Source: Microlunatus panaciterrae
GTDB lineage: Bacteria > Actinomycetota > Actinomycetes > Propionibacteriales > Propionibacteriaceae
Assembly (NCBI RefSeq): GCF_016907535.1
Contig: NZ_JAFBCF010000001.1
Span: forward strand, 1,426,001 to 1,490,000
Length of the DNA stretch: 64,000 nt
Reading direction: 5' to 3'
Numbering within the stretch: the first letter of the stretch is position 1; each line of letters starts with the position of its first letter. The notes beneath the pieces are model-generated. The model was given only the letters and a program-made list of their open reading frames with translations. It searched no databases and was not told the DNA's origin. Shown one piece after another: positions 1-64,000 of this stretch. The translations under genes and the position numbers were made by a program.

Positions 1-125
1 GCAGTCCGCATCGAGGTCAGCTGCGTCCAGACGAACCGAAGCGAGCCGACCAGACCCAGCGGTCCGGCCGCTCCGGGTCTGGGGCGGTGCTGCTTCGGCG
101 GACTCTCGGTCGGGGTCGAAGCCAT
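1..125 (-). CDS. resB: Cytochrome c biogenesis protein ResB, N-terminal fragment
   Basis: Only the first 41 codons are inside the window; the gene continues past base 1. It starts with ATG one base after the ccdA stop. The visible part is a Pro/Arg-rich cytoplasmic leader followed by LRFVWTQLTSMRT, which matches the conserved entry to the first membrane helix of actinobacterial ResB (pattern LRxxWRxLTSMRTAL). ResB works with CcsA/ResC to deliver haem to apocytochrome c outside the membrane. Position after resA and ccdA is the usual order, which supports the call. The identification rests on a short stretch plus context. Confidence 0.8.
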   Translation of the reverse strand, partial: MASTPTESPPKQHRPRPGAAGPLGLVGSLRFVWTQLTSMRT

Positions 126-126
126 C

Positions 127-891
127 TCAGATCACCGTCCCGAAGCCGGCGGTCCACTGCCTCAGGTAGCCGACGACGAGATCCCAGCCACCGGTCACCA
201 GCAGCAGCCCGACCAGGACCAGCAGGATGCCGCCGGCCCGCATCAGCGCCAGCTGATGCCGCCGGAGGAAGGACACGGTCCGGGCCATCCGACTGAAGGC
301 AAGGCCGGCGGCCACGAACGGCAGGCCGAGGCCGAGGGCGTAGACGAAGGCGAGCACTCCGCCCCGGAGGGCGCTGCCCTCGTTCAGCGCCAGCGTCATC
401 ACCGCGCCCAGGGTGGGGCTGATGCACGGCACCCAGCCGAGCCCGAACACGACCCCGAGCAGTGGTGCCGCGGCGATCCCGATCTTGGGAATGCGGTGGA
501 TCCGCAGCTCGCGCTGCCCGATCGGCAGCAGTCCGGCGAAGATCAGCCCAAGGGCGATGGTGATCACGCCGACCACCCGCGTCACCAGCGTCTGGTGGGT
601 GGTGAGCGCCGACCCGAGCGCCCCGATGGCAACTCCGCTGGAGACGAACACCACCGCGAAGCCGAGCACGAACAGACTGGTCCCGGCCAGCATCCGACCG
701 CGCCGAGCCGTGCCAGCCACCACCTCGGCTGCGCCGAGACCGGTCGCGTACGACAGGTAGCCCGGCAGCAGCGGTACCACGCAGGGCGAGAAGAAGGACA
801 CCAGGCCGGCCAGCAGCGCCACCGGGATCGCCAGCGCCATCGACCCGCCGACGGCGTTGGCGGCCCACTGACCGAGGTCGAGCACCATCAT
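127..891 (-). CDS. ccdA: Cytochrome c biogenesis protein CcdA (thiol-disulfide transporter)
   Basis: 254 residues, nearly all hydrophobic with about six membrane helices, the normal CcdA size. The two conserved redox cysteines are visible: C37 in FFSPCVVPLLPGY and C156 in LGWVPCISPTLGA. CcdA carries electrons from cytoplasmic thioredoxin across the membrane to ResA-like thioredoxins, which keep the haem-binding CXXCH motif of apocytochrome c reduced. The start overlaps the stop of the upstream resA-like gene (ATGA), indicating translational coupling, and resB follows one base after the stop. Confidence 0.95.
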   Translation of the reverse strand: MMVLDLGQWAANAVGGSMALAIPVALLAGLVSFFSPCVVPLLPGYLSYATGLGAAEVVAGTARRGRMLAGTSLFVLGFAVVFVSSGVAIGALGSALTTHQTLVTRVVGVITIALGLIFAGLLPIGQRELRIHRIPKIGIAAAPLLGVVFGLGWVPCISPTLGAVMTLALNEGSALRGGVLAFVYALGLGLPFVAAGLAFSRMARTVSFLRRHQLALMRAGGILLVLVGLLLVTGGWDLVVGYLRQWTAGFGTVI

Positions 892-1508
892 TTGCCCTCG
901 TTCACGTCGTTGATCAGATCGACCAAAGTGATCGAGCTGATCGGCCCGAGAATCCTCACCGCCACCTTGCCGTCGCTGTCGATGATCAAGGTCGACGGGA
1001 TGGCCGCCGGCGGAAGGTCACCGGCAAACTTGAGCAGCTCCTGGCCCTTCGGGTCATAGATGCTCGGATAGCCGATCTTGAAGGCCCGAGTGAAGGCGAG
1101 CCCCTGGGACTGGCTGGTGTCGCGGGTGTTGATCCCAATGAACTGCGCGATGTCCGCGGTCTTGACGCTGGCCTGCTGCAGCGCGGTCGCCTCGTGTCGG
1201 CAGGGCGAACACCAGGAGCCCCACACGTTCAGCACGATGATCTTGCCCTTGAACGACTCGGTGCTGATCTCCTTTCCGGCCCCCAGCGAGGCGCCGGAGA
1301 CGATCGGCGCCTGCTTGCGATCGGCGGGTGCGACCCGGGTCAGTGAGCGGGCTCCGACGTAGCCGTCCTCGGATCCCGACCGGGTCTGCTCGTCGGCGCC
1401 CTGGGTGGAGCACCCGGCCAGCACAGCCAGCGCGGCCAGCACGGCAACCACCAGCAGGCGCCCGAGGACTCCTCGGACGCCGTACCCGGCGCTTGATGCA
1501 CTCATCAT
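888..1508 (-). CDS. resA: ResA/TlpA-like thioredoxin lipoprotein
   Basis: 206 residues. Residues 13-33 form a lipoprotein signal peptide ending in the lipobox LAGC (C33 would be lipidated), so the protein sits on the outer face of the membrane. A TlpA/AhpC-type thioredoxin fold follows, with the active site WCSPC (C100, C103) and a later cis-Pro region IPST. The role inferred from family and context is reduction of apocytochrome c with electrons from CcdA, encoded next. It lies four bases beyond the phosphatase gene stop and overlaps ccdA by four bases. Confidence 0.93.
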   Translation of the reverse strand: MMSASSAGYGVRGVLGRLLVVAVLAALAVLAGCSTQGADEQTRSGSEDGYVGARSLTRVAPADRKQAPIVSGASLGAGKEISTESFKGKIIVLNVWGSWCSPCRHEATALQQASVKTADIAQFIGINTRDTSQSQGLAFTRAFKIGYPSIYDPKGQELLKFAGDLPPAAIPSTLIIDSDGKVAVRILGPISSITLVDLINDVNEGK

Positions 1509-1511
1509 GGG

Positions 1512-2192
1512 CTAGGCGCCGGCGACGAACTTCTTCGACTTGCCGATCGGCAGCAGATCTGCAGCGGGCTCGGAGTAGGAGACCGACGTGATCCGGCCGT
1601 CGAGGTAGGTGAAGGAGGTCAGGCTGGCCAGCGTGCACTCGCGCTTGCGCGGGTCGTGCACCAGGTGGCGGCCCTCGACGTCACGGCGGGCCATCCAGAT
1701 CGGCAGCTGGTGGGTGACGATCAGGGCCTCATGGCCGGTGGCGGCCTCGGCGGCGTCCTTCATCGCGGCCCGCATCCGGACGACGATGTCGCGGTACGGC
1801 TCACCCCAGCTGGGCCGGAGCGGATTGCGCAGCAGCCACCAGCTCTTCGGCTGCCGCAGCGCCGAGGCGCCCAGCGAGAACACCTTGCCCTCGAACAGGT
1901 TGTCGCCCTCGATCACCCGGCCGTCGGTCACCACCGGGAGCTGGTGGGCGGCCGCGATCGGGGCCATCGTCTCCTGGGCCCGCTCCAAGGGCGAGCACCG
2001 CAGATGCACCAGGTCGGCATGCTCGAGATGCTTCGCCAGCCGCTCGGCCATCGCCTGGCCGCGCTCGGACAGGTGATAGTCCGGGAGCCGGCCGTAGAGG
2101 ACCCCGCCCGGGTTGTGCACCTCGCCGTGGCGAAGCAGGTGGACGACCGTGCGGCGGCTGGTGGTCGGGTCGTTGCCCGTGGGGGTGCTCAT
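1512..2192 (-). CDS. Histidine phosphatase (phosphoglycerate mutase) family protein
   Basis: 226 residues. The catalytic motif LLRHGEV carries the phospho-accepting H22; the second conserved histidine is in VTHQLP near residue 165. This is the branch 2 histidine phosphatase fold; the substrate is not identifiable. The gene overlaps the hemL stop (ATGA) and has a good ribosome site, GAGGAGGAA, inside the hemL end. The same phosphatase sits between hemL and resA in Mycobacterium (Rv0525), so its place in the operon is conserved although its job there is not established. Confidence 0.9.
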
Positions 2193-3508
2193 CCGTTCCT
2201 CCTCGAGTCGCTCGCCGCCTGGGCGGCGGCGGGCAGTGCGGTCACGATCCGGTCCAGGGCGCGCGAGTCGTGCGCCGACGACAGGAACCAGGCCTCGAAC
2301 GCGCTCGGCGGCAGGTAGACCCCCTGATCCAGCATGCTGTGGAAGAAGGCGGCGTACTGCGTCGTCGACGTCGTCTGGGCAGCGGCGAAGTCCGGCACCG
2401 TCTCCACACCCTCGCCCACGAAGAAGACGCTGAACAAGTTCCCGGCGGCCTGGATGACGTGCGGCACACCGACGCTGCCGAGGGCGGCGGACACCTCGGC
2501 CTGCAGCGCCGCCGAGGTCTGGTCGATCTGGTCGTACACCTCGTCGGTGGCCAGTCTCAGAGTGGCCAGTCCTGCGCTGGTGGCCACCGGGTTCCCCGAC
2601 AGCGTGCCAGCCTGGTAGACACCGCCGACGGGGGCAAGGTGAGCCATCAGCTCGGCCGGACCGCCGAAGGCCGCGGCCGGGAAACCGCCCCCCATCACCT
2701 TGCCGAAGGTCATCAGGTCGGGCACCACGCCGTCCAGCCCGAACTGCCCGGACCGGCTGACCCGGAACCCGGTCATCACCTCGTCGGAGATGAACAGCGC
2801 GCCGTGGCGGTGCGCGGTCTCTGCCAGGAAGGCATTGAAGCCGACCCCGTCCACCACTCCCGGCGTGATGACGCCCATGTTGCCGGGCGCAGCCTCGGTG
2901 ATCACCGCGGCGATCTGCGGGCCATAGGTCTCGAACGCCGCGGTGACCGCCTCGCGGTCGTTGTACGGCAGCACGATCGTGTCGTGGGTGGTGGCCACCG
3001 TGACGCCCGGGGTCCCCGGGATGGCCAGTGTGGCGACACCAGAACCGGCCGAGGCGAGCAGGGCGTCGACGTGGCCGTGGTAGCAGCCGGCGAACTTGAT
3101 CAACATGTCCCGGCCGGTGATGCCGCGGGCCAGCCGGAGCACGGACATGGTGGCCTCGGTGCCGCTGTTGACCAACCGGACCTGGCTGACCGGGGTCCGG
3201 TCGACGATCGCTGCAGCCAGCTCGACCTCGGCCAGGGTCGGGGCTCCGAAGGAGGTCCCGTGCCGGGCCGCCTCGGTGACGGCGGCCAGCACCTCCGGAT
3301 GGGCGTGCCCCAACAGCATCGGACCCCACGAGCAGATCAGGTCGACCAGCTCGTTGCCGTCCACATCGGTCAGGTACGCCCCCTCCGCCGAGGCGATGAA
3401 CCGCGGCGTCCCGCCAACGGAGTTGAAGGCACGGACCGGTGAGTTCACACCGCCCGGGATCACCTCCTTGGCGCGCGCGAACAACTCCGCCGAGCGCCGG
3501 TCAGTCAT
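2189..3508 (-). CDS. hemL: Glutamate-1-semialdehyde 2,1-aminomutase
   Basis: 439 residues, full length. A class III PLP aminotransferase fold that converts glutamate-1-semialdehyde to 5-aminolevulinate, the second step of the C5 tetrapyrrole route begun by HemA. The PLP lysine is K270 in [19 protein letters not shown] near residue 25 and SGTEATMS near residue 120 are typical of HemL. Start ATG is preceded by AGGAGAAGG. A 187-base repeat-rich gap separates it from hemB upstream, so it may have extra expression control compared with the tightly packed hemA-hemB part. Confidence 0.97.
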
Positions 3509-3544
3509 GCCTTCTCCTTTGCCCGGTGGGGTGAGCGGGTGGGT

Positions 3545-3690
3545 GGGCCTTCGACAGGCTCAGGCCACGTGAGTTTGAGGTCAGGCCGCGTGAGGTTGAG
3601 GTCAGGCCGCGTGAGTGGGCCTTCGACAGGCTCAGGCCACGTGAGGTTGAGGTCAGGCCACGTGAGGTTGAGGTCAGGCCGCGTGCGGTG
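3545..3690. repeat. 21-base tandem repeat array with CTTCGACAGGCTCAGG elements
   Basis: The hemB-hemL gap contains six units of a 21-base repeat starting at 3561, 3582, 3603, 3633, 3654 and 3675. Each begins CAGGCCACGTGAG or CAGGCCGCGTGAG and then GTTGAGGT; the third unit is cut short. Units 1 and 4 are each directly preceded by GGCCTTCGACAGGCT, so the block looks like a duplicated composite of one CTTCGACAGGCT element plus two or three 21-mers. A variant of the CTTCGACAGGCTCA core occurs again at 9652-9668. The CACGTG centres are palindromic. No convincing gene lies here. Confidence 0.9.
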
Positions 3691-3695
3691 GAGGG

Positions 3696-4748
3696 TCAAC
3701 GCGCTACCCCGCTGCGGCGGGCGTACTCCAGAGCCCAGTAGGTCAGCACCGCATCGGCCCCGGCCCGGCGGATCGAGAGCAGCGTCTCATCGATCGCACG
3801 CTCCCGCTCGATCCAGCCCTGCGCCGCGGCAGCCTCCACCATCGCGTACTCGCCGGACACGTTGTAGGCGGCAACCGGCAGGTCCACCGCGTGGCGGACC
3901 GCGGCCAGCACGTCGAGGTAGCCCAGCGCCGGCTTCACCATCACCAGATCCGCGCCTTCGGCCACGTCCAGCGCGACCTCGCGCAGCGCCTCCCGGATGT
4001 TGGCCGGATCCTGCTGGTAGGTCTTGCGGTCTCCCTGCAGGGAGGACGAGACCGCCTCCCGGAAGGGTCCGTAGAAGGCGGAGGCGTACTTGGCCGCGTA
4101 GGCCATGATCGCGACGTCGGCGTACCCATCGGCGTCGAGGGTCGCGCGGATGGCCGCCACCTGCCCGTCCATCATCCCGCTGGGGGCCACCAGGTGGGCA
4201 CCGGCGGCTGCATGCAGCGACGCCATCTCGGCGTAGATCTCCACCGTCGCGTCGTTGTCCACCACACCGCTGTCGGTGAGCACGCCGCAGTGGCCGTGGT
4301 CGGTGAACTCGTCCAGGCAGACGTCACTCATCACCAGGCAGTCGTCGCCGACCTCGTCCCGGACCGCCTCGATAGCGACCGTGAGAATGCCGTTCGGGTC
4401 GACCGCTCCAGAGCCACGGGCGTCCTTCTCCTCGGGGATGCCGAACAGCATCACCCCGGCCAGCCCGGCCTCCGCGGCCGCTGCACCTGCTCGACGCAAG
4501 GAGTCCAGCGTGTGTTGCACCACTCCCGGCATCGAGGTGATCGGTCGGGGCTCGGCCAGACCCTCGGCGACGAACAGCGGCAGGATCAGCTGGCGCGGCT
4601 GCACAGTCGTCTCGGCCACCATGGACCGGATCGCGGCCGTGGTGCGCAGCCGGCGTGGCCGGACCAGACCCTCTGTCCCGCTCCGGGCCGGTCCGCCGGC
4701 GAACGGCCGACGACCCGCGACAGGTCTCACCGTGGAGTCGTCGGACAT
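3696..4748 (-). CDS. hemB: Delta-aminolevulinic acid dehydratase (porphobilinogen synthase)
   Basis: 350 residues. Condenses two 5-aminolevulinate molecules to porphobilinogen. Visible landmarks: LPLFVAEG, the metal-site region [15 protein letters not shown], the first Schiff-base lysine in [18 protein letters not shown], and the second in [11 protein letters not shown]. Start ATG overlaps the hemD stop (TGATG), so translation is coupled. The first 30 residues are a variable basic leader. The downstream gap before hemL is filled by the 21-base repeat array. Confidence 0.97.
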
Positions 4749-6409
4749 CAGGACCGGCGGCGGGTACCGCCGCGCCGCTGGGACGGCTTCGTCACCGGCT
4801 CACCGGCGGCGACCAGTGCGTCCCGACGCTCCGCGGCAAAGCTCGCCAGCGCGTCCGCAAGGGCGATCACCGACGGCTTCGCCGCCATCACGTCGACCCG
4901 CAGCCCGTGCTCCTCGCAGGTCTTCGCGGTGGCCGGACCGATCACCGCGATCACCGTTGATGAGTGCGGCTTGCCGGCGATGCCGACCAGGTTGCGCACT
5001 GTCGACGACGAGGTGAAGACCACGGCGTCGAACTTGCCGCTCTTGATCGCCTCGCGTACCGGAGCCGGCGGCGGGGCCGCGCGGACGGTCCGGTAGGCCG
5101 TCACGTCCTCGACCTCCCAGCCGAGCTCGACCAGCCCGGCGGCGAGCGTCTCGGTGGCGATGTCGGCCCGGGGCAGGAAGACCCGGTTGATCGGATCCAG
5201 CACCTCGTCGTAGGGCGGCCACTCGGCAGCCAGCCCGGCGGCCGACTGCTCGCCCTGCGGCACCAGGTCGGGGGCGATGCCCCACGCCTGCAGCGCGGCG
5301 GCGGTGCTGTCGCCGACAGCTGCCACCTTCAGGCCGGAGAAGCCGCGGGCGTCCAGGCCGTACTCCTCGAACTTCTCCCGGACGGCGCGGACGGCGTTGA
5401 CTGAGGTGAACGCCACCCATTCGTAGCGTCCCTCGACCAGGCCGCGGATCGCCTTGTCCATCTGCAGCGGGCTGCGGGGCGGCTCCACCGAGATGGTCGG
5501 CACCTCCTCGCTGTGGGCGCCGTAAGAACGCAACCGGTTCGTCATCGGCGCTGCCTGGTCCTTGGTCCGCGGCACCAGCACCCGCCAACCGAAGAGTGGC
5601 TTGGTCTCGTACCAGCTCAGCTCACCGCGTTGATCCACGGCTGCCCCCAAGATCACGTGCACCAGCTCCGCGCCGTCCGCCTTGGCGGACTTCACCGCAG
5701 CCGCCAGGTCGTGCAGCGTCGTGGTGACACTGTTCTGCTCGGTGCTGCCACCGTGGAAGGTGACCATCGCGAGATCGTCGGCCGGACGGCCCGCGACGAG
5801 CGCGGCCTCGACCATGTCGGCCACCATCCCGGCGCGGGTGCTGACGACCAGCGAGGTCGCCTGGCCCCAGTGCGCGGTGGCGGTCTTGGAGAACCTGCCC
5901 TCCGTCATGGAGGCGAAGTGGACCCCACCGGCGTGGTTCAGGGCGATGCCGGCGTACTCGGGAACGGCGGTAAGGCTGGACACCCCCGGAACCACCTCGA
6001 AGTCGATCCCGCCGCGGACGCAGGCGGCGGCCTCATCGGCGACTCCGTTGTCGAGGAACGGGTCACCGGCCACCAGCCGGACCACCCGGGCGCCATCCTC
6101 TGCGTGCTTGAGCACGATCTTGGCCCGGGCGGAAGGGGTCAACGGCTTGCCGGCCTCGGTCAGCCCGAGGGTGGTCACCTCGGCGTCGGAGTCGACGGCA
6201 ATGGCCGGATGCTCGAGCAGCTCGCGCATGTCGTCGGAGTCGAGAATCACCGCATTCGCCTCCGCGAGGGCGGCGATCGCACCGAGAGTGAGCAGGTCGG
6301 GGTCACCCGGCCCGATTCCAACGAAGATGACCCGGCCTCTGGTGACCGGAGCAGGCGGGGTTGCCGTGGCGGACGAAGTAGTGGTCTTGCGGACGGTGGA
6401 GGTGCTCAC
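4748..6409 (-). CDS. hemD: Fused uroporphyrinogen-III C-methyltransferase / uroporphyrinogen-III synthase
   Basis: 553 residues from GTG. Residues about 25-245 form a tetrapyrrole methylase domain ([11 protein letters not shown], later [12 protein letters not shown] and [17 protein letters not shown]). Residues about 270-530 form a HemD domain ([33 protein letters not shown]). The fusion is normal in actinobacteria and would close the tetrapyrrole ring while possibly supplying methylated precursors for sirohaem/cobalamin. The GTG at 6409 is chosen because the frame upstream (to 6475) is low-complexity and runs into unlike sequence; the ribosome site is weak. A 132-base gap separates it from hemC. 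Confidence 0.9.
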
Positions 6410-6541
6410 TGGCGTTTTCTCACGTTCTATGTGGTGCCTCGACACACTGCGGCGAGGTGCGTTGTTTGGCCTCACTCCGGTATCCCTGCCGGGAGCGGGA
6501 CCTTGGGTCGTACTCTTCAGTTGTTCACCCGAGCGGGGCGC

Positions 6542-7546
6542 TCAGGGTCGTGCCTGGTCCTGCTCAAACTCGTCCTGCTGAAACTCGCGGAGCGCCTCGC
6601 GCGCCAGTTCTGTACCCAGCGCGAGGGGATTTGCATCAACTTCGGAAGCTCTGACTCGGATCGAGCGGGCCAAATCAACCGGTTCGGTGATGTTGCTCCC
6701 TAAGGTTCTCCCAATTACAGCCGCAAGAGTCAAATCGAGACTTGTACCACGGACCGATTTGACAATTGCACGGGCACCCACCGGTGAAGTGCAGCCAGCT
6801 TCGAGAGTGGCCAGGAAAGCCCGCTCTGCAATGGTTTCCGCCCGCGCAGTGGGATCCTCGAGGGTCGCCACCAGGCCAGCCACGTCCCGGCTGAGAGAAT
6901 TCGAAATTTCGAGCGCCAACGCCCCCTGACCGGGTGCCGGAAGCATCACCTCCGGCGACAGCAGCTCGGCTCGTAAGCCGGCGACCTCAACCACAGTCGA
7001 GCCGTCCGCGGTCGGGGCGAGATGGCCCAGCCGACGCAGCCCGGCAGCGGCCAGGACGACGGCGTTGAGCTCCCCGGAGCGGACCAGGTTGAGCCGGGTG
7101 TCGACGTTGCCGCGGATCGGTCGAATGTCCAGCCGCAGGCCGCGCTCGCGCCCGTAGTCGCCCAGCTGCAACTCGCGCCGCGGTGCTCCGGTGCCGATCC
7201 TGGCCCCGTCTCTGAGCTCGCCGAGCGGGCAACCCACCAGCACGTCGCGGGTGTCCTCGCGTGCCGGTACGGCCGCTACGCTGAGACCCTCGACCGGCGC
7301 TGTCGGCAGGTCCTTCAGGGAGTGCACGGCGACGTCGATCGAGCCGTCCAGCAGGGCTTCGCGGACCGCCTGTGCGAAGACCCCGGTGCCGCCAATCTCG
7401 GTCAGGTGCCGCCGGTCGGTGTCACCGCGGGTGGTGATGCCCACGAACGTCGTCGTGGCGCCCGCCCGCCGCAGCAGGGCGGCGACATGGTCCGCCTGGG
7501 CCCTGGCCAGCGGGGACGTCCGGGCGCCGATCCTGATCGGCCGCAT
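6542..7546 (-). CDS. hemC: Porphobilinogen deaminase (hydroxymethylbilane synthase)
   Basis: 334 residues. Polymerises four porphobilinogens into hydroxymethylbilane. Starts IRIGARTSPLARAQA; VHSLKDLPT lies near residue 80; the dipyrromethane cofactor cysteine is C252 in LEAGCTSPVGA. The start overlaps the hemA stop (TGATG). The last third of the gene (about 6560-6900) is visibly poorer in G+C and uses codons rare in its neighbours (AGA, ATT, GTA and one TTA leucine), and the protein ends in an unusual acidic/Gln tail (EFQQDEFEQDQARP). Confidence 0.96.
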   Translation of the reverse strand: MRPIRIGARTSPLARAQADHVAALLRRAGATTTFVGITTRGDTDRRHLTEIGGTGVFAQAVREALLDGSIDVAVHSLKDLPTAPVEGLSVAAVPAREDTRDVLVGCPLGELRDGARIGTGAPRRELQLGDYGRERGLRLDIRPIRGNVDTRLNLVRSGELNAVVLAAAGLRRLGHLAPTADGSTVVEVAGLRAELLSPEVMLPAPGQGALALEISNSLSRDVAGLVATLEDPTARAETIAERAFLATLEAGCTSPVGARAIVKSVRGTSLDLTLAAVIGRTLGSNITEPVDLARSIRVRASEVDANPLALGTELAREALREFQQDEFEQDQARP

Positions 7547-8820
7547 CAGGCCCTGACCTCGGGTGACATCACCGCTGCCACCGCCTGCGGGTCCAGCGCG
7601 AACAGCTCACGGAGCGCGGCCGCGTAGTCGACCGCCTCCGGGTCGGCGGCGAACTCCTGCACCCGCACCGTGGGCTGGTGCAGCAGCTTGTCCACCACCC
7701 GCCGGACGGAACGGTGGAACTCCTCGCGCTCCCGATCCCCCAGCCCGGGCAGCCGAGCGTCCAGCCTCGCCATCTCGGCAGCGACGACCTCGGAGGCCAT
7801 CGACCGCAGTGCGATGACGGTGGGGGCGACCTGGGCCGCCCGACGCAGGCCGAGGAAGTCGGTGACCTCGGTGCGGAGCAGCTCCCGGGCCGCCGCGACC
7901 TCTGCCGCGGTCGCGGAGTCGTACTCGGCGTCCAGCAGCCGCTCCAGGTTGATCACCGAGATGCCGAGCTCGGCGATCCGCGGGTCGGCGTCCGCCGGCA
8001 ACGCCAGGTCGATGACGGCCGCGGCCGAGGTGCCGGCCATCAGGCCGGGGGTAAGGATCACATCGCGGGCGCCGGTGCAGGCGACCACAACGTCGGCCTC
8101 GGCGAGCGCGCTCGACAGCTGGGTCATCGGCAGCGCCCGGCCGCCGATCGCCCCGGCCAACCGCTGTGCCTTGACCAGGGTCCGGTTGACGCAGGTCACC
8201 GCGGCGCCCTCGGCCGCGGCGCAGCGGGCGGCCAGGCTGGCCATCGACCCCGCACCGACCACCACCACGCGACGACCGGCCAGTGGACCATGGTCGTGGG
8301 TGAGCAGGTCGAGCGCGGCAGTGACCAGGGAACGGCCGGAGGACCCGATCGCCGTCTCGGTGTGGATCCGCTTGCCCACCCGGATCCCCTGCTGGAACAG
8401 GGAGTTGAGCACGGTGCCGACGGTGCCGAGCTGTTGGCTGTGGGTCAGCGCTGCTCTGACCTGGCCGAGGATCTGGCTCTCACCGACCACCATCGAGTCC
8501 AGCCCGGCCGCGACGCCGAAGGTGTGCGCCACCGCTCCCTCGTCGAAGTAGACCGCGCAGCGGCTGCGCAGGTCCTCGACGTCGATGCCGGTGAAGGCGG
8601 CGAACGAGGCGATGACATCGTCCAGGCCGCCGTGGAACCGCGAGACGCTGCTGTAGATCTCGGTCCGGTTGCAGGTGGAGAGGACCACGACCTCGTCGAC
8701 ATGCTCGGACCTGATCAGGTCGTCGGTCAGCTTGGCCGTGCCCGCCGTGTCCATGGCGACCTGGGCGAGCATCTCCATCGAGGCGGTCTTGTGCGAGACG
8801 CTGACCACGAGAATGCTCAC
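7546..8820 (-). CDS. hemA: Glutamyl-tRNA reductase
   Basis: 424 residues. Reduces glutamyl-tRNA(Glu) to glutamate-1-semialdehyde, the committed step of the C5 pathway. The catalytic C50 is in LSTCNRTEIY; GESQILGQVR and the NADPH-binding GAGSMASLAAR follow, with a C-terminal helical dimerisation domain. The start overlaps the rex end by four bases (8817-8820), so HemA is translated in step with its redox regulator. Confidence 0.97.
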   Translation of the reverse strand: MSILVVSVSHKTASMEMLAQVAMDTAGTAKLTDDLIRSEHVDEVVVLSTCNRTEIYSSVSRFHGGLDDVIASFAAFTGIDVEDLRSRCAVYFDEGAVAHTFGVAAGLDSMVVGESQILGQVRAALTHSQQLGTVGTVLNSLFQQGIRVGKRIHTETAIGSSGRSLVTAALDLLTHDHGPLAGRRVVVVGAGSMASLAARCAAAEGAAVTCVNRTLVKAQRLAGAIGGRALPMTQLSSALAEADVVVACTGARDVILTPGLMAGTSAAAVIDLALPADADPRIAELGISVINLERLLDAEYDSATAAEVAAARELLRTEVTDFLGLRRAAQVAPTVIALRSMASEVVAAEMARLDARLPGLGDREREEFHRSVRRVVDKLLHQPTVRVQEFAADPEAVDYAAALRELFALDPQAVAAVMSPEVRA

Positions 8821-9515
8821 GCCGGAGTCACCTCGGCCGCGTACGCCCCGTCGAAGACCCGCGGGTCGTCGCTCTTGCGCTGCTCGTGGTAGGCGAGGAT
8901 CTGCAGTTCCTGCCCGAGATCCACCTTGCGCACATTGACTCCTTCCGGCACGACCAGCACGGTCGCGGCAAAGTTCAGGATGCTGGTGACGCCGAGGCCG
9001 ACCAGCCGGTCACAGACCGCCTGGGCCGCCCCTGGCGGGGTGGCGATGACAGCGATCGCGGCGCCGGTTGACGCGACCACCTGCTCCAGGTCGTCGAGCG
9101 CCGAGACCGTCAGACCGTGGATCCAGCGGCCGACCTGCTCCGGGGCCGAGTCGACCAGAGCGACGACCCGGAAGCCACGGGACGAGAAGCCGGAGTAGTT
9201 GGCCAGGGCGGTGCCCAAGTTGCCGAGCCCGACGATGATGACCGGCCATTCGTGCGCGGAGCCGACCTCGCGACCGATCTGGAACCGCAGGTACTCGACG
9301 TTGTAGCCGACGCCCCGGGTCCCGTACGAGCCGAGATAGGAGAGGTCCTTGCGCAGCTGGGCCGAGTTGACGCCGGCGGCCTCGGCCAGGGCTCCGCTGC
9401 TGATCGTCGCGATCCCCTGGTCGGCGAGGCTGGCCAGAGCGCGGAGATACACCGGCAGCCGGGCAATGGTTGCCTCAGGAATGCCCTTGGTGGTCGTCGG
9501 CGCGATCCGGGTCAC
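8817..9515 (-). CDS. rex: Redox-sensing transcriptional repressor Rex
   Basis: 232 residues. The N-terminal winged helix (residues 15-85; ALAEAAGVNSAQLRKDLSYLGSYG) binds DNA; the Rossmann domain (VGLGNLGTAL, G96/G98/G101) senses the NADH/NAD+ ratio. High NADH releases Rex from DNA. It heads the haem operon, as in Streptomyces (rex-hemACD), and a near-palindromic Rex site lies over its own promoter at 9592-9609, so autoregulation of the whole operon is expected. Confidence 0.97.
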   Translation of the reverse strand: MTRIAPTTTKGIPEATIARLPVYLRALASLADQGIATISSGALAEAAGVNSAQLRKDLSYLGSYGTRGVGYNVEYLRFQIGREVGSAHEWPVIIVGLGNLGTALANYSGFSSRGFRVVALVDSAPEQVGRWIHGLTVSALDDLEQVVASTGAAIAVIATPPGAAQAVCDRLVGLGVTSILNFAATVLVVPEGVNVRKVDLGQELQILAYHEQRKSDDPRVFDGAYAAEVTPA

Positions 9516-9580
9516 GGTTCTCCTGGCTGAAGGCCGCAGGTGCGGCGTCCACCCCTCTCGATGAATGAGCGAACATCACC

Positions 9581-9609
9581 ACTTTAGGAGTTTGTGAACC
9601 TGTGCACAA
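9581..9609 (-). promoter_or_regulatory. rex-hem operon promoter with Rex operator
   Basis: The plus strand at 9592-9609 reads TTGTGAACCTGTGCACAA: two 8-base arms TTGTG(A/C)AC in opposite orientation with two bases between them, fitting the known actinobacterial Rex site (TGTGAAC...GTTCACA type). Read on the minus strand, a -35 TTGTGC (9604-9609), a 17-base spacer and a -10 TAAAGT (9581-9586) form a promoter, and the operator covers the -35 and most of the spacer. The start codon is about 65 bases further on. Confidence 0.85.
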
Positions 9610-9651
9610 ACGATCTCACAGCGGCACTATGCAGACGCACACCTGCGCACC

Positions 9652-9668
9652 GTGAGCCTGTCGAAAGG
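9652..9668. repeat. Solitary copy of the CTTTCGACAGGCTCAC element
   Basis: The sequence GTGAGCCTGTCGAAAGG is the reverse complement of a close variant of the CCTTCGACAGGCTCAG core found twice in the hemB-hemL gap (3548-3563 and 3620-3635). It sits between rex and the mutarotase gene, outside any coding region, so the element is dispersed rather than purely tandem. Confidence 0.6.
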
Positions 9669-9715
9669 GCGACCGCTGCCGCTGCGCGAAGGGTGCCACT
9701 GCACCCGGACTGGAC

Positions 9716-10045
9716 TCAGTCGACGTGGAAGACCTCGGCGGCCGGCGCCCACCATTCGCCCTCGGGTGAGGTTGACAGGGGCTGCTGCATCGGGTCGGTG
9801 ATCTTCCACCACTCCTGCGTCTTCGGGTCGGCCGCCATTACCGCACTGTCGGCGGCATAGTCGTCGCCGTGGTACTCGAAGTACGCGAACAGCAGGTTCT
9901 CCGGCTCTCGCAGGAAGATCGAGTAGTTCCGGATGTTGCAGCGTGCAATGGTGGCCAGCACCTCGGGCCAGACGGCCGCGTGGACCTCCTTGTACCGCTC
10001 GATCTCCTCGGCCTTGAGTCCGATGATCTGCGCCATCCGCTGCAT
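9716..10045 (-). CDS. rhaM: L-rhamnose mutarotase (RhaM family)
   Basis: 109 residues, the family length. Interconverts the anomers of L-rhamnose. Family signatures present: ERYKEVHAAVWPEVL (catalytic His), NYSIFLREPENLLFAYFEY, and the C-terminal WWKITDPMQQPL. Start ATG has AGGAGA six bases upstream. No other rhamnose gene is nearby, so substrate assignment rests on the family alone; some relatives act on other 6-deoxy sugars. Confidence 0.88.
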   Translation of the reverse strand: MQRMAQIIGLKAEEIERYKEVHAAVWPEVLATIARCNIRNYSIFLREPENLLFAYFEYHGDDYAADSAVMAADPKTQEWWKITDPMQQPLSTSPEGEWWAPAAEVFHVD

Positions 10046-10124
10046 GGGGTCTCCTGAAGGTGTCGACTGCTCTGCCGGGACAACTCTTCCAGAGACCCGG
10101 CTCGGCCGCGCGGCGGCTCGGCGG

Positions 10125-10382
10125 TCAGCGCGTCAGGGCCGCCCTCAGCCGGGCGGGGTCGACCCGCCAGTAGTCGTGCTGAGCCCCGTCGACGAAGGTG
10201 ACCGGGACCTGGTCGGTGTAGCGGCGGGTCAGCTCGGCATCGCCGGTGATGTCCTGCTCATCCCACCGGTCGCCGGTCTCGGCGCAGATGGCCGAGATGA
10301 TCGCGACGGCGTCCTCGCACAGATGGCATCCCGGCCGGGTCAGCACCAGCACCCGGGGCCGACGGTCCGCCGACTCAGTCAT
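10125..10382 (-). CDS. Glutaredoxin-like protein (DUF836 type)
   Basis: 85 residues from ATG. One thioredoxin-like domain with the redox motif TRPGCHLCEDA near the N-terminus, an acidic EQDITGD strand, and QVPVTFVDG (cis-Pro). This matches the small glutaredoxin 2-like family found across actinobacteria. It overlaps the 3' end of the AMP-dependent ligase gene by 8 bases and is probably cotranscribed with it. The partner is unknown. The longer frame upstream has low-complexity Arg/Ser residues and is antisense-like, so the short start is preferred. Confidence 0.82.
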   Translation of the reverse strand: MTESADRRPRVLVLTRPGCHLCEDAVAIISAICAETGDRWDEQDITGDAELTRRYTDQVPVTFVDGAQHDYWRVDPARLRAALTR

Positions 10383-11871
10383 CGGCTCCTGGCACCGCGA
10401 GCAGCTGCCGCAGCGCCCCCTTCCGGACCTTCCCGGTCGCCCCGCGGGGCAGCTCGTCGACCAGCCGGATCTCGCTCGGCCGCTTGAACGGGGCGAGTCG
10501 TTGAGCACAGTGGTCTCTCAGCTGCTCGATCGTGACCCCAGCACCGACGACGAATGCCACCACCCGCTCACCGCCACCGATCACCGGCTGGCCGACGACG
10601 GCGACCGAGTCGACGCCCGGCACGGCCGCGATGACCCCTTCGACCTCGGCGGGATAGACGTTGAACCCAGAGACCAGGATCAGCTCGCGGGCCCGGTCGA
10701 CCAAGAACAGGTCCTCGCCGGTCCGGTAGCCCACATCTCCGGTCGCGAACCAGCCGTCCCGGCCGGGGCCACCCTGGCCATCAGGCCAGTAACCCGAGAA
10801 AAGGTTGTCGCCCCGGATCCAGATCTCACCCGGCTCGGTCTCGTCGCGACCGTCACCGATCCGGACCTCGACGCCGGGCAGGGGCCGCCCGACATGCCCG
10901 GCGCCCAACAGCTCCACACCGAAGGTCGTCGCCACCCCGGGCCCGGCCTCGGTCAGACCGTAGCCCTGCTCGACCTTGAGACCCGTCCGCCGCTGGAACT
11001 CCGCCGCCAGCGCCGCCGGCAGCGGGGCGGCACCGCTGACGACGGTCCGTACGCTGCCGAGCGGGCTCACCAGCTCATCGGACTGCAGCATCCGGTACAG
11101 CGCGGACGGCGCCAGCGGCAGGTTGGTGATCTGCTCGTCCCGGATCGCCGCGAAGACGTCGCCGGCCGACGCATCCATGATCACCAGGGTCGCCCCGGCG
11201 GACACGGAGACGCCGAGGACGGCGTTCAGGCCGAAGACGTGGAAGAGCGGCAACAAGGCGAGCACCCGATCGGAGCTGGACACCACCTGGAGCCGGCCGA
11301 TCTGGTGAACGTGGGCCAGCAGCGCGCGGTGCGTCAGCATCGCACCCTTCGGCTCGCCGGAGGTTCCTGCGGTGTACAACAGCACGGCCAGCGCCTCGCG
11401 GTCCTGCGGCGAGACGACCAGGTCACCCGGGCGGACCTCCAGCTCGGCCAGCCCCTGCTCGGTCAGGGCCACCCTGCGCACCTCAGGCAGCTCGTGGTCG
11501 ACCGAACCGAACAGCAGCCGGGCGCCGCTGTCGGCGATCATCCGGACCTTCTCGTCGAGGCCGGCCTCGGGGTTGATCGGTACGACGACGAAGCCGGCCC
11601 GGAGGGCAGCGAAGTAGGCGACGACATACTCGAGGGAGTTCGGTCCACACACCGCGACCCGATGCGAGGCGACCAGACCGCGCGCCGCCAGACCGGCCGC
11701 CACCGCGCTGACGCGTCGGTCGAGCTCGGCCCAGGTCAGCACCCGGCGACCTGCGGTCAGGTCAACAAGTGCGGTCTCCGCCGGCCGCAGCTCGGCGTTC
11801 CAGCCGACCAGCTGGGCCACGTTGGTGAAGTCCGGCACCGACTCCGAAGCACCGACCGCACCCCGCTCCAT
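10375..11871 (-). CDS. AMP-dependent acyl-CoA synthetase/ligase
   Basis: 498 residues. ANL superfamily enzyme that activates a carboxylate as an acyl-adenylate and transfers it to CoA. Motifs: LLYTAGTSGEPKGAMLTH (residues 164-181), PLFHVFGLN, QGYGLTEAGPG, WFATGDVGYR, FLVDRARELILVSGFNVYPAEVE and the catalytic lysine in GATGKVRKGAL. It looks like a long- or medium-chain fatty acid-CoA ligase, but the substrate cannot be read off. An in-frame GTG at 11877 is an alternative start. It is transcribed away from the HAD phosphatase gene. Confidence 0.88.
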   Translation of the reverse strand: MERGAVGASESVPDFTNVAQLVGWNAELRPAETALVDLTAGRRVLTWAELDRRVSAVAAGLAARGLVASHRVAVCGPNSLEYVVAYFAALRAGFVVVPINPEAGLDEKVRMIADSGARLLFGSVDHELPEVRRVALTEQGLAELEVRPGDLVVSPQDREALAVLLYTAGTSGEPKGAMLTHRALLAHVHQIGRLQVVSSSDRVLALLPLFHVFGLNAVLGVSVSAGATLVIMDASAGDVFAAIRDEQITNLPLAPSALYRMLQSDELVSPLGSVRTVVSGAAPLPAALAAEFQRRTGLKVEQGYGLTEAGPGVATTFGVELLGAGHVGRPLPGVEVRIGDGRDETEPGEIWIRGDNLFSGYWPDGQGGPGRDGWFATGDVGYRTGEDLFLVDRARELILVSGFNVYPAEVEGVIAAVPGVDSVAVVGQPVIGGGERVVAFVVGAGVTIEQLRDHCAQRLAPFKRPSEIRLVDELPRGATGKVRKGALRQLLAVPGADD

Positions 11872-11976
11872 CGTCACGGGGTCGAGTCTTGCACAGCGGG
11901 GCAACCGACGGGCGAGCACCGCCGGTCCGCGGCGACAGGTGCGACCGAACCCGGCAAGCGCGATCCGTGCGGGCAT

Positions 11977-11982
11977 TAGGGT
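11977..11982 (+). promoter_or_regulatory. Leaderless-type -10 box TAGGGT before the HAD phosphatase
   Basis: TAGGGT ends exactly six bases before the ATG at 11989, with no ribosome site between them. This is the actinobacterial leaderless arrangement, in which transcription starts at the A of the start codon. Confidence 0.6.
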
Positions 11983-11988
11983 GGGGCC

Positions 11989-12855
11989 ATGAGCGCCCCC
12001 GAGACCGAGCCTCGCGCCGACGGTGAGCCGGCGGCCGAGCTCGCTGAGGAGCTGCCCGAACCCGATCCGTTGATCCGCCCCGACCCCCAGGCGGCCGCGT
12101 TCTTCGATGTGGACAACACGATCGTCCAGGGTGCCTCCCTGTTCCACCTGGCCAAGGGTCTCTACCGACGCGGCTTCTTCCCGACCCGGCTCATCTTCAA
12201 AGGCCTGTGGCTTCAGGTCTACTTCCGGATGGTGGGCCGGGAGAAACCGGAGCACATCGAGGACGCCCGGAACGCCAGTCTGGCGTTCATCAAGGGTCAC
12301 ACCGTGACCGAGCTGCAGGACGCCGGCAACGAGATCTACGAGGAGTCCATCGCCAGCCGGATCTGGCCGGGCACCCGGGCGATCGCCCAGTCACACCTCG
12401 ACGTCGGCCAGCAGGTGTGGCTGGTGACTGCGGCGCCGGTCGAGGTGGCGACCATCATCGCCCAACGACTGGGCCTGACCGGAGCGCTCGGCACCGTCGC
12501 CGAGAACGTGAACGGCGTCTACACAGGGCGGTTGGAGGGCGAGCTGCTGCACGGTCAGGCCAAGGCCGACGCCGTACGGGCGCTGGCCCACCTGCACGGT
12601 CTGGACCTTGCCCATTGCTTCGCCTACTCCGACTCGTTCAACGATCTGCCCATGCTCAGCCAGGTGGGGCACCCGTGCGCCATCAACCCCGACAGCAGGC
12701 TGCTGGAGCACGCCGAGGAGCTGGGCTGGCAGATCCGGGACTACCGGACGGGGCGCCGGGCGGTACGCCTCGGGCTGCTCGGCGCCGGCGCGTTCGGCGC
12801 CTCGGCGGGAGCCGTCGCCGCCGGCCTGGCCGTGCGTCGGCACCTGCGGCACTGA
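11989..12855 (+). CDS. HAD superfamily (subfamily IB) phosphatase, SerB-like
   Basis: 288 residues. HAD motif I FFDVDNTIVQG (nucleophile D40, D42), motif II VTAAP, a lysine in HGQAKADAV and motif IV AYSDSFNDLPML. The family includes Mycobacterium SerB1 (Rv0505c), which has the same genomic neighbours. The C-terminal 35 residues are a basic stretch followed by a Gly/Ala-rich hydrophobic helix (LGLLGAGAFGASAGAVAAGLAV), suggesting membrane attachment. Next to a PlsC-type acyltransferase, a phospholipid precursor is as likely a substrate as phosphoserine; this is inference. Confidence 0.85.
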   Translation: MSAPETEPRADGEPAAELAEELPEPDPLIRPDPQAAAFFDVDNTIVQGASLFHLAKGLYRRGFFPTRLIFKGLWLQVYFRMVGREKPEHIEDARNASLAFIKGHTVTELQDAGNEIYEESIASRIWPGTRAIAQSHLDVGQQVWLVTAAPVEVATIIAQRLGLTGALGTVAENVNGVYTGRLEGELLHGQAKADAVRALAHLHGLDLAHCFAYSDSFNDLPMLSQVGHPCAINPDSRLLEHAEELGWQIRDYRTGRRAVRLGLLGAGAFGASAGAVAAGLAVRRHLRH

Positions 12856-12893
12856 CCCCTTGGCCTGCTGGACAACCGACCCAGGCGGTGCGT

Positions 12894-13178
12894 CTACTCC
12901 TGCCCATCGCGTCGGCCGGTGAGCACGGCGGCCAGCACGAAATACACCGCGGTGGCGAACAGCGCCACCACCCCCAGGTTCGCCGCGAACGCCGACCGCC
13001 AGAACCCGGTCGCCAATACGACGACCCCGAGCAGCGCAGACCCTGCAGCCCCGAGGTGGACGAAACCCGAGATGAGCTCCCGCTGTCCCGAGCGGGCCAC
13101 CCGCCGCGAGACCAGCCGCATCGTCACCATCAGGAAGCCGGCAAACGCGACCAAGATCAACGCCAGCACGGGATACAT
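12894..13178 (-). CDS. Small integral membrane protein
   Basis: 94 residues with three predicted membrane helices (MYPVLALILVAFAGFLMVT; LGAAGSALLGVVVLATGF; LGVVALFATAVYFVLAAVL) separated by basic loops. Not recognised as a named family. Its ATG overlaps the acyltransferase stop (TGATG), so the two are translationally coupled and probably act in the same membrane process. Convergent with the HAD phosphatase gene 38 bases away. Confidence 0.75.
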   Translation of the reverse strand: MYPVLALILVAFAGFLMVTMRLVSRRVARSGQRELISGFVHLGAAGSALLGVVVLATGFWRSAFAANLGVVALFATAVYFVLAAVLTGRRDGQE

Positions 13179-14731
13179 CAGAAGAAGGCACTCCGGCGCT
13201 GCATCAGCAGCGCGTACAGAGTGTGCTGGATCGTCTCGCGGACCTGGTCGGTCACATTGAAGACGATCATCGGGTCTTCGGCCGCTCCAGGTGGCAGCTC
13301 GTCGGTGGCGATCGCGTCGCCGAACTGGATCACCCACTTGGACGGCAGCGGAATCATCCCGAGCACCCCCAACCAGGGGAACAGCGGTGTCACCGGGAAA
13401 TAGGGCAGCCCGAGAGCTCGGGCGAGACCGGGCAGCCCGGAGATCAGGGGGAAGATCTCTTCCGAACCCACGATCGAGACGGGGATGATCGGCACCTGCG
13501 CGCGCACCGCAGCCGAGACGAAACCGCCGCGACCGAACCGCTGCAGCTTGTAGCGGTCGGCGTACGGCTTGCCGAGTCCCTTGAACCCCTCCGGGAAGAC
13601 CGCGACGAGCTGACCCGCGTCGAGCAGCCGCTCGGCGTCCTCCTGACAGGCCAGCGTGGTGCCGGTCCGGCGGGCAAGATCATGGGAGAACGGCGTTTTG
13701 AAGATCAGGTCGGCGCCGAGCATCCGGACATGCCGGGCGATCTCGTCATAGATCACGGTGTGCAGCACCATCCCGTCCAACGGGAGGGTGCCGGCATGGT
13801 TGGACACCAGCAGTGCGGGTCCACTGGTCGGCACGTTCTCCATGCCGCGAACCTCGACCCGGAACCAGTGCTGCACCAGCGGACGCAGCATCGGCAGGAA
13901 GATCTTCTCGGTGAACTCCGGATCGAAGCCGAACTCGTCGACGGCGTAGTCACCACTCAGCCGCGTGCGGGCGAACTCGACCGCCTGGTCCAGCGACTGC
14001 TCCCAGTCGACACCGAGTGACTCAGCAAGCGCCATCACCCCGCGTAACGGGTCCGCTGCGAACTGCCGGACCTGCTCCACCGGCAACGCTCGGGCACCCT
14101 CCAGCACTCCTGAGGCCATCCGGGCGATCTCTGCCACCAGCATGGCCAGATCGAACTGCCTCGGGGGACCGTAATCTTGATCATCGTGCTGCGGGCCGGC
14201 CTCGGACCAGGTCGGCGGGGGCTCGTGGTCGATGGGCACGCTGTCGGCAGCCGAGACCTGGCGGGCGGGCTCCTCGACGCCAGCCGGCCCGGTCATCCCC
14301 GGAGGCAACGGCTGCTCCGCCTCGGTTTCCTCGGCCGGGCGCTTCTTCGCGGGCGCCTTCTTCGCCGGCGCCTTCGTGCCGGGTGTCTTCTTGGCGGGCG
14401 CCTTCGTGGCGGGCGCCTTCGTGGTGGGCGCCTTCGTGGTGGGCGCCTTCGTGGTGGGCGCTTTCTTCGCCGGCGGCTTCGTGTCGGTTGTCTTCCTTGC
14501 GGCCGCCGACTCTCGGGCGGCGGCCTGCTTCGCCGCGGTCGCGTCCGTTGCCACCAGCTCAGCAGGTGCGGCTCCATTGGCCGGCTGGTTGGCCGGCTCG
14601 ACCGCACGCGGCGTCCGCCCGGGCCGGCGGGAAGGACCGGCCAACCCGCGCGCAGCGGCCGATGGCGCGGACCTGCTGCCCCGACCGGCTGGACCGCGAC
14701 TGCCGAGCTGGACGATCTCGGGGTCAGGCAC
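13178..14731 (-). CDS. PlsC-type lysophospholipid acyltransferase with Lys/Ala/Pro/Thr-rich N-terminal tail
   Basis: 517 residues from GTG. The catalytic part is in the C-terminal half: VSNHAGTLPLDGMV (the NH...D acyltransferase box in its actinobacterial spacing) and VFPEGFKGLGKPYADRY, as in Rv0502. Before it, residues about 70-150 are a low-complexity stretch built on KAPTTKAP/KAPAKK units, like histone H1 or HupB tails. The tail is encoded by a 15-base tandem repeat (14351-14470). GTG 14731 is chosen because it overlaps the upstream SDR stop by 8 bases; the extension before it is antisense-like. Role inferred: acylation in membrane lipid synthesis. Confidence 0.87.
   Translation of the reverse strand: MPDPEIVQLGSRGPAGRGSRSAPSAAARGLAGPSRRPGRTPRAVEPANQPANGAAPAELVATDATAAKQAAARESAAARKTTDTKPPAKKAPTTKAPTTKAPTTKAPATKAPAKKTPGTKAPAKKAPAKKRPAEETEAEQPLPPGMTGPAGVEEPARQVSAADSVPIDHEPPPTWSEAGPQHDDQDYGPPRQFDLAMLVAEIARMASGVLEGARALPVEQVRQFAADPLRGVMALAESLGVDWEQSLDQAVEFARTRLSGDYAVDEFGFDPEFTEKIFLPMLRPLVQHWFRVEVRGMENVPTSGPALLVSNHAGTLPLDGMVLHTVIYDEIARHVRMLGADLIFKTPFSHDLARRTGTTLACQEDAERLLDAGQLVAVFPEGFKGLGKPYADRYKLQRFGRGGFVSAAVRAQVPIIPVSIVGSEEIFPLISGLPGLARALGLPYFPVTPLFPWLGVLGMIPLPSKWVIQFGDAIATDELPPGAAEDPMIVFNVTDQVRETIQHTLYALLMQRRSAFF
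14351..14470. repeat. 15-base coding tandem repeat in the acyltransferase tail
   Basis: Five consecutive 15-mers based on GGGCGCCTTCGTGGT occupy 14396-14470 (exact at 14411, 14426 and 14441), with degenerate copies back to about 14351. On the coding strand each encodes five residues of the pattern T-K-A-P-T. Exact copies next to each other indicate recent slippage, so tail length probably varies between strains. Confidence 0.9.
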
Positions 14732-15755
14732 GGGAGTTCCCTCGTTCGGGCGACAGCACCCGGGCCAGCAGGTGCAGAGCGTGATCCACGCGCTCAACGG
14801 CCAGCACGCCGGGCTTGGCCAAGGCTACGAACTCGGCCAGCGCCTCGCGGGAGGAATACCTCGGCCTGAAGCCGGTCGCCTCAGTGAACCGCGAGATGTC
14901 CATCGCCCGGCCGTAGGTCAGGGCGTCGATCTGGTCGGCAGAGAAGTCGACCAGCCGCGCCTGGCGGAACAGTCCGACCGCCACCGGGGCGATCTCATGC
15001 AGCACACCGACACTCGGACGGCCCATCATCCGCAGCGCCTGGGACAGGGTGACGATGTCGGGCGCACCCACGTTGAAGGTGCCGGGAATGTCCAGCTCGG
15101 TCGCCAACAGCAAGGCGGTGACGGCATCACTGGGGTGCAGGAACTGCAGCCGGGCGTCGAAACCCATCACCTTCGGCACGACCGGCAGCGACAGATAGCG
15201 GGTCACGTGGCTGTCCACACCGGCCCCCATCAGGTTGGCCAGCCGAAGGGTGGTGACGACGACGTCGGGCCGACGCCTGGCCAGCCCGCGTACATAGGTC
15301 TCGATCTCCACCGAGTCCTTGCCGAAGCCCGTCCGAGGCTGCACCCGGGCCGACATCTCCTCGGTGAACCGGACCGGATCCCGCGGCGACGCCCCGTAGA
15401 CGCTGACCGAGCTCTGCACCACGAGCTTGCGGATCGACTCGGCCTTCTGACAGGCGGCGAGCAGCTGCATGGTGCCGATGACGTTGATCTCCTTCATCGA
15501 CGACCGGCCACCCACACTGCCCGGGGTCGCCACTACCGCCATATGCACGACGGTGTCGACCCCTCGCCCGGTGATCACCTTGCTGATCACCGGATTGCGG
15601 ATGTCCGCGCGCACAAAGGAGGCCGCACCCAGATCGTGACGGGGCGGGACCACATCCACACCGATGACCTCGTGGCCGTCTACAGCGGCAAGGGCGCGCG
15701 CAAAACGGGCCCCAAGGTCACGTGACACCCCGGTGACCAGGACAACACGTGCCAT
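14724..15755 (-). CDS. NAD-dependent epimerase/dehydratase-like SDR protein with degenerate active site
   Basis: 343 residues. An N-terminal Rossmann fold (VVLVTGVSRDLGARFA) and an extended-SDR layout like mycobacterial GalE2 (Rv0501). Where the catalytic YxxxK should be there is F144-G-K-D-S148, so both catalytic Tyr and Lys appear replaced; the upstream SSVSVYG serine region is present. It may bind NAD without classical catalysis. Start ATG follows GGAGG. The downstream acyltransferase overlaps its end and bS22 lies just upstream, the same order as in Mycobacterium. Confidence 0.85.
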   Translation of the reverse strand: MARVVLVTGVSRDLGARFARALAAVDGHEVIGVDVVPPRHDLGAASFVRADIRNPVISKVITGRGVDTVVHMAVVATPGSVGGRSSMKEINVIGTMQLLAACQKAESIRKLVVQSSVSVYGASPRDPVRFTEEMSARVQPRTGFGKDSVEIETYVRGLARRRPDVVVTTLRLANLMGAGVDSHVTRYLSLPVVPKVMGFDARLQFLHPSDAVTALLLATELDIPGTFNVGAPDIVTLSQALRMMGRPSVGVLHEIAPVAVGLFRQARLVDFSADQIDALTYGRAMDISRFTEATGFRPRYSSREALAEFVALAKPGVLAVERVDHALHLLARVLSPERGNSRA

Positions 15756-15793
15756 TGGGCCTCCAGATCGGTGCGAGCCTTCTGGAGTGAAGG

Positions 15794-15895
15794 CTACTTG
15801 CCCGCGCGGCGCCGCTGGATACGCGTGCGCTTCAGCAGCTTGCGGTGCTTCTTCTTCGCCATCCGCTTGCGACGCTTCTTGATGACCGAACCCAC
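15794..15895 (-). CDS. 30S ribosomal protein bS22 (AURKAIP1/COX24 domain)
   Basis: 33 residues, starting GTG-GGT-TCG and ending TAG. The sequence begins [20 protein letters not shown], is almost entirely Lys/Arg, and matches the actinobacterial bS22 peptide (mycobacterial Rv0500B) nearly residue for residue from memory. In mycobacterial ribosomes it sits in the small subunit near the decoding region. AGAGGT lies about 8 bases upstream. It lies between the SDR gene and the GH2 gene; in Mycobacterium its other neighbour is the BldC-like gene, here displaced by the GH2 insertion. Confidence 0.92.
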
Positions 15896-15946
15896 GTTAT
15901 GCGACCTCTCGACCTACCGAGCCGCTCTGTGACCCGGACAATCTGA

Positions 15947-19129
<3,183 letters not shown>

Positions 19130-19171
19130 CAGGTTCGAGGCAGGCAGCTTCACGGAGGAGGACCCCATCGG

Positions 19172-19203
19172 GATGGGCCCGCGGCAAAGCCGCCGGGCCC
19201 ATC
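19172..19203. terminator. Bidirectional hairpin terminator between the GH2 and BldC-like genes
   Basis: GATGGGCCCGCGGC and GCCGCCGGGCCCATC pair over a three-base AAA loop with a single-base bulge. It lies between two convergent genes and has no T-run, as is common in high-GC actinobacteria. Confidence 0.75.
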
Positions 19204-19247
19204 GCGAGGGGTTCGGAGTGGGAAAGAGGCCGCATCAGCGGCGGAGG

Positions 19248-19481
19248 CTAGCCGGTCTCGTAGTAGGAGCTCTTCAGGTAGACGTTGACCGCACTCTCCG
19301 GAACCCGGAAACTGCGACCGAAGCGGGCGGACTCGAGCTCTCCGCTGTGAATGAGCCGGTAGACCGACATCTTCGAGACGCGCATGATCTGCGCGACCTC
19401 GGCTACGGTCAAGAACTTCACGTCGGAGAGGTCACCCCCACCGATAGGGGTGATGTCACCCGGCTTTGACTCCTCAGTCAT
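19248..19481 (-). CDS. BldC/excisionase-family helix-turn-helix DNA-binding protein
   Basis: 77 residues. A single MerR-like winged helix from residue 23: FLTVAEVAQIMRVSKMSVYRLIHSGELESARFGRSFRVPESAV. This matches the small BldC-type regulators, here the orthologue of mycobacterial Rv0500A by sequence and by position next to proC and (across the GH2 gene) bS22. It has only a DNA-binding domain, so it probably acts with a partner or by cooperative binding. ATG 19481 begins a plausible N-terminus; the open frame continues upstream without family similarity. Confidence 0.85.
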   Translation of the reverse strand: MTEESKPGDITPIGGGDLSDVKFLTVAEVAQIMRVSKMSVYRLIHSGELESARFGRSFRVPESAVNVYLKSSYYETG

Positions 19482-19638
19482 TGCGCACACACCATTTCCT
19501 GCACGATTCACCGCTGGCTTCCCCTCCAACGCGTAGACGTGCTGAAGTGAGAGTAGTGGCAAAAGAGACGAATGGGAAAGCGGCGGCGAAAGATCCGGCG
19601 ACACACCGGCGCGGCCACTTGACTTTCGCTGACCGCTC

Positions 19639-19728
19639 GCACACAAATGGGCTCGTCATCGTCCGCACGAGCGGATCGCCCCGCCTGAGGCCCCGCGCAC
19701 GGCGGTGCTGACGCGCCGATTTGTGTGC
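19639..19728. repeat. Inverted repeat GCACACAAAT ... ATTTGTGTGC
   Basis: A perfect 10-base inverted pair (19639-19648 and 19719-19728) lies in the 250-base gap between the acuC 3' end and the BldC-like gene, 70 bases apart. The gap contains no credible gene. It could be a binding site pair for the adjacent regulator or part of a terminator; nothing visible decides. Confidence 0.5.
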
Positions 19729-19732
19729 TGGC

Positions 19733-20886
19733 TCAGTAGAACTCGGGATCGAGACCCAGCTCGGGGAAGACCGCCTTGCGGGTGGCGATGATCGCCTGGT
19801 CCAGCCGGTCGGCAGGGTTGTAGCCGGACGAGACGTCCGGGAACGAGACGTCGGCATGGTCGGTCATGACAGTCGGGGCCTCGTCGCCGATGGTGTCGCG
19901 CCAGGCCTCCGGGATGACGGTGTCGGGATCGACCGGGTGTCCGCTCACCACACCCAGCAGGTGGGTCCAGGCCCGCGGTACGACGTTGAGTACGGAGTAG
20001 CCGCCGCCGCCGGTGGAGATCCACCGTCCCTCGCACAGCTCGTCGGCCAGTGCCGCCATTGCCAGGTAGGAGGCCCGTTGGCCGTCGATGGTGAGGTTCA
20101 GCTCGGCCAGCGGGTCGGAGAAGTGCGAGTCGCACCCGTGCTGGGTGACCAGCACGGTGGGACGGAACGCGTGCAGCACCTCCGGAACCACAGCGTGGAA
20201 GGCACGCAGCCAGCCGGCGTCCCCGGTACCGGGCGGGAGGGCGACGTTCACCGCCGAACCGATCGCGTCCGGCCCTCCGGTCTCATGCGGGAACCCGGTG
20301 CCGGGGAAGAGGGTCATCGGCGTCTCGTGCAGGCTGATCGTCATCACACGCGGGTCGTTGTAGAAGATCGCCTGGACGCCGTCGCCGTGATGCACGTCCA
20401 CATCGACGTAGGCAACCCGCTCGCAGCCCTGGGCCAGCAGCCACTTGATGGCAACGGCGATGTCGTTGTAGACGCAGAAGCCGCTGGTGTTCCGGGGCAT
20501 CGCGTGGTGCAGACCACCGCTGATGTTGCAGGCCCGCTTCGTCGTACCGTTCCAGACGCTCTGGGCGGCCGCGACGGTGGCCATCACCACCTGGGCTGAG
20601 ATCTCGTGCATCTGGGCAAAGACCGGGTTGTCGGACGTACCCAACCCGAACACGGGGTTGACCTCGGCCTTCTGCACCGCCTCGACATAGTCGGCGTCGT
20701 GCACGGTCCGGATCAGTCCCAGGTCGACCTCGGGCGGAGCGACCACCTCCATCCGGTCCAGCACGCCGAGGGCACGGGCCAGCGCTATGGTGTTGCGCAC
20801 CCGGCCAGGAGCCATCGGGTGCAGTGGCCCGAAGTCGTAACGGGTCAGCTCGTCCGAGTAGAGCAACTGGCTCCTGCCGGCGGGCA

Positions 20887-20887
<1 letters not shown>
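19733..20887 (-). CDS. acuC: Histone deacetylase family protein, AcuC type
   Basis: 384 residues from GTG. Arginase/deacetylase fold with the zinc site DVDVHHGDG, the catalytic GLHHAMP, GFCVYNDIAVA, TQHGCDSHFSDPL and STGGGGYS. AcuC in Bacillus deacetylates and so activates acetyl-CoA synthetase; here the target is not evident. GTG overlaps the proC stop (TAGTG) by one base, and the longer frame upstream is antisense-like sequence of proC. Conserved proC-acuC adjacency is seen in other actinobacteria, from memory. Confidence 0.92.
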
Positions 20888-22763
<1,876 letters not shown>

Positions 22764-22859
22764 GGGCCCGGCCCGGCTTTCGACTCAATCGTTTGAACAG
22801 CGAGACCGGCAACCCTGCTGTCGCAGCCCCACCCCCACCGGCGGGCAGGCGATCCCGAT

Positions 22860-23159
22860 CGAAAACTCGGCAGAACGCGACTTCTGCCAGCCGACCAGCC
22901 CCGCAGCTGCGAAAACTCGGCAGAACGCGACTTCTGTCAGCCAACCAGCCCCCCAGCTGCGAAAACTCGACAGAACGCGAGTTCTCGTACGGGATGGGGG
23001 CGATTCCGGTTCCAGAAGTCGTGTTCTGTCGAGTTTTCGCAGGGGGAGGTCGTGGGAGGTCGTAGGGCGGGAGCGCCGCACGAAAAGTCGCGTTCTGTCG
23101 AGTTCCGTACGTAATAGTGGCGATTCCGGCTCGAGAAGTCGCGTTCTGTCGAGTTTTCG
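22860..23159. repeat. Array of a 26-base repeat, three direct and three inverted copies
   Basis: Three plus-oriented copies of CGAAAACTCGRCAGAACGCG followed by ASTTCT start at 22860, 22910 and 22960, exactly 50 bases apart. Three reverse-complement copies start at 23014, 23083 and 23134. The 24-base intervals between the first copies are also similar (CAGCCRACCAGCCCC), so copies 1-2 are 50-base tandem units, while the first and third inverted copies share an upstream block ending GGCGATTCCGG. The block can fold into large hairpins. It lies between divergent promoters (asd leftward, CPBP rightward), not at gene ends. Confidence 0.92.
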
Positions 23160-23248
23160 ACACAGCGGCGCCAAGGCCCTCGACCCAGCGGCGTCGAAGG
23201 CCTCGACACCGCGGGCACAGGGCGGCGCGACGAAGGCGAGGAGTCGGG

Positions 23249-24055
23249 ATGGGGCAAGATGAGACGGTGTCCAACACCGCTCTCGAGCCTGCCGTACCGC
23301 AGGCCGAAGCCTCCCGACGCAGGCTGACCATCGAGGTCGTCATCGTGCTGGGATTGTCGCTGGGCCAGTCGGCGGTCTACTCGATCCTGCGGATCATCGA
23401 GCGGATGACCAGGAACGTGCCGTTGAGCCAGCAGACCTCGACGCTGAACCAGTCGGCCACCCCGGACCGGCCCTGGCTCGACCTCACCTACCAGCTGGTC
23501 AACATCATCTTCCCGCTGTTCGCGGTGTTGCTGGTCCTCTACCTGCTGCAGCTGACCCATCCACGACCCTGGCGGATGATCGGCTTCGATCTGCGCCGTC
23601 CCGGGTTCGACGCCTGGTTCGGCCTGGTCATCGCGGCCGCGATCGGTGTCCCCGGGTTGGGTCTTTACCTGGGCGCCCGGGCCCTCGGCTTCAACACCCA
23701 GGTGCAGGCAGCGGCGCTGGCCGACAACTGGTGGACCGTGCCGGTGCTGATCCTCGCTGCAGCGGAGAATGCGATCCTCGAGGAGGTGATCATGATCGGC
23801 TACCTGTACACCCGATTGCGTCAGCTCAGCTGGCGCTGGCCGATGATCATCCTCGGCAGCGCGCTGATCCGTGGGTCCTATCACCTCTACCAAGGCTTCG
23901 GCGGGTTCGTCGGCAACCTGATCATGGGTGCCGTCTTCGGCCTGGTCTACCTACGGTGGAAGCGCGTCGCACCGCTGGTGGTGGCCCACACCTTGCTCGA
24001 TGTCGTCTCGTTCGTCGGCTACACCCTGGTGGCGCCGCACGTGAGCTGGCTCTAG
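23249..24055 (+). CDS. CPBP family intramembrane protease-like protein
   Basis: 268 residues with about seven membrane helices. The CPBP/Abi domain is in the C-terminal half: motif 1 ILEEVIMIGYLYTRL, motif 2 RGSYHLYQGFGG and motif 3 VAHTLLDV. Motif 1 keeps the double Glu but has Ile where the family usually has Arg (EExxxR), a variant seen in actinobacterial members. A start at ATG 23249 follows GAGGAG. Substrate unknown. The stop shares a CTAG with the convergent dioxygenase gene. Confidence 0.85.
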   Translation: MGQDETVSNTALEPAVPQAEASRRRLTIEVVIVLGLSLGQSAVYSILRIIERMTRNVPLSQQTSTLNQSATPDRPWLDLTYQLVNIIFPLFAVLLVLYLLQLTHPRPWRMIGFDLRRPGFDAWFGLVIAAAIGVPGLGLYLGARALGFNTQVQAAALADNWWTVPVLILAAAENAILEEVIMIGYLYTRLRQLSWRWPMIILGSALIRGSYHLYQGFGGFVGNLIMGAVFGLVYLRWKRVAPLVVAHTLLDVVSFVGYTLVAPHVSWL

Positions 24056-24873
24056 CCGGCGGGCGGGTACAGCACCGGGTTGAGCTCGGTGGCGGCAGGG
24101 TCGCCGGGGGCTGCTCCCGGCATCCAGGTCCTGATGTCGGTCTGCTGGTGCTCGTTGACCGGCTCGGTGATCCGCATCTCGGCATCCATGTAGATCACTG
24201 TCATCACCCGACGCGGCCTGCTGCTGCTGTTCGGGCCGGCGCGGTGGAAGGTCCAACCGAGGTGGTAGCTCACGTCCCCGAGCTGGTACGGGGCGTCGTC
24301 GAGGGGAAAGTCCTGTTCTGCGAGCAGGCGCTGCAGCTCCGCCTCCGACTCGTCGCTGATCGGCAGGTCACGGCCCACCTCGAATCGGTGGCTGCCGGCG
24401 GCGAACGCCAGCGGTCCCATGTCCGCCGGAGTGTCCTGCAGAGGCACCCACACGGTGACGCACCGGTCGGACGACAGTGGCCAGTAGTACTGGTCCGCGT
24501 GCCACGGGGTGATCCCCCCGCCCGGCTCCTTGTAGAGCGCCTGGTCGTGGTAGAGCCGGACACTGGCGACACCGAGCAGCTCGGCGGCCAACCTGGCCAG
24601 ATCCGGGGAGCGGACGAAGTCGGCGACGCGGTCGTTGTGCTGCCACAGGTTCGACACCTGCAAGAAGGCCTTGCCATACGTGTCCCGCTCCGCCAGCGGC
24701 AGGTGCTGGGTGTTGAGGTCGATCACGCTGTCGGTGATCACCGGGGCGAAGAGGTCGAGCTGGTCCGGGTCGAGCACCTGGCGGAGCTTGACGAACCCGT
24801 TCCGGTCGAACGACGACCGGTCCTGCGGGCTGAGCGCATACGCGCTCGTCACGGTACTGATCATGCTGGACAC
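24052..24873 (-). CDS. Phytanoyl-CoA dioxygenase (PhyH) family protein
   Basis: 273 residues from GTG. Fe(II)/2-oxoglutarate oxygenase fold with metal ligands H125 and D127 (WHADQYYW) and H210 (TFHRAGPN). The substrate is not identifiable; members hydroxylate small hydrophobic or amino-acid-derived molecules. GTG 24873 is chosen for its ribosome site GGAAAGG six bases upstream. It is one of three PhyH proteins in the window, not close paralogues by eye. Its stop overlaps that of the CPBP gene. Confidence 0.87.
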   Translation of the reverse strand: MSSMISTVTSAYALSPQDRSSFDRNGFVKLRQVLDPDQLDLFAPVITDSVIDLNTQHLPLAERDTYGKAFLQVSNLWQHNDRVADFVRSPDLARLAAELLGVASVRLYHDQALYKEPGGGITPWHADQYYWPLSSDRCVTVWVPLQDTPADMGPLAFAAGSHRFEVGRDLPISDESEAELQRLLAEQDFPLDDAPYQLGDVSYHLGWTFHRAGPNSSSRPRRVMTVIYMDAEMRITEPVNEHQQTDIRTWMPGAAPGDPAATELNPVLYPPAG

Positions 24874-24981
24874 GCAGATCCTTTCCTGGCGATGAGCTCG
24901 AGAACGTCGACCGGTTCGCATCCTACGGCCGGCGACACCGTTCAGGGCAGGTGCATCCGCGCTCGGCCCAGGCCCGCGAGA

Positions 24982-25911
24982 TCAGCTCTTGCTGAGCAGG
25001 CTGCGAGCGAAGAAGGTGAGGTTCGCGGGCCGTTCCGCCAGGCGGCGCACCAGGTAGCCGTACCAGTCAGTGCCGTACGGCACATAGACCCGCACCGTGT
25101 GGCCCTGGGTGGCCAGCCGCTGCTGCTCGGTGGGCCGGATGCCGTAGAGCATCTGCAGCTCCCAGCTGTCCAGCATCCGCCGGTTGCGCCTCGCCAGGTC
25201 CTGCGCGATCGGGATCAGCCGCGGGTCGTGGGTGGCGACCATCGGGTAGCCCCGTCCCGCCATCAACACCTTCAAGCACCGCACATAGGACTTGTCGACC
25301 TCGGCCGGCTCCTGGAAGGCGACGCTCTCGGGCTCCTTGTAGGCGCCCTTGCAGAGCCGTACCCGCGAGCCCGCTCCCGACAGGTCCCGACAGTCGGCTT
25401 CGGTCCGGTGCAGGTAGGCCTGCAGCACGGCTCCGGTGTCCGGGAAGTCGGCCCGCAGCTCGGACAGCACCGCCAAGGTGGAGTCGGTGGTGGTGTGGTC
25501 CTCCATGTCGAGGGTGACCGTCGTCTTCGCCGCGTCAGCCGCCTGGCAGATCCTGCGCGCGTTGTCGAGGGCGATCTTCTCCCCGTCCTGCGAGAGCGCC
25601 CGGCCGACGGCGGACAGCTTGAGCGAGACCTCGGCGGAGCGGGTCAGGGCCGACTCGTCCAGCCGCGACAGCAGCTCGAGGTAGGCCGCCGTCACCCGCT
25701 CAGCCTGGGTCCGGTCCAGGGTGTCCTCGCCGAGGTGGTCGATGGTGACCGCAAGCCCGGCCCCGACCAGCCGTCGGGTTGCCGACACGACGTCTTCTAC
25801 GGTCTCGCCGGCCACGAACCGGGCCACCACGCCCGACGTCACGGGCAGCCTGACCACCAGGTTCTTGATCTTGTCGCTGCGGGACAGCCCCAGCAGAGCC
25901 CGTCGAAGCAT
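24982..25911 (-). CDS. Proline dehydrogenase
   Basis: 309 residues, a monofunctional FAD-dependent PRODH barrel, the Gram-positive form. Oxidises proline to pyrroline-5-carboxylate. Signatures: VTIDHLGEDT near residue 55, EVSLKLSAVG, LDMEDH, QAYLHRTEAD, RLCKGAYKEP, VATHDPRLI, ELQMLYGIR and VRVYVPYGTDWYGYLVRRL. The strong ribosome site GAGGAGGA precedes the ATG. The partner pyrroline-5-carboxylate dehydrogenase is not in the window. Confidence 0.95.
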   Translation of the reverse strand: MLRRALLGLSRSDKIKNLVVRLPVTSGVVARFVAGETVEDVVSATRRLVGAGLAVTIDHLGEDTLDRTQAERVTAAYLELLSRLDESALTRSAEVSLKLSAVGRALSQDGEKIALDNARRICQAADAAKTTVTLDMEDHTTTDSTLAVLSELRADFPDTGAVLQAYLHRTEADCRDLSGAGSRVRLCKGAYKEPESVAFQEPAEVDKSYVRCLKVLMAGRGYPMVATHDPRLIPIAQDLARRNRRMLDSWELQMLYGIRPTEQQRLATQGHTVRVYVPYGTDWYGYLVRRLAERPANLTFFARSLLSKS

Positions 25912-26002
25912 CAGTCCTCCTCGCGGGTAAGCACCCTCACGGTCGAGCCGTCAGCCCTGGCGATACCCGAGTCTGTGTCCAGGCCGACTCTAACGTCCGA
26001 CG

Positions 26003-26893
26003 TCAGAGGGCGCTGGCCACGCCGCCACCGTCGACGGCGTACGCGGGACGGACCGGCGCAGCCAGGTGCAGCCTGGCGAAGGCCAGCGACTCGGCCAGGT
26101 CTGCCTCCCGCTGAGCCCGGGTCTCGCTCTTGCGCGAGTTGATCTCCAACACGACATGACCGGCGAAGTCACGTTCGGCGAGGTACTCCAGCACCTGGCC
26201 GGCGTTCTGGTCCCCGCGACCCGGGACCAGATGCTCGTCCTTGATCGAGCCGGTGCCGTCGGTGAGGTGGATGTGGCGGAGCCGATCACCCCAGGAGATC
26301 GCGAGATCCAGGGACGTCTGGCTGGAGGTGGAGGCGTGCGAGAAGTCCAGGGTCAGCTCGTCGTAGTCGAGCTCAGTCGGGTCCCAACCGGGCATATAGG
26401 CCTTCAGCTCCCCACCGGGGGTGCGCCACGGATACATGTTCTCCACACAGATGGCCACGCCGGTCTCCTCCCGCAAGGCGCGGACTCCCTCGACGAACCC
26501 CTTGGCATACTCGCGCTGCCAGCGGAACGGCGGATGCACCACCACCACGTCGGCATCCAGCTGGATGGCTGCCTCGCAGGACCGGCGGAGCTTGGCCCAC
26601 GGGTCCGAGCCCCACACTCGTTGAGTGATCAGCAGACACGGCGCATGCACCGACAGCACCGGCACCCCGTGGTAGTCGCGGAGCTTCTCGACGGCGTCGA
26701 CATCAGCAGCCACCGAGTCGATCCCCACCATCAGCTCGACCCCGTCATAGCCCAGCCGGCGGGCAAGCTCGAAGGCGCTGGAGGTCGTCTCGGGATACAC
26801 GGAGGAGGTCGACAGGGCCACCCTGGCTGCCGGGACCTTGATCAGCTGGTCCGCGGACGGCTCGTCGGTCAGGGTTGTGTACTCCTCACGCAC
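26003..26893 (-). CDS. Sugar phosphate isomerase/epimerase family (xylose isomerase-like TIM barrel)
   Basis: 296 residues from GTG. AP-endonuclease 2 type TIM barrel: [40 protein letters not shown] (Glu metal ligand), [31 protein letters not shown] and VVLEINSRK. The actual substrate is unknown. GTG is preferred because a leaderless-type TAGTCT (26901-26906) ends seven bases before it and the upstream frame is not family-like. Divergent from the cysteine-rich gene. Confidence 0.82.
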
Positions 26894-27019
26894 GCTATCC
26901 AGACTAGCCGCCCATCCATCTTCCGGGTATCCCGTGCGCCATGGCACGTCCCGAGACCAGGCGTTGGGCGCATCCGCCCGCGCTTCTCACCGGCCGCGTC
27001 AAACGTGGGAAGCGGTGCG

Positions 27020-27025
27020 TACAGT
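27020..27025 (+). promoter_or_regulatory. Leaderless-type -10 box TACAGT
   Basis: TACAGT ends six bases before the GTG at 27032; no ribosome site is present. On the opposite strand, TAGTCT at 26901-26906 serves the divergent sugar isomerase in the same way. Confidence 0.55.
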
Positions 27026-27031
27026 GTGTGC

Positions 27032-27799
27032 GTGCCAGAAGTGCTGCTGCCCTTCCCCCGGGCGTTCGTGGAGTTCGTCAACCCCGACGACGCCGACGAG
27101 ATCTTCCGTTGTGATCTGACCTGGTTGACGTCGCGCTGGTCGTGCATCTTCGGCCAGGGCTGTCCGGGCATCTACGCCGACCGTCCGGATGACGGTTGCT
27201 GCACGCTCGGGGCGCACTTCGCGGACAAGGATGACGAGAAGAGAGTCCGCAAGGCGGTCAAGCAGCTGACCTCGGAGACCTGGCAGCTCAAGAAGGCGGC
27301 CAAGTCCGGTGGCTGGGTGGAGCTCGAGGATCCTGAGAACGTCGCCGAGGGCGAGCAGCCGGCCCGCAAGACCAGGGTCGTCGACGGCGCCTGCATCTTC
27401 CTGAACCGACCCGGTTTCGCCGGCGGTGAGGGCTGCGCCTTGCACCACCTCGCCGTCAACCAGGGCCGGGACTTCCTCGAGACCAAGCCGGATGTCTGCT
27501 GGCAGCTGCCGATCCGCCGGCAGTTCCGCTCCGTCACCCGGACCGACAACTCGACCTACACCGAGGTCAGCATCGGCGAGTACTCCCGCGACGGCTGGGG
27601 GCCAGGCGGGCATGACCTGGACTGGTACTGCACCTCGAACACCGAGGCCCACCAGGGCAGGGAGCCGGTCTATCTGAGCAACCGCGCGGAGCTGGTCGCC
27701 CTGATGGGGCAGGCAGCCTACGACGAGCTGAAGCTCCACTGCGAGACCTTCGATGCCCGCCCTGGCTCCGCAATGCGCCACCTGGCCGACCCCGCCTGA
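27032..27799 (+). CDS. Conserved cysteine-rich actinobacterial protein of unknown function
   Basis: 255 residues from GTG. Ten cysteines, several in metal-ligand style spacing: [61 protein letters not shown] and LHCE. This suggests a zinc- or iron-binding protein, resembling DUF3109-type families in the CCxxGAHF motif; that link is from memory and unverified. A charged helix ([13 protein letters not shown]) follows the first cysteine cluster. No signal peptide. Start chosen from the leaderless -10 box. Confidence 0.75.
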
Positions 27800-27901
27800 C
27801 CTTGCCGACGGCGGCCCTCCGGCCGCCAGCAGACGCGGTCAAGGACGGCGGAGCGACCCCCCGCCCGGGGCAGTGGGTCGGGCGAGGGCAACAATGGCCC
27901 C

Positions 27902-28537
27902 ATGCATTTGGATCATCTGTCTTTTGCGGCCGGACCTGAGGGACTGAACGGCACAGCTGAGCGCCTGGGCGATGCATTGGGGGCACCATTCCACGATGGC
28001 GGGTTCCACCCGCGCTTCGGTACGCGCAACCGGATCCTGCCGCTGGCCGACGGCCAGTATCTCGAGGTGGTGGAGGTTCTTGATCATCCCGCAGCGGACA
28101 AGGCACCGTTCGGCCAGGCTGTCCGGGCAAGATCGTTGCAGGGCGGTGGCTGGCTTGGCTGGGTCGTCGCCGTTGACGATCTTGGTCCGGTGGAGGAACG
28201 GCTCGGCCGCTCCGCTGTCGACGGCATGCGGCACCTCCCCGACGGCGGTCTGCTGCAGTGGCGGCAGGTCGGGGTAAAGGGCCTGCAGTCCGACCCTCAA
28301 CTGCCCTTCTTCATCCAGTGGCTGAGCGGACCGGAGGCGCACCCGTCCAACGGTGGCGGCGACATCGCCCTGGTCAAACTGGAGATCGCCGGCGAGCACC
28401 AGCGCGTCGACGAGTGGCTGGGCGGCCTCAGCGACGTCGTCCTCAAGGACACCGGCATCGACTGGGTGGACTCGAACGCCCAGCCCGGGATCGTCGCGGC
28501 GCACTTCGACACGCCTCGGGGCCGGGTCCGTATCTGA
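27902..28537 (+). CDS. Glyoxalase-like (VOC fold) domain protein
   Basis: 211 residues. Begins MHLDHLSFAAG, the usual first strand of a VOC module, with FGTRNRILPLADGQYLEVVEVL, and a second half ending GIVAAHFDTPRGRVRI. It fits the Glyoxalase_3 family, whose function is unknown. The -10-like AACAAT (27890-27895) ends six bases before ATG. Convergent with hutI, with a shared hairpin between. Confidence 0.8.
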   Translation: MHLDHLSFAAGPEGLNGTAERLGDALGAPFHDGGFHPRFGTRNRILPLADGQYLEVVEVLDHPAADKAPFGQAVRARSLQGGGWLGWVVAVDDLGPVEERLGRSAVDGMRHLPDGGLLQWRQVGVKGLQSDPQLPFFIQWLSGPEAHPSNGGGDIALVKLEIAGEHQRVDEWLGGLSDVVLKDTGIDWVDSNAQPGIVAAHFDTPRGRVRI

Positions 28538-28538
28538 A

Positions 28539-28627
28539 CCCTGAAAACGTGGAGCCCGTTGATGCGGGAGCGCCCGCCCCAGCGTGCGGCCGGGGCGGCC
28601 GGCACCACGCCATCCACATTTTCAGGG
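28539..28627. terminator. Long-stem convergent terminator between VOC gene and hutI
   Basis: CCCTGAAAACGTGGA (28539-28553) pairs with TCCACATTTTCAGGG (28613-28627), 14 of 15 bases, enclosing 59 bases that contain further GC-rich inverted stretches (CCGCCCC/GGGGCGG). The right arm runs into the hutI stop codon. Such a branched structure would stop transcription from both sides. Confidence 0.75.
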
Positions 28628-29809
28628 CGGGCCGAAGGCCCGTGCGATCGGCACCCCTGGCCGGTAGGCCAGGTGGAGATAGCTGGGGCCGTCGATCAGG
28701 GTCAGGTCCGCCGGGCCACCGACGGTGAGGCGTCCGATGTCGGTACGGCGGAGCGATCTGGCCGCGCCGGCTGTCGCCGCCCACAGGGCCTGAGCCGGGG
28801 TCATTCCCAGCTCACGTACGGCGAGTGCGAGACAGAACCCGACCGAGGAGCTGTAGCAGGTGCCAGGATTGCAGTCGGTGGCCAGGGCGACGGTGATCCC
28901 GCGGGCCAGCAGCCTGGCGGCGTCGGAGTAGGGCGAACGGGTGCTGAACTCGACCCCCGGCAGCAGGGTGGCCACCGTGTCGCTCGCAGCCAGCGCCTCG
29001 ATGTCGTCGTCGCTGAGGTAGGTGCAGTGATCAACACTGGCGGCGTCGAGCTCCACAGCGAGCTGGACCCCCGGGCCGGGTCCAAGCTGACCCGCATGCA
29101 GGCGCGGACGCAGCCCGGCCGACATCCCCGATCTCAAGATCATCCGCGCCTCGTCGCGATCGAACGCATGCGGCGATCCGGGCTCGCAGAACACATCCAC
29201 CCACTTCGCATACGGTGCACAGGCCTGCAGCATCTCCACCGCCACCAGAGCGACATACCCGTCGCGATCATGTTCGTACTCCGCGGGCACCACATGCGCA
29301 CCGAGGAAGGTCGTCTCCTCGGTGAACTCGCGGGCGAGTGCGAGTGAGCGCGCCTCATCGGCGACCGTCAGCCCGTAGCCGCTCTTGATCTCCACTGTGG
29401 TGGTGCCCTGCCGATGCATCTCGGTGAGCCGGTGCCGGAGCAGCATCCGCAGCTGATCATCACTGGCGGCCCGGGTGGCGGCTACCGTGGTCGCTATCCC
29501 ACCCCCGTCGTAGGGCCGGCCGCCCATCCGGGCGACAAACTCCTCCGCCCGGTCGCCGTCGAAGACCAGGTGGGTGTGGGAGTCGACGAACCCGGGGACC
29601 ACGGCACGGCCGTCCAGGTCGATCGGCTCACAGTGCTGGTTGACCTGCAGCGCATCGCCGCCCAGGTAGCGGATGACCGGTCCTGCGGACGTCTGCTGAA
29701 GCAGGATCGAGGCGTTGGCGATGATCCCGAGGTCGCTACCGTCGCCGAGCTCCGGGTTGTTGGTGACGAGCTCGCCGATGCCGACCAGCCCGATCAACCC
29801 GTCCGCCAC
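28622..29809 (-). CDS. hutI: Imidazolonepropionase
   Basis: 395 residues from GTG with GGAGGAG upstream. Amidohydrolase of histidine degradation: 4-imidazolone-5-propanoate to N-formimino-glutamate. Metal and substrate motifs: [36 protein letters not shown] and [12 protein letters not shown]. No other hut gene is visible, so the rest of the pathway is elsewhere (further downstream genes on this strand are excluded by the convergent VOC gene). The divergent neighbour is a HisC-like aminotransferase. Confidence 0.93.
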
Positions 29810-29871
29810 GGCTCTCCTCCCCGTCGGTCAGGGCCCTGCGGCTTGCGGCCCGCGCTGCTGGTAGATCATGG

Positions 29872-29877
29872 CATAGT
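29872..29877 (+). promoter_or_regulatory. Leaderless-type -10 box CATAGT
   Basis: CATAGT ends six bases before ATG 29884 of the aminotransferase gene; no ribosome site is visible. Confidence 0.45.
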
Positions 29878-29883
29878 GGCGAC

Positions 29884-30963
29884 ATGGGGCCCATGGTTCG
29901 AGCCGCCGTCGCCGGGCTGCCGGTCTACCGGCCCGGTCGGCCGGCGCCGCTGGGCCCGGGCGGCGTTTCGTACAAGCTGTCCAGCAATGAGAACCCCTTT
30001 CCCCCGCTGCCCGGCGTGATCGAGGCGGCCGAGATCGCCTGCGCCCAGCTGAACCGCTATCCCGACATGGGCAATGTCGCGATGACGGAGGCGCTGTCGG
30101 CCAAGCTGGCTGTGGCCGAGGACCGCCTGGCCTTCGGCACCGGTTCGGTTGCCGTCCTGTACCACCTGCTGCAGGCGTTCTGCGAGCGCGGCGACGAGGT
30201 CGTCTATGCCTGGCGGAGCTTCGAGGCCTACCCGATCGCCGTCCAGCTCACCGGCGCAACGCCGGTCCCGGTGCCTCTTGGCCCCGGCTGGACCCATGAC
30301 CTGGACGCCCTTCGCGCGGCCGTCACTCCCGCCACCAAGGCCGTGCTGCTCTGTACTCCGAACAACCCGACCGGCCCGGCGCTCCGTCACGACGACGTCC
30401 TGGCGTTTGTCGCGGCGGTGCCGGACCGGGTCCTGGTCGTCATCGACGAGGCGTATGCGGAGTTCGTCACCGACCCGGCGGCGGTGCGGCCGATGGAGAT
30501 CACGGCCGGACACGACAACGTGGTGCTGCTGCGCACCTTCTCCAAGGCGTACGGGCTGGCTGGGCTGCGGGTCGGCTTCTGTGTGGCGGCTGCGCCGATC
30601 GCGCGTGCGGTGCGCGCTGCCGCGCTGCCGTTCGGGGTCTCGGTGCCGGCGCAGGCGGCGGTCATCGCCTCGCTCGCCGCGGAGGAGGCACTGTTCGAGC
30701 GGGTCGGACAGATCGTGGCTGAGCGGGAGCGGATGGTTGCCGGACTCTCCAGCGCGGGCTTCGACATCCCGGCGGCCGAGGGGAACTTCGTCTGGCTGGC
30801 GGCCGGTCCGCGGACCCAGAGCTATGCGGACACGTTCGCGGCGGCGGGGGTGATGGTGCGGCCGTACGTCAGCGGCGACCGCTGGGACGGTCTGCGGATC
30901 ACCGTCGGCGAGCCGGAGGCCAACGACCTGGTGCTGCTGACCGCCGCCGACCTGGAGCGGTGA
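29884..30963 (+). CDS. HisC-like class I/II aminotransferase (histidinol-phosphate or aromatic amino acid)
   Basis: 359 residues. PLP enzyme with KLSSNENPFPP, CTPNNPTG, VVIDEAYAEF, the PLP lysine in TFSKAYGLAGLRVGF and VRPYVSG. Actinobacterial proteins of this type are annotated as HisC2 or Pat, an aromatic aminotransferase; the absence of other his genes here slightly favours the aromatic role. Sequence alone does not separate the two. Confidence 0.88.
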   Translation: MGPMVRAAVAGLPVYRPGRPAPLGPGGVSYKLSSNENPFPPLPGVIEAAEIACAQLNRYPDMGNVAMTEALSAKLAVAEDRLAFGTGSVAVLYHLLQAFCERGDEVVYAWRSFEAYPIAVQLTGATPVPVPLGPGWTHDLDALRAAVTPATKAVLLCTPNNPTGPALRHDDVLAFVAAVPDRVLVVIDEAYAEFVTDPAAVRPMEITAGHDNVVLLRTFSKAYGLAGLRVGFCVAAAPIARAVRAAALPFGVSVPAQAAVIASLAAEEALFERVGQIVAERERMVAGLSSAGFDIPAAEGNFVWLAAGPRTQSYADTFAAAGVMVRPYVSGDRWDGLRITVGEPEANDLVLLTAADLER

Positions 30964-31005
30964 GCAGCCGGCCTGTCGGTCCCTGGAACTGTCGGTGCCG
31001 GCACC

Positions 31006-31011
31006 TAGGTT
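31006..31011 (+). promoter_or_regulatory. Leaderless-type -10 box TAGGTT of radA
   Basis: TAGGTT ends six bases before ATG 31018, with no ribosome site. Confidence 0.55.
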
Positions 31012-31017
31012 TGCTCC

Positions 31018-32412
31018 ATGGCCCGGACGAGTGTGAAACCCACCTATCACTGCACCGAGTGCGGCTGGACGACGGTGCGCTGGGTCGGTCGCTGCGGCGA
31101 GTGCCAGACCTGGGGAAGCGTGGTCGAGCATGGTGCCCCCAAGCTCACTTCGGTGAAGTCATCGGTGCCGATGAGCAAGGCCATCCCGATCGGGCAGGTC
31201 GACGCCGATGCCGCGACGCGGACGCTGACCGGGGTCGGGGAGTTGGACCGCGTACTGGGTGACGGCCTGGTGCCGGGTGCGGTGGTGCTGCTCGCCGGCG
31301 AGCCAGGGGTCGGCAAGTCGACGCTGCTGCTCGAGGTGGCCGCCCGCTGGGCCAAGGCTGGCCGCAAGACCCTCTATGTGACGGGCGAGGAGTCGGCGGC
31401 CCAGGTCCGCCTGCGGGCCGGTCGCACCGATGCCCTCGCCGACCAGCTCTATCTCGCCGCCGAGAACGACCTCTCGACGGTGCTCGGTCACATCGAGGAG
31501 GTGGCACCGTCGCTGATGGTGCTCGACTCGGTGCAGACCGTCGGCACAGCCGAGGCCGACGGCTCACCGGGCGGGGTGACCCAGGTACGGGAGGTGACCG
31601 GAGCGCTGGTGCGGGTTGCAAAGCGACGCGGGATGGCCGTGGTCATCGTCGGCCACGTCACCAAGGACGGCAGCATCGCCGGGCCCCGGATGCTGGAGCA
31701 CCTGGTCGATGTGGTGCTGGCTTTCGAGGGAGACCGGCACTCCGGGTTCCGGATGGTCCGGGCCACCAAGAACCGCTTCGGCCCCGCCGACGAGGTGGGG
31801 TGCTTCGAGATGGGCGAGCACGGCATCGTCGAAGTGCCGGACCCGTCCGGGCTGTTCACCTCCCGCCACGACGAGCCGGTGCCCGGAACCTGCGTCACCG
31901 TCACCATGGAGGGGCGCCGGCCGCTGCTGGCAGAGCTGCAGGCGCTGGTGGCGCCCTCCCCGCTGCAGTCGCCGCGCCGCACCACCCACGGGGTGGACTC
32001 GTCCCGGCTGGCGATGGTGCTCGCTGTGCTGGAGCGCCGGGCCCGCATCCCGCTGTACAACCGGGACGTCTACGTCTCTACCGTCGGCGGCGCCAAGGTC
32101 AACGACCCGTCGGCCGACCTGGCCCAGGCGGTCGCGGTCGCCTCCGCCGCCCTGAACACCGGTGTGCTGGGACGCGTCATCGCCATCGGTGAGGTGGGGC
32201 TGGCCGGCGAGCTGCGCCGGGTGCCGGGCACCGACCGGAGGCTCAGTGAGGCCGCCCGGCTCGGCTTCGACACGGCGCTGGTGCCGGCCGAGTCCAGCAG
32301 GGCGGCGGACCGGATGCCACGGGTCAGCCATGGCATTCGCGTCATCTCCGCGGCCACCATCACCCAGGCCCTCGACGCCCTCGACCTGAGGCGTAGCCGC
32401 GCCGCCGACTGA
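31018..32412 (+). CDS. radA: DNA repair protein RadA
   Basis: 464 residues. A zinc finger at the N-terminus (C12, C15, C26, C29), RecA-like ATPase with Walker A GEPGVGKS (94-101), the RadA-specific KNRFG at 251-255, and a Lon-like C-terminal domain (VGGAKVNDPSADLA; AIGEVGLAGELR). RadA drives branch migration in recombination. DisA is encoded 173 bases downstream; in mycobacteria RadA is reported to bind DisA and inhibit c-di-AMP synthesis, so the pair links DNA repair and second messenger. Confidence 0.97.
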   Translation: MARTSVKPTYHCTECGWTTVRWVGRCGECQTWGSVVEHGAPKLTSVKSSVPMSKAIPIGQVDADAATRTLTGVGELDRVLGDGLVPGAVVLLAGEPGVGKSTLLLEVAARWAKAGRKTLYVTGEESAAQVRLRAGRTDALADQLYLAAENDLSTVLGHIEEVAPSLMVLDSVQTVGTAEADGSPGGVTQVREVTGALVRVAKRRGMAVVIVGHVTKDGSIAGPRMLEHLVDVVLAFEGDRHSGFRMVRATKNRFGPADEVGCFEMGEHGIVEVPDPSGLFTSRHDEPVPGTCVTVTMEGRRPLLAELQALVAPSPLQSPRRTTHGVDSSRLAMVLAVLERRARIPLYNRDVYVSTVGGAKVNDPSADLAQAVAVASAALNTGVLGRVIAIGEVGLAGELRRVPGTDRRLSEAARLGFDTALVPAESSRAADRMPRVSHGIRVISAATITQALDALDLRRSRAAD

Positions 32413-32585
32413 CCGACAAAGCGTTGGCCCGCGAGGTACCCGCTGACGGGCAGACCCGCTCGTCCGCGAGTGTGATGGGGCGGACCTCACAGCCGACTGG
32501 GCTCTTCTGCCCTTTTCGCCCCCCGTAAGATGGGGCCGCGACCGTGCTTTCGGGCAGCAGATCAGCAAGGGGAGAAGGACATAAC

Positions 32586-33653
32586 GTGGCGGACTCGGAC
32601 GACCGTTGTCGCCTGTTGGAGCACCTGGCCCAGCTAGCCCCCGGCACTCCCCTGCGGGAAGGCTTCGAACGCATCCTCCGCGGCCGGACCGGCGCCCTGG
32701 TGGTCCTCGGCCACAACCGTCAGGTGGAGCAGCTCTCCACCGGCGGCTTCCAGCTCGACGTCGCCTATACGCCGACGTCGCTGCGGGAGCTGGCCAAGAT
32801 GGACGGCGCCATCATCATCGACTCCAACACCGACCGGATCGTTCGGGCAGGGGTGCACCTGATGCCGGACGCGAGCATCGCGACCGAGGAGACTGGCACC
32901 CGGCACCGCACCGCGGACCGGGTTGCCCGGCAGACGAACCTGCCGGTCGTCTCCGTCTCAGCCTCGATGTCCACCATCGCACTGTTCATCGACAACCGCC
33001 GCCATCTGGTGGAGCACTCCGAGCAGATCCTCTCCCGGGCCAACCAGGCGCTGCAGACGCTGGAGCGCTACCGGGCCCGGCTGTGGGAGGTGACCAACCG
33101 GCTCTCCTCGCTCGAGGTCCAGGACCAGGTGACGGTCAAGGACTTCACTCTGGTGGCGCAGCGGCTGGAGATGGTACGTCGGCTGGACCGTGAGCTGGCC
33201 GGATACGTCGTCGAACTCGGCACCGACGGCCGGCTGCTGACCCTGCAGCTGCACGAGCTCGGGGCCGGAATCGACGACCTCCGCGACCTGCTCGAGCTGG
33301 ACTACCGACCAGCCGACGAGTCGGTGCCGTTCGGCTTCGCCGCGCTGCAGTCGCTGAGCACGACCGAGCTGCTCGAGCCGCTGTCCGTGGCACGCGCCGT
33401 CGGCTTTGCCGCCAACGAGCACCTGGACTCCCGGATCACCACCCGCGGCTACCGCCAGTTGGCCCAGATCAACAGGTTGCCGTCCGCTTTCGGTAACCGG
33501 CTGATCGAGCACTTCGGCAGCCTGCAGGCGCTGTTCGGGGCCAGCAGCGCGGAACTGCAGGAGGTCGACGGCGTGGGTGAGAGCAGGGCCCGGATCATTC
33601 GTGACGGCCTGGTCAGGCTGGCGGAGTCCGCCTACACCGAACGCCTGGACTAG
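32586..33653 (+). CDS. disA: DNA integrity scanning diadenylate cyclase DisA
   Basis: 355 residues from GTG. The DAC domain has DGAIIID (D73-G74-A75) and TGTRHRTA (R106-H107-R108), which make c-di-AMP from two ATP. A helical linker and a C-terminal helix-hairpin-helix domain (FGSLQALFGASSAELQEVDGVGESRARII) bind branched DNA and stop synthesis. GTG is chosen because GGGGAGAAGGA precedes it. TAAGAT at 32526-32531 may be its -10 box. Its TAG overlaps the convergent gene stop. Confidence 0.97.
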   Translation: MADSDDRCRLLEHLAQLAPGTPLREGFERILRGRTGALVVLGHNRQVEQLSTGGFQLDVAYTPTSLRELAKMDGAIIIDSNTDRIVRAGVHLMPDASIATEETGTRHRTADRVARQTNLPVVSVSASMSTIALFIDNRRHLVEHSEQILSRANQALQTLERYRARLWEVTNRLSSLEVQDQVTVKDFTLVAQRLEMVRRLDRELAGYVVELGTDGRLLTLQLHELGAGIDDLRDLLELDYRPADESVPFGFAALQSLSTTELLEPLSVARAVGFAANEHLDSRITTRGYRQLAQINRLPSAFGNRLIEHFGSLQALFGASSAELQEVDGVGESRARIIRDGLVRLAESAYTERLD

Positions 33654-34369
33654 CGGAGGGTCATGCCGAGCTGGACCGGCTTGGCGCCGTCGAGCTGGGC
33701 GGTGGCGAAGTAGGTGCCGGCCCGAGGGATCTCTGGTCTGGTTCTGCAGGTCTTGGCCGACCGGCGGCCGTTCCAGGTCAGGTGCCATTCGACCGCCTTC
33801 TCCGGCCCGACGACCTGGGCGATCTCCTTCACCTGCCTGGGGCAGTCGGCGGTGCTCCAGATCCGGTCCGTACCGGAGTAGATCTTCAGCTCGAACAGGT
33901 CGGGGTTGACCCGCACAATGCAGCTGTCCGGACCGCCGTTGATCAGCGACAGGTTGAAGGTCAGACTCTGCTTGACCTTGACCCGCTGCTTGCCGGTGAG
34001 CGTCGTCCGCAGCTCCTTCGGGTCGCAGTCCGGAGTGACCTTCTTGCTGGGAGAGGGACTGGCCGTCGTCTTGGGTGAAGGGTCGGCCTTCTTGCTGGTG
34101 AGGCGATCCGCCGAGGTGGACGAGCTCAGCCAGGTCGGCGCGTCCGTCGGTGTCGGTGTCGCGGTGGGTCCCCCCAGATCCGCGGTGGGGGTGCTGGTGG
34201 CAGGTGTGACGGCCGGCGCCGGGGCGGCCTCGCGTTCCGACCCACCTGCGTTCACAGCGATGACCGCAATCAGCAAAGCGGCGACCAGGACCGCGCCGAC
34301 GACCACCGCGCGGCGGATCCAGTAGGTCTTGTCCGGCTCTGGCCCGACCGGGTGCAGCACACCGCTCAT
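33650..34369 (-). CDS. Membrane-anchored secreted protein of unknown function
   Basis: 239 residues. Short cytoplasmic N-terminus, one membrane helix (AVVVGAVLVAALLIAVIAV, about residues 20-40), then a Pro/Thr/Ser-rich and Lys-rich stalk to about residue 110, and a compact C-terminal domain with four cysteines (CDPKEL, SCIVRV, DCPRQV, KTCRTR) that could form two disulfides outside the cell. No family recognised with confidence. ATG is preceded by GGATGGAG. Divergent from mutY. Confidence 0.78.
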   Translation of the reverse strand: MSGVLHPVGPEPDKTYWIRRAVVVGAVLVAALLIAVIAVNAGGSEREAAPAPAVTPATSTPTADLGGPTATPTPTDAPTWLSSSTSADRLTSKKADPSPKTTASPSPSKKVTPDCDPKELRTTLTGKQRVKVKQSLTFNLSLINGGPDSCIVRVNPDLFELKIYSGTDRIWSTADCPRQVKEIAQVVGPEKAVEWHLTWNGRRSAKTCRTRPEIPRAGTYFATAQLDGAKPVQLGMTLR

Positions 34370-34434
34370 TCGTGCTCCATCCTCATGGCCCGAGCCTAGG
34401 CAGACCGGGCCGCGGAATGCCCGAGGCACGCCGC

Positions 34435-34440
34435 TACCGT
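34435..34440 (+). promoter_or_regulatory. Leaderless-type -10 box TACCGT of mutY
   Basis: TACCGT ends six bases before the mutY ATG at 34447. Confidence 0.5.
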
Positions 34441-34446
34441 ACAGGG

Positions 34447-35319
34447 ATGAATCGGGCTCCACTGGTCGCTGCTGTGCTGGCCTGGTACGAGGAGAACGCC
34501 CGTGACCTGCCGTGGCGCCGTGCGGATGCGAGCCCGTGGGCCGTGATGGTCAGCGAGTTCATGCTGCAGCAGACTCCGGTCGATCGCGTTCTGGGTCCGT
34601 GGCGGGACTGGATGGAACGCTGGCCGCAGCCGGCCGCGCTGGCTGCGGCTCCGGCAGGTGACGCCGTCAGGGCCTGGGGGCGGCTGGGTTATCCACGACG
34701 CGCGCTGCGGCTGCATCAGGCGGCGGTGACCATCACCGACGAGCATGGCGGTCGGGTCCCGGACGACCGCGCGGCATTGCTGAGGTTGCCCGGGGTCGGG
34801 CCGTACACCGCCGCCGCGGTCCTGAGCTTCGCCTTCGGCCAGCGTCACGTCGTCCTGGATACCAACGTGCGCAGGGTGCTGAGCAGGGTGGCGGCAGGGG
34901 TGGCCTATCCGTCGCCGACACCCACCCGCGCCGAGGAGGCGCTGGCCGAGGAGTTCCTGCCCAGCGGGCAGGCGGCGGCCGCGCGCTGGGCGGTCGCCTC
35001 CATGGAGCTCGGGGCGCTGGTGTGCACCGCCCGATCTCCGCGCTGCTCGTCGTGCCCGGTCTCCAGCGCCTGCGCCTGGCAGTCGGCCGGGAAGCCCGCC
35101 TGGGACGGACCGCCGCGCCGCGGGCAGAGCTACACCGGCACCGATCGGCAGTGCCGCGGCGTGCTCCTGGCGGTGCTGCGTTCCAGCGACGCACCGGTCG
35201 GTCGGGAGGAGCTGCTGGCCGGCTGGAGCGAACCAGCGCAAGCCGAGCGGGCGTTGGCCTCGTTGCTGGCCGACGGTCTCGCCGACCAGGTCGGTGGGCG
35301 GTTCACGCTGCCGCACTGA
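34447..35319 (+). CDS. mutY: A/G-specific adenine glycosylase
   Basis: 290 residues. Removes adenine mispaired with 8-oxoguanine. Catalytic E37 in SEFMLQQT, helix-hairpin-helix LPGVGPYTAAAV followed by D138, and the [4Fe-4S] cysteines C193, C200, C203 and C209. The C-terminal NUDIX-like domain that reads 8-oxoG in E. coli MutY is absent; a short region with a winged-helix look (REELLAGWSEPAQAERALASLLADGL) replaces it. Short MutY proteins are common in actinobacteria. Confidence 0.93.
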   Translation: MNRAPLVAAVLAWYEENARDLPWRRADASPWAVMVSEFMLQQTPVDRVLGPWRDWMERWPQPAALAAAPAGDAVRAWGRLGYPRRALRLHQAAVTITDEHGGRVPDDRAALLRLPGVGPYTAAAVLSFAFGQRHVVLDTNVRRVLSRVAAGVAYPSPTPTRAEEALAEEFLPSGQAAAARWAVASMELGALVCTARSPRCSSCPVSSACAWQSAGKPAWDGPPRRGQSYTGTDRQCRGVLLAVLRSSDAPVGREELLAGWSEPAQAERALASLLADGLADQVGGRFTLPH

Positions 35320-35330
35320 GGCGGAAATGG

Positions 35331-35345
35331 GGAGCGCGGAACCGG
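35331..35345. repeat. Left 15-base inverted repeat flanking the DUF559 gene
   Basis: GGAGCGCGGAACCGG lies 11 bases after the mutY stop. Its exact reverse complement is at 36396-36410, beyond the other end of the DUF559-like gene, so a 1.08-kb segment with a single gene is bracketed by perfect 15-base inverted repeats. No flanking target duplication was recognised. Confidence 0.8.
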
Positions 35346-35402
35346 CACCATGGCACCGGATCACTCTCACCGGAGCCCCATGGTGGCCGTGGGCGCTCCG
35401 GT

Positions 35403-36272
35403 TTACCCGTTCAGGGTCTGGTGGATGACTCTCACCACCCAGTCCGGAGAGTCGGTGAGCTGGCGCCAGGTGAAATGCAACACTCGCCAGCCTGCCGCGA
35501 CCAGCGCGCTCCACTTGGCCCTGTCCCGTTCGAACTGGTCGCGTTGGCCGTGAAAGGCGAAACCGTCGATCTCGACGGCCACTCGCTGAAGACGGAAGGC
35601 GATGTCGAGGTAGTAGCGGAGACCGTCGACCACGACCGGAACGTTCGTCTCCCAGCCGTCGATGCCGGCAGCCCTCAGCAACCGATGCGCCCACCGCTCC
35701 GCCTCCGACCACGGCAGATGACGGGAGTCGCGGAGCAACAGGGCGCGCTCCGGATTACCCCTGCGCCGCGGTGTGAGAGCGAGCGCGTCGTGCATCTCCT
35801 GCAGGGTCGCCGCACTCTTGAGAAGCGCCCGGTCGATCCCACCGCCTCCGATAGCAGGGTCCCGGACCAAGTCGAGCGCGGTGAGCGCTGGCACGGTGAG
35901 AAGCACGCCGAGCCAGCAGCAGACCAGTTCAGCCGGAAGCGACTCTCGGCAGAACCGGTAACCCGCCCTCGGCCTGCGGTCAGTCCGCACCAGCACCTCG
36001 ACCCGGTCGACCGCGAGCTCCGGCCAGAACGACCAACGAGCGGCTGCTCTGCCGGCGATGACCGCGCGCGGGTCCCATCGGGCGGCAGCCGCGATCCGCA
36101 CCAACGGATCGGTCTCCGTCCCGGGCGCGGTGTAGACGCCGGGCAGAACAGTCAGCAGGTGGCCTCCCCCGACCAACCGGTCCAGCACCCTGGACAGCTC
36201 CGGATGCTCACGTCTGGCGACCACCCGGTCGTTGCGCAGCACAACCTCGACCTCGTGATGACTTCGGCGCAT
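35403..36272 (-). CDS. DUF559 endonuclease-like protein with AbiEi-like N-terminal region
   Basis: 289 residues. The C-terminal 100 residues have a restriction-endonuclease-like core: YYLDIAFRLQRVAVEIDGFAFHG, then QRDQFERDRAKWSALVAAGWRVLHFTW, the DUF559/Vsr-type pattern with possible catalytic D, E and R. The N-terminal half (HPELSRVLDRLVGGGHLLTVLPGVYTAPG; AVIAGRAAARW) resembles the winged-helix AbiEi antitoxin family. Such proteins are numerous and unexplained in actinobacteria. No toxin partner is adjacent. Start ATG 36272 has no clear ribosome site. Confidence 0.75.
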   Translation of the reverse strand: MRRSHHEVEVVLRNDRVVARREHPELSRVLDRLVGGGHLLTVLPGVYTAPGTETDPLVRIAAAARWDPRAVIAGRAAARWSFWPELAVDRVEVLVRTDRRPRAGYRFCRESLPAELVCCWLGVLLTVPALTALDLVRDPAIGGGGIDRALLKSAATLQEMHDALALTPRRRGNPERALLLRDSRHLPWSEAERWAHRLLRAAGIDGWETNVPVVVDGLRYYLDIAFRLQRVAVEIDGFAFHGQRDQFERDRAKWSALVAAGWRVLHFTWRQLTDSPDWVVRVIHQTLNG

Positions 36273-36340
36273 GCCGGAACGTTGCGGACGACGAGCCGGA
36301 TCGTGCAGGGAGCACCGTGAGCTGTGGACGACCAGAATGC

Positions 36341-36410
36341 GGAGCGCGGAAGTGTGGAGAAGCCGCACTGCGAGGCTGCCCGACAAAGGGAGCGTCCGGT
36401 TCCGCGCTCC
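36341..36410. repeat. Right 15-base inverted repeat, with a third partial copy
   Basis: CCGGTTCCGCGCTCC (36396-36410) is the exact reverse complement of 35331-35345. Within the same gap GGAGCGCGGAA (36341-36351) repeats the left element in direct orientation, so this gap alone could also form an 11-base stem. It lies between the divergent DUF559 and aldo/keto reductase genes. Confidence 0.8.
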
Positions 36411-36423
36411 GGATCTTCGTCAC

Positions 36424-36429
36424 TATCCT
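36424..36429 (+). promoter_or_regulatory. Leaderless-type -10 box TATCCT
   Basis: TATCCT ends six bases before ATG 36436. It lies just after the right inverted repeat, so the repeat occupies the -35 to spacer region. Confidence 0.5.
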
Positions 36430-36435
36430 GGCCCG

Positions 36436-37260
36436 ATGACTGTTCCCACCCTCAAGCTGCTGCACGGCGCGGACATCCCCGTCATCGGACTCGGCACCTG
36501 GCCGCTCGACGACACGGAGACCGCCACCGCCGTCCGGACCGCGATCCAGCTCGGCTACCGGCTCTTCGACACCGCCGAGAACTACGGCAACGAGAGGGGC
36601 GTCGGTCAGGGCATCCGCGACTCCGGTGTCGCACGTGACGAGGTGTTCATCACCACGAAGTTCAACAAGAGATGGCACAGCGTCGACGGCGCCCGGCAGG
36701 CGTGGCAGGCCAGCATCGAGCGACTCGGGGTGGACTACATCGACTTGTTGCTCATCCACTGGCCCAATCCGGACCAGAACCGCTACGTGGACGCATTCCG
36801 CGGCCTGCTGGCCCTGCTGCGGGACGGCTCGGTGCGAGCCGTCGGCACTTCCAACTTCAAGCCGGCGCACCTGCAGCGGGTGCTGGACGAGACCGGCGAT
36901 GCTCCTGACGTCAACCAGATCCAGCTGAGCCCGTACACCACGCGGGACGAGTCTCGCGCCTTCGCCGCCCAGCACGGGATCGTCACGGAGTCCTGGAGCC
37001 CGATCAAGGCGGGTGACCTGCTGGCCGAGCCGGTGATCACCAGCCTCGCCGAGCACTACGGCAAGACACCGGCCCAGGTCGTACTTCGCTGGCACCTGCA
37101 GCTCGGACTGGTCACCGTACCCAAGTCGGCCAACCCGGAGAGGATGGCGCAGAACATCGACATCTTCGACTTCAGCCTGGACGAGCAGGCGATGGGCGAC
37201 ATCAGCGCGCTGGACAAGGGTGAGGCTGCGGCGCGCGACTCGGACGCCTTCGGGCACTGA
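36436..37260 (+). CDS. Aldo/keto reductase
   Basis: 274 residues, the AKR5-like bacterial length. NADPH-dependent reductase of aldehydes and ketones, often 2,5-diketo-gluconate reductase-like. Catalytic set visible: FDTAENYGNE (Asp, Tyr), ITTKFN (Lys), LLIHWP (His). The cofactor region TVPKSANPERMAQNIDIFDF is typical. Substrate unknown. It is convergent with the EamA transporter gene nine bases away. Confidence 0.93.
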   Translation: MTVPTLKLLHGADIPVIGLGTWPLDDTETATAVRTAIQLGYRLFDTAENYGNERGVGQGIRDSGVARDEVFITTKFNKRWHSVDGARQAWQASIERLGVDYIDLLLIHWPNPDQNRYVDAFRGLLALLRDGSVRAVGTSNFKPAHLQRVLDETGDAPDVNQIQLSPYTTRDESRAFAAQHGIVTESWSPIKAGDLLAEPVITSLAEHYGKTPAQVVLRWHLQLGLVTVPKSANPERMAQNIDIFDFSLDEQAMGDISALDKGEAAARDSDAFGH

Positions 37261-37269
37261 CCGCCCCGA

Positions 37270-38157
37270 TCAGCTGATCGGCTCCGCCTGAGGTCGGCTC
37301 GACCGGGTGGCGCCGACGCTGGCCGCGACGACGCAGGCCAGCGCGACCCACTGCGTCCAGGTGAGGAATTCCGACAGCAGCATCATCGCCGCCAGCGCTG
37401 CCGCTGCCGGCTCCAGGCTCATCAGGATGCCGAAGACCCGCGGCGGAATCCTCCGCAACGCGGTCAGTTCCAGGCTGTAGGGGATGACCGACGACAGCAG
37501 CCCGACCGCGACGCCGAGCAGCAGCACCCGCGGCTGGAGCAGTCCGGAGCCGGCCTCGGCGATCGCTGGTCCGGCGAGCGTGACAGCTCCGACCAGACTT
37601 GCGACGGCCAGGCCCGAGATGCCCGACCAGTGCTGCCCGGTCTTCGCACTGAGCAGGATGTACGCCGCCCAGCCGGCCCCGGCCAACAACGCGAATAGCA
37701 CCCCGGCCACGGTCAGGTTCGACCTGGTCAGACCCAGCAGGGCCACTCCCAGCCCGGCCAGGACGACCCAGACCAGGTCCCGTGGGCGGCGGGAGCCGAC
37801 GACGGCGACGGTGAGCGGGCCGAGGAACTCGATGGTCACGGCGACGCCGAGCGGGATCCGGGCAAACGACTGGTAGATCGCCCAGTTCATCGTTACCAGG
37901 CTGACGCCGAAGGCGAGGGCGACGAGCCAGTCCACCCTGGTCCGGCCGCGCACCCGGGGGCGCACCACCACCAGGAAGATGACGGCTGACGTCGCCAACC
38001 GCATCCAGACCATCGCCGTCGGCGGGACGAGGTGGAACAGGTCCTTGGCGATGGCGGCACCGAACTGGACCGACAGGATGCCGCCGACCACCAGCCAGAC
38101 CGCCGGGACCCGACCGAGAGCCCCGATCGCCAGCGGTTCGGGTTCGGAGGTCGTCAC
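37270..38157 (-). CDS. EamA/RhtA-family transporter
   Basis: 295 residues from GTG with ten membrane helices in two five-helix EamA repeats (LVVGGILSVQFGAAIAKDLF to LAGLGVALLGL; GVLFALLAGAGWAAYILLSA to ACVVAASVGA). The helix 9 sequence SLEPAAAALAAMMLLSE is typical of RhtA-type exporters of threonine/homoserine and related metabolites. Direction and substrate are inferred only. Confidence 0.88.
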   Translation of the reverse strand: MTTSEPEPLAIGALGRVPAVWLVVGGILSVQFGAAIAKDLFHLVPPTAMVWMRLATSAVIFLVVVRPRVRGRTRVDWLVALAFGVSLVTMNWAIYQSFARIPLGVAVTIEFLGPLTVAVVGSRRPRDLVWVVLAGLGVALLGLTRSNLTVAGVLFALLAGAGWAAYILLSAKTGQHWSGISGLAVASLVGAVTLAGPAIAEAGSGLLQPRVLLLGVAVGLLSSVIPYSLELTALRRIPPRVFGILMSLEPAAAALAAMMLLSEFLTWTQWVALACVVAASVGATRSSRPQAEPIS

Positions 38158-38245
38158 CCAGACACTGTGCCAGACCGACGGCGGACTGGGCGGGACGGCT
38201 CAGGTGGCGAGCGGCGCTCCCTCACCGTGTGGTTGGCTGGGGCGG

Positions 38246-39490
38246 GTGAGCATCCAGCCGGTCATGTCCCGCCGCCTCGGTCTGGCCGACGCGGTCTTCC
38301 TCGGACTTGGCTCGATGATCGGTGCCGGCGTGTTCGCGGCCTTCACACCGGCGGCCGCCGCGGCCGGCAGCGGACTGCTGATCGGTCTCCTGGTCGGGGC
38401 CGTGGTCGCCCTCTGCAACGCCACCTCCTCTGCTCAGCTCGCCGCCGAGTACCCGACGTCGGGCGGCACCTACGTGTACGGCAGGGAGCGCCTCGGCCCG
38501 TGGCCGGGGTTCTTCGCCGGCTGGTGCTTCGTGATCGGCAAGACCGCCAGCTGCATGGCGATGGCGATGACCTTCGCCGCCTACGCCGCTCCCGCCGGCT
38601 GGCAGAAGCCGGTCGCCGTACTGGCCGTACTCGCGCTGGCAGCGGTGAACTACGTCGGGGTGACCCGGACAGCGCTGGTGACCAGGATCATCGTTGTTGT
38701 CGCGCTGCTGGCGCTGGCTGTCGGTGTGGCCGCCGGCCTCGGCTCCCAGCCGCGGCCGAACGGTTTCGGCTCCGGTCTGCTGGGACACGGCTGGTATGCC
38801 ATCCTGCAGTCGGCAGGGTTGCTGTTCTTCGCCTTCGCCGGCTATGCCCGGATCGCCACCCTCGGTGAGGAGGTGCGCGATCCCCGCCGGATCATACCCC
38901 GGGCCATCGTGATCGCACTCGCCCTGACCATGGTGATCTACGCCGTGGTCGGGGTCACTGTACTCGTCGTTCTCGGCCCGGACGGGGTGGCGACAACCCG
39001 TGACCCGCTGGCCGCCGCTGCGGCACGGAGCGGATGGCCATGGGCCGAGCCGGTCGTACGGGTGGGAGCTGCCGCGGCCTCTCTCGGAGCGCTACTGGCG
39101 CTGATCACTGGGATCGGCCGGACCAGTCTGGCGATGGCGCGCCAGGCCGACCTGCCCCGTTGGTTCGCCGCGCTGCATCCGCGTTTCGATGTCCCCCATC
39201 GGGCCGAGGTGGCGCTGGCGCTGGTGGTCGTCGTGGGAGTGCTGACGGCCGACCTGCGTGGGGCGATCGGGTTCTCGTCCTTCGGCGTCCTGCTCTACTA
39301 CCTGATCGCCAACCTGTCCGCCTGGACCCAGACACTCGAGCACCGCCGCTACCCGCGGTGGCTGCAGGCCCTGGGCGCGGTGGGGTGCCTCACCCTGGTG
39401 GCCACCCTCCCTCCACGCTCCATCCTCATCGGCCTCGGCGTACTGGCCATCGGCCTGTGCTACCGCCTGGTGCGCCTCCGCCTCCGCTGA
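38246..39490 (+). CDS. APC-family amino acid permease
   Basis: 414 residues from GTG (ATG at 38264 is an alternative). About twelve membrane helices. Typical APC landmarks: GLGSMIGAGVFAAFTPAA in helix 1, YPTSGGTYVYGRERLGPWPGFFAGW, FFAFAGYARIATLGEEVRDPRR and RQADLPRWFAALHPRFDVPHRAEVAL. Imports an amino acid or polyamine with protons; the substrate is not identifiable. Divergent from the EamA gene. Confidence 0.9.
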   Translation: MSIQPVMSRRLGLADAVFLGLGSMIGAGVFAAFTPAAAAAGSGLLIGLLVGAVVALCNATSSAQLAAEYPTSGGTYVYGRERLGPWPGFFAGWCFVIGKTASCMAMAMTFAAYAAPAGWQKPVAVLAVLALAAVNYVGVTRTALVTRIIVVVALLALAVGVAAGLGSQPRPNGFGSGLLGHGWYAILQSAGLLFFAFAGYARIATLGEEVRDPRRIIPRAIVIALALTMVIYAVVGVTVLVVLGPDGVATTRDPLAAAAARSGWPWAEPVVRVGAAAASLGALLALITGIGRTSLAMARQADLPRWFAALHPRFDVPHRAEVALALVVVVGVLTADLRGAIGFSSFGVLLYYLIANLSAWTQTLEHRRYPRWLQALGAVGCLTLVATLPPRSILIGLGVLAIGLCYRLVRLRLR

Positions 39491-39503
39491 CGTCGCCTCG
39501 TGT

Positions 39504-39648
39504 CAGTTTCCCAAGTCGACTTGGGAAACTGCTACGTAGCCAGGGAAATTCGCCTAGCGGAGTGACAGCTTCCCAAGTTGACTTGGGAAACCGACAGAAG
39601 GTGACTTGGGAAACTGACAGAAGGTGACTTGGCGAACCGACAAGGGTG
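39504..39648. repeat. Palindrome and 23-base tandem repeats
   Basis: A perfect 28-base palindrome occupies 39504-39531 (left arm CAGTTTCCCAAGTC). A second, imperfect palindrome TTCCCAAGTTGACTTGGGAA is at 39570-39589. From 39581 a 23-base unit starting ACTTGGGAAAC and ending GACAGAAGGTG repeats at 39604 and, degenerate, at 39627. All share the core ACTTGGGAAACYG. It fills the gap between the APC permease end and the clpC terminator, so it lies at the 3' ends of convergent genes. Confidence 0.93.
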
Positions 39649-39657
39649 GGCGGAACG

Positions 39658-39696
39658 CCGGAGGGCCCCACACCGCAATGGTGTGGGGCCCTCCGG
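39658..39696. terminator. clpC terminator hairpin
   Basis: CCGGAGGGCCCCACACC (39658-39674) pairs perfectly, 17 of 17, with 39680-39696 around the five-base loop GCAAT. No T-run follows on either side. It sits 21 bases after the clpC stop and also faces the convergent permease gene. Confidence 0.88.
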
Positions 39697-39716
39697 GTAC
39701 TGCCAGGTCGTGCTGG

Positions 39717-42257
39717 TCAGCGCTGCTCGGACGCGTCTGGTCCCTCGGTCAGCCCGTCGACGATGCCGTCAAACTCCACCGGCGGGGTGTCGGGGGCCTT
39801 GGCCCGCGGGTTCCCGACGAAGGTGAAGGGGTTCTCCGAGCCCTCGTCGGCGGTGTCGACGACCACGATCTCGCCCGGCTTCAGCTCGCCGAACAGGATC
39901 TTCTCCGCCAGGTGGTCCTCGATGTCGCGCTGCAGGGCACGCCGCAACGGACGGGCGCCGAGCACCGGGTCGAAGCCACGCTTGGCGATCAGCGACTTGG
40001 CCGCGGGCGTGAGCTCGATGCCCATGTCCTTGTCCTTCAGCCGGATCTCGGTCTCCGCCACCATCAGGTCGACGATCCGCTCGATGTCCTCCTGCGTGAG
40101 CTGGCGGAACACGACGATCTCGTCGACACGGTTCAAGAACTCGGGCCGGAAGTGCTGCTTCAGCTCGTCAGCGACCTTGGCCTTCATCTTCTCGTAGCTG
40201 CCCGCCGCATCGCCGGACTGGCTGAAGCCCAGCGTGACGCTCTTGGCGATGTCACGGGTACCGAGGTTCGTGGTCATCACGATCACGGTGTTCTTGAAGT
40301 CGACGCTGCGACCCTGCGCATCGGTGAGCCGACCCTCGTCGAGGATCTGCAACAGCGAGTTGAAGATGTCCGGGTGCGCCTTCTCGACCTCGTCGAACAG
40401 CACCACGCTGAACGGCTTCCGGCGGACCTTCTCGGTCAGCTGGCCGCCTTCCTCGTACCCGACGTAGCCCGGCGGCGAGCCGAACAGTCGCGACGCGGTG
40501 TGCTTCTCGGAGTACTCGGACATGTCGAGCTGGATGAGAGCATCCTCGTCCCCGAACAGGAACTCCGTCAGCGCCTTGGTCAGCTCGGTCTTGCCGACAC
40601 CGGACGGGCCGGCGAAGATGAACGAGCCGCTGGGCCGCTTGGGGTCCTTCAGCCCGGCGCGGGTACGCCGGATCGACCGCGACAGCGCACGGACGGCGTC
40701 GTGCTGACCGATGTAGCGCTTGCCGAGCTCCTCCTCCATCCGCAGCAGTCGCGAGGACTCCTCCTCGGTCAGCTTGAAGACGGGGATACCGGTCGACGAC
40801 GAGAGCACCTCGGCGATGACCTCCTCATCCACTTCGGCCACCACGTCGAGGTCACCGGACTTCCACTGCGCCTCCCGTTCGTGCCGGGCGGCGAGCAGCT
40901 TCTTCTCGTCGTCTCGCAAGCCGGCAGCGCGTTCGAAGTCCTGCGCGTCGATCGCGGCTTCCTTCTCCAGCCGTACGGCGGCGATCTTCTCGTCGAACTC
41001 GCGCAGGTCCGGCGGAGCCGTCATCCGACGGATCCGCAGCCGTGCACCGGCCTCGTCGATCAGGTCGATCGCCTTGTCCGGCAGGAACCGGTCGGAGATG
41101 TAGCGGTCGGCCATCTGCGCCGCCGCCACCAGAGCCTGGTCGGTGATGGTGATCCGGTGGTGCGCCTCGTAGCGGTCGCGCAGACCACGCAGAATGTCGA
41201 TCGTGTGCGCGATCGACGGCTCGGCCACCTGGATCGGCTGGAACCTGCGCTCCAGCGCGGCGTCCTTCTCGACGTACTTGCGGTACTCGTCGAGGGTGGT
41301 CGCACCGATGGTCTGCAGCTCACCGCGCGCCAGCATCGGCTTCAGGATGCTGGCGGCGTCGATCGCGCCCTCGGCGGCACCCGCACCCACCAGGGTGTGG
41401 ATCTCGTCGATGAACAGGACCACGTCGCCGCGCGTCTTGATCTCCTTCAGGACCTTCTTCAGCCGCTCCTCGAAGTCGCCGCGGTAGCGCGAACCAGCCA
41501 CCAGCGCGCCGAGGTCGAGGGTGTAGATCTGCTTGTCCCGCAGCGTCTCGGGAACGTCGCCGCGCACGATCGCCTGCGACAGTCCCTCCACGACAGCGGT
41601 CTTGCCGACACCAGGCTCCCCGATCAGCACCGGGTTGTTCTTGGTACGACGCGACAGCACCGTCATGACCCGCTCGATCTCGGTCTCCCGACCGATCACC
41701 GGGTCGAGCTTGTTCTCCCGGGCGGCCTGGGTCAGGTTCCGGCCGAACTGGTCCAGCACCATCGAGGACGACGGAGCACTGCCCTGCTCGGGCGCACCGG
41801 AGGTGGCCGACTCCTTGCCCTGGAAACCGCTGAGCAATTGCAGCACCTGGTTACGGACCCGATTGAGGTCGGCGCCCAGCTTGACCAGCACCTGCGCTGC
41901 AACACCCTCACCCTCGCGGATAAGTCCGAGCAGAATATGTTCGGTGCCAATGTAGGAATGGTTGATCTGCAACGCCTCACGCAGGCTGAGTTCGAGAACC
42001 TTCTTTGCGCGAGGTGTGAACGGAATGTGCCCGCTCGGCGACTGCTGGCCGTGGCCGATGATCTCCTCGACCTTTTCCCGGACAGCTTCGAGCGAGATAC
42101 CCAGGGATTCCAATGCCTTAGCCGCCACACCCTCACCCTCATGGATGAGGCCGAGCAGGATGTGCTCGGTCCCGATGTAGTTGTGGTTCAGCATGCGAGC
42201 CTCTTCCTGCGCCAAGACGACGACGCGGCGGGCTCGGTCGGTAAACCGCTCAAACAT
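39717..42257 (-). CDS. clpC: ATP-dependent Clp protease ATPase subunit ClpC
   Basis: 846 residues. Hsp100 unfoldase that feeds ClpP1P2. The N-terminal domain has two repeats ([44 protein letters not shown]), D1 Walker [14 protein letters not shown], the UVR motif ([21 protein letters not shown]), D2 Walker [15 protein letters not shown] and a sensor 2/C-terminal domain. GAGGAG precedes the ATG. TTGACA on the minus strand about 80 bases upstream may be a -35 element, but no matching -10 was settled. Essential in related actinobacteria. Confidence 0.97.
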
Positions 42258-42497
42258 AAGTGCTCCTCAAACGATGCTTCGGATACATCCCCGCCCTTCG
42301 GCGGAGTCGGCATCTGTGTCAACTCTAGTCGCGCCCGTTGCCGTTCTGCAGGCACCGGCCGGACCGGACACGCCTGCTAAGGACGTGGACCGGCCGATCA
42401 CCCCGTACAACCCGGGCAACGGGCGGAATGTTCCCCCTGATGTTCGCCCACGGCGCAAACTCGCCGGTGTCGAGAGAGTGCCCCCGGCGCCAAGATG

Positions 42498-42533
42498 GAC
42501 GACGCCGGCCCCCGAACGGGGACCGGCGTCGTC
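42498..42533. terminator. lsr2 terminator hairpin
   Basis: GACGACGCCGG (42498-42508) pairs with CCGGCGTCGTC (42523-42533); inside, CCCC/GGGG extends the stem around a short GAAC loop. It begins 19 bases beyond the lsr2 stop in the 294-base gap before clpC. The rest of that gap holds the clpC leader and shows no gene. Confidence 0.85.
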
Positions 42534-42551
42534 GACCGGAGGGCGGGATGC

Positions 42552-42872
42552 TCAGCCGTTCGCCTTCTCGTAGGCCTCCAGGATCGGCGCCGGGACACGT
42601 CCCCGGGAGCTCACCTGATGACCATTTGCGGCAGCCCAGGCGCGGACCGCCTTAAGGTCGACGCTGGCGGCCGGCTTGGCGCCGCGCTTGCGGCGGCCAC
42701 CGATCTTTCGGGCCTTGCTGACCCAGGGACCCAGCGCATCGCGCAGGGCCTTCGCATTCTTCGCCGACAGGTCGATCTCGTACTCCGTGCCGTCCACACC
42801 GAACGTCACGGTTTCATCAGCAGCACCACCGTCGAAGTCGTCTTCGAGGGTGATTTGCACCCGCTGCGCCAT
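42552..42872 (-). CDS. lsr2: Lsr2 family nucleoid-associated protein
   Basis: 106 residues. N-terminal oligomerisation domain (MAQRVQITLEDDFDGGAADETVTFGVDGTEYEIDL opening, given here in two parts: MAQRVQITLEDDFDGG and ADETVTFGVDGTEYEIDLS), a basic linker GGRRKRGAKP, and a C-terminal DNA-binding domain with the minor-groove RGR hook in SSRGRVPAPI. Lsr2 coats AT-rich DNA and silences it, the actinobacterial counterpart of H-NS. ATG 42872 is chosen over 42896 because GGAGGAA lies directly before it. The AT-rich DNA upstream is a probable self-binding site. Confidence 0.96.
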   Translation of the reverse strand: MAQRVQITLEDDFDGGAADETVTFGVDGTEYEIDLSAKNAKALRDALGPWVSKARKIGGRRKRGAKPAASVDLKAVRAWAAANGHQVSSRGRVPAPILEAYEKANG

Positions 42873-42919
42873 CTGTTCCTCCGTTTTTCTTTTCATTAGC
42901 CGATTTCCAATTTGGAGTA

Positions 42920-42948
42920 GTTAGAACATTACCTGATCGGGTCGTCAA
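42920..42948 (-). promoter_or_regulatory. lsr2 promoter in an AT-rich island
   Basis: On the minus strand, -35 TTGACG (42943-42948), a 17-base spacer and -10 TCTAAC (42920-42925). The -35 overlaps the nadC stop codon. The surrounding 42873-42995 is the most AT-rich stretch noticed in the window, which suits autorepression by Lsr2; that part is inference. Confidence 0.7.
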
Positions 42949-43868
42949 GAATGCAAATCAAGCGCAACATCTAATATAGGTGAGGAATGTGTTATTGCAC
43001 CCACGGCGACGAAGTCGACGCCGGTGGCAGCGACCTCTGCGGCATCCTCGACCGTCAGCCCACCGCTGGCCTCAAACCGGGCTCGGCCCTTCAGCTGCCG
43101 CACCACCTCGGTCATCTCTTCGGCCGACATGTTGTCCAGCAGCACCTCGTCGGCACCGGCGTCGACCACCGCAACGGCCTGGTCGCGGGTGGTGACCTCC
43201 ACCTGGACGGTGATGTCGGGAAAGGCCCGACGCACAGCCCGATAGGCCTCGACCACGCCGCCAGCGGCGATCACATGGTTGTCCTTGATCAGCGCGGCGT
43301 CGGCCAGCGACATCCGGTGGTTGACCCCGCCACCGACCCGGACCGCGTACTTCTGCAGGATGCGCAGCCCAGGGATGGTCTTGCGCGAGTCGCGGACCCG
43401 GGTGCCGGTGCCGCTCAGAGCCGACACCCAGGCCCGGGTCGCAGTGGCCACTCCGGACATCATGGTGACCAGGTTGAGCGCCACCCGTTCGGCGCGCAGC
43501 AGGGCCCGGGTGTTGCCGGTCACGGTCAGCAGTACGTCCCCCCGCGCCACCTGGTCGCCGTCCTTCACCCCTGCGGTCAGGCTGAACGGCCCGGCCGGGC
43601 TCAGCACCAGCGCCAGAGTGAGGGCGACCACCGGCATGCCGGCGATGGTGCCCGGTCGCCGGGCGACGAAGTCGCCGGTGGCCGTAGCCTCGGCGGGAAT
43701 GGTGGCCTCCGAGGTGACATCCACACCCGCTCCGGTGCCTGCCGGCAGCACACCACGGCCGCCGAGGTCCTCGTCCAGGGCCTCATTGATGATCAGCGTG
43801 ACGGCCTCCGGGTCGAGCCCCGCCTCGCGGACCAGCTCTCGGGCCGCCTCCAGTGTGGACACGATCAT
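42945..43868 (-). CDS. nadC: Nicotinate-nucleotide pyrophosphorylase (quinolinate phosphoribosyltransferase)
   Basis: 307 residues. Converts quinolinate and PRPP to nicotinate mononucleotide. Signatures: LDEDLGGRG, VALNLVTMMSGVATATR, RDSRKTIPGLRILQKYAVRVGGGVNHRM (cited in parts: DSRKTIPGLR and KYAVRVGGGVNHR), IKDNHV, VEVTTRDQA, EVLLDNM and EASGGL. ATG overlaps the nadB stop (ATGA). The last 20 codons change character: two ATA, one TTA and several A/T-ending codons within the AT-rich lsr2 promoter region. Confidence 0.95.
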   Translation of the reverse strand: MIVSTLEAARELVREAGLDPEAVTLIINEALDEDLGGRGVLPAGTGAGVDVTSEATIPAEATATGDFVARRPGTIAGMPVVALTLALVLSPAGPFSLTAGVKDGDQVARGDVLLTVTGNTRALLRAERVALNLVTMMSGVATATRAWVSALSGTGTRVRDSRKTIPGLRILQKYAVRVGGGVNHRMSLADAALIKDNHVIAAGGVVEAYRAVRRAFPDITVQVEVTTRDQAVAVVDAGADEVLLDNMSAEEMTEVVRQLKGRARFEASGGLTVEDAAEVAATGVDFVAVGAITHSSPILDVALDLHS

Positions 43869-45589
43869 GACATGGTTCCCTTCGCGATCGGCACGAACAT
43901 GTGCCGCAGATGATGATCTTCGAGCTGGGCCAGCAGATGTCCCTGCCAGCCGTCCACCCGGTCCTCGAAGTCGTCGCGCCAGTGAGCTCCCCGGGACTCC
44001 TCCCGAATACGTGCCGAAGCCACCACAACGGTAGCGACCGTCATCAGGTTGGTCGCCTCCCAGGCTTCCAGTCCAGGCACGGCACCGTTGGACTTCGCCA
44101 GCACCGAGAGCTCCTCGGCGCACCGGTCCAGTCCTCGGGCGCTCCGCAGGCCGCCGGCATAGCGGCTCATCGCCTGCTGCATCGTCGGCACCACCGACCG
44201 GTCGATCAGGCCCGGCTCGCGCGGGTCCTCGGCCGGCTGCCGTCTCGGCGGCGGTTGATCATGAAGACTGATGGCGATCCGCCGGGCGAAGACCAGCCCC
44301 TCGAGCAACGAGTTGGAGGCCAGCCGGTTCGCACCGTGCACGCCGGACGAGGCGACCTCGCCACAGGCGTACAGACCGGTCAGGCTGGTGGCACCGTCGA
44401 GGTCGGTCTCGATGCCGCCACAGAAGTAGTGGCAGGCCGGCGACACCGGGATCAGGTCGGTGACCGGGTTGATGCCGACCTGCCGGCAGCTGTTCAAGAT
44501 CGTCGGGAAGCGCACCCGCCACATCTCCTCGCCGAGCATCCGCCCGTCGACGAACACGTGGTCGCTGTCCTCTTTCGCCATCTCCTTCATGATCGCCTTC
44601 GCGACCACGTCGCGAGGTGCCAGTTCGGCCAACGGGTGCTGCCCGATCATGAACCGCTCGCCGGCGCTGTTGAGCAGGTGCGCACCCTCACCACGTACGG
44701 CCTCGCTCACCAGCGGCAGCTGCCCCCGGGCTCCCGGCCCCAGGTAGAGGACAGTGGGGTGGAACTGGATGAACTCGACGTCGCGCAGCCGCGCACCGGC
44801 CCGCAGCGCTGCAGCCACCCCGTCACCTGTGGAGACGGGCGGGTTGGTGGTCGCTGCGTAGATCTGGCCGATCCCGCCGGTGGCCAGCACCACTGCCCGG
44901 GCATGCACGGCGCCGACGCCACCCCGGGTGCCCGCCCCCATCACGTGCAGGGTGACACCGGCCACGCCGGGCAAGTCGCCGGCCGCTGGAATCAGGTCCA
45001 GCACCAGCGCATGCTCGACGATCTCGATCTCGGGCATGCTCTTCACCTTCGACACCAGCGCGCGCTCGATCTCGGCTCCGGTGGCGTCGCCGCCGGCATG
45101 CGCGATCCGGTTGCGATGGTGGCCGCCCTCTCGGGTCAGCTCCAGCTCGCCCGCCTCGTCCCGGTCGAACTCGGCGCCGCGGGCGATCAGCTCGGCGACC
45201 GCGTCCGGACCCTCACTGACGAGCACCCGGACGGCGTCCGGTACGCACAGCCCGGCACCGGCCACGAGGGTGTCGTCGATGTGCTGCTCGACCGTGTCAC
45301 CCTCTGCCTGTACGGAGGCGATGCCGCCCTGCGCCCACGGCGTGGAACCGGCTGCCACCACACTCTTGGTGACCACCATCACCTTGCCGAGGTCGCTGCA
45401 CTCCAGTGCGGCGGTCAGACCGGCGATGCCGGAGCCCACCACCACGACGTCCACCTCGGCCACCCACCCCGGCGCTTCGCTGGCCAGCCGTCCTGGGAGC
45501 TCGGGCAGGGGTGGCAGCTGCGGCAGCCGCGGGGGCGTCGGCACCGCAGGCTGGTCGCCTTGGGTCTGGTCGGGTTGCTCGGGCACCAT
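43865..45589 (-). CDS. nadB: L-aspartate oxidase
   Basis: 574 residues from ATG 45589. FAD enzyme oxidising aspartate to iminoaspartate, first step of NAD synthesis. FAD site VVVVGSGIAGLTAALE, then STPWAQGGIAS, EGGHHRNRIAHAGGDATG, VLATGGIGQIYAATTNP, EFIQFHPTVLY, ACHYFCGGIETD and ASSGVHGANRLASNSLLEGLV. The first 45 residues are Pro-rich and not family-like; the start lies only seven bases from the divergent methyltransferase start, so a GTG further in may be the real one. nadA is not in the window. Confidence 0.93.
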   Translation of the reverse strand: MVPEQPDQTQGDQPAVPTPPRLPQLPPLPELPGRLASEAPGWVAEVDVVVVGSGIAGLTAALECSDLGKVMVVTKSVVAAGSTPWAQGGIASVQAEGDTVEQHIDDTLVAGAGLCVPDAVRVLVSEGPDAVAELIARGAEFDRDEAGELELTREGGHHRNRIAHAGGDATGAEIERALVSKVKSMPEIEIVEHALVLDLIPAAGDLPGVAGVTLHVMGAGTRGGVGAVHARAVVLATGGIGQIYAATTNPPVSTGDGVAAALRAGARLRDVEFIQFHPTVLYLGPGARGQLPLVSEAVRGEGAHLLNSAGERFMIGQHPLAELAPRDVVAKAIMKEMAKEDSDHVFVDGRMLGEEMWRVRFPTILNSCRQVGINPVTDLIPVSPACHYFCGGIETDLDGATSLTGLYACGEVASSGVHGANRLASNSLLEGLVFARRIAISLHDQPPPRRQPAEDPREPGLIDRSVVPTMQQAMSRYAGGLRSARGLDRCAEELSVLAKSNGAVPGLEAWEATNLMTVATVVVASARIREESRGAHWRDDFEDRVDGWQGHLLAQLEDHHLRHMFVPIAKGTMS

Positions 45590-45596
45590 GAGGAAC

Positions 45597-46577
45597 ATGT
45601 TCTCGCATGCCCTTTCCTGGCGTTCCGCGTGGGCCACGGCTGCCTACGGCGACGACGGGTTCTGGCGTACCGAACGGCCGATCGGCCACTTCCGCACCGC
45701 GGCCGCCACCACGGATCTGCAGGCCAGGATGATCGCCGCAGTGCTGGCGCGGGCACCGGAGATCGGGGCAGTTGTCGATCTTGGCGCCGGTGACGGGCAG
45801 TTGCTCAACTCCCTGCTCCAGCTCCGCCCCGACCTGGCCTTCTATGGCATCGACCTGCGGGAGCGGCCCGATGATCTCGACGACGACGTGACCTGGTGCC
45901 GCGACCTGTGGGATGTGGAGACGACAGCCTGGACCAGCGGTGAGGCGTTCGTCGTCCTGGCGACGCTCGACCGGCCCACGCTCTTGTTGGCGGTGGAATG
46001 GCTCGACGATCTCCCGTGCACCATCTGCCAGCGGCAGGGTCGTTCGCTGCGCCTGGTCGACGTCGATGACACCGGCAACGAGACGCTGGGCATGGAGGCC
46101 TCGGCTGATGATCACGCCTGGGCCGGGCACTGGTGGCCGGAGGGTCCCCGGGTCGAGGTCGGGAGCAGCCGGGATCGGGCCTGGGCCGCCGCCTGTGCGC
46201 AGCTGCAGGGCTATGGCGGTCTCGGATTGGTGATCGACTACGGGCACCTCGGCGCGGACCGCCCCAGCAGCGGCACGCTGACCGGGTTCAGCCACGGGCA
46301 CCAGTGCCCACCCCTGCCCACCGGCCAGATGAACCTGACCGCCCATGTGGCGATCGACGCTGTCGCTGTGGCGGCCGAGCACATCGGCGCCGAAACGGTC
46401 GAGCTCGTGCGGCAGAAGGACGTAGCCGAACGACTGCTCGCGCAGCAGGGGCCGGTCGGCGGCGATGCGCTGACCGCCCTGGTCCGCCGGAGCGAGATGC
46501 ACGCGATCACCGCGCCGACGGTCTTCGGCGACTTCTGGTGGCTGCTGCAACGGGTGCCGCCCGCTGACCGTCGCTAG
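45597..46577 (+). CDS. MidA-type SAM-dependent methyltransferase
   Basis: 326 residues. N-terminal SWRSAWATAAYGDDGFWRT..IGHFRTA follows the MidA/NDUFAF7 pattern (W..A.YG..GF....GHF.T), the SAM-binding loop is VVDLGAGDGQL (D61-G67), and the late GLVIDYGHL ... SGTLTGFSHG and MNLTAHVAIDAV match the PF02636 signature. The mitochondrial family member dimethylates an arginine of the complex I NDUFS2 (NuoD) subunit. Here the stop is followed with no gap by a NuoD-like gene, which strongly suggests an enzyme-substrate or assembly pair. Confidence 0.82.
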   Translation: MFSHALSWRSAWATAAYGDDGFWRTERPIGHFRTAAATTDLQARMIAAVLARAPEIGAVVDLGAGDGQLLNSLLQLRPDLAFYGIDLRERPDDLDDDVTWCRDLWDVETTAWTSGEAFVVLATLDRPTLLLAVEWLDDLPCTICQRQGRSLRLVDVDDTGNETLGMEASADDHAWAGHWWPEGPRVEVGSSRDRAWAAACAQLQGYGGLGLVIDYGHLGADRPSSGTLTGFSHGHQCPPLPTGQMNLTAHVAIDAVAVAAEHIGAETVELVRQKDVAERLLAQQGPVGGDALTALVRRSEMHAITAPTVFGDFWWLLQRVPPADRR

Positions 46578-47762
46578 ATGCTGGAGACTGGCGGCATGCA
46601 CTCGTCGCTCCGCGTCCTGGTCGGTTCGCTGGCGCCCGGGGTGCTGCCGACCACGAGGTCGGACCGCCTTCCCGACGGCACGGTGCTGCTCGACCTCGGC
46701 GAGGACCATCCCAGCCGGGCCGGACTGCTGGAGCTCCGGCTGTGGACCCAGGACGGCACCGTCAGCACCGCCGAGGTTGTGGTCGGCGCCATGCACCGGG
46801 GCGCCGAGAAGCTCTTCGAGGTGCGGGAGTACCGCCAGATACTGATGCTCGCGGACCGGCACGACTGGCAGGCGCCGTTTGCCGGCGAGCTCTGCGTCGC
46901 ACTGGCTTGCGAGAAGATGCTCGGTCTCGAGGTGCCACCGAGGGCGGTCTGGCTGCGCACGCTACTGGCCGAGCACGGCAGGATCCTCAGCCATCTGGGC
47001 TTCCTCGGCTACGTCGGCCGCACGACCCGGACCCCGACCGGGCTGCCCCGGCTGCGCGAGCGGCTCCGGGGCCAGAACCGTGCGCTCACCGGCAACCGGG
47101 TCCACCCGATGGCCAACCGGTTGGGCGGGCTCGCGGTCGACGCCGACGACGGCTGGCTGGCCGAGGAGCTGGCCGTGCTGGACGAGGTCGATCGGGAGAT
47201 GCGGCAGCTGCGCCTGATGGTCGACTCAGAGGAGTTCACCGCCCGCAGCCGCGGGGTCGCCCGGCTCCAACGCGACGTGATCATGGCGTACGGGGTGAGT
47301 GGTCCTGCCGCCCGGGCGTCCGGCCTGGAGCTGGACCTGCGTCGATCTGAGCCCTACCTCGCCTATCCGGAGCTGGCCGAGCTGATCACCACCGCGCGTC
47401 AGGATGCCGGCGACGCCTGGGCTCGGTTCGTCCAGCTGGTCGAGGAGGTGGCCGCGAGCAGCCGCCTGGTCCGGGCAGCTGCCGAGCGGCTGGCGGGGCG
47501 TCCCGGGCCGGTGGACGTCAAGCTGCCCAAGATCATCAAGCTGCCCGAGGGGGCCGGCTATCTCAGCACCGAGGCGCCACTCGGTACCGCCGGCTGCTAC
47601 CTCGTTTCGCGCGGCGAGAAGACGCCGTGGCGGCTGAAGCTGCGCACCGCCTCCTTCAACAACGTTGCGGCCCTGGAAGCCCTGCTGATCGGCTGTCGGG
47701 TGACCGATCTCGAGATGGCTCTGGCCTCGATGGGCTACGTGGTCGGCGACATCGACAAGTGA
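46578..47762 (+). CDS. Orphan NuoD-like protein (NADH dehydrogenase 49 kDa / hydrogenase large subunit fold)
   Basis: 394 residues from ATG 46578 (ATG 46596, with GGAG upstream, is equally possible). Canonical NuoD landmarks survive: LGEDHPSRAGLLEL for GPxHPsthGvLrL, AMHRGAEKLFE (R74) for the HRGxEKL segment, GELCVALACEKMLGLEVPPRAVWLR for the NEx..A.A.EKLxGx.vP.RaxxiR region, HGRILSHLGFLG, and the C-terminal RTASFNNVAALEALLIGCRVTDLE and VVGDIDK, where the final Arg of NuoD is Lys. No other nuo gene is nearby. It starts directly after the MidA-type gene. Not an [NiFe] hydrogenase: no CxxC pairs. Confidence 0.8.
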   Translation: MLETGGMHSSLRVLVGSLAPGVLPTTRSDRLPDGTVLLDLGEDHPSRAGLLELRLWTQDGTVSTAEVVVGAMHRGAEKLFEVREYRQILMLADRHDWQAPFAGELCVALACEKMLGLEVPPRAVWLRTLLAEHGRILSHLGFLGYVGRTTRTPTGLPRLRERLRGQNRALTGNRVHPMANRLGGLAVDADDGWLAEELAVLDEVDREMRQLRLMVDSEEFTARSRGVARLQRDVIMAYGVSGPAARASGLELDLRRSEPYLAYPELAELITTARQDAGDAWARFVQLVEEVAASSRLVRAAAERLAGRPGPVDVKLPKIIKLPEGAGYLSTEAPLGTAGCYLVSRGEKTPWRLKLRTASFNNVAALEALLIGCRVTDLEMALASMGYVVGDIDK

Positions 47763-47777
47763 GGCATGCGCATTCGA

Positions 47778-48365
47778 TCATGCTGACGCGTCGCCCGGCG
47801 CGTGCAGGTGCGCACGTTCGCCGTCGTGGTCGAGGACAGTCAGGATCTCCAGCGGCCCGCCCTCGGCCCCGATGAGGTGCGGGACCATGGTCGAGAACTC
47901 GGCCGCCTCACCCGCCCGGATGACGATGGTCCTCTCCCCCAGCTGCAGGCGGGCCGTGCCGGAGAGCACCGTGAACCACTCGCGACCCGGATGCACCCGC
48001 TGCTGCTGCGCTCCGGTCGGACGTTCGGGCGTGATCCGCATCTTGGCCACCGTGACGCCTTGGGGAGAACCTTCGCGCGAGAGCAGCCAGGTCGTCACCC
48101 CGTGCAGGTGGCCGGGCTGCGGTCGGATCACCACATCCTCGTCGTCGCCGGACGCCACCAGCTGGTCCAGCGTCGTGCCGAGCGCCCGGGCCATGGCCAC
48201 CAGCTGGTCGAGGGCGATCCGGCGGTGCCCGGTCTCTATTCGGCTCAGCGTGGACGGGCTGAGCTGGCACCGGGCCGCGAGGGCGTCCAGGGACCAGCCG
48301 CGGGAGAGGCGCAGCCCCCTGATGCGACGGCGGATCAACGAGTCGAGCTCGAGTTCTTGCGTCAT
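47778..48365 (-). CDS. XRE-family regulator with C-terminal cupin domain
   Basis: 195 residues. Helix-turn-helix at about 10-65 (LRLSRGWSLDALAARCQLSPSTLSRIETGHR), then a cupin beta-barrel (residues about 110-190; VHPGREWFTVLSGTARLQLGE ... VIRAGEAAEFSTMVPHLIGAEGG) that should bind a small effector. Divergent from a methyltransferase gene with 47 bases between start codons; regulators of this class usually control the divergent neighbour. A leaderless-type TATGAT ends seven bases before the ATG. Confidence 0.88.
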   Translation of the reverse strand: MTQELELDSLIRRRIRGLRLSRGWSLDALAARCQLSPSTLSRIETGHRRIALDQLVAMARALGTTLDQLVASGDDEDVVIRPQPGHLHGVTTWLLSREGSPQGVTVAKMRITPERPTGAQQQRVHPGREWFTVLSGTARLQLGERTIVIRAGEAAEFSTMVPHLIGAEGGPLEILTVLDHDGERAHLHAPGDASA

Positions 48366-48372
48366 AAGCAAG

Positions 48373-48406
48373 ATCATATGTCTCTGGCGCAGAAGCGGAC
48401 TAGCCT
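48373..48406. promoter_or_regulatory. Divergent leaderless-type promoters of the XRE-cupin and methyltransferase genes
   Basis: Minus strand TATGAT (48373-48378) ends seven bases before ATG 48365; plus strand TAGCCT (48401-48406) ends six bases before ATG 48413. With only 47 bases between the genes, a repressor bound here would block both. Confidence 0.55.
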
Positions 48407-48412
48407 CCTTCC

Positions 48413-49291
48413 ATGACCCAGCACCAGCACCGGCACGACGCCGGGCTCCCCGACCCCCACCAAACACGTCGGCAGGAGCAGGACCTGGCCGACCTCTTGA
48501 CCCTGGACACCGAGGTGTTCGGCTGCTATCTGGACGAGGTCACCGGATGGGTGGAGCAACAGCTACCGGCCGACCCGCGGACGGTCCTCGACCTCGGTGC
48601 CGGTACGGGCGCGGGCAGCGTCGCGCTCGCCCGGCGCTTCGAGCGCGCTGACGTCCTGGCTGTGGACAGATCCGCTCTGCTGCTCGACCACGTCCGAGCG
48701 GCAGCACACCGGCAGGGACTCGCCGCTCGGGTGCACCCGCTACAGGCCGACCTTGACGCGGCCTGGCCCAGCGTCGGCGCGGTCGATGTGGCCTGGGCCG
48801 CTTCGTCGCTGCACGAGGTCGCCGACCCGGATCGGACCTTGGCTGACCTCCACGCCGCACTCAGCCCAGGTGGGCTGCTGGTGGTCATCGAGATGGACGT
48901 CCTGCCGCGCTTCCTGCCCGTCGACCTCGGACTCGGGCGCCCCGGCCTCGAGTCACGCTGTCACCAGGCGCTGGCCCACAAGGGGTTGAATGCGCACCCG
49001 GACTGGCGGCCTCACCTGGAGCGGGCCGGCTTCGACGTCATCGGCCAGCGCCGCTTCACCGTCGAGGCGGATCCTGCCGCACCGAGCGTCGGCCGGTATG
49101 CCCAGAGCTACCTACGTCGCATCCGGGCCGCCCTGGACGGCGAGCTGGCGGACGACGACGTTGCCACCCTCGATCTGCTCCTGGCTGACCAGGGCCCCGA
49201 CGCCGTGCCGAACCGCCGCGACCTGACGGTCCGCAGCAGCCGGACCGCCTGGGCTGCTCGACGACCGCGCGCCGGAGGATCCGCTGCCTGA
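48413..49291 (+). CDS. Class I SAM-dependent methyltransferase
   Basis: 292 residues. SAM-binding motif I TVLDLGAGTGAGSVALARRF, acidic end of strand 2 LAVDRS, then DVAWAASSLHEVADPDRTLADLHAALSPGGLLVVIEMD. The N-terminus is His-rich (MTQHQHRHDAG). The substrate is unknown. Probably controlled by the divergent XRE-cupin regulator. Convergent with a PhyH gene seven bases away. Confidence 0.87.
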   Translation: MTQHQHRHDAGLPDPHQTRRQEQDLADLLTLDTEVFGCYLDEVTGWVEQQLPADPRTVLDLGAGTGAGSVALARRFERADVLAVDRSALLLDHVRAAAHRQGLAARVHPLQADLDAAWPSVGAVDVAWAASSLHEVADPDRTLADLHAALSPGGLLVVIEMDVLPRFLPVDLGLGRPGLESRCHQALAHKGLNAHPDWRPHLERAGFDVIGQRRFTVEADPAAPSVGRYAQSYLRRIRAALDGELADDDVATLDLLLADQGPDAVPNRRDLTVRSSRTAWAARRPRAGGSAA

Positions 49292-49297
49292 CCGACC

Positions 49298-50113
49298 TCA
49301 GTGCGGCCCGACCGGGTTCCAGCCGTCACCGCAGGCGCCGCCGTCGGTGGCCTCGGTGACCATCACCTCGTCACCGGCCGGGGTCAGCAGTGGGTTGTAG
49401 AACTGGGCGATCTCGACGCTGGACTGTGGGACATAGTGGAAGATCAACGAACGACGGAAGCGGTCCGCCGTCCGGTTGGCTCGGGAGCCGTGCACCGTAC
49501 TGCCATGGAAGAAGAGCACATCGCCGGCCTTCATCTCGGTCTGCACCCGCTCCATGTGGTCGGGCACCTTGACCTCCTGGTTGGCGAACGACTCGGCCAC
49601 ATCGGCCTCCCCCGGGCAGGCCAGCTCGTAGCGGTGCGATCCCGGCACCACGATCAGCCCGCCGTTGTCGCCGTCGCAGTCGTCGATCGCGACCCACGCC
49701 GCGATGCAGGTCTCGGGATGCGCCTGCAGGAACAGGTTGTCCTGGTGCAGCGCCTGACCACGGGCGGACGGAGGCTTGAAATAGAACATCGACTGCGCCG
49801 CGAGCGGCGGGCCGATCATGTCGGCCACCCGGCTGATGATCCGGGCGTCCAGCATCCACCGACGCGCGAGCTGCCCGACCCGGAGGTCGGCATGCCGATG
49901 CGGATGGACGAGGCGCGGATAGCGAGCCAGCACGTCGTCGTCCGGGACATGATCATCATGCCCGATCGACCGATCCCGCTCGACCTGGTCGGTGAACGCC
50001 TCCCGGATCTCGGCGACCTCGTCTGGGTTGAGCAGGGAACGCACCTGGACCACGCCGTTGGCCGCGTACTCGGCCGCCAGGCTGGTCTCACTCTCGACAA
50101 CGATATTCGTCAT
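49298..50113 (-). CDS. Phytanoyl-CoA dioxygenase (PhyH) family protein
   Basis: 271 residues. Metal ligands H123 and D125 (LHQDNLFLQAHPE) and H208 (STVHGSRANRT), with R219 probably for 2-oxoglutarate. The pattern HGSxxHGSxxNxT is typical of ectoine-hydroxylase/PhyH relatives. ATG 50113 has TAACCT (50121-50126, minus strand) seven bases upstream; the longer frame beyond is antisense to the Gfo/Idh gene. Divergent from a Gfo/Idh-PhyH operon, so all three may serve one pathway. Confidence 0.86.
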   Translation of the reverse strand: MTNIVVESETSLAAEYAANGVVQVRSLLNPDEVAEIREAFTDQVERDRSIGHDDHVPDDDVLARYPRLVHPHRHADLRVGQLARRWMLDARIISRVADMIGPPLAAQSMFYFKPPSARGQALHQDNLFLQAHPETCIAAWVAIDDCDGDNGGLIVVPGSHRYELACPGEADVAESFANQEVKVPDHMERVQTEMKAGDVLFFHGSTVHGSRANRTADRFRRSLIFHYVPQSSVEIAQFYNPLLTPAGDEVMVTEATDGGACGDGWNPVGPH

Positions 50114-50302
50114 AGCGCTGAGGTTACGTAATCCCTCGGCAAACATCCATGGGACATCCAGCCGCAGATATTCGAGATCCTGCTGGAAGATCATGTTCTT
50201 GCTCTCCGGCCAGGACGACCCGAGCGCAGCAGCAGCGGTCGGATCGGCCAGAATGGGGCCTGGATGCCGCCCGGCACCGATCGCGAACAAGGAAGGTTCT
50301 CG

Positions 50303-51379
50303 ATGTCCTCCTCCACGGACAGACCGGTGCGGATCGCCGCCGTCGGTCTCGATCATGCGCACATCTTCGGCCAGATCGACGGCCTGGTGCGGAACGGCGC
50401 CGAGCTCGTCGGCACCGCCACCGACGACCCGGAGGCCTCGGTTGCCCTCGAAGTACGGCGCCGCTGGCCGGACGCGCCGACCTTCGACGACGACCCGAGC
50501 CGACTGCTCGAAGACCCCTCGGTCGACCTGGTGGTCACGGCCGCTGTCCCGGCGCGCCGAGGAAGGATCGCTCTGCAGGCCCTGCACGCAGGCAAGAATG
50601 TGGTCGCCGACAAGCCCGGGTGCACCACCCTGGCGGAGCTGGACGAGCTCCGGGCAGCGGTCGAAGAGTCCGGCCGGTTCTGGTCGGTCACCTTCTCGGA
50701 GCGGTTCGAGGTCCCGTGCGTGACCCGTGCCGGCGAGCTGGTCCGCGAAGGCAGAATCGGGCGGGTGGTGCAGACCCTGGGCCTCGGGCCGCACCGGGTG
50801 GGCTCGCACCTGGCGGGCGGTCGGGCGCGGCCGGACTGGTTCTACCAGGCCGACCAGTACGGCGGCATCCTGGCCGACATCGCCTCGCACCAGATCGACC
50901 AGTTCCTCTGGTTCACCGGCTCCACCAGCGGCGAGGTGGTGGCCAGTACGGTCGCCAACTACGCCAACGCGGAGACACCTGGGCTGCAGGACTTCGGCGA
51001 AGTGATGTTGCGCAGCGAGACAGCCCAGGGCTACATCCGCTGCGACTGGTACACCCCGGACGGGCTGCCCACCTGGGGCGACGGTCGCCTGATGGTGCTC
51101 GGCACTGAGGGCTATCTCGAACTGCGCAAGTACGTCGACATCGCGGGCCGCGACGGCGGCAACCACCTGTTCTGTGTGGACCGGGACGGCACCAACTACG
51201 TCGACTGCTCGGAGGTCGAGCTGACGTACTACGCCGACCTGATCAACGACGTCCGCAACCAGACCACGACCGCCTGCCCGCAGGAGCACACCTTCGAAGC
51301 GATGCGACTGGCCCTGGTGGCGCAACGCGACGCCACCGTACGAGGGCACGCCACCTCGAGCACGGACGCGGGCAGGTGA
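50303..51379 (+). CDS. Gfo/Idh/MocA family oxidoreductase
   Basis: 358 residues. N-terminal Rossmann (VRIAAVGLDHAHIFGQIDGL) with an unusual DHAH after the glycine region, the conserved VVADKPGCTT (usual EKP becomes DKP), and the C-terminal domain WFYQADQYGGILADIASHQIDQFLWFTG with a catalytic-type His. NAD(P)-dependent oxidation or reduction of a sugar or cyclitol; substrate unknown. GGAAGG lies before ATG 50303. Overlaps the next PhyH gene by four bases. Confidence 0.88.
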   Translation: MSSSTDRPVRIAAVGLDHAHIFGQIDGLVRNGAELVGTATDDPEASVALEVRRRWPDAPTFDDDPSRLLEDPSVDLVVTAAVPARRGRIALQALHAGKNVVADKPGCTTLAELDELRAAVEESGRFWSVTFSERFEVPCVTRAGELVREGRIGRVVQTLGLGPHRVGSHLAGGRARPDWFYQADQYGGILADIASHQIDQFLWFTGSTSGEVVASTVANYANAETPGLQDFGEVMLRSETAQGYIRCDWYTPDGLPTWGDGRLMVLGTEGYLELRKYVDIAGRDGGNHLFCVDRDGTNYVDCSEVELTYYADLINDVRNQTTTACPQEHTFEAMRLALVAQRDATVRGHATSSTDAGR

Positions 51380-52161
51380 GCCAGATGGACTCGACCGACA
51401 GCGGACCGTCCGTCCAGATCACCCCGGACATGATCGACCAGTACCGCACCGAGGGCTACTTCGTGCTGGAGAATGTGATCAGTCCCGAGGACCTCGAGCT
51501 GCTGCGTAGCGGTGCCGAGTACTCCATGCAACGCCTGGACGCCGAGATGGATGCTGCCGGAGTCGAGCGGCTGGGCATCAACGCCCGCGGCAAGCGCTAC
51601 TTCAGCCACCTCATCTACCAGCATCGACCGGAGTTGAGAAGGTTCATCTTCGGACCGACCATGGCCGCGATCTGCCGGTCGGTGCTGGGCCAGGATGCCT
51701 ACCTCTTCTGGGAGCAGTACGTGATCAAGGCGGCCGACCCCGACACGGCCTTTGCCTGGCACCAGGACTCGGGCTATGTGCATGAGGACCATGATCCCTA
51801 CCTGACCTGCTGGATCGCGCTGGACGATGTGACCGAGGAGAACGGGTCGGTCTATCTGCTGCCCTACAGCCGCTCCGGGATCCGTTCCTACGTCAAGCAC
51901 ATCAGGTCCGCGACCGGCGACGAGGTGTGTTACTTCGGCTCGGACCGCGGGATGCCGGTGATCGTTCCTGCGGGGTCGATCGTCTGCTTCTCCAGCACCG
52001 TGATCCATCGCAGCGGCCCCAACCTGACCGACCGACTGCGCCGGGTCTACCTGTTGCAGTACTCGGCCGAGGTGATCATGGACAAGGCCGGCAAGGAGCC
52101 TTGGGGGTCGTTCGAGCGCTTCCTGGACGGCGGTCGGGTGAGCGTCTCCGGCCAGGACTGA
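51376..52161 (+). CDS. Phytanoyl-CoA dioxygenase (PhyH) family protein
   Basis: 261 residues from GTG; ATG 51385 with AGGTGA upstream is an alternative. Metal ligands H129 and D131 (AWHQDSGYV) and H211 (VIHRSGPNLT), R220 following. The acidic motif VTEENGSVYLLPYS is family-typical. GTGA overlap with the Gfo/Idh stop shows coupling, so the dehydrogenase and oxygenase act on the same or successive compounds (inference). Confidence 0.88.
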   Translation: MSQMDSTDSGPSVQITPDMIDQYRTEGYFVLENVISPEDLELLRSGAEYSMQRLDAEMDAAGVERLGINARGKRYFSHLIYQHRPELRRFIFGPTMAAICRSVLGQDAYLFWEQYVIKAADPDTAFAWHQDSGYVHEDHDPYLTCWIALDDVTEENGSVYLLPYSRSGIRSYVKHIRSATGDEVCYFGSDRGMPVIVPAGSIVCFSSTVIHRSGPNLTDRLRRVYLLQYSAEVIMDKAGKEPWGSFERFLDGGRVSVSGQD

Positions 52162-52191
52162 GGACGAGGAGCTGGGGATCAGGGCTGGAGG

Positions 52192-52857
52192 TCAGGCTTG
52201 GCGCCTGTCCTCTTCGTAGTTGGGCATCGCCATCGCTGTCGCCATCGTCTTGAGATCAACCACCGTCGAAGGGTCTGCGTCGACGGACCGGTCCGCCTCG
52301 ACCGCCCGGCCGGTTCGATGCTCGGAGAGGACGCGACGAGGCATGGCGTGCACCTCCGCGTCGTCGTCCTGGAGCGCGGCCAGCTCGGCCTCGCGGGACC
52401 GCAGGCTCTGCTCCAGCGAAGCGATGGCGGTTTCCCGTTCGCGAATCTCACCGGTCAGGAAGGCCTTGTCCCCGTTCAGGCTGGAGATGGTCGTCTGCAG
52501 CTCGGCGATGGTGATCCGCAACCGCTCGACCTCGTTGCAGGCCGCGGTGGCCCGCTGGGCCAGGGTCTGCACCACCGCGCCATTGTGCCGACGCTCGGCG
52601 CTGAGCGCGGCGCCGTGATCCTTGGTCACCCTCAGCAGCTTCTCCGCCTGGTCGCGACGCGACTGGGCCAGCTCGCGCCAGGCGTAGCCGCAGGCGACTA
52701 TGCCGGCGATGACCGCCAGCACGACGCCGGACCGGACGACCCAGACGGGCCCGACTGCTGCAGCGGCGGAGAGCACCGCACCAGCGACCAGGACTGCTTG
52801 AGAGATCCGTCTCATCTGAGAGGGGGATGCCTTTCGGCTGGGAGCGGGGGAAGTCAC
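52192..52857 (-). CDS. Membrane-anchored coiled-coil protein of unknown function
   Basis: 221 residues from GTG (ATG 52815 gives 207). Two adjacent membrane helices near the N-terminus (AVLVAGAVLSAAAAVGPVWV and GVVLAVIAGIVACGYAW) then a long cytoplasmic coiled coil (residues about 90-180, rich in E/R/L heptads such as ERLRITIAELQTTISSL) and a disordered acidic tail. TAGGGT (52865-52870, minus strand) ends seven bases before the GTG, favouring it. It follows the folate cluster; no functional link is visible. Confidence 0.72.
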   Translation of the reverse strand: MTSPAPSRKASPSQMRRISQAVLVAGAVLSAAAAVGPVWVVRSGVVLAVIAGIVACGYAWRELAQSRRDQAEKLLRVTKDHGAALSAERRHNGAVVQTLAQRATAACNEVERLRITIAELQTTISSLNGDKAFLTGEIRERETAIASLEQSLRSREAELAALQDDDAEVHAMPRRVLSEHRTGRAVEADRSVDADPSTVVDLKTMATAMAMPNYEEDRRQA

Positions 52858-52921
52858 GAGGGAAACCCTAGCCCCGGCCGCGATGGATTCGCGGCACCGG
52901 CACACCGGGTCGTGCCCGCGG

Positions 52922-53458
52922 TCACCGGTGGGGGGAATCCGACTCCTCGTCGTCCTCCGACTTCGGCACCTTGCAGGCGCGTTCCAGCAGCAGCCCGGCC
53001 ACCGTCATGGCAATGCCCGAGACGACGGAGACGGCGGAGCGGATGACGCGCTCCCGGGGGATGTCGGCCTCCCAGCGGCCGACGAACATCAGTCCGAAGG
53101 CGAGGTAGCCGCCGGCGACCAGGGCCCCGGCCAGGGCTGCGGTCTTGCCGAGCACCAGCATCGAGACCGCCCGGTGCGGCTCGACGAAGCTGCGCCGCAC
53201 CTGGATCCGCTGGTGGGTGCCGTAGGCCAGGATGCCGACGAGTCCGGCCGCGAGCAGCAGCGCGATCGGCGCGGACCACGGGACCTGAGGTGACAGAGCC
53301 CCCAGCGCGTTGGCGGCCAGCACGACGAACCAGCCGATCAGCAGGCCGAAGAGGAACGCCACCGCGACCGCACGGGACGACGTCAGCGCGATGGAGCCGG
53401 TCTCGGGTCGCTGCGGCTCCTCGGGGGGAATCTGGTCACGCTGAGTCTCGTCACGCAC
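52922..53458 (-). CDS. DUF3180 membrane protein
   Basis: 178 residues from GTG with four membrane helices (AVAVAFLFGLLIGWFVVL; IALLLAAGLVGILAYG; VLGKTAALAGALVAGGYLAFGL; AVSVVSGIAMTVAGLLLE). The arrangement and the GKTAALAGAxxAGxY motif match DUF3180, which follows folK in many actinobacteria (Rv3605c). Function unknown; its conserved place suggests a link to folate or just to the neighbouring operon. Confidence 0.87.
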   Translation of the reverse strand: MRDETQRDQIPPEEPQRPETGSIALTSSRAVAVAFLFGLLIGWFVVLAANALGALSPQVPWSAPIALLLAAGLVGILAYGTHQRIQVRRSFVEPHRAVSMLVLGKTAALAGALVAGGYLAFGLMFVGRWEADIPRERVIRSAVSVVSGIAMTVAGLLLERACKVPKSEDDEESDSPHR

Positions 53459-53477
53459 TGTGGCTGCCTCGCCGGCG

Positions 53478-54038
53478 TCAGTCGCTCTCGACCGCGAGGT
53501 CGTCGCGTCTGGTGACGCTGTCTGCTCCGGCCGCCGCGAGCAGGTCGGAGACCGAACCCCGACCCGGAAGCTCCCCGGTGGCGTCGATCTCGGCCCAGGG
53601 CGCCAGCACGAAGGCCCGCTGGTGCGCCAAGGGGTGCGGCAGCTTCATGTCGTCCTGGTCGGTGATGGTGCTGCCGACCATGATCAGGTCGACATCCAGC
53701 GTCCGAGGACCCCAGCGCTCGGTCCTGACCCGGCCGAACGCGTCCTCGACGGCAAGCGCACGCTCGAGCAGCGTCCGGGGCTCGAGCGTCGTCTCAGCGA
53801 CGATGACGAGGTTGAGGAACTTGGGCGCGTCCTCGGGGCCGCCGACCGAGTCGGACTCGTACACGGAGGACACGTCGACGACGATGACGTCGGGAGTGTC
53901 CCTGATCGCGTCGACCGCGCCCTGGAGGTTGGCCAATCGGTCCCCCAGGTTGGACCCCACCGAGTAGACGACCTTCTTCAGCGGCTTCATGCCGCTCAAC
54001 GTGTCGGCATCGATGGCATACGGGTTGGGACTACTCAT
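53478..54038 (-). CDS. folK: 2-amino-4-hydroxy-6-hydroxymethyldihydropteridine pyrophosphokinase
   Basis: 186 residues. Transfers pyrophosphate from ATP to 6-hydroxymethyl-dihydropterin. Signatures: YSVGSNLGDRLANL, FLNLVIVAETTLEP, RWGPRTLDVDLIMVG and LPHPLAHQRAFVLAPW. The first 20 residues are extra. The folK ribosome site AAGGAG is embedded in the last codons of folB, which it overlaps by eight bases. Confidence 0.95.
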   Translation of the reverse strand: MSSPNPYAIDADTLSGMKPLKKVVYSVGSNLGDRLANLQGAVDAIRDTPDVIVVDVSSVYESDSVGGPEDAPKFLNLVIVAETTLEPRTLLERALAVEDAFGRVRTERWGPRTLDVDLIMVGSTITDQDDMKLPHPLAHQRAFVLAPWAEIDATGELPGRGSVSDLLAAAGADSVTRRDDLAVESD

Positions 54039-54438
54039 ATGTCCTACTCCTTGTCAGCGTGACGGCCACATCGGCCACATCTACCGGCATTGGCGCGTCA
54101 GGTTTGTGCACAGTGACCTCGACCGCGTCAACACGCTGATTGCTCAGACAGGTGCGAGCAATTCTGGCCGCCAGGGACTCGATCAGATCCAGCGGTTCCC
54201 CCTCGATGTCCTTTACGACGGCTGCCGCCAGGGAACCGTAGTCCAAGGTATCGGTCAGATCGTCACTGCGCGCAGCGGGTTCCAGATCCAGCGCGCAGAC
54301 GACGTCCACCACGAACCGCTGGCCCTGTTCCCGCTCGAAGGCGAAGACACCATGGTGCCCGAATCCCGAAATCCCCTTCAACGCCACCCGGTCCGGCGCA
54401 TCCGCTGGCGGGATGTGGCGTACTGGAAGTTCTGGCAT
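54031..54438 (-). CDS. folB: Dihydroneopterin aldolase
   Basis: 135 residues. Cleaves dihydroneopterin to 6-hydroxymethyl-dihydropterin. Signatures: VALKGISGFGHHGVFAFERE (substrate-binding Glu), FVVDVVCALDL, DTLDYGSLAAAVV and the lysine in VTVHKPDAP. GAGGAGGTGA lies directly before ATG. The 3' codons (ACA AGG AGT AGG ACA TAT) look odd because they carry the folK ribosome site. Confidence 0.94.
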   Translation of the reverse strand: MPELPVRHIPPADAPDRVALKGISGFGHHGVFAFEREQGQRFVVDVVCALDLEPAARSDDLTDTLDYGSLAAAVVKDIEGEPLDLIESLAARIARTCLSNQRVDAVEVTVHKPDAPMPVDVADVAVTLTRSRTYE

Positions 54439-54546
54439 GTCACCTCCTCGTCACAGCGACCCTATCTGACCCCGCAAACGCCACCGGTCCGAGCAGCGGG
54501 ACGTGTCGGCGGCGGCGAGGTGAACTTCTGACGAGCCCGCGCGGAT

Positions 54547-55398
54547 CTATCGAGTGGTGCGGAGCCGCTGCGCGACAGCCACCGCGTCACGGTTCGGGCG
54601 AACTGTGTGCACTCGCACGCCCCACACGCCTCGCGCCGCCACCAACGCGGTCAGGGCCATCGAGGCGTCGTCTCGCTGCGTTGCCGGTCGCGGCCGGCCG
54701 GCCTCATCGGCCAGCAGCGTACCCAGGAACGTCTTGCGGGACACCCCGATCAGCAGCGGGTAGCCGAGCGCCTCGATCTCGTCCAGCCGCTGCAGCAGCT
54801 GCCAGTTGTGCTCGCCGGTCTTGGCGAAGCCGAAACCCGGGTCGAGGATCAGCCGTTCGGCCCCGATGCCGGCCTTGAGCGCCGCCCCGACCTGCTCGGA
54901 CAGCTCGTCCACCACCTCGGCCACGACGTCGTCGTAGACGGCCCGCGACTGCATGTCCTCGCCGTGTCCGCGCCAGTGCATGCAGACATAGGCGACACCG
55001 CGGTCGGCGACCGTGGTCAGCATCTGCGGATCGGCGCGTCCGCCGGAGACGTCATTGACCAGCACTGCGCCGGCGTCGATCGCCGCCGCGGCGACCTCCG
55101 ATCGCATCGTGTCGACGCTGACCACGGCGCCGGCTGCAGCCAGCGCAGTGATGACCGGAATCACCCGGCGGAGCTCCTCGGCACTGTCCGGTCGCTTGGC
55201 TCCCGGGCGGGTCGACTCGCCACCGACGTCGATCAGGTCGGCACCCTCCGCGAGCAACGCCAAGCCATGGGCGATGGCGGCGTCCGGCTCGAACCACTCG
55301 CCACCGTCGGAGAACGAGTCGGGTGTGACATTGACGACACCCATCACCAGCGTCCGCCCCGGACGCGGGAGTGGGGAGGACTTCGCGAACTGGGTCAC
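54547..55398 (-). CDS. folP: Dihydropteroate synthase
   Basis: 283 residues from GTG. Joins the pterin pyrophosphate to p-aminobenzoate; the sulfonamide target. Signatures: VMGVVNVTPDSFSDGGEW, LIDVGGESTRPGA, LVNDVSGG, LILDPGFGFAKTGEHNW, LIGVSRKTFLG and VRVHTVRPNRDAV. TAGGGT (55405-55410 on the minus strand) ends six bases before GTG, the leaderless pattern, and would start the folP-folB-folK-DUF3180 unit. No folE is visible here. The 108-base folP-folB gap shows nothing clear. Confidence 0.96.
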   Translation of the reverse strand: MTQFAKSSPLPRPGRTLVMGVVNVTPDSFSDGGEWFEPDAAIAHGLALLAEGADLIDVGGESTRPGAKRPDSAEELRRVIPVITALAAAGAVVSVDTMRSEVAAAAIDAGAVLVNDVSGGRADPQMLTTVADRGVAYVCMHWRGHGEDMQSRAVYDDVVAEVVDELSEQVGAALKAGIGAERLILDPGFGFAKTGEHNWQLLQRLDEIEALGYPLLIGVSRKTFLGTLLADEAGRPRPATQRDDASMALTALVAARGVWGVRVHTVRPNRDAVAVAQRLRTTR

Positions 55399-55404
55399 GC
55401 CGTC

Positions 55405-55410
55405 ACCCTA
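55405..55410 (-). promoter_or_regulatory. Leaderless-type -10 box TAGGGT of the folate operon
   Basis: On the minus strand TAGGGT, then six bases, then the folP GTG. It is the same hexamer as before the HAD phosphatase gene (11977) and the coiled-coil gene (52865). Confidence 0.6.
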
Positions 55411-55441
55411 CTGGTGGCCGTCCCGCGTGCAGGGATTTCAC

Positions 55442-55472
55442 TCGTACGACAACCTGATATGTTGTATGACAA
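55442..55472 (+). promoter_or_regulatory. Two GntR-type operator sites upstream of the dehydratase gene
   Basis: TCGTACGACAA (55442-55452) and TTGTATGACAA (55462-55472) share the frame TNGTNNGACAA, the second being a TTGT...ACAA inverted pair. Their centres are 20 bases apart, two helix turns. A promoter can be read across them: TTTCAC (55436-55441) and TATGTT about 16 bases later. The FadR-type GntR protein encoded just downstream is the obvious binder. Confidence 0.65.
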
Positions 55473-55505
55473 CTTTTCCAGCCGGCCCCCATCATCAGGA
55501 ACACC

Positions 55506-56678
55506 ATGACCCCCGATACCAGTCCGCGCGCCGTCCCGCCGCCGGCCGCCATCGCCCACATCGCCCTCTCCTCCGTGCTGCTGCCACTGGACACTCCGGT
55601 CAGCGACGCCAAGGTGCTGACCGGCCGGCAACGCCCGATGACCGAGGTGGCCTTCCTGTTCGCCGAGATCACCACCGAGGACGGGCACACAGGTCTCGGT
55701 TTCAGCTACTCGAAACGGGCCGGAGGGCCGGGCCAGTTCGCCCACGCCAGAGAGGTCGCCGGCGATCTTCTCGGAGAGGATGCCAACGACATCGGCCGGC
55801 TCTGGCAGAAGCTGGTCTGGGCCGGGGCCTCGGTCGGCCGTGCCGGCCTGGCCACCCAGGCGCTGGCGGCGTTCGATATCGCCCTGTGGGATCTCAAGGC
55901 CAAACGGGCCGGGCTGCCGCTGGCGAAGCTGCTCGGCGCTCACCGGGACTCGGTGCGCTGTTACAACACCTCCGGCGGGTTCCTGCACACCCCGCTGGCG
56001 CAGATCAAGGACAACGCCACCCGCACGCTCGAAGCCGGCATCGGCGGCATCAAGATCAAGGTGGGCCAACCGGACGCGGCGACGGACCTGGCCCGGGTGG
56101 CGGCGATCAGGTCCCATCTCGGGGATGACGTCGCCCTGATGGTCGACGCCAACCAGCAGTGGGACCGACCCCAGGCGCGGCGGTGCTGCCGGGCGCTTGA
56201 ACAGTTCGGACTGGTCTGGATCGAGGAGCCGCTGGACGCCGACGACGTCGAGGGCCATGCCAGGCTGACGGCGGAGTTCGACACCCCGATCGCGACCGGC
56301 GAGATGCTGACCAGCGTGGCCGAGCACTGGCGCTACATCGAGCGCTCGGCCACCGACTACCTGCAGCCCGATGCTCCTCGGGTCGGCGGAATCACCCAGT
56401 TCCTGCGGATCGCCGCCCTGGCCGACCACCAGGGGTTGATGCTGGCGCCGCACTTCGCCATGGAGATCCACCTGCACCTGGCCGCCGCCTACCCCCGCGA
56501 GCCATGGGTCGAGCACTTCGACTGGCTCGAACCGCTGTTCAACGAACGGATGGAGATCAGTGACGGCAGGATGGTCGTACCCGACCGCCCAGGGCTCGGC
56601 GTCACCCTGAGCGACCGGGTGGCCGGCTGGACCGTCGCTCGCCATCAGGTGGGCACCCCGCGACCGGAGCGGCCGTGA
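55506..56678 (+). CDS. Mandelate racemase/enolase superfamily dehydratase, L-talarate/galactarate type
   Basis: 390 residues. Barrel residues visible: KIK (K183, K185), metal ligands D214 (VDANQQWD), E240 (IEEPLDADD), E266 (TGEMLTS), and H316 (APHFAMEIH). The stretch LQPDAPRVGGITQFL and the C-terminal EPWVEHFDWLEPLFNERME ... RPGLGVTLSD closely follow L-talarate/galactarate dehydratase, from memory. It would dehydrate an aldarate to a keto-deoxy acid. Coupled to the GntR gene by a GTGA overlap. No aldolase for the product is visible. Confidence 0.88.
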   Translation: MTPDTSPRAVPPPAAIAHIALSSVLLPLDTPVSDAKVLTGRQRPMTEVAFLFAEITTEDGHTGLGFSYSKRAGGPGQFAHAREVAGDLLGEDANDIGRLWQKLVWAGASVGRAGLATQALAAFDIALWDLKAKRAGLPLAKLLGAHRDSVRCYNTSGGFLHTPLAQIKDNATRTLEAGIGGIKIKVGQPDAATDLARVAAIRSHLGDDVALMVDANQQWDRPQARRCCRALEQFGLVWIEEPLDADDVEGHARLTAEFDTPIATGEMLTSVAEHWRYIERSATDYLQPDAPRVGGITQFLRIAALADHQGLMLAPHFAMEIHLHLAAAYPREPWVEHFDWLEPLFNERMEISDGRMVVPDRPGLGVTLSDRVAGWTVARHQVGTPRPERP

Positions 56679-57397
56679 CCTCCTCAGCTGTGCGACCAGG
56701 AAAGCAGCAGGGTCGGCCCAGCCTGGCCAACGCTCTGGTGGCCGAGCTGACCCAGCAGATCCAGGAGGGGGAACTGGCGCCGGGAGCACGGTTGCCGACC
56801 GAGGCTGAGCTGGCCGAGGGTCGTGGGGTCAGCCGGACCGTGGTCCGCGAGGCGCTCTCGCGGCTGCAGGCGGCCGGACTGGTCGAGACCTACCGAGGTC
56901 GAGGCAGCTTCGTGCTGGCCAGGCCGAGCAGCACCAGCTTCGACCCCGGCAGCCAGCGCTCGGTGGAGGAGATGGTCGAGCTGCTGGCCTTCCGGATCGG
57001 CATCGAGGTCGAGGCTGCCGGGCTGGCCGCGGTGTCGCGGACCGACGTCCAGCTCGAGGGCATCTGGGCGGCCCTGGACAGGCTCCGGCAGAGCTCCGAG
57101 CGGCCCAGTGCGGCGGTCGACGCCGACTTCCAGTTCCATCTCCGGGTCGCCCTGGCCAGCGGCAACCGCTACTACGGCGACCTGATCAGCTCGCTGGGGC
57201 CCACCATGATCGCGCTGCCGCGGGCCCGGCTCTCGGCGGCGATCCAACCCTCGGCAGCCGCCCGGTTCGCGGCCGTGTGCACCGAGCACGAGAACGTGGC
57301 TGCTGCCATCGGCCGCCGCGAGCCGGAGACGGCCCGCGCCGCGGTGCGGCTGCACCTCAGCAACTCGATGGAGCGGCTGCGGCGCTGCGCACCCTGA
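56675..57397 (+). CDS. GntR-family regulator, FadR subfamily (FCD domain)
   Basis: 240 residues from GTG. Winged helix 16-85 (PGARLPTEAELAEGRGVSRTVVREALSRLQAAGLVETYRGRGSFV region) and an all-helical FCD ligand domain from about 100 (EMVELLAFRIGIEVEAAGLAA; DADFQFHLRVALASGN; HENVAAAIGRREPETARAAVRLHL) with metal-binding D/H residues. It should sense an acid sugar or its product and control the upstream dehydratase and itself via the paired sites at 55442-55472. Confidence 0.93.
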   Translation: MTSSAVRPGKQQGRPSLANALVAELTQQIQEGELAPGARLPTEAELAEGRGVSRTVVREALSRLQAAGLVETYRGRGSFVLARPSSTSFDPGSQRSVEEMVELLAFRIGIEVEAAGLAAVSRTDVQLEGIWAALDRLRQSSERPSAAVDADFQFHLRVALASGNRYYGDLISSLGPTMIALPRARLSAAIQPSAAARFAAVCTEHENVAAAIGRREPETARAAVRLHLSNSMERLRRCAP

Positions 57398-57475
57398 GAT
57401 CCCGGATCTGGTGACGGGTCTCGAGCCGGGCTCACGCTTGTCTCGAGGCCACCCATCGCAAGCGCATCCAGGTTT

Positions 57476-58528
57476 TCAGGGCCGCAACTCCAGCACGGCC
57501 GGTCGGAGACGCCCGGCACACTCCACCGTCGGCCAGCGCGGGTCGACCGTCAGCACCTCGATCCCGTCACCCGTCAGCAGCACCGTGTCCTCCACCTTGC
57601 AGCCGGGCGCGCTCGGGTTCCAGGCGAACGCCTGCCCGAGGCAGATCCGGTCCGGTGCACCCTCGGTGGCCCGGGGGTCCCGCCCGGCGTAGCCGGCGAC
57701 CCCGCCCTGATGGTGCCGACGCCACTCGTCCCGGTCGAACCCGTAACCCGGGTAGGCCTGGCGGCCCGCATCCAGCACCTCACCGAGCGTGCTGCCGGGC
57801 CGGAGTGCGTCGAGGAAGGCGGACTCCACCTCCAGGATGCGGCGGTCCGCGGAGCTCTCCACCTCGGTCGGTGGGCCGAACCGCACCCATCGGCTGACAT
57901 TGATCACCAACCCGTCCCGGCGGGCGCACACCACCACCAGGGCGCGTCGCCCGAGCGGGGCGGCAGTGGGCAACGGATGCCGGTGTCGCACCCTCTCGGC
58001 GCCACCGACCAGCACAACCAGCGGCTCGGCGCCGAGCGCGACGACGCCCGCAGTCACAGCTGCCGCCACCTCACGCTCGGGCTGTTCCGGTCGGCAGCCG
58101 GACAGCACCTCGGTGAGCAGCCTGGCGGTCCCCGCCCCTAGAGAGCGGAACCGGTCCGTCTCGGACGGGAGCAGGGGCGTACGGGCGGCCCGCAGCTCAG
58201 CAGCCACGGCGTCCTCGGCGAGGACGTCGCCTGTCGCAGCCAAGGCGGGCTGCTGCTGCCAGCCGACCTCCCGGACCCGCACCCAGGACGGCAGCTCCTC
58301 GCTGACCAGTCGGTCGGCCTCGTTGCTGGTCAGGATCAGCTCGTCGGCCTCGCTGGAGACCAGCAGTGCCACGATCGGCGGCGCGGCCAGGCTGACATGG
58401 ATGCGGGCTCCCTCCAGATACCAGGCGAGGGCCGTCTGCGAGGTCAGCAGCAGCCGGTCCGCACCATGGTCTGCCAGGATCTTGAGCAGCCGGTCACGCT
58501 TGATCTGGTGCTCTTCCAGGTCGGTCAT
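57476..58528 (-). CDS. M24-family (aminopeptidase P-like) protein with degenerate metal site
   Basis: 350 residues, creatinase-type N-terminal domain plus pita-bread C-terminal domain. Aligning by eye to the M24 pattern, the two Asp ligands of the first motif are V199 and N210 (VVVCARRDGLVIN for V-D-L-G-A-x-x-D-G-Y-x-x-D), the Glu of the fourth is N304 (AWNPSAP for xxEPGxY); His272/273 and E313 (KVED) remain. Three of five ligands are lost, so peptidase activity is unlikely. It is the last gene of the sugar ABC operon, seven bases after the permease stop. Confidence 0.8.
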   Translation of the reverse strand: MTDLEEHQIKRDRLLKILADHGADRLLLTSQTALAWYLEGARIHVSLAAPPIVALLVSSEADELILTSNEADRLVSEELPSWVRVREVGWQQQPALAATGDVLAEDAVAAELRAARTPLLPSETDRFRSLGAGTARLLTEVLSGCRPEQPEREVAAAVTAGVVALGAEPLVVLVGGAERVRHRHPLPTAAPLGRRALVVVCARRDGLVINVSRWVRFGPPTEVESSADRRILEVESAFLDALRPGSTLGEVLDAGRQAYPGYGFDRDEWRRHHQGGVAGYAGRDPRATEGAPDRICLGQAFAWNPSAPGCKVEDTVLLTGDGIEVLTVDPRWPTVECAGRLRPAVLELRP

Positions 58529-58535
58529 CCGGCGG

Positions 58536-59471
58536 CTACTTGATGCCCGTAGTGGAGATGCCCTTGATCAGGAACTTCTGACCGAACAGGAAGGCGAAGA
58601 AGACCGGCAACAGCGAGACGATCGACATGGCGAACATCGCTCCCCAGTTGCTGCCGCCGGTGGAGTCGATGAACGACCTGAGCGCGACCGGCACGGTGAA
58701 CATGTCCGGTGAGGTCAGATAGATCAGTGCCGTGAAGAAGTCGTTCCACGTCCAGATGAACGTGAAGATCGCCGTCGTCGCCAGGGCCGGCAGCATCAGC
58801 GGCAGGATGACGTGCCAGAAGATCTTCAAATGCCCGCAGCCGTCGATTCGGGCCGCCTCGTCCAGGTCCCGCGGGATGCCCCTGATGAACTGCACCATCA
58901 GGAAGACGAAGAACGCATCCGTCGCCAGGAACTTCGGCAGCACCAGCGGCCAGAAGGTGTTCACCCAGCCGAGTTGGGAGAACAGGATGTATTGCGGGAC
59001 CACGACGACGTGAACGGGCAGCATGATGGTCAGCAGCATGATCGCGAACCAGATCTTGCGCCCCTTGAACCGCAGCCTCGCGAAGGCGTACGCAGCCAGC
59101 GAACAGGAGACCAGGTTGCCGACGATGGCGCCGATCACCACGATGGCCGAGTTCAGCAGATAGCGTCCGAACGGTTGAGCCAGCGCCGTCCAGCCCTCGC
59201 TGTAGTTCTGCACGTGCAGCGTCTTCAGCCACAGCCCCGGTTGACGGAAGATCAGGTCGTTGGGACGCAATGAGCTCACCGCCATCCAGAGCAGCGGGTA
59301 GAGCATCAGCAGGCCGGCAGCGATCAGCAGTACGTGCTTCGCCACTGACTTGACGGCTGACAGGACGGGCGACTTCTTGGGCCGACCGGAGCCGGTGCCC
59401 TCGGCGGAGGTGCCCGATCGGTCCAGACCGTTGCCGGTGGTGGTGAGGGTGGAGCTGCTGAGACTAGTCAT
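58536..59471 (-). CDS. Carbohydrate ABC transporter permease (MalG type)
   Basis: 311 residues with six membrane helices after a Ser/Thr-rich cytoplasmic N-terminus. The EAA loop that contacts the ATPase is EAARIDGCGHLKIFWHVILPLMLPAL. Overlaps the upstream MalF-type gene by eight bases. No ATPase gene is in the operon; actinobacteria commonly use a shared MsiK-type ATPase. Confidence 0.95.
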   Translation of the reverse strand: MTSLSSSTLTTTGNGLDRSGTSAEGTGSGRPKKSPVLSAVKSVAKHVLLIAAGLLMLYPLLWMAVSSLRPNDLIFRQPGLWLKTLHVQNYSEGWTALAQPFGRYLLNSAIVVIGAIVGNLVSCSLAAYAFARLRFKGRKIWFAIMLLTIMLPVHVVVVPQYILFSQLGWVNTFWPLVLPKFLATDAFFVFLMVQFIRGIPRDLDEAARIDGCGHLKIFWHVILPLMLPALATTAIFTFIWTWNDFFTALIYLTSPDMFTVPVALRSFIDSTGGSNWGAMFAMSIVSLLPVFFAFLFGQKFLIKGISTTGIK

Positions 59472-60405
59472 CGTAGAACACCCAATACTTTGCGGCGATG
59501 AAGTTGATCACGGTGAATGCGGCGATGATCACCAGCAGGAGCCACGCCAAGGCTGAGGCATAGCCCATGTCGAACTGTCCGAAACCCTTCTGGTACAGGT
59601 ACAGCGTGTAGAACATGGTGGAGTCCGATGGTCCCCCGCTGCCACCCGAAACGATGAATGCCTGGGTGAAGGACTGGAAGGCGCCGATGATCTGCAGCAC
59701 GAGGTTGAAGAAGATGATCGGTGACAACAGCGGCAGGGTGATCTTGGAGAACCGGGTCAGCGTACCGGCGCCGTCCACCTCCGCCGCCTCGTAGTACATC
59801 CGCGGGATCTGTCTGAGCCCAGCCAAGAAGATGATCATGGGTGAGCCGAAGGTCCAGACATGCAGGAGGATGATGGTGCTGAGTGCCGTGTCGGGGTTGG
59901 AGATCCAGCCGGGCGGGCTCTGCACCCCCAGGTGCCCCAGCACCTGGTTCACCAGCCCGCTGGTGCCGAAGATCTGGCGCCACAGGATCGCGATGGCCAC
60001 CGAGGAGCCCAGCAGGGACGGCAGGTAGAACACCGAACGGTAGAACGCCAACCCCCGCATGCCCCGGTCGAGCACCAGCGCGATCAGCAGCGCCAGTGCG
60101 AGCTGCAGGGGCACCGAGACGAACACGTAGGTGAACGTCACCTTCAACGAGTTGAGCAGTCGGCTGTCGCCGAGCATGCGGTGGAAGTTGTCCAGCCCGA
60201 TCCACTCGGGTGGCTGGATCAGGTTGTAGTCGGTGAAGGACAGATACAGCGACGCCAGCATCGGACCGATCGTGATCAGGAACAATCCGATCAGCCACGG
60301 CGCCAGGAAGAGATAGCCGGCCTTATTGTCGGGGCTCTCCTCCTTCTCGCCCTTCTTGGCACCTTTGGGTCTCCGGAGCGAGTTCAGCTCACCGACGACA
60401 CTCAT
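59464..60405 (-). CDS. Carbohydrate ABC transporter permease (MalF type)
   Basis: 313 residues with six membrane helices. Starts after a basic KKGEKEE segment; the EAA loop is EAAEVDGAGTLTRFSKITLPLLSPII. Works with the MalG-type partner as a heterodimer. The 150-base gap to the binding-protein gene upstream contains a 10-base hairpin. Confidence 0.95.
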   Translation of the reverse strand: MSVVGELNSLRRPKGAKKGEKEESPDNKAGYLFLAPWLIGLFLITIGPMLASLYLSFTDYNLIQPPEWIGLDNFHRMLGDSRLLNSLKVTFTYVFVSVPLQLALALLIALVLDRGMRGLAFYRSVFYLPSLLGSSVAIAILWRQIFGTSGLVNQVLGHLGVQSPPGWISNPDTALSTIILLHVWTFGSPMIIFLAGLRQIPRMYYEAAEVDGAGTLTRFSKITLPLLSPIIFFNLVLQIIGAFQSFTQAFIVSGGSGGPSDSTMFYTLYLYQKGFGQFDMGYASALAWLLLVIIAAFTVINFIAAKYWVFYDD

Positions 60406-60526
60406 CGCTTCACCGCCTCAGCACGTCCCGGGGGACGGCGGCTCAGCAGCGGCCACCCCTCGATCTTCTCTGCGCTCACAAGGTCTCCTGGTAGTTGCTC
60501 CACTGGATGATCTGGCCGCTGCGGCT

Positions 60527-60550
60527 GCGGGTGGGCCTGCGCCCACCCGC
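60527..60550 (-). terminator. Intercistronic hairpin after the binding-protein gene
   Basis: GCGGGTGGGC and GCCCACCCGC form a perfect 10-base stem with a four-base loop, starting six bases past the binding-protein stop. Such hairpins partly end transcription or protect the upstream message, giving more binding protein than permease. Confidence 0.75.
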
Positions 60551-60555
60551 CGCGC

Positions 60556-61884
60556 TCAGCTTGCGGAGGAGATGTTCCCCTTGACCTCGTCGATCAGCTT
60601 CTTCGCCGCGTCGGCCGACGAGGAACGGCCGAAGATGACGTCTTGCCCATAGCGCTTCTGGATGTCGGGGAAGTTGCCCGCCCCGACCGGAGGCGGCAGC
60701 GGGGTGTCGCCCAGCTCCGGCTCGATCGCCTCGATGAAGGCGATGGTCTTCTTGTCCGACTTGGTGAGCTTGTCGGCGATCTTCTCGCGTACGTCGAGGT
60801 TCGGCGGAACTCCCCGCTCGGTGGTCTGGATCGCACCCGCGTCGACCGAGTTGGAGAGCCAGTTGATGAACTTCACCACTTCCTCGGCGTTCTTCGTCCG
60901 CGAGGAGGCGGACCAGAACATGGAGGCCTTGTACCAGAGCTTGGCGTCGGCCGCCTTGCCTGTCTGGCTCGGGTAGCGCAGGATCTTGATGTCCTCACCG
61001 GAGGCCGCGTCATAGGCGTTGAGCTGGTTTGACCAGACCCAGCCGAAGCCTGCCTTGCCGATGGCGAAGGAGGACTGGTCCAGCGACTTGCCGTCATCCT
61101 CGGCGACCTCGTCCGGCGACGGGATGGCCTTCGCCTTCTGCAGTTCCATGATCCAGTCGTAGAACGCCTGCGCGTCCGCGGCCTCGAACCCCAGACTGTC
61201 CTCGGTGAACAGGGCCTTGCCTCGCTGCCGCAGGAAACCGCTCAGGGTGGCATCGTTGGCCATCGGGGAGGTGGAGCCGTAGGTCCCCTTCGGGCTCTTC
61301 CTGGTGATCTCGACAGCGATCCGCTTGAAGTCGTCCCAGGTCCAGGTCTTGTCATCGGGGAGGTCGACGCCGGCTGCCTTGAAGACCTTGGGGTTGGCCA
61401 GGATGACCGGTGCGTTGACGCCGGCGTTGATGCCCATCAGGCCGTCCTTGCTCTCACCGGGCTTGACCGTTCCGGGTGCGAACTTCGACGTGTCCAGGCC
61501 GTTCTTGGCCAGATCCAGGAGCGCGCCGCGCCCGCCGTACTCGCGAATGTACTTCTCATCCATCTGGATGATGTCTGGAGCGTCATTGGCGGCCACCTGG
61601 GTCGCCAGCTTGTCCCAGTAGCTGGCCCACTCGCCGCTCTCCGGTTTGATCACCACATTCGGGTTGGCCTTCTGGTAGGCCTCGACCAGCTTGGCGGTGT
61701 TGGCATTGCGGGTGTCGTTTCCCCACCAGGTCAAGCGCAGCTCGACCTTGCCGTCGGCATTCTTGGCACCACCGGCACCGCCACCGCTGCCGCATCCGGT
61801 AGCGGTGAGTGCAACCGCCGCGGTCGCCCCCAGTCCCAGTTTCAGCGCTCCGCGCCTACTGATCACAAAGTCCCTAGTCGTCAT
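60556..61884 (-). CDS. Extracellular sugar-binding lipoprotein of an ABC transporter
   Basis: 442 residues. The signal peptide has twin arginines (SRRGALKLGLG) and a lipobox TATGC, so it is probably a Tat-exported lipoprotein. The mature part is a family 1 solute-binding protein: LRLTWWGNDTRN, VEAYQKANPNV, DIIQMDEKYIREYGG, VFKAAGVDLPDDKTWTWDDFKR. It sets the specificity of the uptake system; the sugar is unknown. ATG 61884 has GGAAGCG upstream. Controlled by the LacI-type site at 61979-61994. Confidence 0.95.
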   Translation of the reverse strand: MTTRDFVISRRGALKLGLGATAAVALTATGCGSGGGAGGAKNADGKVELRLTWWGNDTRNANTAKLVEAYQKANPNVVIKPESGEWASYWDKLATQVAANDAPDIIQMDEKYIREYGGRGALLDLAKNGLDTSKFAPGTVKPGESKDGLMGINAGVNAPVILANPKVFKAAGVDLPDDKTWTWDDFKRIAVEITRKSPKGTYGSTSPMANDATLSGFLRQRGKALFTEDSLGFEAADAQAFYDWIMELQKAKAIPSPDEVAEDDGKSLDQSSFAIGKAGFGWVWSNQLNAYDAASGEDIKILRYPSQTGKAADAKLWYKASMFWSASSRTKNAEEVVKFINWLSNSVDAGAIQTTERGVPPNLDVREKIADKLTKSDKKTIAFIEAIEPELGDTPLPPPVGAGNFPDIQKRYGQDVIFGRSSSADAAKKLIDEVKGNISSAS

Positions 61885-61978
61885 TGACCGTTCGCTTCCT
61901 TTCCGAGGGCGACGCTCGTCCGCGTCCCCGAGAGCGTTGTCCGGGTTGCGGCGGGTCATCTCGGACCGACCGCAGATG

Positions 61979-62019
61979 CAAGTAACCGCTTTCCTATCAA
62001 GGCTGAGTGCTGTTGTCAA
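61979..62019 (-). promoter_or_regulatory. ABC operon promoter with LacI-family operator
   Basis: On the minus strand: -35 TTGACA (62014-62019), 17-base spacer, -10 TAGGAA (61991-61996), and operator GGAAAGCGGTTACTTG (61979-61994) covering the -10 and the start point. The operator differs by one base from the one before the Gfo/Idh gene and centres on the CG step typical of LacI sites. The rest of the 301-base gap 61885-62185 holds the leader of the binding-protein gene and the lacI 3' flank; nothing else was recognised. Confidence 0.82.
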
Positions 62020-62185
62020 GCACTCGGCGAGGAAGGACCATCCCTGGGCTTCCCTTGAATTGCTCGTTTCCCGCTCAATCACGGTCCGTCGTCCCGTTGG
62101 GCCGGGGTTGCACCGGTGGTCGCCAGGCCGTCCTCGATCGAACCCTGAGGAACCTTGTGAGAAACCGATATCTCGGGTGCGGCAG

Positions 62186-63187
62186 CTAGTCCGAGGCCTG
62201 ACCGGTGCTGCCCCGGGCGACCAGCCGTGGCCGGAAGACCACGCTGTGCTCCGGCCGTTCGCCGTTGAGCATGGCCCACAACCGTTGCCAGGCGAGCTCT
62301 CCGAGCTCCAGCTGCGGCACCGAGGCGGTGGTGAGGGCGGGACTGGTGAACGCAGCGAAGGGGATGTCGTCGAAGCCCGCAACGGACAGCTGGCCCGGCA
62401 CCTGGACTCCCAGCTCGTGCAGGGCCCCGAGCAGTCCCAGCGCCACCACGTCGTTGAAGGCGATCACCGCGGTCACATCCGAGTCGAGCACCTGTCCTGC
62501 CGCGGCATGTCCGTCGGAGAACATCGCTCCGCAGGGGATCTGCACCAGATCGATGGCGTCGCGCAGGCTCTCGAAGCCCTTCAGCCGGTCAGTGTTCGAG
62601 GCGCTGCTCGGTGGCCCGGCGAGATAGGCGATGCGACGGTGCCCCAGCCCCACCAGATGTCGGACCAGATCACGGACGCCCGAAGCCCAGTCGATGCCCA
62701 GCAGTGGGGTCGACTCGTCGCCGGCATCCCGGTTGAGCAGGACGACCGGGGCCAGCTCGGGTAGCAGCCGCAGCAGCTCGTCCTGCGGCATCCGCGGGGC
62801 GCACAGGACCAGGGCGTCACAGCGCCGGCGGGTCTCGATGGCGAGGATGGGTTCCTCCTCCGCATGCTCGGCGGTGTCGGCCACCAGCACCCGGTAATGC
62901 TGCTTGGCCGCAGCCAGGCTCAGGCCACGCATGGCGCCGTGGAAAGCGGGATTGGTGAGGTCCGGCACCACGTAGCCGACGGTATGGGTGCGGCCCAGCG
63001 CGAGGCTCCGGGCAGCGACGCTGGGCATGTAGTTGAGCTGCTTCGCCGCCGCCAGAACACGGTCCGCGATCGAGCGATCGACCGTCGCCAACCCGTTCAT
63101 GACCCTGGAAACGGTTGCTCTGGACACTCCGGCCAGCGCGGCGACGTCACCGATGGTGATCCGCTCCCCGCTCTTCTGTCGCGCCAT
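62186..63187 (-). CDS. LacI-family transcriptional regulator
   Basis: 333 residues from ATG 63187 (an in-frame ATG at 63208 is possible). DNA-binding domain ITIGDVAALAGVSRATVSRVMNG with hinge helix SVAARSLALGRT, then a periplasmic-binding-protein-like effector domain (VGYVVPDLTNPAFHGAMRG; VAGFDDIPFAAFTSPALTTASVPQ). It lies between the ABC operon and the Gfo/Idh gene, each preceded by the same operator, so it is the local sugar-responsive repressor. Confidence 0.95.
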   Translation of the reverse strand: MARQKSGERITIGDVAALAGVSRATVSRVMNGLATVDRSIADRVLAAAKQLNYMPSVAARSLALGRTHTVGYVVPDLTNPAFHGAMRGLSLAAAKQHYRVLVADTAEHAEEEPILAIETRRRCDALVLCAPRMPQDELLRLLPELAPVVLLNRDAGDESTPLLGIDWASGVRDLVRHLVGLGHRRIAYLAGPPSSASNTDRLKGFESLRDAIDLVQIPCGAMFSDGHAAAGQVLDSDVTAVIAFNDVVALGLLGALHELGVQVPGQLSVAGFDDIPFAAFTSPALTTASVPQLELGELAWQRLWAMLNGERPEHSVVFRPRLVARGSTGQASD

Positions 63188-63297
63188 CTGGTAGCCCCTA
63201 TCAGCCATCGGTCTCGCTGCCACACCCTTTTCTGCAAGCGATCCGGGCCGGTCAGCACACCCTAGCAACACTACGAAAACCGACCCGAACCAGTGGG

Positions 63298-63344
63298 TTG
63301 CCGTCCTGGACGGACCGGGATAGAGTGCGGAAACCGGTTACTTG
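63298..63344 (+). promoter_or_regulatory. Gfo/Idh gene promoter with LacI-family operator
   Basis: -35 TTGCCG (63298-63303), 17-base spacer, -10 TAGAGT (63321-63326), then GGAAACCGGTTACTTG at 63329-63344, right on the transcription start. The core AAACCGGTTA is a near-perfect LacI-type palindrome. Repression by the neighbouring LacI protein is the natural reading. Confidence 0.85.
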
Positions 63345-63361
63345 ATTTGAGAGGAGCTCTC

Positions 63362-64000
63362 GTGGCGACGAGTCCGAAGAGGTACGCGATCGTCGGGACT
63401 GGGTCCCGTGCAGACATGTACATCAATGCCCTGCTGACCACACACGCCGATGTGGGCAGGCCGGTCGCCCTGTGCGACACGAACTCGGTCCGGATGGCCC
63501 TCTACAACACGAAGATCACCGAGCACGGCCAGGAAGCGGCAGCGACCTACGACGCCGCGGACTTCGGCCGCCTGCTGGATGAGCAGCGGCCCGACGGGGT
63601 GATCGTCACCTCGCCCGACTACACCCACTCCGACTACATCTGCGCTGCCCTCGACCGCGACATCGACGTCATCAGCGAGAAGCCGATGACGACCACGGCC
63701 GACCGGATCGAGTCCATCGTCGAGTCGGTCCGCAGGTCCAAGGGGACCCTCGTCGTCACCTTCAACTATCGCTACTCCCCACGCAACTCCACTCTGCGCC
63801 AGCTGATCGCCGAGGGTGCCATCGGCGACGTGACCTCGATGCACTTCGAGTGGGTGCTCGACACCTCCCACGGCGCCGACTACTTCCGGCGTTGGCACCG
63901 GGAGAAGTCCAACTCGGGCGGCCTGCTGGTCCACAAGTCCACCCATCACTTCGACCTGATCAACTGGTGGTTGGACGACGTTCCCCAGACCGTCTTCGCG
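63362..64000 (+). CDS. Gfo/Idh/MocA family oxidoreductase, 5' part
   Basis: 213 codons are present and the frame runs off the window end. Start GTG follows GAGAGGAG. Rossmann domain YAIVGTGSRADMYINALL, the conserved VISEKPMTTTA (EKP lysine), FNYRYSPRNSTLRQLI, and HKSTHHFDLINWWL, where the His-His-x-x-D pattern holds the catalytic histidine. An NAD(P)-dependent sugar or inositol dehydrogenase, coregulated with the adjacent sugar uptake operon by the LacI protein. Confidence 0.92.
   Translation, partial: MATSPKRYAIVGTGSRADMYINALLTTHADVGRPVALCDTNSVRMALYNTKITEHGQEAAATYDAADFGRLLDEQRPDGVIVTSPDYTHSDYICAALDRDIDVISEKPMTTTADRIESIVESVRRSKGTLVVTFNYRYSPRNSTLRQLIAEGAIGDVTSMHFEWVLDTSHGADYFRRWHREKSNSGGLLVHKSTHHFDLINWWLDDVPQTVFA

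Follow-up and report, generated by a model that had tools for sequence, protein, structure and literature searches.

One of the closest described relatives of the gene pair considered here is the methyltransferase NDUFAF7/MidA with its target Arg85 of NDUFS2 (PMC3829151, PMC8042128 and PMC9006661, each in the part available; PDB 5ztz). In the available part of PMC8042128, residues R121, R141 and H226 of Yarrowia are placed in the second sphere of cluster N2, and Y87 of Thermus thermophilus is also named. The same text describes an inter-subunit switch, in which an Arg of NDUFS2 goes with a Thr of NDUFS7 or, in T. thermophilus, a Thr of NuoD goes with an Arg of NuoB (R83). A second set of complex I genes, nuo2, has been described in Streptomyces. 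The nuoD2 gene is itself already in print for this genus, and in streptomycetes it is located apart from the nuo2 cluster according to the accessible portion of PMC8388888; the function of nuo2 is stated as unclear in the corresponding portion of PMC9239103. For 11-subunit enzymes, ferredoxin or an oxoacid oxidoreductase is proposed as the electron donor in the available sections of PMC11238625. Among the matches listed from the open-licence PMC literature, none links MidA to an actinobacterial NuoD and none describes nuo2 reduced to B, C, I and D, or nuo2 together with kor genes.

The window analysed here is a stretch of 64,000 nucleotides (C1:1426001-1490000) from the single 4.07 Mb contig of the Microlunatus panaciterrae genome, in which a midA-like gene precedes nuoD2 (Table 1). 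The balance of evidence favours, as the best overall explanation, a membrane-free Q module derived from nuo2, with NuoD2 as a subunit that is methylated by MidA.

Table 1. Features of the locus. Positions are those of the window, except for nuoB2, nuoC2 and nuoI2, which are given for locus L174.
Feature	Position	Strand	Remarks
nuoD2	46596..47762 (ORF P0001 from ATG 46578, 46578-47762)	+	predicted D subunit of second, reduced complex I; PF00346, tree, fold
midA-like gene	45597..46577 (or start 45588)	+	PF02636 / COG1565 methyltransferase; divergent from nadB
nadB	43868..45637	-	PF00890, TIGR00551; upstream synteny landmark, outside the proposed system
nadC	42948-44123		TIGR00078; listed with nadB
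R74 codon (CGG)	46797..46799	+	counterpart of NDUFS2 Arg85; site predicted to be methylated
A48 codon	46719..46721	+	complex I has the quinone-site His here; lost
W97 codon	46866..46868	+	complex I has the quinone-site Tyr here (T. thermophilus Y87, paired with W97 by the offset alignment)
nuoB2	L174 9764-10186		first of three consecutive genes
nuoC2	L174 10183-10749		consecutive with nuoB2
nuoI2	L174, ending 11069		consecutive with nuoC2

The gene pair and its products

The product of the midA-like gene (P0002) scores 53.6 bits with PF02636 (Methyltransf_28; cut-off 23.3) and conserves motif I (VVDLGAGDG). In a fold search of the PDB, its predicted model (pLDDT 90.8) drew six best matches that all belong to COG1565/DUF185/MidA, and two of these carry MidA in their title. 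By profile, fold and SAM motif alike it belongs in the PF02636/NDUFAF7 family, in agreement with the initial annotation, which had called it a MidA-type methyltransferase. A profile search of the whole genome returned it as the sole PF02636 match.

NuoD2 matches PF00346 with 170 bits (cut-off 24). Its scores with the seven NCBIfam families that it matches are all below cut-off (for example 257 versus 360 for NF004739 and 225 versus 459 for TIGR01962), and so it does not reach the level of a NuoD equivalog. The NuoD fold is recognized by Foldseek (8e9h_D, E 8.7e-20, TMq 0.75), using a model with a pLDDT of 79.5 that is low at residues 73-77 and 97-101. The contiguity of the two genes, claimed earlier, stands in so far as the midA stop codon (TAG, 46575-46577) abuts ATG 46578, but the alignment of close relatives begins near a second ATG at 46596 (residue 7), which is preceded by GGAG. 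As judged from these sequence features ATG 46596 may be the actual start, and the succession of TAG and ATG therefore need not reflect literal coupling. The genome encodes two PF00346 proteins, NuoD2 and the canonical NuoD, the latter in the nuo operon at 2.61 Mb. Whole-genome searches for the NuoD, NuoB, NuoH and NuoJ families placed no second NuoD and no NuoB, NuoH or NuoJ in the window, and for these four families the earlier statement that no other nuo gene is nearby holds.

The proposal that R74 corresponds to Arg85 of NDUFS2 was also borne out by alignment. Residues 47-327 of human chain 5xtd_Q align with residues 36-316 of NuoD2, an offset of 11 as given by the range of the match, and the fly 49-kDa protein aligns with the same offset, HRG against HRG and ungapped up to there. 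R74, R94, W97 and H176 are each present in 102/102 distinct sequences of the paralogue's family, where the Trp97 count is partly biased because one of the exact search peptides contains HDW, loci found otherwise being unbiased. Judged by spacing, the Yarrowia counterparts of R94 and H176 are R141 and H226. The His at position 48 is present in 84 of the 102 sequences and is lost in the window's family, the Propionibacteriaceae. We take the canonical His (48) and Tyr (97) to be quinone ligands; NuoD2 has A48 and W97 instead. The canonical NuoD carries HTG and Tyr in 20/20 genomes (the own genome and 19 relatives), whereas the paralogue carries HRG and Trp. Since the canonical protein has Thr at the site, NuoD2 is the only HRG NuoD of the genome, and a MidA directed at NuoD would have only NuoD2 to act on. 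Where MidA is present, its methylation of R74 is, on sequence grounds, quite likely.

Co-occurrence of MidA and NuoD2

Co-occurrence was scored in 398 Actinomycetota genomes, 74 of them in the window's class, which are not independent of one another. Within the class PF02636 was matched in 30 of the 31 genomes with NuoD2 and in 0/43 without it, and in the 31st (G266) MidA was found by profile A2, so that presence and absence are concordant in 74/74 genomes with A2 needed for one. The initial annotation had suggested a survey of this pairing, which is thereby supported in 31/31 genomes; these belong to six families, with 23 from one genus. Profile A2 was run on 28 genomes, and its weak matches (E 2e-4 to 1e-3) in G019, G021, G034 and G037 were scored as not MidA. 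Among relatives from the same order, both genes are present in 16/16 genomes of two other families and neither in 8/8 of a third, the genomes partly overlapping. In the window's genus MidA accompanies NuoD2 in 16/16 genomes (PF02636 in 14, A2 in two) and is found in 0/4 without NuoD2 if one A2 match of 7e-4 is set aside.

MidA was not found in six NuoD2-bearing genomes from other genera of the window's family (G020, which is in 540 contigs, G022, G025, G028, G030 and G032). R74 is retained in 5/5 NuoD2 sequences read from these MidA-lacking genomes, and Arg74 is also present in 17/17 Trp-type NuoD proteins of other families (L134-L150) whose genomes gave no PF02636 match. Because the five MidA-lacking relatives keep R74, the residue does not need MidA, and methylation by MidA as the sole reason for its conservation is unsupported. 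Outside the class NuoD was read in 31 of 85 MidA-bearing genomes: 27 have an Arg NuoD and four have a Thr NuoD only (G128, G219, G395 and G422, the last two with weak PF02636 matches).

At the genus loci (L085-L098) MidA lies just upstream of nuoD2 in 10/14, with 23 to 162 bases between the matches. In G006 and G007 the genes are separated by an inserted GntR-ABC cassette, and two of the 14 loci end too early to tell. A same-strand MidA match is found upstream, at up to about 5 kb, in 54/74 loci of other families (L010-L083). Contig ends shorten the flanks of some of these loci, and one (L066) holds a stop in its stretch; within the fetched flanks the two genes are neighbours or near neighbours in many relatives, as the initial annotation would require. 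At the streptomycete-like loci L170, L171 and L197 midA and nuoD2 stand tail to tail. The Microlunatus flavus locus (L008) is identical to L092 (G017, window's genus) over 387 nuoD2 codons and 320 midA codons.

MidA might act on another protein, its link to NuoD2 being inherited synteny. The retention of R74 without MidA would fit this explanation, as would the weak PF02636 scores in the genus and the faster evolution of MidA relative to NuoD2, with dN/dS values (simple Nei-Gojobori) of 0.26-0.40 in closest pairs and of 0.52 and 0.71 in two wider pairs. However, the concordance throughout the class would then be hard to account for, and the association persists at loci where kilobases of DNA or a cassette separate the two genes, or where they run tail to tail. 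The fold matches moreover are MidA structures, and the genome offers no other HRG NuoD. We consider another target rather unlikely and keep NuoD2 as the predicted substrate.

The second complex I and its probable reduced form

The D-less nuo2 clusters of other Actinomycetes suggest where NuoD2 belongs. Locus L184 (G078, streptomycete-like) contains nuoA-B-C-H-I-J-K-L-M-N without nuoD, with korB-korA type genes about 4.4 kb away. In G266 the D-less cluster (L188) contains the sole NuoH found, which is of the second type, and NuoD2 is the only NuoD at E <= 1e-60. Locus L161, from another class, has a Trp-type NuoD within nuoA-B-C-D-H-I-J-K-L-M-N and midA about 6.6 kb beyond nuoN. The NuoH search covered 69 genomes and gave a second-type NuoH in 34/35 NuoD2-bearing genomes outside the window's family and in 0/29 genomes lacking NuoD2, weaker hydrogenase-like or duplicate canonical matches in G090, G181 and G290 being left uncounted. 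Among 40 genomes searched for NuoJ, two strong copies were found solely in G035, G036, G078, G131 and G216, all outside the window's family and all with nuo2. The nuo2 product of most NuoD2-bearing Actinomycetes tested thus appears to be an 11-subunit enzyme without NuoEFG, with nuoD2 outside the cluster. The one exception among the 35 genomes, G111, holds a NuoH fragment: B2, C2 and I2 give full-length matches there, nuoH2 is reduced to two fragments in a genome-wide search, and J, K, L and M matches are absent within 20 kb around the nuo2 genes. Its NuoD2 still has HPATHG, and G111 looks like an earlier, independent step on the same path of reduction.

In a 76-row tree, midpoint-rooted for drawing only and with several rows of unusual letter composition, the 15 NuoD2 of the window's family form one clade (100/100) inside the class NuoD2 (34 rows, 100/100), together with the NuoD2 of genomes whose nuo2 cluster is without D. 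The tree separates NuoD2 from canonical NuoD, so a recent copy of the latter is rejected. NuoD2 is very probably the D subunit of a module derived from nuo2.

In the own genome nuoB2-nuoC2-nuoI2 lie about 1.19 Mb from nuoD2 and are divergent from korA and korB. The short second NuoB-like protein NuoB2 was found in 22/22 family genomes with NuoD2 and in 0/11 without, of which G021 (82% complete) and G029 (71%) yielded no NuoB whatever; genus g1 contributes 16 of the former and four of the latter. Additional PF01058 matches that lie away from the canonical operon (about 1e-18 to 1e-29; G001, G012, G013, G015, G016, G025, G033, G078) were not counted as NuoB2. The NuoB2 sequence was read in 12 of the 22 genomes, and nuoB2, nuoC2 and nuoI2 occur together in 12/12 family loci fetched, with korAB in the same stretch in 11/12. 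The own proteins pass the Pfam cut-offs (NuoB2 PF01058 61.7 versus 27, NuoC2 PF00329 85 versus 22.5, NuoI2 Fer4 47.5 versus 21.1), and their best NCBIfam matches are below cut-off (NuoB 97.6 versus 116, NuoC 60 versus 122, NuoI 56 versus 113). A further, sub-threshold similarity of NuoI2 is to the delta subunit family TIGR02179 (38.8 bits, cut-off 60).

A second NuoH was not found in the five NuoD2-bearing family genomes tested, in each of which the one NuoH lies in the region of the canonical operon; the same holds for the single NuoJ of G000. By these NuoH and NuoJ searches, the module appears to have no membrane arm of its own of the kind present in 11- or 14-subunit complex I. Cofactor ligands are intact: the CC, GxC and GCPP cysteines of NuoB2 and both CxxCxxCxxxC motifs of NuoI2 are kept in 12/12 family loci, which accounts for the N2, N6a and N6b cysteines of a complex I Q module. 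The PRQAD loop, on the membrane side, is lost in 12/12 family NuoB2 and present in 6/6 nuo2 NuoB outside the family. Since the N2 residues and cysteines are conserved while His48, Tyr97 and the PRQAD loop are lost, the N2 side has been kept and the side towards quinone and membrane has not.

The arginine switch indicates which NuoB would pair with NuoD2. Canonical NuoB has Arg in 20/20 genomes, 11 of which are also among the 20 with a Thr canonical NuoD. NuoB2 has Thr in 18/18 (12 from the family, six from outside), paired with the Arg of NuoD2. A pattern scan of 64 further loci, 23 of which gave both NuoD and NuoB genes, showed for Arg-type NuoD a NuoB with Thr in 16/18, Trp in 2/18 and Arg in 0/18, and for HTG NuoD a NuoB with Arg in 4/5, the fifth (L153) being without a usable NuoB motif. 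These reciprocal Arg/Thr residues fit NuoD2 to NuoB2 and not to canonical NuoB, which is disfavoured as a partner.

The B2-C2-D2-I2 module could dock on the canonical membrane arm, with its single NuoH and NuoJ, as an exchangeable arm fed by ferredoxin. Canonical NuoH is present in 13/13 family genomes tested, and a hybrid of nuo and nuo2 products is suggested for Streptomyces in the available part of PMC9239103. However, such docking is difficult to reconcile with the loss of the PRQAD loop throughout the family when all outside sequences keep it, with the loss of the quinone His from NuoD2, or with the stem of the family NuoD2 clade, which is long (1.08 changes per column) and suggests lost contacts. 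We regard a hybrid complex I as improbable.

The neighbouring 2-oxoacid oxidoreductase

The alpha subunit encoded next to the own nuoB2 genes matches TIGR03710 (2-oxoacid:acceptor oxidoreductase) with 646 versus 483 bits, and the beta subunit falls just short of TIGR02177 (252.9 versus 261.9). Among the NCBIfam profiles, the own KorAB-type enzyme reached no 2-oxoglutarate equivalog. In the family the distance between korA and nuoB2 is at most 1.6 kb in 18/22 genomes and at most 10.1 kb in 22/22, with 7.7 to 10.1 kb in G002, G030, G017 and G014. KorA is present in 8/11 family genomes without nuo2 too, for which reason it is a neighbour and not an exclusive partner, and a strict partnership is rejected. 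Around other nuo2 clusters, korA was not found in stretches L185, L187 (which ends at a contig end), L188 and L189, and in the genome of L189 it lies about 12.5 kb from nuoB2.

Selection on the module

Gene loss raises the question of a decaying, functionless nuo2 relic, MidA included. Loss has been stepwise, as the fragments in G111 illustrate; MidA is missing in some family genomes and the whole set in others, and MidA-less lineages are on long branches. Purifying selection speaks against decay, with closest-pair dN/dS values of 0.18-0.29 for NuoD2, 0.18-0.26 for NuoB2 and 0.19-0.28 for NuoC2, thus about 0.2, and 0.10-0.21 for NuoI2. It is also at odds with the retention of every FeS cysteine in the 12 loci and with the joint retention of NuoD2 and NuoB2 in all 22 genomes despite their separation in the own genome. 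We consider a relic improbable. A further alternative, a NuoD-like orphan outside any complex, is rejected by the co-occurrence with second-type NuoH and NuoB2 and by the D-less nuo2 clusters. The initial annotation had described NuoD2 as free-standing, an orphan outside complex I, which is not supported in view of the predicted NuoB2, NuoC2 and NuoI2 partners encoded near korAB-type genes elsewhere; its suggestion that the protein might be a relic or belong to an alternative redox module proved a good guess.

Proposed mechanism and comparison with known systems

In view of the above, the nuo2-derived Q module may be pictured as follows. The ancestral membrane arm would have been lost in Propionibacteriaceae, leaving the peripheral Q module of NuoB2, NuoC2, NuoI2 and NuoD2. 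The KorAB-type 2-oxoacid oxidoreductase, acting on 2-oxoglutarate by analogy, would feed electrons, directly or via ferredoxin, into NuoI2, whose two [4Fe-4S] clusters (N6a-N6b) could relay them to N2 at the interface of NuoB2 and NuoD2. Entry at NuoI2, exit at N2 and the KorAB-type donor are suggested by cofactor motifs and gene order. MidA would dimethylate R74 of NuoD2 during its joining to NuoB2, setting and stabilizing N2, like NDUFAF7 with NDUFS2. The module would probably pass its electrons to a soluble acceptor, given that neither the quinone ligands nor the loop by which NuoB2 would face the membrane is left. That the module is both soluble and linked to a KorAB-type enzyme has about even chances in our view. 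We give half of our credence to the full picture, in which the Q module of Propionibacteriaceae has turned into a membrane-free redox enzyme, fed by 2-oxoacids and with a methylated Arg beside N2, and G111 is independently on the same path.

The proposed module gives a widespread lone NuoD of Actinomycetes a home and would explain the adjacent MidA. Genomes that also have canonical complex I carry both versions of the switch, the Arg being in NuoD2 in one and in canonical NuoB in the other, and the role of Arg dimethylation for N2 is therefore testable with the main respiratory enzyme untouched. If the mechanism is correct, a Q module that is under purifying selection and yet has neither membrane arm nor quinone ligands would offer an uncommon opportunity to study N2 chemistry in soluble form.

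The nuo2/nuoD2 genes of Streptomyces (PMC8388888, PMC9239103) belong by description to the same gene family, with nuoD2 apart from the cluster. The available parts of these papers make no mention of MidA, and Propionibacteriaceae differ in keeping only B2, C2, I2 and D2, near korAB-type genes. With the 11-subunit enzymes, as described in the accessible sections of PMC11238625, the module shares a Q module with electron entry at NuoI and the lack of NuoEFG. Those enzymes have a membrane arm and a quinone site, however, neither of which was detected for the module of Propionibacteriaceae. The KorAB ketoglutarate:ferredoxin oxidoreductase of M. tuberculosis (PMC2773412) is an enzyme of the same type as the neighbour found here, whose 2-oxoglutarate specificity is putative, and the available part of that paper describes no nuo2 module. 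Finally, NDUFAF7 and NDUFS2 share with the present pair the methyltransferase family, the HRGxEK motif and the position of the Arg next to N2; the difference is that the target predicted here from sequence is a paralogue, the canonical NuoD having Thr at this position.

Distribution of the NuoD2 residues and MidA

Seventeen NuoD proteins from other families of the phylum (loci L134-L150) are of the Trp-type and carry the arginine, and their source genomes gave no match to PF02636, the MidA family. Since these genomes lack such a match, Trp97 and Arg74 of NuoD are older or more widespread than MidA. At two of these loci, L137 and L140, the gene order is nuoB-C-D-H-I. In MidA-bearing genomes of family f38 (L216, L222) the arginine-switch position of NuoB is occupied by Trp, and the partner NuoD has HRG.

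Gene neighborhoods and reduced loci

In two genomes of the genus (L204 in G007, L205 in G006) an inserted cassette, made up of a GntR-type regulator and an ABC transporter, separates midA from nuoD2. The two genes 3' of nuoD2 in the window are judged unrelated to the midA-nuoD2 pair.

Features and their positions
Feature	Location	Observation
XRE-cupin regulator (-), class I SAM methyltransferase (+)	window 47778-49291	3' of nuoD2
Reduced nuo2	L249 (G111:C1:444500-464400), 8047-10358	matches to A, B, C, I
nuoD2	G033:C1:3683152-3684277	two overlapping pieces in different frames
korA match	G025:C27:4595-6460	one in-frame TGA
NuoI2	L174 10746-11069 (own genome)	

Genome G111, of a separate lineage, still has these four nuo2 matches, NuoD2 and MidA; nuoH2 survives only as fragments, and nuoJ, K, L and M had no matches near its nuo2 genes (20 kb stretch). 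The split nuoD2 of G033 reflects either a frameshift or a sequencing error.

In the own-genome stretch read (L174), no delta gene was found for the KorAB-type pair that neighbors NuoI2, and NuoI2 itself also shows a likeness, under the cut-off, to the 2-oxoacid oxidoreductase delta (ferredoxin) subunit.
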